Source of the DNA: Antedon bifida
Lineage: Eukaryota > Echinodermata > Crinoidea > Comatulida > Antedonidae
Reading direction: 5' to 3'
Assembly (NCBI GenBank): GCA_963402885.1
Contig: OY727103.1
Span: 2,854,501 to 2,918,500 of the forward strand
Length of the DNA stretch: 64,000 nt
A model generated the notes under the pieces. That model was not told the DNA's origin, made no database searches, and was given only the letters and a program-made list of their open reading frames with translations. Shown here piece by piece: positions 1-64,000 of the stretch (positions are counted from its first letter, which is position 1; each line of letters opens with the position of its first letter). Position numbers and translations under genes: made by a program.

Positions 1-1474
1 CTTCCATTAAACATTTTAAAATTTATGTTATATTAAACTGATAGGTATAATTAATAATAGTAAGAGTAATAGTAATACTGTAATACAAAATAGATGAAGT
101 CTAACGCTTCTTAGGGTTGACTACTTATTTACAACTAGGCATAGTAGGCTGTTATATATGCACTTTATACGGTTCTAAAAATAGTGCCACTACACATTAT
201 TTTGACTCCTATCGGGTTAAGGCAGAACTCATGAATAATTAATTAGATTAATTATGCCATAAATTTAGGACAATATAGGGGGCGCTAGACAGTTTGCATT
301 ATCATATTACAGTGGATAATTTAGATTAATATTGATTTAACCTATTATAATAATAATGTTACTATTATCCTGTCTTAAAATATATTTAAAATATTTTACA
401 ATTAGTGGTTGATTAGTTGCAATTTTTGCCGAAGTGATCGAAATTCGATTAAGGTGCAATCAAATCAGCTACTGTAGACCCCATTTTACCAAAAAAAAAA
501 TTTATCAAAAAAGTTTATCTATGAAACGCCAAAGAATTTTTAATGTATTCCCCCTTTTGTTTTTAACAAGTGATAACATGTCATGATGAGTATATGAGTG
601 ATATTTTTTTCAATGAAAAAGACGAGACAATGAAGATAGGTATCTAAGTTGCCACTTCCCCTTAAATGTGCTTATTTCACACAACCCTTTCTTCAAGCTT
701 CATCCCCTTCATTATTATCAATACACGTTCTATTTAATTGCTGTTATCAAACACAATGTATACAGGATCAACGTCTATTTAGCGTTTCATACTTGTTGTT
801 GACGTGGACCCGTTTAAATGCGCTTCAGTGACATAGAATAAATACTGAATAATATACAATACTCTACATACAATCCAACAACGTACCTGTTGTCGATAGA
901 CTATTCTTACACAATTTATTTAACTCGAAATTGCATTAATATAGGTTTAAATAATTCAGTTTTGCATACTGCAAAGGGACTACTCTTTAATAGGAACCAG
1001 GAGAAGACCATATTTAGACGTTGTAGCATAGAATAAGTAGAGAAACTGAGGCTTGAAAATCAACCCTGAGGTGTTACGGTTCAGTGTACAGCAACCATTT
1101 TGGAAACTAGTCTTTTGTTATTAAACTCAACAGATGTTTTAATACGACTAATCATCATTGTCCATAAAAAACAGGTAAAGTATACATTAAAAATTGATCC
1201 CTATACATTCTGAATTGCACTAAAGTCACGATTCCAAAGGTAAACTGGAGTAAAAAGTTAAGACTTGATTCCTGAATATATACATGTATGTGTCGTTATG
1301 AACGAAGTAAATCATTCATAAGGATGTTGTTTTCCATAGCTTACAAGGATATTGTATATATTTGAAAACAAACAAGGACATTTTGTAAAAAAAGGTGGTC
1401 TACCTGTATTTTTATCTTGATATAAGGAAAAGATAATTGTATAATAATAATAATTGTTTTTTTTTCTCTAATAG
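1..1474. other. Noncoding, no gene seen
   Basis: AT-rich DNA with only short chance reading frames. No coding similarity was recognised. The right edge is a polypyrimidine tract with an AG at 1473-1474. This could be the acceptor of a 5'UTR intron ahead of the first DED exon, whose ATG is at 1564. Confidence 0.5.
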
Positions 1475-1563
1475 TGTTGTTGATGTTGCTGTCATAAGAT
1501 AGTATAAAATATTACTTAAACTCATAAATCCAAGAATACAAAACTTTCTACAAAGATTCTACA

Positions 1564-2083
1564 ATGGAGGAAAGATTTCAGACCTTGAAAGCAAAACTAA
1601 ATAAATGCTTTAACGGGAACAATTACCTTCGGTTAAAATTCATCTTGTCTGATCACCTAGATGTGGGTGATATTAAAAATCCACATTTTATAGCCCATGA
1701 TTTATTCAATAGACTTGAAGAAAAGCGTTACATCTCACCTACTAGTATTTACTTACTATTAGAGATTACGGAACTCTTTGGAGTGAAGAAGGCTAAAGAT
1801 CTTGTTAGAAGGTACATGAATGACAATGGGGTTCAGAATACACCGGATGGACCAAAGTTGTCATCTTATCGCAAGCAACTGTATAAAGCCATGAAACATA
1901 TCAATAAAGGTGAATTGCAAACTATTATTGCGTTATACAGAATAGGCCGATATAGCTATACAAATATTTGGGATGTAGTGCTTCATCTGGAAATTAACAA
2001 ACAGCTCGAAGATAAACCAGACAAAATACGAAAGTTTGCAGACTGTCTCAGACAAACAGGAAAAGACATTCTACTTGATAATG
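1564..2083 (+). CDS. Unit A exon: tandem death effector domains (DED1-DED2)
   Basis: This encodes 173 residues plus one base of the next codon. The first half (about residues 5-85) reads as a DED: an LR..L start, a central DLFNRLEEKRYIS segment, then LLLEITELF and an RRYM end. The second half (about 100-170) is a weaker DED-like fold with NIWDVVLHLE and a helix ending KDILL. DEDs are death-fold adaptors that pair with other DEDs, for example in caspase-8 or FADD type complexes; the partner here is unknown. The ATG is the first in frame and gives the same N-terminus as the homologous exon at 19146. The donor is ATG/GTATGT at 2083/2084, phase 1. Homologous exons lie at 13251, 15080 and 19146. 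The function in apoptosis or immunity is inferred from the family. Confidence 0.75.
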
Positions 2084-2288
2084 GTATGTATTTTATTCTT
2101 CTATCTATACAAATTATATAACAAAATATTTTGATTTCTCCTCGGTCTGAAAAATCAAAAAATCAACAAAATTAATCGAAACATCTCACATTATCAACAG
2201 AAATGTAGTTTTTTTCATCAAAAATAATAATAATAATGATAATAATAATGATGATCATCATGCAATGCATTTAATTTCATTTTCATAG

Positions 2289-2857
2289 CCTTAACCAGCG
2301 GTGCCTTAACATACAGTCAATTCCAACTGCTGAAAACTACTGTGGCTGTTTGGTTTGACCAACATTGCTTAATCAAGGTGATTAAAGTTTTGTACGAAGA
2401 CTTGGTGCCAGATAAATCAAAGCTAGAGAACGCCTCGACAATGATGGAATTGTTAGATTTGTTGTATATTTATAAAGGACTAAATTACACGAATCCCACT
2501 CTTATATATGATACCATAACTATAACAAGACAATATAAGGTTTGGGAGCGAATAAAAAGAGTATCCGAATTAGAAATGTTACCACGACCAACCGAAGGTA
2601 ATTTTTGGAATTTAGTAAATACAGACAGAAGGTAATGAGGCTTGGCAATAATATGTCACCTAGTGATACAACAACGATAAGTAAGGTCTATAAAGAAACC
2701 ATGTATACACCATATGACGAAACTGGTAGCTGGAGTTTGATTATGGATCTTGAACGTAACAAGTATCTCTCGGAAGAAAACATGATTAATTTCATTGAGA
2801 TGTTAGAAAGAAATGAACTCAACAATTTAATAAATGCTATAAAATGTATTGATAACA
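2289..2857 (+). pseudogene. Unit A second double-DED exon (DED3-DED4) with one-base frameshift
   Basis: The acceptor TTTTCATAG is at 2288 and the exon enters in phase 1. Frame one reads a DED-like segment (FQLLKTTVAVWF, then MMELLDLLYIYKG) up to about 2600. The second DED half (YRQKVMRL, then SWSLIMDLERNKYLSEENM) continues in another frame from about 2605 to a phase-1 donor, GTAAGT at 2858. The two halves would join if the T run at 2602-2606 had one more T. The exon would then match the two-DED layout of the exon at 1564. The break may be a real mutation or a homopolymer sequencing error. A phase-1 donor-like GTAATT at 2598 could instead end the exon early. Confidence 0.6.
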
Positions 2858-3076
2858 GTAAGTACTATATTATTACCTTCATTTTCAATTTCAACAGAAT
2901 CTTAGTGTCTATAAGGCACCGGTGTACTTAACCATATCAATCTTTATAAATTTAGTTTATTGCCAGACAAATCGATATGTCGTATTTAGAGCAACCTACA
3001 TTTTATTTCGTTTCGTATTTCGTTTTGTTTCGTATTACGTTTTTATCGCATTGACTAATTGCTATCTTGTTTTCAG

Positions 3077-3276
3077 ATGAGATTATTCCAAAATACTTAA
3101 CAGCAGAACCGATGTTAACAGCAAGCAACGTTTCTGATCCAATAAATGCATCGGGTATAAGTAATATGTCAGTAACAGTAAGAAAGGGAATTGGTAAGAC
3201 AGTGCTTCAATATATTATATCTTATAGTACCCTTGCAAGTAAAATAATATATTTTGTAAACATCGCACGAAAGTAA
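3077..3276 (+). pseudogene. Decayed NACHT exon (ghost P-loop)
   Basis: A good acceptor (TTGTTTTCAG) precedes a phase-1 start reading DEIIPKYLTAEPM. This matches DELIRNFITAEQK at the start of the NACHT exon at 20788. The next recognisable pieces are KGIGKTVLQYIISY and SKIIYFVNI, matching the Walker A segment and following strand of the intact copies. The intervening roughly 60 residues are compressed, and a stop follows at 3274-3276. It is a broken older NACHT exon sitting just upstream of the intact one. Confidence 0.65.
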
Positions 3277-3433
3277 AATCATTAGATTGTATATATACTG
3301 ACAGTATATAATATTATACAGATATTGCCTGCTTAGAGGTTAAATATAAGATTTGACATCCCCGAGGGAATGATATTTTGTTCGAGGAAATATATATTTC
3401 CCGAAGCGCTACTGAAACGCGAATGTTGCCACT

Positions 3434-3540
3434 CGAAAATTACACAGTCAATATCATCGTACTCGAGAATTTACTGGATTTTATATGGGACACGATAATT
3501 ACGCGAAAATTACTCAGTCAATATCATTGTACTCGGGGAT
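3434..3540 (+). repeat. 70-bp-period direct repeat in unit A intron
   Basis: Two near-identical 37-bp segments start at 3434 and 3504 (CGAAAATTAC, then AGTCAATATCAT, then GTACTCG). The surrounding 3355-3590 has GAGG/CCTC-like inverted pieces and looks like a piece of a mobile element. I do not recognise the family. Confidence 0.4.
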
Positions 3541-3671
3541 ATATACGATTTACGATCCTCGCAGCGGTAGTCATGTGATGCAGTTTCAACCAATCACGTT
3601 CACGTATTTACACAGGCTATGTAATATAATATTATATTTGTTTATATTGGTTGTTTTTTTTTCAATTTTAG

Positions 3672-3746
3672 GCTACAGGATCTATACTGGTATCTTTCTT
3701 ATCATATTCATTTATATGTTGTCAATGCATTTAATATTACCACAAG
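3672..3746 (+). CDS. Unit A transmembrane exon
   Basis: A 75-nt exon with acceptor CAATTTTAG (3671) and donor CAAG/GTAAGT (3746/3747), phase 1 on both sides. The frame that joins the NACHT exon reads YRIYTGIFLIIFIYMLSMHL and ends LPQ, a plausible single membrane span. Phase agreement with both the DED exons and the exon at 3898 supports its being real. Exons of the same kind, with different sequence, occur at 14660 and 20561. A relic lies at 7528. Confidence 0.55.
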
Positions 3747-3897
3747 GTAAGTTGTATAAGATCAGCGATTATAATGACAGGATTTGCATTAATATCTTCT
3801 GTGTCTCATTTGGAGTAGGACCATCCGGTACTTGTTTCTAAATTCAAAGTATATTTTATTTTTTTAATTATATGCAGAGCACAATTTGTTTTCGCAG

Positions 3898-6713
3898 ATG
3901 ATGTTATTAAAGGCCACGTAACAGCAGCACAGAAATTTAAGCTCAAAGATCCGAATTTGAGACCACCGACGTGGAGAGCAGATACCTTGCAGATGTATGA
4001 TATTTCACAGATGTTTACTGATCCAGTACTATATACCAGCACAAGAGAAGAAAGAAATAAGCTCACAACAGTTCAAGAGTTACTAAGTATTATAAAGTCC
4101 AGAGATCCATGTAAAGTATTAATTACAGGAAATGGGGGAATTGGTAAAACAACCTTACTTCAATATATATCTTTTAACTGGGCAACCAATTCTGATTCTA
4201 CGTTTGCTGGTAAAATATTATTTCTTGTAAACGTCAGAGACATCAAGGTAAATCAAACGATTATAGATGCAATCGCTTACAGAGTTAGTCTGAGGAATAG
4301 TCTCTCTAAAGATAGAACACACATAAAAACATTTATAGAAAACCACAAAAGAGATTTAGTTATTCTGATAGATGGATTAGATGAGCTACAACCTGCAGTA
4401 GATATTCACATGTTTAAAATAGACGACCTGGAAGACAGCACAGTTATTCTTACGTCAAGACCGGGTTTCACAGAAACTTTACATAAGCATTATGATATAC
4501 ATGTAAAAGTAGAAGGATTTGATACAGAACACATAAAGCATTACATTATCAGATATTTCAAACTTATTGGAAAGCCAGATCTGGGCCAGGCTTTAATTGC
4601 CACATTTTATCTCGATTCTGATTTAAACCACCACTGGCGTAGTTATTACAACAACATATTTGAACTCTCATCATCCCCCTTTTTGTTACTTAAAATGTGT
4701 ACTATGTGGCAACACTATCAAATGATTCCCAGTGACTTTCAATATTTTTTTAAAGAAATATTTCGTTTGATTTTAAATCAGTATATTAACAGAAGTGATA
4801 AGTCTACAATGCCTACTAAAGCAGTAAAGGATTTCGATAGCATCACGACTGAGTATAAAAATGCAATGTTAATGTTAGGAAACGTTAGTTACATTGGTTT
4901 ACAGAAAAATGTATTCAAATATACTGAAGAATTTTTAAATGAACTAATGGGACAGGAAACTTTAAACTTATTGCTTAAAATAGGATTTCTTTACAAAGAT
5001 GAACCTATTGCTCAGGATAATTTTACAGAGGCTTACAGATGTCCACATCCATTATTGTCAGAGGCACTAGCCGGGTTTTATTTGTCTAACGAAATTGATA
5101 CTTTAGGCCTAGATTCTAAAGAATGCAAGAAACTAAGAACGAACTCTCATTTACACATGACAAGAATTTTTACCATCAGTTTTTTAGGCCCCAATGCCGA
5201 CAAATTAATGAAACACTGGTTGGCAAATAAGGCGTCAAATTATTACTCTTTTTCAAAATATTTTAAATATGTGAAAGAAGAGAACGAAGGAAAAATATTG
5301 AAATCGTTGGATAAAGATATGTCGCCAAAAATGAAAATCCATGTTGAACATTTAAGGGATTCCTTTAAACAATATTTTAGTGGCAATAATTTGCACTTAA
5401 TACAATTCCTAAAAACATTTTCAGATGAAATTTCAAAAAACATGTATCAGGTCCGAAACAATATTGTGTTAACTATAGATGCATCAAATGAAAGTTCATC
5501 TGATAATGTGTGTAGGTTTGTAGCTCACATGTCAATCCTATTAAAATTATATCAAGTGGACCAGAATAACATACTCTTATCGTCTGATAACTATTTGATA
5601 AAACTCATTGACAAATGGGGTGATAAAGCTCTTGAGATTATCTCAAACGAATGGAAGAATTATAGTTTAAGTGAGGAAATACGTTCTTTTGTATTTTTTG
5701 AAGATGACGAGCCTTATAGACATATTAATGGCTCAGAGTTGTGCCGATTATTTCAAATCCTTCCTAACCTAGAAATTATAAAAATACGCTTTTCTACATA
5801 CAATGGTCTACGTATCGACTCAATGGTAAGCGAATGTAAACACAGTGAAACATTTGTTAGACTAAAGGAATTTAGAATCTCGTTTCAGAATCTTTCCTGT
5901 ATCCATGGGTCTTCACTTGGTCACATACTAAATGTTTCTAGAGATTTAGCTAACTTTAACTTGTCTTCATGTAGTTTATCAAGCAAACAAATAACTGATA
6001 TGCTGAATGAAGTAGATAAAAACTATTTAAAGTCGAAAGAAAATTTTATCAATTTAGAACTAAATGATCTGTCAAATATTGATAGAGATTTACTTGAGAA
6101 TCTCATCAATGCATTAAAAGTATCTGATTCGAAGGACCCTGGATTTTCTTGGAAACGTCATCATCTATCGGCAAAACAATTACACGATCTTTTAATGTCA
6201 CCTTGGCGTTACAAATTTAGATGGAATAGTCTTATTTTGGACGGGGTTGACTTATCATTAATAAAAGGAAATACACTAGCTAATATATTTATTATATTTC
6301 CAAACTTAACACGTCTGTCTATGAATGATTGTAATCTAACTGGTACTATTGTTAATTACATGCTTAAGGAATGTTATAAAAATAAAATAATAAACAAAGA
6401 CAATTTAAAATCTCTTAAGGGAAATGATCTTATAAAAATTCATGATAAATCAATAATCGAATTATTTGTTTTCAGAAAAAATAACAGCAACATGACATTA
6501 GAAATAGGAAAATTGGACTTTCACAGTTCTATAATAACTTGTTATGAATATATTTACAATAGATTTTTACTACAGATTTCGACATATTTGAAATCTGTAT
6601 TTTTTTTAATAATCGGTTTTATGATGGGTGGTTATTTAAATACATCATATACACGTTTTTTCTTTTATTTCTTTATGATGGTATTTACACTATATGTCGA
6701 GATCAGAGTTTAA
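3898..6713 (+). CDS. Unit A NACHT-LRR exon with hydrophobic C-terminus
   Basis: One large exon. The acceptor TTTTCGCAG ends at 3897 and the frame opens at once (DDVIKGHVTAAQK), so the Met at 3957 is internal and not a start. Counted from that Met, Walker A GNGGIGKTT is at 58-66, Walker B LVILIDGLDE at about 134-143, a sensor-like STVILTSRP at 161-169, and SPFLLLKMC in the winged-helix region. Degenerate leucine-rich repeats follow (LCRLFQILPNLEII, LANIFIIFPNLTRLSMNDC). The last 40 residues hold VFFLIIGFMMGGYL and FFFYFFMMVFTLYV, membrane-like segments. NACHT NTPases oligomerise on ligand sensing; the ligand here is unknown. It is about 85-90% similar by eye to the copy at 7715. AATAAA signals lie at about 6933 and 7013. 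Confidence 0.85.
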
Positions 6714-7504
6714 GAGCACATTCAGTGATGGTTTATATACTGTTTGTTGAAATAACGTGCTACGGTCTGGTTAGCACGAAATATGGAATGTAATCTAAGT
6801 TAGGAATTGGCAGAGTGATATTGAATACATGTTGTTTGCAGAAAATGTCTGATAATTGTGAATAAAAGGGTAGAAGATGTAAATAAATTATGTAAATGAA
6901 GGGGCCAGGGCTGCTTAAAAAATCTGCACATCAATAAAGCTATTTCATTTTTTTCTGGTTTAATGATGAATTAAAGTGTATGTAAAAGAAATGGTGATAA
7001 AGACGTTGAAGTTAATAAAGCTACTTAAAATTGAATTACTGTCTTTTTCATTTCATTGCAAAACCCGAAATACAATAATTAAAATAGCGACCTTCTATAT
7101 TTGTTTAAAATGTATTTTTTTATTTTATTCAATCGGTTTTCGTTGTAATTAGCTAAAAAATGTTCAAAATAATGAACATAAATTAAATTGCACTTTTACA
7201 CTCAAAACACAAGAAGTTTCAGAAGGTATTTCCCATCAATCAAGCTGCTTTTTAACCCACGTCCGCACACCGAATTGGCTCCCATAATTATCAAACTTTT
7301 TATAATTTTCGTATTTGTTGTTTGTTGTTATATCGAAATAAATATGAATAAATAAAATATATGAATCAACAAATAAAGCAGAATTAAATCAAATTAAACA
7401 ACATAGCACCTCGAATAGCCTATGAATAAAAATATAAGGATTATCAGTGGACTGATGCAACGTCCACAAACGAACGTGTTACATGTGTTACGAAAAATGT
7501 ATAA
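6714..7504 (+). other. 3' flank of unit A, then duplication junction
   Basis: A likely 3'UTR with AATAAA hexamers near 6933 and 7013. Blocks of this stretch (around 6860-7070 and 7217-7300) recur after unit B at 11458-11960 and 12073-12150, so the tandem duplication carried downstream DNA as well as coding sequence. No other gene was seen. Confidence 0.5.
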
Positions 7505-7527
7505 CTGACAGTATATAACATAATATA

Positions 7528-7584
7528 CTATCTTCCTTATCGTATTCATTTCCATGTTGTTAATGCATTCAATATTACTACAAG
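7528..7584 (+). pseudogene. Relic of the TM exon in unit B
   Basis: This keeps the TM reading frame (IFLIVFISMLLMHSILLQ) and the donor CAAG/GTAAGT. The acceptor and first codons of the unit A exon are missing, replaced by the CTGACAGTATATA segment. It cannot be a normal internal exon as it stands. Confidence 0.6.
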
Positions 7585-7714
7585 GTAAGTTGTATTTATA
7601 GTTTTAAGATAAGCTATTATAATGACCGGATTTGCATTAATATCTTCTGTGTCTCATTTGGAGTAGGACCATCCGGTACTTGTTTCTCAATTCAAAGTAT
7701 ATTTTTTTAATTAT

Positions 7715-10156
7715 ATGGAAGCACAATTTGTTTTTCCAAATGATGTTATTAAAGGCCACGTAACAGCAGCACAGAAATGTAAGCTCAAAGATCCGAATTT
7801 GAGACCACCGACGTGGAGAGCAGATACCTTGCAGATGTATGATATTTCACAGATGTTTACTGATCCAGTACTATATACCAGCACAAGAGAAGAAAGAAAT
7901 AAGCTCACAACAGTTCAAGAGTTACTAAGTATTATAAAGTCCAGAGATCCATGTAAAGTATTAATTACAGGAAATGGGGGAATTGGTAAAACAACCTTAC
8001 TTCAATATATATCTTATAACTGGGCAACCAATTCTGATTCTACGTTTGCTGGTAAAATATTATTTCTTGTAAACGTCAGAGACATCAAGGTAAACCAAAC
8101 GATTATAGATGCAATCGTTTACAGCGTTCGGCTGAGGAATAGTCTCCCTAAAAATAGAACACACATAAAAACCTTTATAGAAAACCACAAACGAGATTTA
8201 GTTATTCTGATAGATGGATTAGATGAGCTACAACATGCAGTAGATATTCAAATGTTAAAAATAGAAGACCTGGAAGACAGCACAGTTATTCTAACGTCAA
8301 GACCGGGTTTCTCAGAAACTATATATAAACATTATGATATACACGTAAAACTAGACGGATTTGATACAGAAAACATAAAGGTTTATATTAAGAGATATTT
8401 CAAACTTATTGGAGAGTCTAATCTAGGCCAGACTTTAATTGGCAAGTTTAATCTCGAATCTGGTTTAAAACACCACTGGGGTGGCGATTACAAAAACATA
8501 TTGGAACTTTTTTCATCCCCATTTTTGTTACTTAAAATGTGTACTATGTGGCAACACAATCAAGTGATTCCCAATGACTTTCAACATTTCTTAAAAGAAA
8601 TGTTTCGTATGATTTTAAATCAGTACATTAACAGAAGTGATATGTCTACCAGGCCTACTAAAGCAGTAACATATTTCGACAACATCACGACTCATTACAA
8701 AAATGCAATTGTCATTTTAGGAAACGTTAGTTACATTAGTTTACAGAAAAATGTATCAAAATATACTGACGAATTGCTAAATGAACAAATGGGACAGGAA
8801 ACTTTAAACTTATTGTTGAAAATAGGATTTCTTTACAAAGACAAACCTACTGCTCATGATAATTTTACGGAGGCTTATCGATGCCCACATACATTATTGT
8901 CAGAGGCACTAGCTGCGTTTTATTTGTCAAAACAAATTGATAATTTAAACTCTGAGGAATGCGAGAAAATAAGAACCAACACGTATTTACATATGACAAG
9001 AGTTTTTACTATTAGTTTTTTGGGTCCCGATGCAGACAAATTAATGAAACACTGGTTGGTGAATAAGGCGTCAAATTATTACTCTTTTTCAAAATATTTT
9101 AAATATGTGAAAGAAGAGAACGAAGGAAAAATATTGAAATCATTGGATAAACATATGTCACCAGAAATGAAAATACATGTTGAACATTTAAGGGATTCCT
9201 TTAAACAATATTTTAGTGGCAACAATTTACACTTAATACAATTCCTAAAAACAGTTTCAGATGAAATTTCAAAAAACATGTATCAGGTCCAAAACAATAT
9301 TGTGTTAACTATAGATACATCAAATGAAAGTTCATCTGATAATGTGTGTAGGTTTGTAGCTCACATGTCAATCATATTACAAATATATCAAGCGGACCAG
9401 AATAACATACCTTTATTGCCTAACAAATATTTGATTAAACTCATTGAGAAATGGGGTGATAAAGCTCTTGAGATTTTTTCAAACGAATCAAAGAAATATA
9501 GTTTAAGTGAGGAAATACGATCTTTTTTATTTTTTGAAGATGACGAGCCTTATAGATATAGATATATTAATGGCTCAGATTTGTGCCGATTATTTCAAAT
9601 CTTTCCTAACCTTGAAATTCTAGAAATACGTTTTTCTAGGTATCGTACACACAATGGCCTACGTATCGACTCAATGGTAAGAGAATGTAGAAACACTGAA
9701 TCATTTGTTAGACTAAAGGAATTTAGCATCTCGTTTCAGAATCTTTCCAGTATCAATGGGGCTTCTTTAGGTCACATACTAAATGTTTCTAAAGATTTAG
9801 CTAATTTTAACTTGACTTCATGTAGTTTATCAAGCAAACAAATAGTTGATATGTTGAATGAGGTAGATATAAACTATTTAAAGTCAAAAGCAAATGTTAT
9901 CAATTTAGAACTAAATGACCTATCAAATATTGATAGAGATTTACTGGCGAATCTTATCAATGCATTAAAAGTATCTGATGCAAATGATCCTGGATTTACT
10001 TGGAAACGTCATCATCTATCGGCAAAACAATTACACAATCTTTTAATGTCACCTTGGCGTTATAGATTTAGATGGGATATTCTTATTTTGGATGGAGTTA
10101 CTGGTACTGGTACTGGTTCAAATAACCGTCTCACAGAGACATCTGGTAGCCATTGA
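7715..10156 (+). CDS. Unit B NACHT-LRR protein, truncated by an insertion
   Basis: An 813-residue open frame close to the exon at 3898. Walker A (GNGGIGKTT), Walker B (LVILIDGLDE), STVILTSRP and SPFLLLKMC are all intact. The intron acceptor used in unit A (CGCAG) is CCAA here, so it is lost. What was intron in A supplies an ATG at 7715 (MEAQFVFPNDV...), so the copy could start de novo without any DED or TM exon. After DGV the frame enters a 340-bp insertion, adds 18 foreign residues beginning TGTGTGSNN, and stops at 10156. It therefore lacks the final LRR and the hydrophobic tail. It could be a soluble NACHT fragment or a pseudogene; low sequence decay suggests a recent event. Confidence 0.75.
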   Translation: MEAQFVFPNDVIKGHVTAAQKCKLKDPNLRPPTWRADTLQMYDISQMFTDPVLYTSTREERNKLTTVQELLSIIKSRDPCKVLITGNGGIGKTTLLQYISYNWATNSDSTFAGKILFLVNVRDIKVNQTIIDAIVYSVRLRNSLPKNRTHIKTFIENHKRDLVILIDGLDELQHAVDIQMLKIEDLEDSTVILTSRPGFSETIYKHYDIHVKLDGFDTENIKVYIKRYFKLIGESNLGQTLIGKFNLESGLKHHWGGDYKNILELFSSPFLLLKMCTMWQHNQVIPNDFQHFLKEMFRMILNQYINRSDMSTRPTKAVTYFDNITTHYKNAIVILGNVSYISLQKNVSKYTDELLNEQMGQETLNLLLKIGFLYKDKPTAHDNFTEAYRCPHTLLSEALAAFYLSKQIDNLNSEECEKIRTNTYLHMTRVFTISFLGPDADKLMKHWLVNKASNYYSFSKYFKYVKEENEGKILKSLDKHMSPEMKIHVEHLRDSFKQYFSGNNLHLIQFLKTVSDEISKNMYQVQNNIVLTIDTSNESSSDNVCRFVAHMSIILQIYQADQNNIPLLPNKYLIKLIEKWGDKALEIFSNESKKYSLSEEIRSFLFFEDDEPYRYRYINGSDLCRLFQIFPNLEILEIRFSRYRTHNGLRIDSMVRECRNTESFVRLKEFSISFQNLSSINGASLGHILNVSKDLANFNLTSCSLSSKQIVDMLNEVDINYLKSKANVINLELNDLSNIDRDLLANLINALKVSDANDPGFTWKRHHLSAKQLHNLLMSPWRYRFRWDILILDGVTGTGTGSNNRLTETSGSH

Positions 10157-10439
10157 CTTAAAGTTGGCATTTGGATGTGTTACTTTTAAATGTAGGCCTA
10201 CAGTATGAGAGTGACTACTACCAAATTACACAGTCTCAAAACAACTTATAAAACAGTTCATATATACAGTTAAAACATTGCTGGGAATTATAAATTTCTG
10301 TTGAAGCAGGCTCTAATGAAGTTGCATCTAGTAAGTTGACTTTGTTGTACAACTCTATCAAGTACTGATGGTATCTTCCGACCTCTTCGTTTACTTTGGG
10401 TTGTATGAAAAGTAAGAATTTAACTGACTTAATTTAGTT
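10100..10439. mobile_element. 340-bp insertion with AGTT target duplication
   Basis: Compared with unit A, 340 bp lie between DGV and DLS codons. The tetranucleotide AGTT is at 10096-10099 and again at 10436-10439, as for a target-site duplication. The ends do not look like a terminal inverted repeat. A GGTTCAAATA near the left end resembles a tRNA B-box, so a SINE is possible but unproven. A spliced intron is unlikely: frame-restoring boundaries would be GT-TA or TT-AG, not GT-AG. Confidence 0.55.
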
Positions 10440-10949
10440 GACTTATCATCAATCAACGGAAGTACACTAGCTAATATATTTAGTATATTTCCAAACTTAA
10501 TACGTCTTTCTATGAATGATTGTAATTTAAATGTTAGCATTGTTAATGATATGCTAAGTGAAAGTTATAAAAATAATATAATAAACAAAGGTGATTTCAA
10601 ATATCTTAAAGGAAATGATCTTATGAATTTTCAAAACAAATCAATAATCCAATTATTTGTTTTCAGAAGAAATAACAACAACGTGACATTAGAAATAGAA
10701 GATTTGGGCTTTCGTAGTTATATAATAACTTTTTATAAATACATTTACAATACATTTATTTTACCACGAATTTCGACAGATTTGAAATATGCGTGTTTTT
10801 TTTTCGGTTTTATGACGGGTGCTTATTTAGATAAAGCATATACAAGTTCTGTTTTGCTTGCTTTCGTTCTTTTTTTGTTTTCTGACCTAATTTCAGAAAT
10901 AGGTTTAACGTTTATAACCCAAACCATGCAATACGTTTGTCAGTTTTAA
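10440..10949 (+). pseudogene. Severed C-terminus of unit B NACHT-LRR gene
   Basis: In the frame of the homologue this reads DLSSINGSTLANIFSIFPNL from 10440, then the last LRR (RLSMNDCNL) and a hydrophobic tail (ACFFFGFMTGAYL, then LLAFVLFLFSDLI). It is open to a stop at 10947-10949 with no internal damage, so the insertion is the only coding break in this part of the copy. Confidence 0.75.
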
Positions 10950-12920
10950 CACACAGATTTCCTTATCTTCACCGTTTCTTATTGTAGGCCTATATAATCC
11001 TAATAATATATAATTCCATAAATTCATAGAAGGATGGTATTTAAAGCAAACCTTTCATAAGATGAAAACATATCACGAAGTAAGAAGAAATGTTTTCTTA
11101 TTGTGAAATAGAACTCTTAATACAGTTCTAATGGCATTGCAAATCAAGCAAAATCTGTAAATAAGACTGTTTGTGTTTTATGCTCAGCTTTAACGTAAAT
11201 TATGAATAAAATAAAATATATAAACTAAAAGTATATAAACTATCAAGGCAAATAATAGTATAGAAGGAGAATAGACATGTGTCATGATGATATTACTCAC
11301 CATTATGTCGAGAGACAGTTTAAGAGCACATTTGACTCTGTCCATTGATGGTTTATTTATGTTAAAAATATTTTGCCACAATTTAGAGTCAAAATATGGA
11401 ATGTATTCTAAGTTGAGAATTTTAGAGTGTAGTTGAAAAATAATAATAATAATAATTGTGAATAAAAGAAGTAGATCTGAATTAACTGTTTAAATAAAGG
11501 GGGAAGGTTTGCTTATATAATCTGTACATCATTGCAGCTATTTCATGTTTATGAAAATCCTAAATATTAAAACTTAAGAGTTATAGGCCCCTAATGTAGT
11601 TATTTCCATAAAGGACACCAAAGGAGGGTTGTTAGCCCATGGCATGAAAGTTTGTTTTCTGTCTAATAGATAAATATATCAATAGGTCTATTTTATGAAT
11701 TGAAAAAAGTACAATGCTTATCAGATCATCTAGAGATTGCCCAATACACGATTAGTACAGCTTGTTATAATAAAACAACATTAGAAGAACTGTTGCATAC
11801 TTCATATTTGCAATTATCTCTCCTTTTCCAACAATAACAATGTTGGTAATAAAGGACCTTTATTCTGGTTAAATAATTAATTAAAGTGTATGTAAACTAA
11901 ATAGTGATAAAGACGTTAAAATTAATAAAGCTACATAGAATTGAATTACTGTGTCTTTCATTTTCATGAGTACCGATACTTTTTCAGAAGGTTCGAAATC
12001 GAACATCATCTAACCTCGGTGCACCGGTCAATCAAAGTAACAGTGGTCCACCGGTCAAATGCAAAGCGTGGGGTATTTCCCATAAATTATGTTTTACGCA
12101 CGCTCGCACACCGATTCAGCTCCCATAATTATCTGACTTTTTTCAATGGAAGGAGAAGAATAAAGGAAGATGAGATGGCATTAATGGACATTTTTTTAAA
12201 TTAAAACGGTATAGGCCTATGCCTAGACAGAAGCGGACGTGTTACATGGTTACAGTTCATTAAGCAATTGTATGCGCTTCAATGAAACATAATAATTATG
12301 GTCGGAAACATTCTTCTACGGCACAATACGTACGGTACATATGCCTGCTTAGTTTGACATGAACCCAGGTTCAGTTGATGTTTGTCTAAAACAAGGAATT
12401 CCAGAAGTAAACCTTCAGACGTTGTACAAGAAGTAGAATGAAGCTCAGATGTTATATTGTACAACGTACATTGTGAAACAGCTAGTACCGTATTAGCCTT
12501 CAAACACAAGGATATTGAATAATTCACAGTTCAACAGGAAATGAAAGAATCAACAGGTAAATAACAAATACATATGAACATAATTGAAATATGAAACTAT
12601 AAATGTGTTTTTACGGTTGATGGTATACTGTTTTTTTTTAATGTTAGCGTGAGAGTGCCACCGAGCAATCTAAAAAAATATTGGGCTTTCCTGTCTGTTA
12701 TTTATAGATTGGTCACTGTTCCAGCCAGGTGCAAAAACGCAACTATCGACATTAAATTGTCTGTGCAGTATAGAAGTAGACTAACATAAAGTTTACGTTC
12801 TTAATTCATTTATAATTTTCATTTAGGTTGCATATAGTAATATGCAATTTGTATATACCAAGCAATTTGGTAATGGTATTACATAAAATGTCATGAATAA
12901 TAACAATAATTAAATTTATT
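10950..12920. other. 3' flank of unit B and spacer
   Basis: The first part repeats the unit A 3'UTR blocks (polyadenylation-like AATAAA at about 11496 and 11925). The stretch 11545-11865 is absent after unit A. From about 12250 to 12920 the DNA is AT-rich without recognised genes. Confidence 0.5.
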
Positions 12921-13121
12921 TTTCAAACGATCGTCGTTGAACTTTTAAGCCTGTTTTCCTGTCGACGTTATTCGACGCTATCGTCGTTGATCGTTAACAG
13001 TTCAACGACGATCGTTTGAAAACGATAGCGAGTACCTTTTCCTGGAAATCGTTAACATTTCAATCGATCGTCGATTATTGTTAACGATAGCGTCGAATAA
13101 CGTCGACGGGAAAACAGGCTT
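12921..13121. repeat. Nested foldback (long hairpin) element
   Basis: Two interleaved inverted repeats. A perfect 22-bp arm at 12921-12942 pairs with 13000-13021. A second arm at 12947-12997 (AAGCCTGTTTTCC, then GTCGACGTTATTCGACGC) pairs with 13080-13121, apart from one mismatch and a 10-bp insert. CGATCG and GTTAAC words recur between them. This fits a foldback/MITE-type element or an extruding cruciform. No coding content was seen. Confidence 0.7.
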
Positions 13122-13250
13122 TATGATTGGATTATGTGTTATGTATTTTAAACTTTCGTTTTGTGAAAGCTCAGAAAGAAACGAGCACAAGAACGTCGGC
13201 ATTAAAACTATAAGGGCAAGAGATAACAGCATATATATTTTATTCTGTAG

Positions 13251-13850
13251 CTTTCGTCGTTGGTTTAATCGTCATCGTTGGTTCATCCGCCGTAGGCCTA
13301 CTATATTACTTTTTCCAAAAACAGAAAAGAATCACAATCAAAGCTTTCAGAATCTTGAACTATAATCTCAGCAAGTGCTATAAAGATGACGCATACCCTT
13401 GGTTAAGATTCTGCCTTTTTGAACACTTAAATATAGGTGACCTTGAAAATTCTAATTCCAATGCAATGTATTTATTCAATGTACTTCAGAATAGGGGTTC
13501 AATTTCACCTACAAATGTTAATCTTCTGCTGGAGATTACGGAACTAACAGAACTGAATCATGCTAAACAGCTTTTAAAAGAATATATGAGGGATAACAAA
13601 ATTTACAATAGTGATCAAACACAGTTGTCGCCATATCGGAAGCGACTGTTTAAAGCCATGAGAAACGTTGATGGAAATGGATTGAAATACATTATTTCTT
13701 TCTACGCTCTAAGCCCAAATGTATTCACAAATGTTTGGGATGTGGTATTTGCACTGGAGAAGAATAAAGATCTTACAAATGAAACAACAAAAATAAAAAC
13801 ATTTGCAAATCTTCTCAATGAAACTGCCAAAGACTTACTACTTAATAAAG
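13251..13850 (+). CDS. Unit C fused transmembrane-DED exon
   Basis: From an acceptor-like TATTCTGTAG (13250), phase 1, the frame reads FVVGLIVIVGSSAVGLLYYF, a basic QKQKR stretch, and then a DED pair. The DEDs show LRFCLFEHLNIGDLENS, YLFNVLQNRGSIS, LLLEITELTELNHAKQL, then LFKAMRNV and NVWDVVFALEKN. The donor AAAG/GTAAGT is at 13850/13851, phase 1. In units A and D the DED exon begins with its own Met and has no TM. Here TM and DED share one exon, as if an intron was lost. No convincing start exon was found upstream, so the 5' end is unresolved. Confidence 0.6.
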
Positions 13851-14092
13851 GTAAGTATGATTTTAATTTTCCATCTCAAAATAAATTATATGGTATACCG
13901 CGACGTAATAACTTTTCTCCTCCCTGCAGCATAACCGTGATTGTTATTTTTAATCCGCCCTATGGGATGTCGATTTGCCAGCGTTTACTGTACATTAAAG
14001 CATTTAAAAAGAAAATTATTTCTCTATTGATTGGCAACAAAATAGCTGGGTTTGAAATTTACATTTATTTTTAATCTGTTTTAAACCTACAG

Positions 14093-14400
14093 ATGTGGGA
14101 TATCAAAATTTATCTGAAACAAACTACTGGGGACTAAAAGATTTGATCTGTGTTGCAGCTAGCCTGGTAGTTTTGTTGAAACATTTGTATTATCTTTTGG
14201 CCAGCATCATTTTATTAGATTCAACACAACGGTTACTACGATACTATGCTCTCAGGAGCTGGGGCCAAGTTCAACTAATAAATCCTACATTTAAGCGTGA
14301 CCAACACACGGCATACTTTATAAATGATGCAACAAATATCAAATATAGGCCTAGATTACTAGTACTACACTATATTTGCAAATTATGTTATTGTTTGTAG
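14093..14400 (+). pseudogene. Possible degenerate exon of unit C
   Basis: The acceptor TTAAACCTACAG precedes a phase-1 frame reading DVGYQNLSETNYWGLKDLIC and then a leucine-rich stretch (LVVLLKHLYYLLASIILL), open to a stop at 14400. It weakly resembles the start of the second DED exon at 2289 (LLKTTVAVWF, VIKVLYEDL). There is no convincing donor, so it may be a decayed DED exon or an unspliced terminal exon. Confidence 0.3.
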
Positions 14401-14659
14401 TTACTGAAATGATATGTGGAATGTGGTTGATTATTATGAATTTCAATTTACTTTAATTTAGTACCAATAATTCGAAGAAACTGGAAATCGATATGTAGGC
14501 CTACACCAATATGTATCGGTAAGTGTTAATAATGAAGTAATGATTATTTTCAATGAATTCACTATTAATCAAAATTATTTATTAAGTGTTCTTCTATTAA
14601 ACTTAAACCTACCATTTTGGACTCCAATAGCTTTGTTAATTTTGTTTCTTTCTTAATAG

Positions 14660-14752
14660 TTTTAGCAGCACTGATCGGTGCAATCATCATTTTACTTATG
14701 CCTAACATAATTTCGTCATATCCTCCGTCTCACTATTTTGAAAATGATTATG
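14660..14752 (+). CDS. Unit C transmembrane exon
   Basis: The acceptor TTTCTTAATAG is at 14659 and the donor TATG/GTAGGT at 14752/14753, phase 1 on both sides. The in-phase frame reads LAALIGAIIILLMPNIISSY, then PPSHYFENDY. It is a short hydrophobic span followed by a polar stretch, like the exon at 20561. Splicing it between the exons at 13251 and 15080 keeps the frame. Confidence 0.55.
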
Positions 14753-15079
14753 GTAGGTCACTATTTTTACATTATTTCTTCTGTGAGATGTAATATATTA
14801 TGGTTAATGTTATACACAGGGGTTTGAATTCTTATAGTTTTGACGTAGGCCTAACATTATTAAAATAATAAAAAGTGGTTCAGAATTGGGATCATGATGT
14901 CCAAAATGTAATGGATCTTTCGTGACCATACATCTACTGTCTGTTGTAAAACGTGGTAAAGACCCGTCTTTCAGTTTTCACGTTAACCTGCTAAAAGACA
15001 AACACACATACAAACAAATAACGCAGACAGAAATATATAACCTAATTAAATTAATACATATAAAATTTATTCTTTGCAG

Positions 15080-15594
15080 ACACAACAGAATATGGTGAAA
15101 TGATCAAAAAAAGGTTTCAAACCATGAATGCTGATCTCAGTAGATACTATGAGGGTGACAGATATTATTGGTTAAGATTCTGTCTAATTGATTATTTAAG
15201 TGTTGGCGATATTACAGATGCTATTGGAAATGACTTGTTTAATGCACTTCAATTAAAAGGCTTAATCACACCTACTAATGTGAGTCTGCTATTAGAGATT
15301 ACGAAGCTAACAGAAGTGAAGCCTGCCGAAGATCTTATAAGAGGGTATATAAAGGACAACAAACTTCAAAATTATGATGACACAATGTTGTCAGATGATC
15401 GGAAGCGACTGTTTAAAGCCATGAGACAAGTTCATCCAGATGCACATGCATTAAAACGTTTGGTTTCTTACTACGACCTAAAACATCATAACTTACAAAA
15501 TATTTGGAATGTCGTTTTTAAATTAGAAATTGCAGTACTATCCAAGGATTCATACAGAATTAAGAACATTTATAAAACACTGGTTGGTAATTAG
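15080..15594 (+). pseudogene. Unit C DED exon truncated into a NACHT relic
   Basis: The acceptor TCTTTGCAG gives a phase-1 frame DTTEYGEMIKKRFQTMNADL, closely like the start of the exon at 1564. A DED (LRFCLIDYLSVGDI, DLFNALQLKGLIT, LLLEITKLTEV) and most of a second one (LFKAMRQV, NIWNVVFKLE) follow. Near residue 157 (about 15568) DED homology ends. The DNA then matches the middle of the NACHT exon (ACACTGGTTGGTAATTAGG versus the unit B copy), but in a different frame, so a stop follows at 15592-15594. A deletion has joined the two exons. Confidence 0.65.
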
Positions 15595-15830
15595 GGCATC
15601 CAATTATTATTCATTCTCAAATATTTCAAATTGTAAAAAACACGAAAAAGTGTACCTCTCCAGAAATGAAAGTACATTTACGTCCATTTTAGGTAATTGC
15701 CTTAAATATAGGCCTATTAGTGGCAATAATTTGAACTTTAATTGCTTTTAGATGAAAAAAAGAATGGAATAAAATATGAAAATAACCTATCTGAAATTGT
15801 GTTAATATATATTATTACCGAAAAACATCA
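15569..15830 (+). pseudogene. NACHT-LRR exon relic fused to the unit C DED exon
   Basis: The relic frame reads KHWLVIRASNYYSFS, matching KHWLVNKASNYYSFSKYFKY in the intact copies. Scrambled pieces of the next region follow (SPEMK-, SGNN- and NIVL-like DNA). Several indels and stops are present. Everything upstream (P-loop, Walker B) and the LRR end are absent. Confidence 0.65.
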
Positions 15831-16116
15831 TTTGGTTTGTACTATTTATTTGTTTTATGGCCAAATTTTGTTAAGTTATTTTTAACCAATGGCATTGGTT
15901 AAATAAAATATGCATCGTATTTATGCTTCGTTACGTTTTTTTTAATTGGGTTTTAAAATCGATAGGTCAACCTGGAAATTAAATTTGGCATAAAAAACTA
16001 GGCCTACTAATAAACATTGCAAATCCCACAGTTTACAGGTACGGTTGCAAAATGCCATGCTAACGAAAACAATAATTATAATGAACAGACATTCATCTTG
16101 GTATAACGTCTTAATT

Positions 16117-16161
16117 AAGATAAGATAAGATAACTTTTATTGATCCTCAAAAAGGAAATTA
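16117..16161. repeat. Possible non-LTR retroelement 3' tail
   Basis: A short AAGAT/GATAA microsatellite is followed by CTTTTATTGATCCTCAAAAA and GGAAATT. This resembles tails of CR1/Rex-like elements seen in many animals, in one orientation or the other. The call is based on recall of the pattern only. Confidence 0.3.
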
Positions 16162-16204
16162 CATCATAACTAACATTGAAAACTATAACAATGCCTTTGA
16201 ATAA

Positions 16205-17968
16205 AAATAATTTGCTGTCGACGAAAACAAGAACCTTGTTGGGTGTAACATACTATAATTTGGTATTATTATAATAATATATTTCATTGAAGCTGAGTGC
16301 AAAGTCATGCAACAAAACAGTATATTTAGCTCCGAAAATATATTCGCTTTTGTTGGGATTATAAGTTTCCTACAGTTAGATATAATGGACCTGGAATGTA
16401 GCCTACCACCACAGAAAGCACAAAAGGATTGATTAAAGGTGATGGTGTTTATTGAGCACACAATACTATTATAGAGTTGTAGGTGAATTGATACACGACG
16501 AATGGGCGTACTGTACCATAACAGTCCTTTCAGTTTATTTAGTTCACCTAACGTTATTTAATCTGCAATATCAATAGGCCTACTCATTGCAGGGCAAATA
16601 CAATAATTGTGAAAGGTCTCGTTGTGTTACTAAACACAATGGATAAGCCTAGCGCTATGGTTCATTATAATTTGAATTTGAATTTGATTGCTTCACATTA
16701 AAAATCAGTTTAACCTTTATCCTTCTGTATAAAAGATGCGATTGAAAAGGAGTGTTTTATTTATTTATAATACATTTCTGGTTTTTTTTTATCTTTTCAT
16801 ATTTACGCATACTGTAGTAGTTTCTTTATATCACTAATTTCATTCATTTACATTATGTGAATTATTTGTTATAATTATATTTGTCGCTAATTTAAATAAA
16901 TAGCCAATTAATTGTATTATGTTCATTATTAACGTTTTTGGTTTAGATTCAATATAAGATACATGTAGATTCGATTTGGCAATTTACATTAAACTTGTAC
17001 TTTATATATATTCCTGTTGAATCCGTGTCTGTTTTGTCCAATACTATCCTGAAACGGTATTTTTCATGGTCATGGAATAACTAAAACATCCGTCTGGACT
17101 ACCAAACTAGTTTGACAAAAAAAGTGGAATGTGCCAAAATATTTGGTAGTGATATGACGTCATCGTGATGGGCACATCACATTTTTTTGTCACATAAAGT
17201 TTGCTAGTGTAGAGAGAGCGTTTAGTCCTTTAAGTTTAAATTTTTACAAACTCTCCAAAAAAAAACACAAAAACCATGGACATGATACCACATCGCGCAT
17301 GCCACACAATAAGGGTCCATTTGCTGGGTCCTCTGACTTGATACTCTCTGTGCATGGATTACTTGTATTATTTAAAAAAATTTAAATGTAAATAATATCT
17401 TTGCAGGTTTCTGAAAATTCATCAATCGATGCAATAACTAGTTCAGTAGTAAAGAATACTGGCCATAATGTTTCAACATTAGAAACTACAATGCTTTTAA
17501 AATGAAACATTATTCTTCTGTATGTATATGTAGTTTGCTGTCGATAACAAGAACCATTGTAATTAAATATTATAATATTTCATTGAAGCTGACTACAAAA
17601 TCATTTAACGGAAATAAAAACTGTATTTTTAGCGTGGAAAATAAATTTGTTTTTATTGGAGTAAAGCCTCATACAGTTATAATAGACATGGAATGTATGA
17701 CCTGCGGCACCGCAGACAAGTACAAAAGGAATGATTAAAGGTGATGGTGTTTATTGTAAAGTGAGCACGCAATACTATTATATAATTGTATGTGAATTGA
17801 TAAACGACAAATGGGCTTACTGTACCATAACAGTCCTTTCAATTTATTTAGTTCACCTAACATTATTAACTCTACGATATCACGACTCAGTTGTAAAGGA
17901 AATATTTGGGAAACGCGTCTTTTTGTTACTAAACACAAAGCAGAATGAATAAGTCATGGTTCATTAAA
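16205..17968 (+). repeat. Pair of diverged direct repeats (about 460 bp each)
   Basis: The stretch 16205-16670 matches 17530-17968 in the same orientation, roughly three quarters identical by eye. Shared runs include GATTAAAGGTGATGGTGTTT and ACTGTACCATAACAGTCCTT. Neither copy has a convincing gene. The spacer holds the MITE at 17082. Confidence 0.6.
17082..17225. mobile_element. TIR MITE, family 1 (copy in NLR cluster)
   Basis: About 144 bp with diverged terminal inverted repeats (TAAAACATCCGTCTGGACTA and GTGTAGAGAGAGCGTTTAG). The core CAAACTAGTTTGACAAAAAA, ATGGGCACATCACATTTTTT is shared with the copies at 36599, 44613, 44879, 48111 and 49698. Confidence 0.65.
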
Positions 17969-19145
17969 AATCGGAAAATCAACAAGTAAAGTACAAGCCA
18001 TAGGACAATAACAACGTGTAGGCCTATATATATATAATGTGAAATTTGCTGTTCAAATTGCTATGTTGATATTGCTGAAATCCACCAGCCGGTTTACAAT
18101 GTGACTTTCATTTCACGTGTTAGCAACAATTGCAACGATAACTAAACTGTTAGAAATATTGCACTTGCCGTTGTTTTCTTGAACGATGAAAATCATATGA
18201 AAACATCCTATGACAAAAGCAGGCCTACGGTTTAATTTTCATCATTATATTACTAATTTAACTAATTATCAATTTAATTCAATATATAATAATATAAAAC
18301 TTAGCATTCGTTCAATAATGGCGCACGCTTCCGCTCCGTGGAAGTCAACAAGTTGTTAATGTATACAGTCATGCTGTGTAATATCTAAACATTTCATTAA
18401 TAGGTTAAACAGCCTTATAAACTAAATTGAACTTAACACTGTTATTTTCGCATTACACATTTCTCAGAGACTTTTAGAGGTTTAGATTTACAAAACAAAT
18501 GATTAAAATCTTTATTCAACGGCCTCTTGTCGAAAAATAATAGGCTATTTCAACTTTCAAACACGCCAAGGTTGTTTGAATTGGTTTATTGATAATGCCC
18601 ACAAAAGTACACACAATCATAACTACGTTACTGTAGGTTATGACACTGTTGCTTGTATGCATCATTTATTATTTTGTTATATTTTTGACTCTCGACAATG
18701 CTGCTGAGTAGATATAGTACGCCATCATAATTACGAGAAACAAATATGGCGGATTGCCTTTAACGAATCTCATATTTTTAGGAAACAGACGAGAAAAAAC
18801 ATATCGTGAGCATTATAGTTGTATAAGATTTTATAATGTAATTATATGTTATTATTTAACTTTATATTAAACTGATTAGGACTAATATATAATAATAATT
18901 TGTGCAAAATTCAATATGAAATGTAGTTTAATAATCATATGTTGGCCTAGGCCTATAATTAGCCTATAGTTAGAAATGTAGGCCTACTTTGTAATGTTAT
19001 GAAAAAGCAGGCCTAGAATGTTCGTTATCATATTATTAATTTAATTGATTATTAATTTAATTAAATATTAGATTAATATAAAGTTAGCATTTAGTTATGT
19101 CCTTGATAAAAATTAGTTCTCAATTTTGTTATTTACAGATTAAAA
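17969..19145. other. Spacer upstream of unit D
   Basis: AT-rich, with many TAGGCCTA-type palindromes. A strong acceptor (TTGTTATTTACAG, ending 19139) just before the ATG at 19146 implies a 5'UTR intron for unit D. No further gene was seen. Confidence 0.4.
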
Positions 19146-22100
19146 ATGGATGAAAATTTAAAGTTCCAAATTTTTCTAGGAAATCTAAGCGAACACTATG
19201 CTGGTGAGAAAGTCCGAGAGTTAAGAATGCTTCTATATGGTATTCTATCAATTGGAGATCTAGATCAATCACACGTAGCCTTTGACCTGTTTAACAAACT
19301 TACTGAACATGGATTTATTTCTAAAAACAATGTGGAACTGTTGTCCGACATAGCTGAAGTAACTAATCTGGCCTCAGCAAGAGATTGTATAACCAAATAC
19401 AAGAATACTGCTCAATGTAGCAATGACACAGAGACAGTACGCCTAACAGAATACCGCAAAACACTGTTTAGAGCACTTAAAAACGTTGGAAAGGGTGACT
19501 TGAAAAGAGTGACTGGATTCTACAAACTGAGTGCCTTCAACTATAACAACATATGGGATGCTGTATATCACATTGAGAAAGACGGACAACTGGATTCACA
19601 ACAGAAGATTACAATGTTTGCAAAACTTCTGAACAAAGTGGCAAAACATAATATACTAGGTATGCCTATCACAAGCAATTTATAATTTTATAATTTAAAA
19701 ATGTTCCTCTTTTTAGTTGTTTAAGTTTAAACTTTTATTTTATTTTGATTTCTTTTTGTATTTCTCGGTGCATTTGAACCAATCAGCAAAACCCTATCAG
19801 CCAACAGTTATTCAAACATCGGCTTCAGCATCGACACCAACACGGATTTCAAATTAGCCAATCCAGTAACATCATTAACAAATCCAGTGAATACTAAACA
19901 ATGGGGTGCACGGGTGCAAAAGAGGGAAAAGGGCTTGATGAGATTCCATTTTCTGAGATTGAACATTCAGATATTATGTAACTAAAAATACTGTGACGCT
20001 GTGATACATGTATGAAACACAATACAATGTGAGCTACTCATGAACCATTCATTATCATAATGTAATGATGATATTGATCTGTAGGTGGCGCAAACCATTA
20101 TAAAATAAATACCGGTACAATGGCGGTATTTTTCATAACCAATCCATCCTCTTGGAAAAAAACGGTCATAGAGAATGATCTATGGTGTCACAACAGACGC
20201 TAAAATAATAGTATTGGTTATGAGTATATGACGTTCTTTGGGTAAATGAGGTAATGTGTTAATGGCGTCATAGGTTAATGACGTTGTTTGGATTTGAATT
20301 TTGTTACGTATTGTAATTTTGTTTCTATCCTACAGGTAACCGGAAATCTAAATCTAAACCAACTAAACGTAGGCATATCGGTAAGCATAAAGAATATCGT
20401 GTGTTTTAATAAATTCACAATGTAGCATTGACCTACAACCAATCAAATTAAATAAGAAACAATCAATGTATTAAAAAGTTATTTTATTTTTTGCACTATA
20501 ACTTCAAAACAAAAACAAGTAATCATCAAATGCTCTTTATTAATGCTGAAGTTTTTTTAGCTTTAGCGATGGTCTTTGCATTTATTGTTGTCATCTCAGC
20601 CGTCATACTCTCATACTTATTCCACGTTTTTGCGAACAAATTTTCAAATTACGAATTAACAGAAGGTAATGTTTATTATTAATTTTCTATTATGAAATTA
20701 GTATTATAGACGCTACCTAACGTTGAAATTTGCTAAAAAAAATCTTTTCTGTTCGTTTTACACTTTCATAGATTGTCTTCATTTCAGATGAGCTTATTCG
20801 AAACTTCATAACAGCAGAACAGAAAACAAAATTAAAAGACCCAAATATAAGACCACCTACATGGAGAGAAGATCAAGAGTATGACATTTCACAGATGTTC
20901 ACAGATCCAGTACTGCATATAACTGTAGAAAAAAGAAAAGTCGACGTATCATTGCAAGAATTATTGGATATTATAAAGTCTAAAAACTCCTGTAAAGTAT
21001 TAATGGTAGGAAATGGTGGAATTGGTAAGACAACTTTGCTTCAATTCATATCTTACAACTGGGCGACCAATTCCGATGATACGTTTGCGGGTAAAATATT
21101 ATTTATTGTAAACGTAAGAGACATCAAAAAAGGTCGAACAATCACAGATATTATCGTTGATTCAGTTAAGCTTGACAAATTTCGTAAAGAATATGATATG
21201 TATGTAAATAAAACTATTATAAGAACTTTTATTGAAAAAAACGACAACGATTTAGTTCTTCTGATAGATGGATTAGATGAGTTAACATATGGGGTAGACA
21301 TTCCACTGATATCAAAAAGAGAAGAATTGGAAGACAGTACAGTTATTTTGACTTCACGACCGGGTTTTACTGAAAGTGTACATAGGCATTTTGATGTACA
21401 TATAAAAGTAGACGGATTCTCTACAGAAAACATAAAACCATATATAAATAGATATTTCAACAACGCTAATCTGGGACAGTTATTGATTAACGAATTCAAA
21501 CTTGATTCATTGAAAAAGAATTGGGGTGGTAATCACAAAAAAGTATTTGAACTCTTTATATCTCCGTTTTTATTGCTTAAAATGTGTGTTATATGGCAAC
21601 ACGAACAAATAATTCCAAAAGATTTTCAACATTTTTTTAAAGACATCTTCCGTTCCATTTTAAATCAGTACATTAACAGAAGTAATGATCAAAAACGGAT
21701 ATCGAACTTTGACAACATTTCAATTGACTATAAAAATGCCATTGTAAAATTAGGGAAAATTAGTTACATTGGTTTAAAAAATAATTTACTTCATTTTACT
21801 AAAAAGAAGTTAAATGACCAAGTAAAAAATGAAACTTTAGTTGACTTATCGTTGAAATTAGGATTTGTTTACAAAGATGACCCTACTGTTCAGGATGATT
21901 TTGTGGCAACGTACAGATGTCCACATAAGTTATTGTCAGAAGCTCTAGCCGGGTTTTACTTGTCTAACAAAATTGATACTTTAACATCTGAGGAATATGA
22001 GTACTTAAGGACGAACAGGAATTTACACATGACAAGAGTTTTCACTATTAGTTTTCTAGGTCCTAATGCAGACAAATTAATGAAACACTGGTTGGTAAAT

Positions 22101-23276
22101 AGGCCCTCAAATTATTACTCTTTTTTAGAATATTTTAAATATGTAAATCAAGAGCACGAACACAATGTAGTGAACTCATTGGATAAACACATGTCATCAG
22201 AAATGAAAATGCATGTTGAAAATTTTAAAAATTCGTTAAAGATGCTATATGAAAAAGATTTGCACTTATTCCAAAAAATGAAATTGTTTGCAGATGATTA
22301 TACAAACAAGGGGGAAAGAGAAATATTTGAAAATATAAACTCAATCATAGAAGAATCAAACATTGAGTCATCTGATAAAGTATGTAGGTTAGTAGCACAC
22401 GTTGAAATCTTATTACGATATCTGTCAAAGCAAAGCAAAGTACGAAACAGTAGGTATATGATGAAATTACTTCATAAATGGGGTGATAAAGCTCGCAAAA
22501 TCTACTCAGACGAATGGAAAAGATACCGTTTTGATGAGGAAATAGATACATTTTGGTGGTTTATTGAAGACTTCGTAGGCCTAGATAACACTACTATTGG
22601 CTTACAAATTTGCAAATTAATTCAAAACTTTCCCAATCTGCAATATCTGGAAATTTATCATTGGAAAACTGTCACTGCTATGTGGGAAGGGTATTATATG
22701 TCAGCTAAACTATTACACGATCTTTTAACATCACCTAGTCGTTATAGAATTAAATGGGATATGCTTTTATTGGATGGCACTGACCTATCATCAATCAACG
22801 GAAGTACGCTAGCTAATATATTGATTATATTTCCAAACTTAACACGTCTTTCTATGAATAATTGTAATTTAACAGGTACTATTGTAAATGACTTGCTAAG
22901 TGAATGTTATAAAAATCATATAATGATCAAAAGTGACCTGATATCTGTCAATGGAAATGACATTACGAATATTGACAGTACATCATTAATCCCAGCATTT
23001 GTTTTAGTAATTAAAGGGAATCGCAAAACATTAGAATTTGAAGAGTGGAACTATTACAGTTGGTATATAGAAACTAAATGTAAACCTATATTTAAAGCGC
23101 ATTTATTTCGTCTTTTAAATATTTTATATAAAGTTTTAATATATTCAATAATTATAGCTACAACATCTTTTCATTTTCTTCTATTCTTACGAGGATATAT
23201 TTCAATTTTTACATTATTAACCATTTATATTTACTTATGGGTAGGTCTTGATTATTTTATTTACCTTCAGTCATAA
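19146..23276 (+). CDS. Unit D: DED-TM-NACHT-LRR-TM receptor, apparently intact
   Basis: Proposed exons: 19146-19659 (DED pair), 20336-20380 (basic linker NRKSKSKPTKRRHI), 20561-20665 (TM: LAMVFAFIVVISAVILSYLF) and 20788-23276 (NACHT-LRR). Every internal junction is GT-AG and phase 1, and the joined frame is open. The NACHT exon carries GNGGIGKTT, LVLLIDGLDEL, STVILTSRPGF and SPFLLLKMC. Compared with unit A it lacks about 100 residues of the LRR part, going from a PNLQYLEIYHW repeat almost directly to SAKLLHDLL. The C-terminus has two strongly hydrophobic segments (VLIYSIIIATTSFHFLLFL; IFTLLTIYIYLWVGLDYFI), a likely membrane hairpin. By family this is a sensor ATPase coupled to death-fold signalling; the membrane placement is inferred. 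AATAAA is at 23930. Confidence 0.75.
20788..23276 (+). CDS. Unit D NACHT-LRR exon
   Basis: This is the large 3' exon of the gene starting at 19146. The acceptor CATTTCAG ends at 20787. The phase-1 frame opens DELIRNFITAEQKTKLKDPN, so the Met at 20895 is internal. It aligns along its length with the exons at 3898 and 7715, with divergence spread evenly, so unit D is an older paralogue than the A/B pair. Confidence 0.8.
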
Positions 23277-24905
23277 CTTAATTAAGCTAAATTTATCTGA
23301 ATAACATATTACGGTATATGCGTTTCGTATATTGAATCAAAATGTTGCTTACCCCGTTTAAACACTACCTTCTGAATATCGATGGTTATTCAATGATCTT
23401 ATCTATTATTTGTAGTATTTTTTAAAGTAAAGTATCAGGAGACAATCTTACTGTTGTTCTAATTACTAATTTTTGTGGTGTTGTATCTATTTTAAATACA
23501 GGGTATGTATAAACATTTTAAAATTAGAAAAAAAATATTAATGTTTTTTTTTGTTATTATTGATATTGGCCTATTGTTTATCCTAGAAGTATAGGATAAC
23601 TTTTGAATCTATTTTGTTTTATGTAAGAAAAAACGTTTATTTAGTTATCGTCGATCGTTATCGGACCTTAATATTTTTATATATTAATTTATTATATCGA
23701 TTATATAAACCGAGGATACATTTTATTGGTTTTTATTAATCGTTTTAAATTATAAATTACTTTTATGAGTGTGTATTTTCTTTTTTTGGGTATAATATAA
23801 CTTGATTAAATTATATTTGACTTGATTTATTGTAAAATTTTGCTTATTGTTTATTAAACTTTGTCCGTTATATCTGTCCATTATGCAATTGTTTTCCGTA
23901 TGTATGCGATGCAGACATCATGCATATTCAATAAAGTAGTAATATGAATATTCATGTTACACGCATTACCGACCGACAAGAAAGAACGCTATAAGAATGC
24001 GTCCAGTATTGACAGGCACTGCTGTACTTTACTCGTACGGGTATCTAAGCTAACCACTGTACTACTAAAATGTGGCTAGGCCTAATAGTTCTACATTAAA
24101 ATGAATATAAGTTAATGCAAGCTTACCCTGTAGTCACTCCTTGAGTCCTGGCTTGACAAATGTCGGGCCTATATTTCTTGAAAAAAACTGCCGCACAACA
24201 TAGCAATAGTAAACACATCTTAGACACGTGGGCTGGAACGCCATAAACATAAAATACATCTGGTGAAGAATGAATGCAAATGAGCTTATTCAAGCGTGAA
24301 CACAGCAATATAGGTGGCAGCACACTCACTTTAGACGACGAAAGAATTATTTGACATAAATATGTGTTGTCTACTTTTACCGCATTCAAAGTTTTCCAAA
24401 ATTAAATTCTTAAATGTAAACAGTGACAGTATATTTCAGATATATATTGTTTTAAAATTTTAATAATTAATCAGAACTTGTACAATTTGGAAAATAAAAT
24501 AGTTTATTCTCAACACAAACTGAAATGAGTCGTATTCTTCTAAAAATAAACACTGGCAGTGCTACTGCTCGGTTAGAATAAAAAGAATTTCAAAATTGAA
24601 GAGCATTTGGGAAATATCGGTGGTAAGACGAAGTATAGGAATTATATTAAAAGTCTGGGTAAACTTAAACGTAGTGCTGTAAATGAAATCTGCGATACTA
24701 TTTTGTAAGGAGAAATTCAATCAACAAATTTACGTCAATGGCTACCAGGATGTATCTATGTAGACGGTTACCTGAACCAGTACCAGTTAATTGAAATGCA
24801 TAAAATAAATTTAATGATTTATGCCAAGCATAATGTGTACAGAAAACTAAGCAACAAAATATCGAATTTTTATTTTCAATTATTTATTCTGTTAATGAGA
24901 TGATA
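23277..24905. other. 3' flank of unit D and spacer
   Basis: AT-rich with a polyadenylation hexamer at 23930. No gene was recognised. Confidence 0.4.
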
Positions 24906-27290
24906 TAACTAGAGTTTGTTTTGGATCTGGTTTTTACAGACAAAGAGAATACTATAAATGGCATTAGGCAGTCTCCACCACTGGGTAAAAGCGACCATAT
25001 GATGTTACAATTTTCATTGGATCTTGTAAGAGATGACAGAATTGAACCAAATATTCGAAGTTACAGGCATGGTAATTATGATTTGCTGCGCGAGAAAATT
25101 GGTTTGGTAGATTGGGATGTGGTTTTCAATGACAAATCAGGTATTCAATCGTGGGACGAATTCGAGCATATTCTTGCGAAGAATATTGATGAGTGTATCC
25201 CGATGAGGAAGGTTTGCCACGGAAGAAAACCTCTTTGGATGAACAAAAAAATTGAAAAGCAGATTGCCAAAAAGAATAAATGTTGGAAACAGTATGTAAA
25301 GGCTAAGAGAAAACAAAAAGTATGTGTGTCAGCAAAATGGTCGAAGTTTGTCCAAGTAAGAAATCAAACTGTAGATCTGATTCGATGTAGTAAATCTGAC
25401 TTCGAAAATAAAATAGCAATTGAGATCAAATCTAATGAAAAGTCTTTTTGGAGGTATCTCAGTTCTCAGATCAATATAAAGTCTGGTATACCCAACTTAA
25501 TTGATAGTAATGGAAGGCATGTGTCTGATGACAAGGATAAGGCTGAGTTGCTAAACACGTTTTTTAGTAGTGTATTTGTCGATGAAAATTTTTCGAATGT
25601 ACCGGCTGTTGATGAAATTTCAGAAGAGTTTTTATCTCAAGTTGACTTTCCTTGTGACGAAATCTTAAATATTTTATCAACGTTGAATATTACTAAAACA
25701 GCTGGACCTGATGGTATTCACCCACGCATCTTAGTCGAACTAAAGGATATCATTTGCTACCCCCTCCATATTATTTTTACGAAATTGTTTCAAGAAGGAG
25801 CCGTCCCAAATAGTTGGAAACGGGCTATAGTGGTACCGATTTTTAAAAAAGGAGTGAAGTCTGACCCAAGCAACTATAGACCTGTGAGTTTAACTTCGGT
25901 AGTTGGTAAAATTATGGAGAGAATTATCAGGAAGGAATTATTGGACTTTCTTGAACATCACTCACTTATTTGTTATGAGCAATTTGGTTTCCGGCAAGGT
26001 CGTTCCTGTGCTTTACAATTACTTGATGTTCTTGAAAACTGGTTTTCTTATTTTGATAATCAGGATTGTTTTGATTGTATCTACCTTGACTACAAGAAGG
26101 CTTTCGATAGTGTGCCTCATCATAGACTCCTTCTGAAAATGAGTGCATTGGGTATTAAAGGTAAACTTCTAAACTGGTTTCAAGAATTTCTTAACGATAG
26201 ACAACAACGGGTTAGTGTCAATGGATGTGTTTCAGATTGGGCTGATGTTCGTAGTGGTATCCCGCAAGGAAGCGTCGTTGGACCTGTTCTTTTCATTATG
26301 TTTATAAATGATTTACCTTCTGTTATTTCTTCCTCTGTACGCATGTTTGCAGATGATACTAAATTGTATAGAGTAGTTAACACTGGGAATGATGCTCAAG
26401 TTCTACAAGAAGATTTAGAGAAAGCATGTGACTGGTCTGACAAATGGCAATTACCTTTTAACGAGGGTAAGTGCAAAGTAATGCACTTTGGGAAGAAAAA
26501 CAACAAACATCTGTATGCCATGCGTGGTTTCTTATTGAATGAAGTTGATCATGAAAAAGACCTCGGAGTTACTATTGACTCTAAACTTGTTTTTAATGTA
26601 CATGTGGCAGATGTAGCAATGAGAGCAAATCGGAAGTTGGGCATGGTATATCGAGCTTTCAAGTTTTTAAATATGGATGGGTTTCTTCGTTTATATAAAG
26701 CTATTATTCGTCCGACCTTGGAATACTGCAACGTTGTTTTTAACTCGCTACATTGTAAGGAGGAAGACCTATTGGAAAAAGTCCAAGAACGTGCCACCAA
26801 GCTTATTTTTTCCATTCGTCATTTACCTTATTCAGAAAGGCTGAAAATTCTCAACCTACCTACTCTCGCATACAGAAGGCAAAGAGCTCATTTGATACAG
26901 ATTTTTAAAATTTTACATGGAGTGGATAGTATTTCTGCTGATTCTTTTTTTGAGCGTGATGAAGATGTTAGAACACGTGGTCATTCTTTTAAATTAAAAT
27001 TTAAGTTCTCACGCACAAATTGGATGAGGGATTCATTTGGTCGAAAAGCTATTATATTATGGAATTCGTTATCGGAGGATGTAGTAGCTTCAAGATCAAC
27101 CAATCAATTTAAGTCCGGTCTTGAACGGGCATGGTCCAACCACCCTCTTAAATTTGCGCCATATTCAAGAGTTGATGTAATTATCAAGAGGGGCTTATAG
27201 GCATAGCCTAGCCTCGACTCCGGACCCAGCACCGCTGAGCTCCGGAAACAAGTAAGTAAACAAGTAAGTAAACAAGTAAACAAGAAGATT
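24906..27290 (+). mobile_element. 5'-truncated CR1-like non-LTR retrotransposon
   Basis: The open frame from about 24909 to 27200 starts inside the endonuclease C-terminus (DLVFTDKEN... with GKSDH). It continues through a full reverse transcriptase: AGPDGIHPRIL, NYRPVSLTSVVGKIMERI, QFGFRQGRS, YLDYKKAFDSVPH, GIPQGSVVGPVLF and the catalytic FADD box (MFADDTKLY). The N-terminal endonuclease and any ORF1 are missing, as expected for incomplete target-primed reverse transcription. The 3' end has a short GC-rich segment and an AAGTAAGTAAAC simple-repeat tail (27247-27284), typical of CR1/L2 relatives. The RT frame is undamaged, so insertion is recent. It lies in sense with the NLR genes. Confidence 0.85.
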
Positions 27291-28469
27291 CTATAATTGT
27301 TATGTAATTAATATACAGAAAAAAATGTCATCAAGTGACTACATTTGGGGAAAGAACAGTTTAGCGTTATTGAATAAATTGGATAAATAAATAGTAAATA
27401 CATATACATTATAGAGTAGTTCACAGTTGGTGTCAATAACAGGTTTTATTTTTATCAATACTACTAAATTGTTCAGTAGTGGTTTAAAATCTAAGGGTGA
27501 CATGTTTTTTTTTCTCAATAAAAGTCTTCAAATTAACAAGTGGTGGGAAATATATAAATTTATATATAAAATGTTGTAAATATTAATATTATTATCAATT
27601 TTAGCAATACGTACTATTAGGAATATTAATATTTAATAATTATGTATTAACATACTATTATTTATTATAGAAAGGTTTCTGCATACAAAATTCAAGATAA
27701 AATATTTAAAGTGAGCCCTCTATAGACAACAGTCAAAAAGTCTACCAAAAAAAACCCACTAAAAATGAAAGTACAAACTACAATGGTTAAATAATGTGAA
27801 AAAAACAATATTTTTTGGAATTTTTTGAATATTAACATTTGCTTTTATTTAAATCGCATCATTATTTCAACATTTACAGAGCGGACATCAATAAAACAGG
27901 ACAAAATCTTAAATCAATCATGGGCGTGGCTAGGATGCAATCATGGGCGTCGCCAGAATTTTTAAAAGGGGATAAAAATGAAAATCGTGTTTGGGTTTGA
28001 GATTCCTGAAAAATGTCATATAATAAATAGCATGCAGAAATTGAATACGCTGTACACGAACATCTTTACATATTTTCTGTATTCTTCCATTCACTTGAAT
28101 AAGACAAAATATGATATAAGTTTTGAGAACACTATGTTTTGAGAACACTACAGGGCTGTTTCAACCCAACCCATTGTGTAAATTCATCCTTAATATATTC
28201 ATTACAAATTTTAGCAGATCATCTTGTATTTATTTATATATATATAGAAAAAAGAAAATAAACCCAACCCAAAATAAAAAAAACATCAAGTTAATACAAA
28301 AACGGTTGAATAAAAAGACAATGTATTCAAATCATGAAACTATTATAATTGTCTTTTTTCAGTAATATTGTCTTAATATTTCTGTTTTGTGTTGCGTTCT
28401 TTTGAGGATAACACTCGATGAGAAGCAAAACATGTGCTTAAACGCTGTCAGCCAAATTTCGGGTCTTCT
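27291..28469. other. Intergenic DNA between retroelement and Arf gene
   Basis: Very AT-rich, with low-complexity stretches. The right end is probably the 3'UTR of the Arf gene. No other gene was seen. Confidence 0.4.
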
Positions 28470-30866
<2,397 letters not shown>

Positions 30867-32137
30867 GTTGATATTTATTAGTTAGAGTTGATATACAATC
30901 TTCAAAAAACGCTAATAATGGTTTATTCCTGTACAATATACAATATAAACACTTATTCAATCCTCTCTGCCACGTCAGTCAAGCCAAGTTGGCGTTCACC
31001 ACACATCAACGACACACAAAAACCGGCCGGGTGTCACACCGTTAATTTTCCTGTTCGCTCGAGTTTTCCGAAAGAAGAGTGTGGTATTTTTTTCTAAAGA
31101 ATTACGTCACAAGTACTGAAGATGACGTCATAATTTAAAATCATGAAAATGGCTTTTAAAACATAATTTCAGTACAAAATATATCGATAGAGAAAATCAA
31201 ATAGATTTTTAGCGTAATTTCATGTTGAAGCCGAATAAAAAAAAAGAAAATTTAAAATTTCTTTTATATACCTTCCAAGAAAAAAGACACAGGAAACAAA
31301 CCATACTAACAAAACAAATATTTATTGTCCGTAGACACTCCCACAGGGCCACACCCCTATCAAGGTTTATTTACTACCATTAAGAGATATAAATAATATT
31401 TCAATGCTACCATTACAACACATATACCTAACCCTCTCATTTGGGACTGTCTAATTCCTACCTCAATCTCAAATTACTATAGGCCCTATTGCATAAGACA
31501 TATCACATGCGCATTGCATCTATATGTAATACACACATATATGGAATTGAGGGAGACTGCTTACAATATACAGTCTATTATAAGGTACAAGATCTGTTAA
31601 TAAACAAATACATAAAAATGGTGGGCTTTTTTACCGAGTATGAGATACAATATTTCTTACTGCATTTTTTGTTTTAAAGTACTGTATACAATCTAAAGGT
31701 AATAGCAAACCTAAGCAGTACCACTCATTAAAGGGACGGTTTGTTCGGTCCTCAAGCTGTCCCCTTAATAGAATTACAAACTAAGTCACTATTGCATCTA
31801 TACTACATTGCATAGAATAAAATTAATCAACCTCAAATTATTAATTAAAGCTGCTTCTAATTTATATAATTAAGAAATCTGTACTTATTAGTTATCTATT
31901 ACTTTTTAAAAACAAATTAATAAAAAAGGTGGTTAAAACATTCTCAACAAATTCAAAGTACTGTTATTGATTATTTATGATCAGAATAATTGTAAAATAA
32001 TCAAAACCATTCAGGCTACTTTTTTTTTTACTGCAGTATTCATTTTACTGGAGTAACACATCAGGAATCAAGTACTATGGCCAGAATAGACAGTAAAGTG
32101 AAGTAGAATATTTCAAATTGTTTACACAATTATTTTT
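30867..32137. other. Arf upstream region and spacer
   Basis: The part near 30870-31090 is relatively GC-rich and is the likely Arf promoter. The rest is AT-rich and probably includes the 3'UTR of the next minus-strand gene. No further gene was seen. Confidence 0.4.
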
Positions 32138-34088
32138 TTACAGAAGGACACATGAGAATAATGCAAATGTTATGAGCCATGTGACATACTCATTAGCATT
32201 ACTTGCACCTGTGTCATCTTTAACTTCACAAAGTTGCAAGGCTCCTTTGGACACACAAGTATTTTCTACGTCAGTTGTAATAACCGACACAGAATAAGGA
32301 TGATTTTCAGCGTACAGGCACGGCCCACATGTGCTATTGTCCTTGCAGTATTCTTGTGGCGTACACCAACCGTACACCCCGATAAAGTAGTGCCCGGCAT
32401 AAAATTCATCGTCGTCGGGATGAAGATAAACGCTACGTCTTTCGATAGAGGCTAGTTTCCAAGCATGGTCTTTGATGGTTGGGTTGACGATGGAGCGCGA
32501 GACTAACAACTCCGGCCAAGCGTAACTGGTAGGACATTTTTCTGGGTCAATACAGTTCTCTAATTTCACCTCAATATATTGACATGTTGTGGGAACACAG
32601 AATCGATAATATGTATAAGCGTATGCAGAAATTAACGCATTTTTTTCCCCGTCTAATTCGATTTCATCACTTGGGTGTTCAGTTTCCACAGACTGAACCT
32701 GCAACGTGAACTTTGCATCTATAAAATAAAAAAAAGTATATAAAACTAATGTTATTTTTGATAAGTGAGAATTCTAAAATGCCTTACTGTAAACTTATAC
32801 ATCTTAAATTAACATTTAACAATATTGATGCTGCTTTTTTTTTTTTGTGAATATCTTTGGATATTTTTATGGATAATTTTTGTGTGCTTAGAAACGTTGT
32901 ATTAAGCTCTATATAAGATTTTTGGTTGAACACAACTTTGTCAGAGCAACAACGCCCCTTTTCTACTTATTTCTCACCAACAGGTGTAGAGTATCGTCAA
33001 CATAGCGCCCTCTAGATAATTCAAACTTAATACAGTCAATCATTACCTGTGAATCCAGTAGGTACATCTGTCCCACAGTAGGCATGGGTACCGATATAGA
33101 AGGTACCAATGGAAAACTCTGGATCCCAACTGGAAATGGTCAGGCTCTCTGACCCCCAGTTATACGAAGTCCATGCCAAACTTGTTTCATCCGGAAATTT
33201 GGTGTTGCCGCGGGACACATACAAATTTGGTTCTCCTTCTAGAACATCGACCTATATAAAAATGGTTAAATAAAATGTTTAAACTATTATTTATATTATA
33301 AAAATATACCACATTATATAATGACCTTTTCATGAAAAAACATGCTCAAAGGTGCTTATCATTTTACATAGTATTAAATGTATATTTCTTAAATTTCATT
33401 TAGACTCTTGTTGTTGAAGAAATTTAAAGCTGGGTGAAATGAAAGTAGTCAGCCATAATAACAGGCAAGGACAATTATATTGTTAGATATAATGCATGAA
33501 TAGCAGGCCATAATAAAACATAACAATATGAATAGAGATATGCATGAAACAGCAACTTGATTATATTTTTTGAATCAGTATTTTGGAGTTGTTTTTTTGT
33601 TCGATAACTTCACAATAAAAAAGTTTAAAGAGATCAAGGGCATATGCTTCTGTTAACAAGAAAAATACTTTTATAGAAAACTATACTGCTTCCTCAATCA
33701 AATCCATGTAATTTTGTTAGAAAATATCAAAATTGCTGTATAAATGATTTTGCATAATTGCCTGTTTTATTGAATTTTATATATATAATAATAATATAGA
33801 GATAGTGAATAGTAATACTGTAGTGAATTAAAATTTGATGAAAAATTATTTAACTTGATTTTATTATTCTCTTGAAAATAATGCATTCAATTTATAAAAC
33901 AGAAAAAAACGTACATTTATCCGTAGATCCTTGCAAGGGTCTGTGACTTCTACAGAGTAGTAAGTATAGTGATTGCATGGTATGGTTTGTGGAGCTGTCA
34001 TGGTGCCCAGGGTAAGAGGAATGTGTGTACCTCCAAAAGCCTCACAGACTAGGCAGAAGAACACCATTAATTTGCAGACTATATCCAT
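32138..34088 (-). CDS. Secreted, probably GPI-anchored protein with PPC-like domains
   Basis: Three minus-strand coding exons: 33915-34088, 33047-33251 and 32138-32718 (about 319 residues). All junctions are GT-AG with matching phases. An acceptor just before the ATG (TTTATTTCAG) points to an untranslated 5' exon, perhaps near 34638-34830. Residues 1-20 are a signal peptide (VCKLMVFFCLVCEAFG). Residues about 35-125 read like a bacterial-type PPC beta-sandwich (YYSVEVTDPCKDLRINVDVL, NLYVS, FYIGTHAY). A second, cysteine-rich copy covers about 130-285 (YYRFCVPTTCQYIEVKLENC, HYFIGVYGWC). The end, SNANEYVTWLITFALFSCVLL minus its first residue, is a short hydrophobic tail with small residues before it, as for a GPI signal. 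The specific function is unknown. Confidence 0.6.
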
Positions 34089-35778
34089 ACTGCTTCTGAA
34101 ATAAATAAAAAATCGGATTAAAGAAGCACAGACAATTTAGGTTTAAATTCCAAAAGATGAGATGAAGATGACGTACCACTGATAGAAGATGATGATAGGT
34201 CTACTAACTAGTATAATTAATAGTAATAATTAATTAATACTTAATAATTAGTATCGCAACAGAGACGGTGACCTATATATTTAACTGCACCAAGTTGGTG
34301 TAAAATAGAATTATATTTATAAGGAAATAAATTATTTATCAGAACAGATTGTAATCTGACCTACCTATGCTAAGTAATAGTAATATAAACATTCCTGTTC
34401 GCTATTCATTGATAAAACCATTGTATTGTAGGGTAATCCCCTATTGTGACGTTCGCTGGCCTGGACGACGATCCTAGCTGCAAATTAAAATAATATATCC
34501 AGCCTAGCTAGCTAGCCTAGGCTTGAGGCCTGCTAACTACAAAGGTACAGTACATCATTTCATCATGCCATGACCAGGTGCTAATAATGATTATAATTAA
34601 TATTATTTACCATTGTAAAACGATATAATGTACATACCTACGGAGCCGCTTCTGTTTTTTGTCGCACGTTTCTTGAAAAACTTTCTTCTGTCGCTGAAGA
34701 TACAAACTAAATGACGTAAGCCGGCTGCATATTACACCACGTGCGCGGCATCGTTCTTTGATCTCCAACTGTGTACAGGTCATTGACCTACATTCCTGGT
34801 TCCCTGGTACGTTGTATTGCGCGCGCATAAAATGATGTAGTAAATTGGAAACAAACTTTATTTTATACGTTTCAAATATAATAAAACTTATATCTCTGGA
34901 TATAAAATTGATTTTTATATTTTATTAATTCGGCAGTTCACTGATTTAAACTTTTGAAAAAACACTGTTTTTTATTAATCTAAATAAATTTCTATATATT
35001 ATAAACTTTACAAAATTAGAGTAAAATGAGATTTTATTATCTTCATATCACTACATTCATTTGTTTTTAATTTACTTCATTTCATAGGAAATCTCATCAA
35101 ACTGATTATTATGTATAATTTGTATTTGATCATATTCATTTATTGTTAATGTTATGTTACAGAAATATAAAATGTCATCATCATGATTACAAACAGCCCT
35201 ATATAATTCATTTAATTTAACAAAAACATAGCTATACACCATGATAAAAATAATATACAATACTATTACTATGGTTGGAAAATGTTATGAAAGACAAAAT
35301 AAAATAATTTTAATGAATTTATTTACAATTTATTTGTGTAATTAGGTATAAAAATGTGTCTTGAAAATAATATATTATTTGTTTTTTTAAAGAAATAAGA
35401 GAAAACTGGTTCTGTCATTCTCATCGTAAAAATACTCAATGTTCACACCAACAGTGGGACTTATGAATAAATTGACACAATTAAGGTATAGATAGGTCAG
35501 GTGACTAAAAATAATAGGTAGATTCATAGATGAAGGGGCGGGGAGGAGGTGAGAAGGGAGGGAGGAGGGGAAGAAGGGGGAAGAAGGGGAGGAGAGATAC
35601 AGATGTCTTCTAGACAATTCTCGTCCTTTAGATGGACGGGTTCCTTTCTGATGTAGCTGAGATAGACACTTATACAACACCCTGCATGGACATCAAACAA
35701 TGGTTAACTTAAAATAAGCTAACATAGTTTTTCGCCGACTTGGCTATTCATTAGTACCTTCAAACATCCTTTTTCTTT
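34089..35778. other. Spacer between PPC-like gene and CCDC162-like gene
   Basis: The left part holds the promoter and a possible noncoding exon of the PPC-like gene (donor GTAG/GTATGT near 34637). The right part (about 35400-35778) includes a purine-rich GGGGAGGAGG stretch at 35535-35600 and the 3' end of the next gene. No coding gene was seen. Confidence 0.4.
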
Positions 35779-38700
35779 CTACTTTTTCTGGTACTGTTGT
35801 TCCCAGGCCTGTAGCTGCATTATGGTCTGATGGTGGTCAGGCTGTAGTGTGGTTAATAACTGCTCCGCAATTCGGTTCCTTAGCTTGCTTCCAACCTGTA
35901 AAAGAAGAGGAAAACTTAAAACTGTCGCGCCTGGAGTGGACAACACCAAAAAGGTCATGGAGACCTACGCCCTACTTTATCTTTGATTCTTGACAGGGGC
36001 AGGTGGGAAGAATTCTTTCACATTATTTCCAAACCTGATTCAACTTACAGTTTGAGGTCTCTGTGTGGCCCGAGTGTTGTCTTTATTCTGCGAGGACCAA
36101 GGGTCAGGGGTGATTGACCTTTGTTGGTAGTTGGGTGGAAAGTTGTTGGTTGGGTGTGGGCTTGGTGAAGGCTTGCCTCTTGACCGCTTGTCCGAGGATT
36201 TTGATTGCATGGCTGAAGAAAAAATATCAAGAAATAATAAAAAATGACCTATATTGCAACAACACTATATATACTATACTAGTCATATCTACAAGATGTG
36301 TTCATTTAGGCCCTGTACAAGCTCACTGCAGGCACACACACTAGCCTCTTGTTTAGGTAGATAAAAATCAACTATTTATGATCAATCAATCAACCAATAA
36401 ATTTTAAGCAAGACATATAACATAATGATCACAGCAAAAAAATCCACAAAACCAGTGAATAATACAGTAGAAGCTTGAAAGAGAACTAAATATATGTTAT
36501 GATTGATACAATGATGTAACAGTGAATAAGTTAATGCCATGTGAGGTGCAGAATAGATAGCTAAATGATGGTGAATTTTAACACGATAATGTCATCTCTA
36601 AAGCTCTGTCTACACTATAAAACTAAACAAAAAAATGTGCTGTGCCCAAATATGGTATTGATATAACATCCTCATGTCTATATATGGCCACATCACATTT
36701 GTTTTGTAACATAAAGTTTGATAGTGTAGACAGAGCTTAAAGGTACTGATGGTACCAGAATTTCTCTGAGGCACAACTATTTAAAATCCAACAATGTTCA
36801 TATTTTTTTTCTCTCATGCCTAGACACCAGTTGAATCACCTTGTTTAGAATCATTAATATATACAACACCACCACAGTATAAATATAACAACATATATTG
36901 TATTACAAAAAGAATAACACATAATGCCATTATTTTGACAAAGGACACCCCTTGAAAGAAAATGGAACAGCTTAGGCAAACCAACCAATCAGCTTTCACA
37001 CAGAGATCATGTTCACATTTTCCTTTTAATTCTAAAAATGTATTTACATAATATTTGACTAAACAATACTCAAAAAATGTCCAAAAGTTTGAATAAAAAT
37101 TTTATAGGCCTAACGTTCCGATAATGGCATAAATGCGTCACTCTTTAAAGTTAGAATATCATGAAATAGACATTTAGTATGTAAGGTATTAGTAAATATT
37201 AATACAGTTTTCAAACAAAATCTATCAAAATTACTACTGAAAATAAATGAATGAAGAATGGTTAGTTTACACCTGACAACTGTTGTCATGGTTATGACTG
37301 TTTACATTGTAACTATGCAGAGAATACAATTTGTTTTTGAGCGTTCAAGAAACAAACATAATGCATGACAGTTGGTAGGTATATTTGGGTAAAACACTTT
37401 GAAATGATGAGTTTAACAACACCCTTGTTAGTGAGTATACTTACGGGGTAACTTTGCTGAATTCATAAAGCCTGGATCAGGGTTTAAAAAGATAACATTT
37501 AAAATAAAAATACATGCATTTATTTCATGCTCCAATTTTAATAGGCTATTCTAGAATTTATTTTGGTAAAATTAACGAATTATTCTTTTTATTTTATTTC
37601 ATGCAGTAAGAAAAAAAAAGCTTAACTAATTCATGCATATAATAATGTTTAATAATAATTAATTATATAAATACGAATTTATGATTAGGTATAATCATTA
37701 TCTAATTTATAACATCTTTATTTGCATGATTTGCTTAAATTTCAAAGATGGTTAAAAGAGTGCTTGAATTGAGTACTTAATTTAAATGAAGAGGTTTAAA
37801 TTTACTGTTAATTTCAGCACAACTGAAGATAATTGAGTTTCTGAACAGTACTGAATGATTATAAAACTTTATAAGTGTTATATTTTACTTACTCATGGAC
37901 GTGTATGGTCTGCTAATATCTTGTTCATAGTCGTACACTTGGGTTTGAAGCTCGTCCACTCTAGAGAACGCGTCCAACTTCAATGTCCTTTCGTGTTCCA
38001 ATTGATGTCGCATCTGGTTGACATCTCTCTTGGACTTCTCCTGATACATCTGGTTCAGTCTCATACTCCTTGTAAAGTCGTCTGTCAGTGCTTTTAACTT
38101 CTCTTCTTTCACTTCTGCTTCATAAATCTTTACACGGAAATAAACAAGATTTATGAAGTCTTTAAGAAAAAATACTTTTACTATTTAACGTTTCTCAAAA
38201 ACAAAATACTACTCTGTCACACGACATTGTGTCCATACTAAAAAGTAGTATGTATTGAAAGTTTAAATTTCAACACCAGAGTCCACCTTTACGCTGAAGA
38301 CAGCAGAAGCAAATTAAAGTTGAGTTTAAAATAACTTACCAATTTTGACATGTTTGCAGCTTTTGCAACCTCCAGTTGTTTCGCATTCCTGGCGTCTTGC
38401 TCTTCTTTGTGCTTCTTCTCTTTCTTTATCTGCAACTGTTAAAATAAAAATAGAAATAAAAGCATAAACAACACGCAACAAAATAAAGTTCTTACTTTGT
38501 TGGTAAATGAAAGGCAAAAGGCACTCACGCCCATTAAAAAGAGGATATCAAAAGAAGCTTTGAAATTCTTTTTTCTCTCCCCCTAATTTGGAATAGTTCC
38601 AAAATATCTTCCGAGATGGATCTCATGAAATGTGGATTCTTCAAACAAGGCAGTTGAAAAAACATTTAAAACATTACTTCTCTATCAATTTGTTTCTGAA

Positions 38701-41700
38701 TCGTTTCACGGTCTTTCTCAGATGTACTGAGAGCCTTCTTCAAAGAAACAAGCTGTTGTCTTAGGAGGATCACTTCCTCTTCTGCCATCAATTTGATCTC
38801 CAAGTAATCTCTCTTGCACTGGTTTGCTTCTCCCTTTAATCCAGCAATCTATGAGCCAATAAATTACAAGAATGATTGTTTAAAGTGTTCACATAGTTAG
38901 CTCTCTTTTTAAATTAAAATGGTTAAAAATCAAGATGAGAAGCAGACACTGAAAAGCAAAGTTGTGATAGCTTACTAAAACAACCACAATAAATATGCCC
39001 AGATTTGTGTTGTTTCATAATCTTTCAAAGTAGGCAATGGCAATATCCAACTTGTAATTCAAACATATTACTAACCTCCTTCATATATTTAGATCTCATC
39101 TTAGTAAGCCTCCAGCCATTGACAGCTCTCAGCTTACGAAGCATTTTCTTCAACTGGTCGTTTTCATGACGCATCATACGCAACTCTTCTGCCTTCGTCA
39201 ACTTATGTTGCAACACATCTAAAAAGTAACAAAGTATTTTATTATACTATAAACTAAAGAAAAAAATAATAACATTTTGATACATAAATATGTTCGACCC
39301 AATACATTGGTTCTTAAGAAATAGGAACACCTCCAAATGGTCGTGCGCAAGGGCAGCCTTAATACAGTCTTCTAAGCACTGATCTATTGATTATACAGTG
39401 AAGATCTGAAACTTACCGTCTGCTTTGACGTTATCATGCTTGATGGTTTTCAGTTTGCTCATCGCCATAACTGCTTCTCTTCGAACCTCACCAACTGTTG
39501 TGAACACCTGGTCATACAGGTGGGTCCTATTGAAATCAGAAACAAAGATACAAGTGTTATGCAAATTAGGAAACTAAATCCAGTGACATTCGACAAAAAG
39601 ATACTGGAGCATTGTGGGATTGGCAGACAATCATCATTGCTCCATTCGGCAAAGTTGATACAGGTCCCTACCTGAATTCGTCCAGCTTTTCTTTAAGTCC
39701 AAACGCAACTGTGAACAAGTTATGAACGAGGGCGTTATATTCGTCCTGAATACGTCGTCGCAGCTCCCGTTCCTTCTCAGAAGATTCTTCTCGCATTTCA
39801 GCTATCTTAGCCCGTAGTGAAGTCACTTCTGTTTTTCAATACAAACAAATTTTAATGATAAACATCAAAGACACAAGACATATTATGACTAAAAGCACTC
39901 ATACATATTATTTAGAAACTAATAAAATAAAATTAAAAAGTTTTACCAAGTATAAGGTCATGGCTTTTATCAGCCAACTTGCATTGCACGTCAACTAGAG
40001 TAGACTCACTAAGTCCAGACGCTGATTCTACTGCATGTTTGATTTCCTAGGTTCAAGAACATAAACAAAAGATGCTTTGATGATTCACAAGATTGCGCAA
40101 AATAGCAAATGCTGGAACCGAGTTTTAAATTGCTGCTTCTAAATTTATATTTTGAAAAATGTTAACAATTATGTTTAATGAGGGCGTACCTGTTCCCGTT
40201 TGTAGATAACCTGATGCTGTTGACGAAGAATGTTCTCGTAAAACATTGAGTAGTTGTCGTAATTACTCCGTTCTCTCGTCATTACCATGGAAGCAAGTTG
40301 AGACAGGGCGCTGTTGAGGTTGTCGGCTGATATCACAAACTCTTCTCCTTTTCTCTGACTGCTGCTAAGCAGGAGTCTGGTGAAATCTTCAGCAATGTGG
40401 GGCTGAGAAATTGTTAGCCTTTGATTAATTACCTGAAAATTCAAACATAATATTTACAATATAAAGAATCATTTTAAATAGAAATTAAAAAGTTATATAT
40501 AAATGTTATAAACCAAGTATATCTTACTGGTTTCTTCCATAAGTCTATAGGTAAATTCCCTTCTTCACGCCCTCGTTCAGCAACTACCAACGCATGTTCC
40601 CGAGCTACTTTTCGTCTTAGTTCATAGACCATATGGTTCTCAAAGTTGTCAAGAAGCTTAACGAGCTGTTTAGCACGAATTTCCATAGCAGAAGCGCCTT
40701 TAGGTGTAACAATGGGCTCATTGTCAGACACCAGTCCATCATAGTTCTCTGCCTAATTAAAACAAAAATAAAACTGACAGTATCTAGATGGAACTTATGG
40801 TGCTTATAAACAAGTTCTTAGAGTGGAATATTGTAGATAGTAACACGTTTAAATGACATTCTTATGCCCCTGGAGTCATGTCATGTTCTTGGTAGCCAGG
40901 CTGTTAATTTTCTATCCAAGAATATAGTAGTATTAGTTTTACCTGACCATATTTTCTTGCAATGCTTTTAATAGTTGGATACAGGATATCCGTCTTGTAC
41001 ATTTTACTGCAAGAAAAAGAAATAGTTTTTGTAAACCAATTTACATATTTTACTACGGTAATACAAATACTGTATATTACAATAAAAATAAAAGTAAAGA
41101 ATTAAAGATTGATTGATCTTATTACCAAAATTGTCTGTAAACCCTTGCTGATCCAACAGTCTCCACATGTAGCTTTCTTCTTCCCCATTCTTCTTTAAAT
41201 ACTTCCAGTCTCTTCCAAAGCAACAGAAAGTTCCTCAACAAGGCGTATGCCTCCATTGGTTGAGTGGTACGTGAAAGAGGCCCTTTGTTTTGGTCTGTAA
41301 AATAAAATGAAGACTTAATTGATACCTATTACATAATTGATACCTATACCTAATTATGTCATACAAGTAGTGTTTTACTCAATACACAATCAACCAAAAA
41401 ACAATACTGTATCAATTAGTTATTGATTTTAAAAGATCAGACACTTACATTTCTCTTTCTCCATTTCATACTCTTCATCTTTCTTGGCACTTGTCGGTCT
41501 GGATGTCGGTCTACTGATTACCGCACTCCGGGGACGAGAGCGTGATTGCTTCGTTGGTCCTGCAAGATTTTCATCCTCAGAATCACTGTCATCAGCCACC
41601 ATGCTGATGTCTTCGTGACCACTCTGCAATACATCTTCCATCAGGAGAGATACACCCAGTATCTCTCCATTAGAAACATGTCGATCTACATCTTTGAGAC

Positions 41701-44700
41701 TTGCCAAACACAGCTGCATCTGACTCTTTATCTGGTGCCACTGCCAAAACTGAAGAGGAAAAGGACCTCCTCTGAAATACAAATCATCAATATAAAATGT
41801 ATAGAATAGACATTAAACACAAAAAAAAAATCATGTATCACTAAAACAAGTTTGAAATTTTTTTTTCTTAAAATGACAGACTGACCTTCCAAGAAATGAC
41901 CTCCAAGGAAATAAGACTTTAGCCTCCGCATCTCTAGGCTCCATTGGTTCAGGCACTGGAAGGTACATGCTGTTGACAGTTGGTAGCTGTATGTTGCTTA
42001 GGTTAGGCAATGCTGAGTAGATATTGTCTGTGACACTTTTGTATCCTGTCATATTAGACGTTGAGAGGAAAGTGTCACGTAAAGAATGTCGAATACTTGT
42101 CTCGAACTCCAAAAACATTACTGCTTTTCGTAAAGCTAAGAAATCTGCAACCTAAGCAAAGAAAAAAAAGTATATATTATAGTATATATAATCAGTATTT
42201 TAGGCCTAATTAAAAAAAATAACATATTCTTCTCTCGTACCATGGATGGATTCTTGGGGTCTTCTAAATTGTTGATTTGTTTCTGAATCTCGCGTAGCTC
42301 AGCTGAGATACCTTCTGTACCACCCCAGTCGGCTGACACAAACTCTAGCCTTTGAGAGCCAAGTCTATACAAATAAAGATGTGCAATTTGCTGTTTAATT
42401 GGATTTTAAAAGGTAATGATTAAAGACACATTTATTGAGTGAAAACCTTTTCAGTGTAAAGACAAAGGAACTAAGGCCTCTTGCATGTGCACATCTAGCA
42501 TGTCACTCACTTTGCATGTGAACTTTCAAGTTTTGCATGTGCACATCTAGCATATCACTCACTTTGCATGTAAACTTTCAAGTTTTGTATGTGCACATCT
42601 AGCATATTACTCACTTTGCATGTGAACTTTCAAGTTTTGCATGTGCACATCTAGCATATCACTCACTTTGCATGTGAACTTTTAAGTTTAGCATGTGCAC
42701 ATCTAGCATATCACTCACCTTGCATGTGAACTTTCAAGTTTTGCATGTGCACATCTAGCATATCACTCACCTTGCATGTGAACTCCCAAGTTTTGCATGT
42801 GCACACAGATATTGAAGAATATCATGAAGTGAAGCCACAATCTTGAGAGTTAGCAGTAACCCGTTGTTGCAAGAGACTTCATCCAGGTTCTTAAACATTA
42901 GTAGAACTTCTGAGTGATGTGGTAGAAACCAGATATTCAAAACAGTAGTGCCATCTGATGACAGGAGACGTCTTGGTCTTCGTTTCAATGTCCTGTAATA
43001 CAAATAATACTGTATTAATAGGCTACTGGGACTGTAGATGAAAGCAAGAGACATGATACCTGTCATCTAAGGTAGTCGGAAGTCATTGGGTTTTTGTCTA
43101 TGCTCTGACAAATTATCGTTTTTTATTTATTTTTAGTTGAACTGTTTATTACGTAATCTATTTTGAAATTTCAAATGTTCATACCTTGGATCTTCTAACA
43201 AGCCTTCTTTGTCATCGAGTTTGGTTTTCTTTTCTCCCGGCATTCCAACCATAAAATGCGAATTCCGCAGACTTGGAAATCCATCTAGTAAATCTTCAAT
43301 TGTATTCAAGTATGCAATGATTTGACCCCGCATGGAATACTGAGATATTCTCCGCAGAAATCGCTGACAAAAACCACCAATCAGTGTCCTGAAAGACAAT
43401 GGTGGAATTGTAGTTATACATGTTGCCTACGAAGTCTAAATACTGTAGATTTGTGATAATATTACCATCTCCCTGGTATTACAGTCCTACTAGAGCAGTA
43501 CAGAAAAACAATTATATACAGTATGTAGCTTGGTGTTAGCCTATAAAATACTGATTCTATAAGCTTGCTTGCTTAATTCAAGATAAATTAAAAGATTACC
43601 TTTTCAGTTTCTCAACTTCCTCTTGGTTTTTAAGTACCGTACCCATTGAAGACTTCTTGTTCAGATAATTGTTCAACATAACATCACGAGAAGGAGCCTA
43701 AAAAAAAAGAGAAATAACAATTATTGGTTTAAACAATAAACGAAAAAGTATTGGCTGTTCAATAAAAGTAAAGAATAGGACTTTAAGTATATCTCATAAA
43801 TTTCCCTACGATGCATGCCATGTTTTATGATTCATTTTGCTCTGATATTTACCTTTTCCAGCTGTAATGACACAAAAGCCTCTGGTGATCTCTTTCCCCT
43901 TCCAATGCTTGTCTTTAGTTTAGCTGCATACATGACAGACTGTGTCACACCCATCACTGATGTATTTGGCACCTTAGGGACTTTCAAGGAAATCTTTTCA
44001 TTTTTTTCCTCTGGCTCTGTTTCACTGGTGGTAACAACATTTGTACAAATATCAATGTGCTATCAATATGGTACAGTATAGTAGCAAGGCAATCTAACAA
44101 CAGGATGCTGAGCTCCAGAGATCAAAGGGTTTATCTGTGGCTGCGACACGATCAGTTCCACACCCCATAACAGACACCGCGCACCATGAAGAACATGCAC
44201 ATAGTACAGTACTGTTGGTATTTGTCGCATCCAACCATAAGATCAAAGGACTGTTACGAGTTCTCATCTTGACAAGGCAAGCACAGTGTCCTCTTGTTAA
44301 ATTACCTTGGTAGTAGCATGGTTTTACATTTTTTACAATTGAATACAGTTTTAATTTCAAGTTGTCTTTCGGTGGAGCAAAACGCATACAATAGGCAGTG
44401 TTTTTGCAATATATACCGTAATCGTAAATGCTACTTACGTTTTTGGGTTGTCTTGCAAAAGTGCCTCTCTGAAGTAAGAGCAAACGCTAGCCTGTTGCAC
44501 AGCACACAAGAGGGCGTTCTTGTGCGCAACCTGAACTGCTAACACAGTCTGTAAGCTTTCCATACCACTGCCTCGAAGTACCTAACAACCAGAATAAAAA
44601 ATAGATCATTACTTAAGATCTGTCTACACTATCAAACTAGTTTGACAAAAAACTGTGTTGTGCCCAAAAATGGTAGTGATATACCCAAATATGGTAGTGA

Positions 44701-47700
44701 CATGACATCATCATGTCCATATATGGGCATATCACATTTTTTTGTCACAAATTTGATAGTGTAGACAGAGTTTAACACAAGCAACAGTTAATATTATGTA
44801 AATAACTAAAGAAATATAGAACAATCAGTTTTAAAAATATCTATCAATTAAAGTAGGAACTACAGATATTTAAACTTCTTAAGCTCTGTCTACGCTATCA
44901 AACTAGTTTGACAAAAAAAGTGTGATGTGCCCAAATATGGTAGTGATATGACATCATCATGTCCATATATGGGCACATCACATGTTTTTGTCACATAAAT
45001 TTTACCTTCAAGTAGCCCTCTCTTGTTCTAAAACTGAAGGAACCAACATGTTTTTCATCAAGTTCATGAATTGCTAGAAATAGTTTTGCAGGAGTATATC
45101 TAGTAAAAAATAAACAACATACAATAAAGGTATCCAAGTACTTTATAGTTGGAATATTTTAATAATTCTTTTTTCATGATTCTGCAAAATTAGGTTTGAG
45201 TGAACATATTATACCTGTCAAGATTGGAGTCATCCTCTTGTAAAGCAGTGATAAACAGCGGTGGCGGTTGGTCCGCATTGTCTTTGAAGTTTGCAAACTC
45301 AAACTGGACGCATCTCAAGAACATGTGACAATCATCAAAACCAAGCTCAGTTGCATGTTGACGATAAAGCTGTAGAGGGCAGCAAGAAGATACCATTTTC
45401 ACGATTTACTGAAGTATTTGTTTTTGGTAAACATTGATCTATAACTACTGTACACTTTAAAGACTCCTCAGTAATTGAGAATTAATACTTACATTGGATA
45501 AAACCTCGGTTTCAAACGACGCATCCATCAAACGAAATCGCAATGTAATTGTCTACAAAAAGAAAAATATAAATCTATTATAACCTTATGTTACTTCTTT
45601 CTTTAAATTACGTTCATCAACCTTAACAGGATTTTTGAATTCTAGGATTTGGAAAAGAAGATGAAAGATCAATAAAGACAATTGTAAGGTTTACCTCGAG
45701 TAAGCGGCTCCACACTTTCAGAATATCTTGCTGTTTTTCTTTCTGACTTCTTCTACCTGCTGTAGCCTCTATCGCATTCAGCATCGACTGACCCATTTCA
45801 CACATAAACAACGGATCCTCTGCAAACACATCTGAGAACACCTGTAAGAATGAAAACAATTACAGTACATATAAATGACAGTGTACTGGTACTTTTTTAA
45901 GCTCCTAGGCCTACCATATATCAATCACACTGTCTCTGTGGGTGGGTTCAAGACTGCCTGATATTAATTCAGAGTGATGTGGTATATGCAAACATTTGAA
46001 CAAAACTGTACGAACATCTCGTTGTATTTGATTGGTGAAGCTGGTGCCAATTGGTTCTAATGTTTCCCATTCTTTGTTGGCAATTTCTAGCAATCTCTTC
46101 TCCATGTAGATTTGTTCAGTGACTGTCTTTGGCATATGAGCGTTTGTTAGCTCCTAAAAAATTAATAAATACCATTATTAGTGTCATTTAAAGAAGATTA
46201 TTTTTTACAAAAAAAATGTACAACTGCACAATAGAAATAGATATCAAGAAAAGACTTAGAATGGTAAGTAATAATAATAAAATATACCTACATTGTATGC
46301 ATACTTGAGAGCTGTTGGAAGCCTACTTGCCAATGCCAAGGAGGGATGAAATTCCAGAAGATATACATGACTAAGTGCTGGCCTAGAAAGGAATAAGTTG
46401 ACATTTTCATTTTTTCATAGTTTTTTAAGCATAACCCATTCTGAGAACTTTTGTTGCATGTCTTTTACATACAGCTAGAAATAAATGCTTTGAGTTGAGT
46501 TCAGTAACATAAATGAATGCTTGAAAATAATCAAAGGTTTTATTGCAAGAGTTACCTGCTAAGATTAATAGCAACTGGTTGTTTTGGTATGATACGATGG
46601 GGTAGTCCAAATTCAGTATCACCGTCTCTACACACACGTTGAATATATTCTCTCTGATCTTGAATCTAGAAGATAGAAAAGTAGATTATATCATTCCACT
46701 GCCCAGATACGAGAGGCTAGGCTAGTAAATACCAACCCTATAAAAAACTTGATAAAGGCCTTCATATTCTCTCTGTTTTACTTCATTTAGGCCTACTGTA
46801 CCTGTTTGTCCAGAATAGACTTGATAAGTTTGCAGTTAAGCCTTAACACTATTGTCTCCATTCGGTAATTGCTGATGAAATAATTTGATGAGAAGTCCAA
46901 GCGAGGGCGTCTGTACATGATGTCGGTGATAGTTTGGGCCAAGGCTCGCTTCTCATGCATGTCAAATACATGGTGGTAGGCTTCCAGATAGCAGTCTAGG
47001 AGCTAACAAAAAGAAGTGATAACATTAACATAAAAATAACCTAACATGAGATAACAAAAAGTAGCAAAACATACATAAATATATTTATAAAGAAAAACTA
47101 CAAATAGATAATACCTGTCTCTTGTTTTCAAGATATTCAGCTTCGTTCGTCCAAAGGTCAAGCAAAACTGCAAACCGGTCAATTTGTAGATGACCGTAGC
47201 TAGGTAGATCAACTCCGCCTGAAGCTGCTAATACGGCATGTTTGACCCTTAACCTATGAGTCCTTGGGAGCCCAACTCCATTTTCTTTTAGTCTTCGTTC
47301 TCGATCTTTCTCCAAATAGTGAGTAGCTACCAATAACAGGTCATGTTCTAGATTTCTGTATACACATATAAAAAAAAACATATTACGGTCTGGTGGTGAT
47401 GTCACCCATCCTCATAAAAAAAAGTGGCAGGTTCAAACCTCATCTTAATCAATTTTATATCCATTGGAAGAAAATATTTTATAGGTGATCAGATTCTTTT
47501 AGCACATTATTCATTTAATGTAAATATTATTAGTTATATAATATAAATAATTGCGAAATACTTACTTAAGATCGTCGACTGCAACATCATATATAACATA
47601 GTACCCTCTCTGATCCTGTACATGTACTCTGCCTTCATCAATGCTATAGTAATCATCATGATTTTCGATTTCGGAAAATTCCATGAAAGCACTTTCTTGC

Positions 47701-50700
47701 ACCTTAAAATCTGCTGGAGTATAATGTAAGTAGCCATGGTTACCAATTCCAATACTCCCTCCAATCATACCTCCATCTGTGGTAGACACACGGTGATTCT
47801 GTTGGCTGAAACATAACCATCAATGGTTATACTTATTCCTATCACTATCTACATCTTAGCTTTCAGAATTTTAATATTTATTACCTGGACCTCTTTTGTT
47901 GTCCAGCCTCCAGTGATAGTCCACCATCATTAATGGTCAAAGTTCTTTCCACAGACCTGAAGTAATTCAATACACTCAAACACTGCAAAGAAAAGAATAA
48001 ATGACACAATTAGCAGAAGAACAGACAGAATTTTCTAAGAGAATGCTATGAACATAAGTCAACTAGTATACACTTAAAACTTCATACAGTATATGTTATA
48101 GTCTTGATTCTAAAGATATGTCTACACTATCAAACTTTATGTGACAAAAACCTGTGCCCATATATGGACATAATGTCACTGTCACTATGCTATCACTACC
48201 ATATTTAAGCATATCACTATCATATTTGGGCACATCACACTTTCTTGTCAAACAGACAGAGCTTAAGACTGTAATGGCTTAATTTAAAAACTATGAAGAT
48301 AAACAACAAAAATAATAGTGTCTCACTGTTCTTTTAAGATCCCGTATCCGTAGGTGTCTAAGGTTCAGGAGAGACAGGTAGCCACCCTGTAGAGAGGTTG
48401 GATTTTGGCTTCCACTATCATCATCGTCTAGGCCTAGCATCTGCATTGCACTCTGATAGTTGAAATCACCATCGTCATCACCATTCCGTCTATTTGATGA
48501 GGATAATGCCGAGGATCTTGAAGATCGACCAGCAAAGTTGACATTGTCTGTTTCTTTTTCGTCAAACTCGGTTACTGTATAATCAACTTCTTTACTGGAA
48601 CTAAAAAAACACCAAAATTTGCATTATAGATAATATAATAATTGTCTTTTGTAGAGTGTAATTTTTCTCTAAAGCGCTACCACCACAATGCTTGAACTAC
48701 TGTAGGTAGAAATTACATCATAAAGTTTGATAGTGTACATAGATCTTTACCCATCATATAGTTTGTGACTGCAGTAGATCTTTCTCCATATTGCATTTGT
48801 GTTTTTGCTAGTGCGGTGTGATGTTACAGACACAGGGTTGCATTCTGGGGTATCTTTCACAACTGCTGCGTGACTTTTCAATGCTTCTTGAACTTTCTAC
48901 ATAAAAAAAAAGGCAAGAACATTCTAATTCACTTCAATTTAGAAAATAGTCAAATCTAACTAACCAACAACCCTCCCTAAATGTTCTCAATTCTTCTTAA
49001 ATAATAATGCAAGTTTACTAACCACTGAATCAGAAATTGAAAGAAACTTTGTTTGGGCTTTCAGAAGTTCATCAATGTTGTTTTTCTGACGAAGTTTAGT
49101 CATGTTTCTTTCTTGTATAGGTTCCTTTGTTGGCCTGAAACAAACAAAAGTACAGAATAATTGAAATAATGTATTTGTCTGGCCTTCGTACTTATTGCCT
49201 GTAAAAATATATCTTGTATAAATAGTTGCCATACTTAAGTTTAACAAATGACAACCAGTTTGCTTCTTTCTTCAAAGAATGTGAGGACATATCAGCACCC
49301 CAAGATTCCTGTCCGATCTGAAATTACAAAAAACAATACTATAATAATACTCTCACAATTTAATAGATTGTAAAGATTTTATTTAAATAAAATATATGAA
49401 TGCGAGAGAGTTGTTTATCTTAACCTACCTCAAATTTATCGTAAGTGGGGTAAGTGTTTTGTTTTTCTTGTTTAGCAAAGATAGTCTTGAATCTGCGATT
49501 GACGTGAGTAATCAACTCCATCTCATCAGAAGTGCTGTTAATGGAATTCAAATCCTAAAGAAAGAAAATATATGTTTAATAGGAAAGAGATGGAAGTTCA
49601 CCTTTATATACAGTTACTTTAACACATGGTTTCGATGTTGGAACGGATCCCTGGACTTACTGTAGATAAGATCACAGGAAACACTAAAGTATAGGCCTAA
49701 AGCTCTGTCTACACTATCAAAACTTGATGTGACAAAAAAATGTGATGTGCCCATATATAGACATGATGATGTCATGTAACTACTACATTTGGTAATATCA
49801 CTACCAAATTTGGGCACATCCCAATGTGTAGACAGAGCTTTAGGTAGGAAAGAGCTTAAATCCTACCATATTAATGCCATAGCAGGTGCACAAGAACTCC
49901 AACATGGGTTTTATTGCTGTGAAATCACACTCATGAAAAGGAAGCCTCAATGTGGTTCCGTCAGATGCTGGGCCTCCCCCTGCTGCAGCAGCTGTAGCAA
50001 TCCCAGCTGCTGTGGGCGGGACTGTGTTTGTCCCTGCTATGAATGATGCCGGTGGGGGTGAGTTCGGCACAGTCATTGAACTTCCAGAGGTCGGCCGGCC
50101 TAAGACAGATGCCGGGTTTGATAGACCAGGAGATCGCCTTGTAGCAGAATCAAACCATTTCGATTTAACTTCCAAAACTGAGGTAGAAATTTTGTTTTCA
50201 TCTTTATCTTGTTTCTCTAGGCTTTGTTCGATGTCTCGTGGGACTGGTGGTATAGTGTCATGCTTGTGCGCAGAAGGAATGTATTCAAGTACCTGTTAAA
50301 ATAAAGTGAAATATTCTATAATCCAGTAACAAAATTAAAACTAAATTTTTTTTTAAAATATATCTGCTGATAAGCTAATTAATCAAGTAAATAAAACTCA
50401 ATTGTCTGTAATTTGAACATCCTAACTAACTCTGTCTTCTTTGAGACACCTCTATTCAGAGGACACTTTACCAATACGGCTAAGCCCAACAGGACACCTA
50501 TTACACTTAGTTGAGTCCAGAAGGTGTCCCCTGTTCTACTAGCCACAAATATTTAATCATCTTGAAGGAAGTAGCGTACCTTTAAGTATGAATTGATGGT
50601 CTTTGTAGCGTGGAAATGGCCGGTAAGCCATCTTGTATAAATCATCATATCTTCTAAGTTGATAGCATTCTTTGCTGTACCTTTACCCAACAAATGAGAC

Positions 50701-52129
50701 TCATGAGCTACGTGCAGTCGTCTGGCACGAGCAATTGCGTCATTGTACTCGGACATTATGTGCCTGAAATGAATTCACAATATAAACTCTTAAGCTATTA
50801 TAAGGTATAATAATAATGCAAGTCAAGGAATGGGTTCTATAGTCTTTTTTTGCACTTGACCTCTGACCAATGTACATGATAACCAGCTATGGTGTTTGTA
50901 CTTCATACAGATACAGAAGGTTGCAGAGTCTGGGATTTCTCAAAACATCTTTTAAATTGTCTTCTAAATATACAATAACAACAACATATCAATACATATA
51001 TCCATTGGCGATTATGCTCAAATGAGGTTCTGCACAGTATAGGAAGATGATATGATCTATACAACTGTGTACTTACTCTAATCTTTTCTGGTAAATTGGA
51101 AACAAAGACTCCAAGACACGAGTGTGCTCACAGAAACGTTTCCATCGTAGCATGTGCATATGCTTACACTGCACTAACTGTTGAATTCTATCACAGTAGA
51201 ACTATATGAAAAAAATAGCACAAGAGCCGTAAGAAAATTGATTGGATAGTATTGATAGAAAAATTGATAAAAAAGTGAGGATTGTCCCATATGTTGTAGA
51301 TTCCTATTTACCAAAGTTTCTAGGTTTGGGTATGTATTTCTACCATGGCCGTAGCCACCAGTACGGTTGGTAAGGTTTCAACCTGATAACTTTATCACAG
51401 AGGTCTTAGACAACCCAGTGGCTTGTACAGAGATTGTTCCGTTTTTTGTGAAAACTGTGCCACTTTATTTGTTTGTGGCTACATCACTTTCTTGTTTTTA
51501 TTTGTCTTTTTAGTCTAGCCCCTCTCACCCCTACCCATCAAATCTATAAAAGCAGTTATGGTGCTTACCTGGTGTAATATAAGTGGAAGACTTTCATCAG
51601 TATACTCCAGTTTAGTACAATTATCCAATTCATCTTGCATGACACTGGCTTGCACAACCAAAGGTTTACCTTCACTCACCTAAGAAAAAAAAGATCAAAC
51701 ACAATGATGGTAATCAAGAAAAAGAATAAATTTGTAGATGTTTGGTTGGAATCCGTTTGGCTTTTGTTTATAGTTTATGATATAAGCATTTTCCTACCTC
51801 CATTGCTCTTTTAATCGTCATCTCTCTTTGTTTCCGAAAGTGTTCAACACTTTGTGGCAGTGGCACCGAGCTATGAAAAAAAAAACAGTACAGTATATGG
51901 TACATCACAAAATAACTTTTAATAAAAATTTTGCTTTTTTTAAAAAAATGAATAAAAACGCTCATGACACATATTAAATATATTTACCTTGCCACTCGTG
52001 ACGATGGTCCAAATGCTTCATTTTCTTCAATGTCGTTTTTCAAGTCCGTCAATTCATTATGAAGTTCATCTTCGATGTTCTTAATTCTGTCGCTTCCACC
52101 GACTTGATATAAATCAGTGATAGACACCA
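35779..52129 (-). CDS. ccdc162: CCDC162-like long coiled-coil protein, about 44 exons
   Basis: A minus-strand gene for a protein of about 2,350 residues, starting MVSITDLYQVGGSDRIKNIE. Exons (a few bases uncertain): 51988-52129, 51798-51871, 51569-51679, 51079-51202, 50580-50765, 49867-50294, 49431-49555, 49235-49319, 49022-49136, 48751-48897, 48328-48600, 47885-47993, 47570-47807, 47116-47356, 46802-47002, 46558-46665, 46292-46384, 45914-46154, 45696-45841, 45494-45553, 45217-45369, 45006-45100, 44441-44583, 43853-44027, 43601-43698, 43186-43389, 42773-42994, 42242-42366, 41886-42153, 41449-41773, 41129-41297, 40943-41009, 40530-40754, 40190-40433, 39947-40047, 39673-39831, 39419-39528, 39076-39219, 38680-38849, 38341-38438, 37896-38130, 37445-37475, 36053-36210, 35779-35896. 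The N-terminal DELHNELTDLKNDIEENEAF and SVEHFRKQREMTIKRAMEV blocks, the helical middle and the charged C-terminal coiled coils suggest CCDC162 (DUF4549 type). The exon at 49867 has an Ala/Pro/Gly-rich linker. Function unknown; a ciliary role is only a guess. The name is a memory-based match. Confidence 0.7.
36599..36740. mobile_element. TIR MITE, family 1
   Basis: About 142 bp in a CCDC162-like intron. Ends TAAAGCTCTGTCTACACTAT and ATAGTGTAGACAGAGCTTA are inverted repeats. It shares the GTGCCCAAATATGG and CCACATCACATTTG core of the family. Confidence 0.75.
42481..42808. repeat. 52-bp tandem array duplicating an exon end and its splice donor
   Basis: Units begin at 42481, 42533, 42585, 42637, 42689, 42741 and 42793, exactly 52 bp apart and nearly identical. 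The last unit overlaps the 3' end of the exon at 42773-42994. Read on the minus strand, each unit carries CACATGCAA(G/A) followed by GTGAGT, so the real 5' splice site is repeated about six times into the intron. Any distal donor would read into TGA immediately (AGG TGA). Confidence 0.85.
44613..44775. mobile_element. TIR MITE, family 1
   Basis: About 162 bp, with ends TTAAGATCTGTCTACACTAT and ATAGTGTAGACAGAGTTTAA. It has an internal partial duplication of the AATGGTAGTGATA segment. It lies in the same intron as the copy at 44879. Confidence 0.75.
44879..45002. mobile_element. TIR MITE, family 1, truncated at an exon
   Basis: The left terminus TTAAGCTCTGTCTACGCTAT is present. The copy ends at TTTTTGTCACATAAA, where the donor of the exon 45006-45100 begins. 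The right terminal repeat is missing, so the element directly abuts the 5' splice site. Confidence 0.7.
48111..48266. mobile_element. TIR MITE, family 1
   Basis: About 155 bp, with TAAAGATATGTCTACACTAT and a right end AACAGACAGAGCTTA that has lost part of its repeat. It is intronic in the CCDC162-like gene, opposite in internal orientation to the copy at 44879. Confidence 0.65.
48719..48750. mobile_element. MITE family 1 terminal fragment forming a splice donor
   Basis: 32 bp (CATAAAGTTTGATAGTGTAC, then ATAGATCTTTA) matching one end of the family. On the minus strand its TAAAG end follows a G and gives the donor GTAAAG used by the exon at 48751-48897. Confidence 0.6.
49698..49842. mobile_element. 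TIR MITE, family 1 (best-preserved termini)
   Basis: 145 bp bounded by TAAAGCTCTGTCTACACTAT and GTGTAGACAGAGCTTTA. The interior carries GTGATGTGCCCATATA and its near-complement TTTGGGCACATC. It lies 25 bp from the donor side of the exon at 49867. Confidence 0.8.
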
Positions 52130-53408
52130 TAGCTGACGCTAATAACTATTCATTCTAAAAAAAATATATTAATTTAAAACAATAATAAAGATCTGTTAGT
52201 TTTACAATAACTTTTATCAACTTAATTTCAGTTTAAAAAAATTAAATTTAAAGCCTTGGAATCTCAAATCCTATTTGAATTATTTTCTTTATCTTACAAT
52301 GTATAACATAATAAAAAAGCAAGGCCTAACTAAGCCCTGAGGCCTGGGACCACTCTGAAGGCCCCGGGCCGTTGTACTACTTTCACCACCAAAACAAAAA
52401 CAAGGCAGCCTGGCCGACTTGCTTAACTGTCAACTAAGTCCGAAACTAAGCCATTCGGTAATTGATTTGGATTTCACTAAAAATAAAACTCATTAATTTA
52501 CTCAAATACGAACCATCTTTTACTGGTTTATATTGCAATATTTTACGCTGTATATCTTCGGAAAAAAAATGAAGACTCGTACTTAGTTCTCAGCAGACGA
52601 ACTCTGATTTGAGTTGAACTGCTCATGCGCAATTTACACTAGCAACCGGCTTAGAAACATTATAGAGGGCGACATAACGAAAAACCCAATGTTCTGCGGT
52701 ACAAATTGCATTTAAAAACATACAAAGAGATTATGTAGGCCTACTGGCCAATAAATACAAAAATAAACTGATTTTTAAATAAGTTTATTTATTGTGTGAA
52801 TCTTCATCACATTATTATTACTGTACTCTGTATCTAAATTAGTTTAACTCTCCAAGGAGGTGTAGCCATTTATATTTAAAGTGACCATCAAAAGAAACAA
52901 TTATTTTGTCTTTTTTATTTATTGATGCACTTTATTATTATGACACACTTTAGTATTTGTATTCATTTAAGTTCATATATTTAAAAATAATATATAAAAA
53001 AAATTATACAAGAAAAGACCGAATACTGACAGTATATTAATATGTCCATTTTAAAGCGTGGTTCACATCACATGTGGGAACTGACGACGCAATGCAGGTG
53101 GGGGCAAACACAAGAAAATGCCCTTCCAATGATTACTTAAGTAATATCAGTTCTGCAGTGTCGCCTCCACCAAAATATTTTTTAAATGTACTGTTTAAAT
53201 GGTCTTCATTGATTGTTAAAAAACTTTTATAATATCTGATGCTGGATACTAGATGAAAGTTGTGCCAAATATGTATCCCAAGCATAAATACCCACACCAG
53301 GGCTGTGTCTGCATTCCCCTGATATGGATACAGTACGCACACATATCATCAGATGTGCTCGGTCTATAAAATAACCTGCTAACCTAGGATGTTTATAAAG
53401 TTTTTCAA
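52130..53408. other. CCDC162-like upstream region and RBM17 3'UTR
   Basis: The CCDC162-like promoter is probably near 52560-52700, with a CTAGCAACCGG word that resembles half of an RFX X-box. From about 52770 to 53408 the DNA is AT-rich and likely RBM17 3'UTR. No other gene was seen. Confidence 0.4.
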
Positions 53409-56400
53409 TCATTCATTTAATTGGTAGTTTTTGTATTTTTCCACAGAATAAAACGAGGCCTTTACAACCCTTCCACCAAAATATCTTCCATTTAGATCTA
53501 CAACAGCTGTTAAAAAAAAAGAAAACAAACACAATTATAAAAGAAATCACAACTTCAATCATGATTAATCCTATATTCTTAATACATTTTTAATCAACAT
53601 ATTAAAAATTACATTAGAATTCCTCCTATAGGGGGAAACTATCCCATGAAACAAAACTATTAAGATTTCGTTTGGTCCTGATGGTGTCCCCTTAATAAGG
53701 GTTCTACAGTATTACATATCCTAGAAAACAAACCTTTGATTGCAGATTCCATTCTGGCAAATTCAACAAAGATTCTCACAGCCTCCTCTTCCACTTTTTC
53801 TGGTTCCTGTTAAATATAAACACTTATTATTAAAAACTCTTTCCAAAGTACTCTCATTAGTTGAAAAAAAAAAATAAATAGAAATAAAATGTATGCATGT
53901 ATGTAGTTTCTGTAAGTTTAAATGTTTGTTTAAAAAAACTGACTGACCTCATATATGATGACCTTTGTGACCGCTCCGTACTTCGTGCATTCTTCTGCTG
54001 TCTCAGGTTCAAGATCTCCGTCAACCTCACCGGGGCCGACCATGTTCTAAAAAAATACAAAAATGCATTACATTGAATAATATTCAAATAATGAATGTTT
54101 ATGAGTGGAATGGTACAAATAATGAATGTTTATGAGTGGAATGGAACAAATAATGTCATGAGGTGAATAAATAGAAAAAAAAAATTGTAATGATCGTTAA
54201 ATAGTGCATACTATTGCACCCCATGTGACCCACAATCGTCCAATCAAATGACAGGAAATTATTTAGGTGTTATATAACATAGTATAAAACTTACTCCAAA
54301 CATTTTTTATGTTCTATGTACAAGATTTGTATTCTTAACTTACCGCGAGTAACACGATCTTTGTCGGATTTTTTAACAATGTTGGCACATTTGTAGTCTG
54401 TTGACGTGGAATATTTGGTAGCGGAAATTGAGGCAGCGGATCTGCAAAATAATAAATCATTGTAATAATATTGAAAATGCAATATTATATTTATAACACT
54501 ACATAATATTTATTTTAAGTTGTACTTGAAAGTGCAGTTTGTTTTACCTACCACGATTTTACGTTCCCTGGATTTTACGTACGCATAAAATGACCGATGA
54601 CATCATCATTTTTAGTAATTTATTACATAAATAGTGTTATTTTCTTACATTGAGGGCGCAATTTAAAAACCACAAAGCCATGGCTCACACACGTACATTC
54701 CTCCTTCAGCAGCGACTGTTTTTATCGATAGAAAATACAAGAACACTTCGTTTAAACATGGCACGTCTTTCTGTCCAGTACCGTATGTAAAATGAAGGTT
54801 CTACTGTAATGCAGAATTTGTAACTAATTTCTCTTACCTGATTTGGATGCGTCTATAATCTTCCCACCTCGTTTGCTCGTCTTTTCCACGGATAATGCCG
54901 TGCTTATTCCTTGCTCCGATTTTCCTAAGCCTTTGCCTTCTTTAAAGCCATATTTGGCCATAATCTTAGCAGCGACTGATGCAGCTCTGAAAACCACAAA
55001 CATTTAATATACTAATAACGTGTTGATTATGAGACAATCTATTGATAGCAAGAATTTACACAGAAGGCATGAAACTCATGTCTCTAACTGTGAAAAATGA
55101 CCAGAAGCTCCAGGATTCCAGGGCTTTAATATATCCATTTCTTCCAGGAATGTTCAACTGAATTTGATTCATCTATTTATTCTTACCCTAAGCCAACTGG
55201 CGCCTGGAAATTTTGTTGCTTTGCGGCTTGTGTTGCCATTAAGATTTCCTGATCATCAAAATCGCTGCCTGGTGGCGGGGTTGTTGACCTTTCTGGATGG
55301 ATATCTTCTTGATTTGCAGCTGCCTTATTTTTCTTTATGATGTCACCGAAGTTTTTCGGCCGAGATGGCGGTGGCGGCAACATCTGTGGTGGCGGAAGCA
55401 CTAGAAAACAGATGTCATGAAATTCATAATTAATTGTATTTTAAAGCATAGATTTTAATTATTCTACAAACAGAGGCGTATCCATACAGTTGAATCCCTC
55501 CATTGGAACACTTAATAGGATACACTTTCCTGTGGAGCGAAAGAGGGGAAATTATGTTTTCGCACTATTTATACAGGGGACATCTCTATAAAGGGGACAC
55601 TTTGTTTGGTCCCAAAGGTATCCTCTTTCTATTGAAGTGTAATAGGCTTGTCATATACAATATGCAGTAGTTGTAGGGGTATCAACACAGTTGAATTAGC
55701 AGGCTTAATATGCCCCAGGGTGGGCATATATCAGAATTATTGTTTTATAAAACTCACTTTCTTCCTCTTTGTCGTCGTCGTTTATCAAGCATGAGGGTGG
55801 AGCAATCATAGCACAGGCACCAGCACCTAAGAAAAACATTAGAATTCATTAAATTATCTAACATTACATATATCAAAGAAAATATTATGTGTAAAATCCT
55901 CTATCCATGTTGCATCAGTTAAAAAAAAAAAAAAATGTACTTATAGAGGGTGATCCTAAACAGCGTATGCTGACAATCAATGGGCCCTCTTGATGAGTTA
56001 TGATAAGTGTCTGTGTGTAACAATGGATATGTGCTAGTACACCAGGGTTTTTACTTACAGATACAATACAAAAGTGGTTGGTTTTGGCAACTTTAGGTGG
56101 TAGCCAAATATATATTTACTTTCAATACGTAGCTCAATCCTTACAATTTCTGGCCTAACCTCTTCACCAAAATCATCCACCAACCAAAATTACAAAAATC
56201 TCATTACCTCTTCTCTTTTGTTTTTCACGATCTTCGTCATCTTCTTCATCGCTGTCAACCGGTCTTCTCGAGAATCCTTGAGGTGAACGGTCACGCCTTT
56301 CTCGATCTCTACGCTCACGATCGCGGTCACGCTCTCGATCTCGTTCCCGCCGTTTCCTTCTAAAATTAAAATAAGTGTGTTGGTGAATGACCTTGATGAT

Positions 56401-57162
56401 GCCAACTTTTTACTAGCCAACCAGGAACAAAATTTGCTAGCCCAAAGATTTTTTTCATCTACATACCTTTCTTCGTTTTCCCTTTCTCTTTCCAATTGTC
56501 GTTCTTTCTGTCGTTTCTCTCTCATTTTCTTAACTGCTTTCTCGTATTCATTTGGATAGGCAGGGTCATACTCGCTTGAAATATCACTACCCATACTGTC
56601 AGTTCTATCACTTGTAAACATTGGCTGTGTGTGCTGAAAAGAAATGACAAGCTTTTTAGTTAGTTAGACGTTTTTTAGTGACAAGGGACAATAAACAATA
56701 AAGGTATAAAAAGTGCTTTGTCTTCTCCTAAAGATAATGTATGGGTCACATTAAAATTTGTAGAATAACATATCTAAAGAATCGAATACCTTTAAAGGTG
56801 TGAAAGACGGTGCTACTGGTGGCGACGGTAATGTTCCTTCCTCCGACCCGATACTTTGACCTTTCAGGTCAACTACAGGAGCTAATGTTGCCGATCTCAT
56901 CTTCCTTTGGGCCTCGGTCAAAGCTGCTTTCTTTAACCTTAATTGTGATTGCATCATACGGATTCCAGCTGACCATCCGGCTAGAATAAAAACAAAGAGT
57001 GATTTAATGCTAAGGTATTGATATATACTTATGCACAGCAAAACATCAAATTTTAATTTATGAACGCAAAAGAAAAAACTTACAAACATCTGACTTTTTA
57101 CCATCGTTGGTTTTTTCTTCTTTCGCACCCAGTTCCACACCTAAGCCATCATACAGCGACAT
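53409..57162 (-). CDS. rbm17: RBM17/SPF45 splicing factor
   Basis: Eleven minus-strand exons: 57084-57162, 56790-56980, 56467-56633, 56209-56360, 55760-55828, 55187-55402, 54839-54988, 54345-54442, 53948-54046, 53734-53808 and 53409-53509 (a few bases uncertain). The start MSLYDGLGVELG and the GWSAGIRMMQSQLRLKKAAL block are RBM17 signatures. An Arg/Glu/Asp-rich stretch follows (RERDRDRERRDR), then a proline-rich segment (MLPPPPSRPKNFGD). The G-patch is in the seventh exon (MAKYGFKEGKGLGKSEQG, STALSVEKTSKRGGKII). The last exons encode the C-terminal UHM-type RRM, ending NGRYFGGRVVKASFY with the RxF motif (RYF) that binds ULM tryptophans. SPF45 acts in the spliceosome in 3' splice site choice. 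Order and length fit the family; nothing is broken. Confidence 0.93.
54085..54155. repeat. 31-bp direct repeat in RBM17 intron
   Basis: Two copies plus a start of a third: CAAATAATGAATGTTTATGA, then GTGGAATGG, beginning at 54085, 54116 and 54147. Nearly identical, so recent. Confidence 0.8.
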
Positions 57163-58119
57163 CTTTCTCTTGTATTTTTAGTCTAATAAAGTCATAAAAA
57201 TAATATATTAAATATTAATTAATGAATTGATACAAACGGTAGACTTGATACGGTATTGTACTTTCGTACCTCTCTCGAGCTTACCCATTATAGCCAGTTA
57301 GGTGCGAAAGTACAGTAGCGCTCAAAAAGGCCTACCTCGTCTCCCCAGAAGTCGTAAAGAGAAGCCTAGCCTAGTTAGCTGCCTCTTCGTTTTTTACGCA
57401 CGGCAGAGCCAGAGTGGTGCCCTTCCTAGCCTAACTAGGCCTATATGTGCCATTTAAGTTTACTTAGGCCTAGTAATTAAAGCTCAATATAATACTTACA
57501 TTATTGCTTAGTTTTTGAGTATTTCAACTGGATTTATCAACAAATAAAACGCACAAAACAACACAAACTTCTTCCATAATTTTTATAAACAGCACCCTCA
57601 ACCGATGATCAAAGACGGTCCTTTGATGACGTAGTATTATGCTGCTGCAGCTAATTTTATTTCAGCAACTTTTTCATCAACACATTTATTTATTTTTATA
57701 GGCTATTTGCGCAAAAATATCTTCTCATTTTTTGGTGATGGTGGGGGAAAACATCTTTATGGATGGATATTGTTGATTATTATTATCAAAAATAGCATTA
57801 AGATTTCTCATAAAATCAGCAAAAAATATGCACATAAATTGTTCATAATTTTCATTATTAATTACTATATTATTTTAGCATATTTCTATAGCATCATATT
57901 TTATTTTTTTGGGTGGAGGTGGTGGGGTAAACTTCATCTATCTTGAATGATGATACAGCTGCTTCATATCCCAGAAATTTCTTCTTAAAAAAATACAGCA
58001 AAATCAATTTCACTATTATTTAACTTTTATTTATTCAATACAACTCTGTAAATGTAAAACTATATAACAATTTTAAAAGTATCCTTTAAAATTTAAAATT
58101 TTCAAAGTGTTTTAAATGT
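57163..58119. other. RBM17 promoter and tubulin 3'UTR
   Basis: The RBM17 5' side (57163-57600) has AGGCCT palindromes and a donor-like CTTAC near 57497 that may end an untranslated exon. The stretch 57700-57950 contains two similar G-rich segments (TTTTTGGTGATGGTGGGGGA and TTTTTTGGGTGGAGGTGG). The final 150 bp is likely the tubulin 3'UTR. Confidence 0.4.
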
Positions 58120-60772
<2,653 letters not shown>

Positions 60773-62080
60773 GTTGAAAGTTTTAAAACAATTTGAAACT
60801 TCACGGGAGAAAAACTTTAAAAATTTGGTTCTTGGTAAGGTCGACGTGAACACTCGATGAGTCTGTCAACTGGAATGACACTTTTTTGGCGTGTCGTTTC
60901 TCAAGTAGCGCGTTTCATCACTTCAAATGTAATTTACGCGCAACTCAGAATTGTGATTGGACGATACTATTGAAACGCGCACAACCTTCAAATTGACGCG
61001 CGATGTTTTCGCGGTCTTCAACTTTTATCCAATCAAATATCACGCTTGTATATGGAATATTCCATTTTCCTAAAAGGTAGAATTAAAGTAAATTTTGTGC
61101 CCAATTCTGTTTTTCTTTCTCTGTCAATAAAATGACAAACATACACAGAACTAATTTGATTTTGCAACTGTTTTTGTTTTAATTTGTGCTTAACATTTTT
61201 ACATATATAATTACATGAGGAGTGCTAACAAATAAAATAAAAATTAAAAACTTACAATAATATAAACAATCCATCATGTAAAACAAAAATCATATACAAG
61301 AAAAAAAATTAAATATAATTATGTATAATAGATTTTATTGGCGATTGTTTATTTTATTTTTTTATGTTACATTAAGAAGTACCTATTGCATTCCATGACT
61401 GATTGAATGTACATAGAAGTTCAATAAACCCTGGTTTTTCGATATTTCATTTAATAAAATTAGTTCTCGATAAATACACCAAGTATGATGAGTTAAATGC
61501 AAAGGTGTTGTAATCTGTACTGTACTGACTTGTGTAGGCTAATTCACTGTAATTTGAAGATTAGCAATTTTATCAAAAACATTGCAAACTTATGAAACCC
61601 TTGCAAAATTTTACAACCTGTACACCTTGGTGACAGACCAGGGCAGGTGTCCAGTAAAACACTCTCACAGGTGGTGGTCTGTGGTGGCCACCAACCATCG
61701 TGTTAACAATGCATCGGTAGGTAGAAGGAATTTTAACCATTCACATTATGCTCTTTTCATGAACCAATTCCGTAAAATAGACAAACAAAGACGATGGTAC
61801 AAGTAAAATATGAATGAAGACCCGATTAACGTCCACAATCCAGAAGAAGGTGTGGCTTCAGTTTCATCTCTACATCTAGCAAACGTAAAAGCACTCAATT
61901 TCTAATCAGTTTTGTTAATTTATGCATAGAAATTAATCAACTAAATTTATAATGAATACGTAAACACCTTTGCCTAAACCTAAAATGTAATTAAAAAGAG
62001 TCCTTTAGTAATTGTAGTTTCGTCCACAAATAATATATCCCAAACTTTTATAGACGAAACTGTTATATAAAAGTCACACC
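60773..62080. other. Tubulin upstream region, no gene seen
   Basis: The alpha-tubulin 5'UTR and promoter are expected just right of 60772. The area 60840-61040 has several GCGCG/CGCG words and a CCAAT-type ATTGG (60955-60960). The rest is AT-rich without supported coding sequence. Confidence 0.4.
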
Positions 62081-62086
62081 TACTGC

Positions 62087-63176
62087 ATGCAAATACACAC
62101 CTGTTGGGATAATAATGATTATGTAAAAACATTTATGCATAAATATTCTAATGACATGTATTATCCTTGTACAAATATGCAAAATACACATTGCATATGT
62201 ATAACTTTATTAATAATATGCAGATTATTCGCATATTTAATTAAAACAAACCATTGCACATGTGATTAACAACTTTTCACCAGGTGTAACACTGCATGCA
62301 AATTAAATGCCACCTAGAGCCACACCACACTTACTATTATGTATATGCCAGGGGGGAATATGTTTTATGCATATGTAAAGGTAAATTTTATGGCATTTAC
62401 ATAATTGCCAGGTGTCGGTTATACACATACATAGCTTTAAGGGGATTTGAAATTCAGCAATCACACCTTGGAAAATGAAAGATCTAAATAAAAGGGATTC
62501 CAATTTAATTCCTTGCGGATAGACAAGCTTGGTTAACGACGATTACGTTGGATCAATATATGTTACATCTATCGGATTAAGTGAAACATGAATCACTGTT
62601 TCGTATCTGAACCTTTAAAACAGTATCACACAAACAATTTCACAACAAATGGCCACAAACAATCCAAGTTAACTCTCTCTACAAATAGTTGCTACATTGC
62701 CATGGCAACTAGAAATAGCCTATATACAAAATTAGTTAGCTATTTATTAACATTACACACTTTATATTATTCACTGTTCGCAAATATCTGTTGTTGTTAT
62801 GGTTACAAAAACAGATACCTGCCGTTGTTATGGTTACAAAAACAGATAAAAACCAATCAAGGTTTGTTTTTATATCTGCATTAAATTCACCCTAGCAACA
62901 AATATATATTACAAGGAGACCACCTGTTTATTCAGATAACCCCACGATAATTATATGCAAATTATCAGTTACAATAGGAACACAACACCCAATCATACAA
63001 TTCTCTTGGGATACCTTATAAAAATTTGAACACTAGAAAGAACGACAACTATTCTAAATTATTCCTAAATTACCAAGTTATCGACTCTGCTAATATCCGA
63101 GCGTCATAATCTCATTTGATCTAGTTCACATAAATTCTAAGTTAAACACCTGAACCACCTGTAATTATATGCAAAT
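62087..63176. promoter_or_regulatory. Candidate regulatory module: octamers and X-box-like sites
   Basis: Four exact ATGCAAAT octamers (62087, 62296, 62955, 63169), the POU-factor consensus. A palindromic TTGCCATGGCAA at 62697 and two identical GTTGTTATGGTTAC words at 62793 and 62824 resemble RFX X-boxes. Several CACCTG/CAGGTG E-boxes are interspersed. There is no coding sequence. Assignment as an enhancer or promoter is inference; the target could lie beyond the right edge. Confidence 0.35.
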
Positions 63177-64000
63177 TCTACATGCTAATTTTTCCTTAAA
63201 AACATTGTTACTACATTGGTCAGGGTTACTTACTAACAGATACCTATTTAACTGATAAAAAGAATTTTAATTTCGCTACCATTTCAAAATAATCATTTTT
63301 ATCGGTGTAGGAAAGTTAAAACTCTGGATGACACGAGGTATTCCGTATCATCATGTAATGACCAAAATGGACATTGGAGGTTTACTGTACTTAATGCGTG
63401 TCATACTGGATGCATTTCAAACTATATAAATACCTGTGTTTACTATACATGGATATCTGATTGGATGGGTATTTATTTCCTATATAAGGTCATTCAATTA
63501 CTTTATATGGACATCTGACTTTTATATACTATACCATGTTAATCAAACTTCTTCACAATACAATAATCTGTACAGTGTACAAATATACTAGGATATCAAG
63601 GTTTGTCCAAACCTACTGACGTAAATTACATCCCGATTATAGGACTAGATAAGACTAATAAATTTCTTTTATAAAATAACAAGACAATTATATATATTAC
63701 ATTAGGAACTTATTATGTTTTCTAAGGTATACTACTAATCATTGTATATAAAACCACCTATTTTACTGGCTAAAGAAAATGTATGTAAAAAATTAAGGTA
63801 TATAATAGTATATTAAATTAATAGGTCAATTATGATGTTATATTTTGTTTGTTATATAATAATTTGAATATTTTGTAGTATCAAGGTCAACTAAGATATT
63901 TATATACCACTTTAGTATTCTACACAAAATTCATCACAATCTATTTATGAAAATATGAACCTACCAAACGTTTTCAATAAGGTTGTAATTTTACAGATTT
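63177..64000. other. Noncoding right end
   Basis: AT-rich DNA with no supported gene, repeat or RNA. Confidence 0.4.

Follow-up and report, generated by a model that had tools for sequence, protein, structure and literature searches.

Membrane-associated NLRs have been published from anthozoans, sponges and sea cucumbers (PMC5094078, PMC12909245, PMC8699970, PMC13133943). The available text of these reports presents the sea cucumber proteins AjNLRC4 and AjNLR-new as NACHT proteins with two predicted spans, located at the coelomocyte surface (PMC8699970, PMC13133943), and places the NACHT of AjNLR-new outside the cell (PMC13133943); in sea anemones and corals, NLRs with TMDs have their predicted spans N-terminal of the NACHT (PMC5094078), and predicted spans are also given for sponge NLRs (PMC12909245). 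DED-NACHT genes occur in amphioxus, sea urchin and Nematostella, and are treated as intracellular in the accessible part of their description (PMC2575513). An expansion in oyster, as far as the available portion of its report goes, combines an extracellular domain, a TM helix, DED plus TRADD-N and a variable C-terminus, with STAND NTPases in some members (PMC8195603).

The DNA analyzed here is a stretch of 64,000 nucleotides from the crinoid Antedon bifida (the window, C16:2854501-2918500). Its unit D encodes a pair of DEDs, a basic linker, a hydrophobic span, a NACHT domain and LRR-like repeats. A first-pass annotation had regarded animal NLRs as normally cytosolic, a premise qualified by the exceptions in the four reports cited at the outset, and had proposed a new receptor layout. 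The layout is real, but it belongs to a small family rather than to one gene, and membrane NLRs were already published; no DED-TM-NACHT layout was found in the literature searched (the available text of one library), and in the portions of PMC6321704, PMC11797021 and PMC8913654 covered, nothing bears on the span. Within the reach of these sources, the layout is a new variation on membrane-associated NLRs already published.

The points of likeness and difference are specific, within what the available text of each source describes. AjNLRC4 and AjNLR-new share with unit D a NACHT and predicted membrane spans, a likeness by description; the sea cucumber proteins have Ig domains and another span placement, whereas unit D has DEDs and no Ig match in its DED or NACHT exons, and AjNLRC4 is without an LRR while unit D has LRR-like repeats. 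The anthozoan proteins share a span N-terminal of the NACHT, but theirs are three to five clustered N-terminal spans and the unit D model has one, after the DED pair; a DED pair ahead of a single span is not described in the accessible part of PMC5094078. In the amphioxus, urchin and Nematostella genes, DED is joined to NACHT as in unit D, with no span mentioned in the text available. The oyster proteins resemble unit D in uniting TM, DED and sometimes a STAND NTPase in one protein; however, their TM precedes the DED, so that DED and STAND are both intracellular, whereas the TM of unit D follows the DEDs (the order in unit C of the window is closer to that of oyster than unit D is). Tandem DEDs of caspase-8 and cFLIP match both unit D DEDs in profile and fold; unlike in those proteins, the DEDs of unit D are joined to TM and NACHT, and Pfam detects no caspase domain in exons 1 and 4. 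If the span is used, a caspase-8-type tandem DED would be connected through a membrane with an NLR sensor, and one family would illustrate the conversion of a DED-NACHT gene to a membrane receptor by means of one symmetric exon. It would also offer a testable independent case for the extracellular NACHT described in the available part of PMC13133943, including nucleotide binding by such a NACHT.

Exon structure and domains of unit D

The in-frame DED-linker-TM-NACHT architecture of the first-pass annotation is upheld: four exons (Table 1), joined in frame across GT-AG introns of 676, 180 and 122 bp, encode 1,050 aa free of internal stops. All junctions are in phase 1, and the lengths of exons 2 and 3 are divisible by three, so that the frame survives any skip; a direct join of exon 1 to exon 4 was checked and is also open. 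If the donors 19659 and 20665 and the acceptor 20788 are fixed, 21 exon combinations are open, and the model chosen has the splice sites nearest to consensus and a TM exon that starts as in relatives. That exon fits where it had first been placed. A second in-frame acceptor 6 nt downstream, at 20567, scores slightly above 20561 for pyrimidines and would yield two residues fewer, but 20561 was retained because the TM exons of relatives start alike. Judged from the sequence, exon 3 is likely used in the mRNA. The start codon was assigned by eye; the unit D frame is open upstream of it as far as an acceptor, so an additional upstream coding exon is possible, and in U2 an in-frame stop was seen by eye just ahead of the equivalent ATG. 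(Relatives are named by locus, or by the short names U2 = L002, B = L003, U4 = L004, U5 = L005, A = L006 and U8 = L008.)

Table 1. Exons of unit D and of its paralogues, in positions of the window
Feature	Positions	Strand	Remarks
Unit D exon 1	19146..19659	+	start codon, tandem DED (171 aa), phase-1 donor
Unit D exon 2	20336..20380	+	basic linker, 15 codons, phase 1-1
Unit D exon 3	20561..20665	+	membrane-span cassette, 35 codons, phase 1-1, in-frame skip possible
Unit D exon 4	20788..23276	+	NACHT, helical region, LRR-like repeats, hydrophobic C-terminal pair, stop
Unit D exon 4, C-terminal part	23004..23273	+	last 90 residues, two hydrophobic segments
Paralogue A, DED-pair exon	1564..2083	+	phase-1 donor, by eye
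Paralogue A, membrane-span exon	3672..3746	+	phase 1-1, strong splice sites
Paralogue A, NACHT exon	3898..6713	+	
Paralogue B, membrane-span exon remnant	7524..7583	+	
Paralogue C, hydrophobic span and DED pair, one exon	13251..13850	+	boundaries by eye
Paralogue C, basic linker exon	14462..14518	+	place and phase as in unit D exon 2
Paralogue C, membrane-span exon	14660..14752	+	
Paralogue C, second DED exon	15080..15594	+	open up to stop

Unit D possesses an N-terminal death-fold effector, a tandem DED. The Pfam DED match of exon 1 (E 5.1e-7) lies under Pfam's cut-off; a profile match to the caspase-8 tandem DED (E 1.1e-4) covers positions 10-150 of 170. The best of five AF2 models of the pair has a pLDDT of 84.5 (the other four, 64.6 to 40.5), and its top Foldseek match is a chain of the caspase-8/cFLIP assembly (E 9.6e-4, TM-score 0.66, rmsd 5.9). 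By profile and fold match, the two DEDs are packed in tandem in the manner of caspase-8/FLIP. The NACHT-LRR assignment stands for the NACHT, which matches Pfam at E 1.9e-16 and NLRC4 by profile (6.4e-6) and has Walker A and B patterns; the C-terminal repeats are RI-like by eye and have no Pfam LRR match, hence the term LRR-like. An AF2 model of the NACHT exon, run with three rows from the window, reached a pLDDT of 37.2 and was set aside.

The best 19-residue window of the TM exon has a KD value of 2.7-2.9, in agreement with the strong span first noticed. The two-segment hydrophobic C-terminus, also part of the original description, is present in D and U2 but is a variable trait: the pair in D consists of two weaker spans (summed biological-scale values -0.3 and +0.5), that in U2 is stronger, and U4, U5 and L012 have none in their exon frames, nor has L008, the frame of which terminates early.

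A symmetric span exon in a small gene family

The genome searched comprises 315.6 Mb in 27 contigs. With the unit D NACHT exon as query, at least 138 matches were obtained (55 of 1073 candidates scored), and the 12 long NACHT matches at least 48% identical to unit D were taken as a close clade, with which a tree of 29 NACHT exons is consistent. Eight of these lie on C16 (L001-L008), two on C9 (L009, L012) and two on C13 (L010, L011). For 30 NACHT matches, the upstream 1.5 kb was scanned for phase 1-1 exons with good splice sites at both ends and KD of at least 2; this returned D, U4, U5, A and U8, all on C16, i.e. five of the eight C16 copies with D counted. This strict scan found none in that interval at L002, L003, L007 and L009-L012, and 0/18 at L013-L030; the latter include L019, a short, broken close relative (60% identical) that was left out of the close-clade, sequon and cysteine counts, and that has a weak candidate under a looser scan. 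A laxer scan, reaching 1.5 kb at L007, 4.0 kb at L009, 3.7 kb at L011 and 4.4 kb at L012, located a span exon about 1.9 kb upstream of the L012 NACHT; none was found at L009 or L011 over those distances, or in the 1.5 kb examined at L010. By eye, the span of U2 is assembled from two exons, and L007 has a homologue of the span exon; its splice sites are good, but with a core of 11 residues and the preceding exon unplaced, its span is uncertain. In B, decay is visible by eye in the span exon as well as at the NACHT acceptor; this paralogue looks decayed because the acceptor AG is gone and the tail is interrupted. In all, a span lies upstream of seven of the 12 close NACHT exons (six by scan, one by eye), with one uncertain, one decayed and three not found. 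On C9, about 10 kb upstream of L009, locus L037 comprises a DED exon together with an acidic linker and a span exon whose donor is GC; its relation to L009 is one of proximity.

The span exon and its recurrence are firm: unit D belongs to a small DED-NACHT gene family in which a symmetric phase-1 span exon lies between the DED and NACHT exons. The layout could nonetheless arise from a faulty gene model, the hydrophobic frame being intronic or the DED-TM and NACHT parts lying on separate transcripts. Broken genes are indeed present here, as evidenced by the decayed parts of units B and C (the second DED exon of C overlaps a NACHT remnant at 15568-15637). However, recurrence with conserved phase and good splice sites, set against a background in which both strands of 36 kb of window DNA free of NLRs (72 kb in all) yielded one chance exon, with two donors, makes such an artefact very improbable, as does intron 3, which was searched for AATAAA and ATTAAA and contains neither.

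The DED exon has a different set of relatives. Used as query, it gave at least 150 matches (150 of 695 candidates scored); among the best matches listed, U2 (80%) and L041 (68%) are followed mostly by copies on C7 (55-63%) and one on C9 (64%), and the NACHT exons of the C7 clusters are 38-41% identical to that of unit D. When the DNA following eight DED exons was scanned, the unit D exon was recovered (at L039), none was found at L040 (U2, with its split span), and 0/6 loci at L041-L046 showed a span within 1.5 kb of the DED exon. At L029 on C7, the one gene in which a spanless DED-NACHT interval was viewed whole, the end of the DED exon is followed by a small linker exon and the NACHT exon, with no span between. 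Unit D thus seems, on sequence comparison, to combine the DED type of spanless genes with a span and a C16-type NACHT.

Because the span exon is symmetric, isoform switching, raised in the first-pass annotation, is possible. The span would then be a cassette exon, and splicing would determine where the sensor works: skipping would give an ordinary cytosolic DED-NACHT-LRR protein (in D still tail-anchored by way of the C-terminal pair), inclusion a tethered or inverted one. The phase-1 introns and in-frame exons described above suit such a switch, as do the apparently spanless C7 DED relatives (the L029 interval and the six loci L041-L046). Retention of hydrophobicity in diverged copies suggests, on the other hand, that inclusion matters, and the shift in sequons and cysteines documented below would be unexpected for a mostly cytosolic NACHT; we regard the switch as rather unlikely.

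There are signs of selection on the span exon. Hydrophobicity is kept in five aligned copies, that of unit D differing from the other four by 23-36%; dN/dS for the 10 pairs is 0.24-0.94, noisy values from very short exons, the highest of them close to neutrality. In a neutral simulation, copies were still open and hydrophobic in 17%, 7% and 2% of cases at 20, 30 and 40% divergence. Units D and U2 are 86% identical over the DED exon and 79-89% elsewhere, yet do not align across about 20111-20775, a segment that includes the linker and span. Although this segment is unalignable, both encode a span, as if the span had been kept while its sequence was swapped; the mismatch could reflect gene conversion, or a loss followed by regain.

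Orientation of the span and compartment of the NACHT

The topological paradox noted at the outset, with DED and NACHT on opposite sides of the span, is upheld. As the best explanation overall, we tentatively propose that exon 3 is spliced in and serves as an internal signal-anchor, the DEDs remaining cytosolic and the NACHT-LRR part entering the ER lumen and possibly reaching the cell surface. A folded N-terminal domain without signal peptide favors an orientation with DED inside and NACHT outside; we lean toward this orientation for unit D because no signal peptide is seen by eye and a tandem DED precedes the span. A fuller version, somewhat more tentative, turns the NLR inside out: the product would be a type II membrane receptor whose tandem DEDs are cytosolic and whose NACHT-LRR part forms a glycosylated ectodomain outside the cytosol. 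The ectodomain would sense or oligomerize outside, clustering of DEDs on the cytosolic face would recruit DED-bearing adaptors or caspases, and in D and U2 the C-terminal hairpin may supply a second anchor. If true, a usually cytosolic STAND ATPase would sense or oligomerize outside the cytosol and signal like a death receptor. The recurrence of the span exon in relatives, with common place, phase and hydrophobicity, supports this inside-out model, as do the signs of selection and the D-U2 comparison given above, and the extracellular NACHT reported for AjNLR-new (PMC13133943) is a precedent; the retained Walker patterns (Walker A in 12/12 close NACHT exons, Walker B in 10/12) suit a cytosolic ATPase and count against it.

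Sequence-based signals of localization conflict. The positive-inside argument advanced initially holds for D, C and U8, in which N-minus-C flank charges of +7, +5 and +3 put the DED inside, but U2 (-2) and L037 (-5) indicate the opposite orientation, a reversal that counts against the inside-out model; the flank charges of U4, U5, A and L012, which lack an assigned N-side exon, were set aside. Moreover, the side of the C-terminal pair adjoining the LRR is the more basic in D and U2, which favors a cytosolic NACHT side. Both charge biases of D (basic before the span and before the C-terminal pair) would fit a re-entrant or monotopic anchor, with DED and NACHT both cytosolic in a tethered NLR of conventional orientation and the ATPase left in the cytosol. 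We consider this unlikely: the 19-residue span cores have KD values of 2.1-2.9 and negative summed insertion values in 8/9 scored (a sum that takes no account of residue position), as is typical of single spans, and the sided sequon and cysteine shift would be left unexplained.

Proteins of the ER lumen gain sequons, and free cysteines are avoided in them. A raw excess of sequons in residues 1-700 was dropped as evidence because LRR repeats bear NLS/NLT motifs and because enrichment (1.53) is also seen in distant C-terminal regions; core-only and control-motif tests took its place. In raw counts for residues 1-480, two shared columns hold 16/62 sequons, and on their removal the excess is gone (46 vs 45 expected). 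Parsimony changes were compared with those of four N-S/T control motifs over NACHT residues 1-490. The 12 close-clade exons show 45 sequon changes against 24, 28, 21 and 33 for the controls, and 17 distant NACHTs show 24 against 26, 40, 37 and 38. The odds ratio is 2.5 and the Fisher p 0.0016, assuming independence of changes, which is only roughly true. By columns alone the contrast is weak (odds ratio 2.1, p 0.036). Cysteines, too, are roughly half as frequent in the 12 close-clade NACHT exons as in the 17 distant ones, 1-8 against 7-13 per 490 aa at similar GC. The signature is shared by L009, L010 and L011, where no span exon was found in the 4, 1.5 and 3.7 kb examined, a point against the inside-out model.

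The DEDs behave differently from the NACHTs. A first control against near-identical C7 copies gave 0.73 vs 0.10 sequons per 100 aa, counter to sidedness, and was replaced by one against 23 diverse DEDs (0.73 vs 0.66), leaving out L041, L044, L046 and the extra DED-like exons of A and U5. In this comparison of 8 with 23 DEDs, sequon changes do not differ (odds ratio 1.2, p 0.66, from 10 changes in a small set, with span status checked in a minority of the 23 comparison genes), nor is there a cysteine shift (1.17% vs 0.87%). Taken as exploratory (one genome, 12 related exons and several versions of the test), these data are suggestive of a NACHT, but not a DED, that would reside in a glycosylating, oxidizing compartment. 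The direction of the sequon difference is the same in both clade subsets and in both distant subsets.

Domain order in paralogous units

In unit C of the window, a single exon joins a hydrophobic span to a DED pair; after a basic linker come a further span exon and a further DED exon, followed by a NACHT remnant. The resulting order is TM-DED-TM-DED, and the unit is probably decayed. In unit A, two additional exon-like frames are present, the first with weak likeness to DED (Pfam E 0.011) and the second giving no match in Pfam, and a degenerate NACHT stretch precedes the intact NACHT exon. Both frames are shared by U5, a close relative of unit D on the same contig.

Coordinates and basis of features
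Feature	Location	Basis
Unit A, two additional exon-like frames and degenerate NACHT stretch	window 2288-3750	
Unit C, TM-DED-TM-DED arrangement ending in NACHT remnant, probably decayed	window 13251-15660	
Reverse transcriptase, open 763-aa frame	window 24909-27200	RVT_1 3.8e-32
L034 with L004, gag/pol-like sequence	C16:2829001-2837564	by eye
C13 array 1, 5 matches	3620-3633 kb	weak homology to NACHT exon start
C13 array 2, 4 matches	3683-3693 kb	weak homology to NACHT exon start
L037 span exon, apparent GC donor in place of GT	C9:16762501-16765500	by eye

Repeats and exons at other loci

The array frames on C13 (321-360 aa, spaced ~3.1 kb apart) are weakly homologous (E 0.3-1.8) to the opening part of the NACHT exon. 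In L010 and L011, close-clade NACHT exons of that contig, a tandem repeat with a unit of ~393 bp makes up the LRR-like part. The span exon of L037, a DED-bearing locus, appears to use GC rather than GT as its donor. By eye, small phase 1-1 linker exons precede the NACHT exon in the C7 DED-NACHT genes L026, L029 and L030; L026 and L030 each carry at least two of them.

Adjacent retroelement-like sequence

No DED was found in the tabulated L034/L004 stretch; there, sequence lying 5' of the U4 (L004) span exon resembles retroelement gag/pol when judged by eye. The reverse transcriptase frame adjoins unit D, the main gene, on its downstream side.
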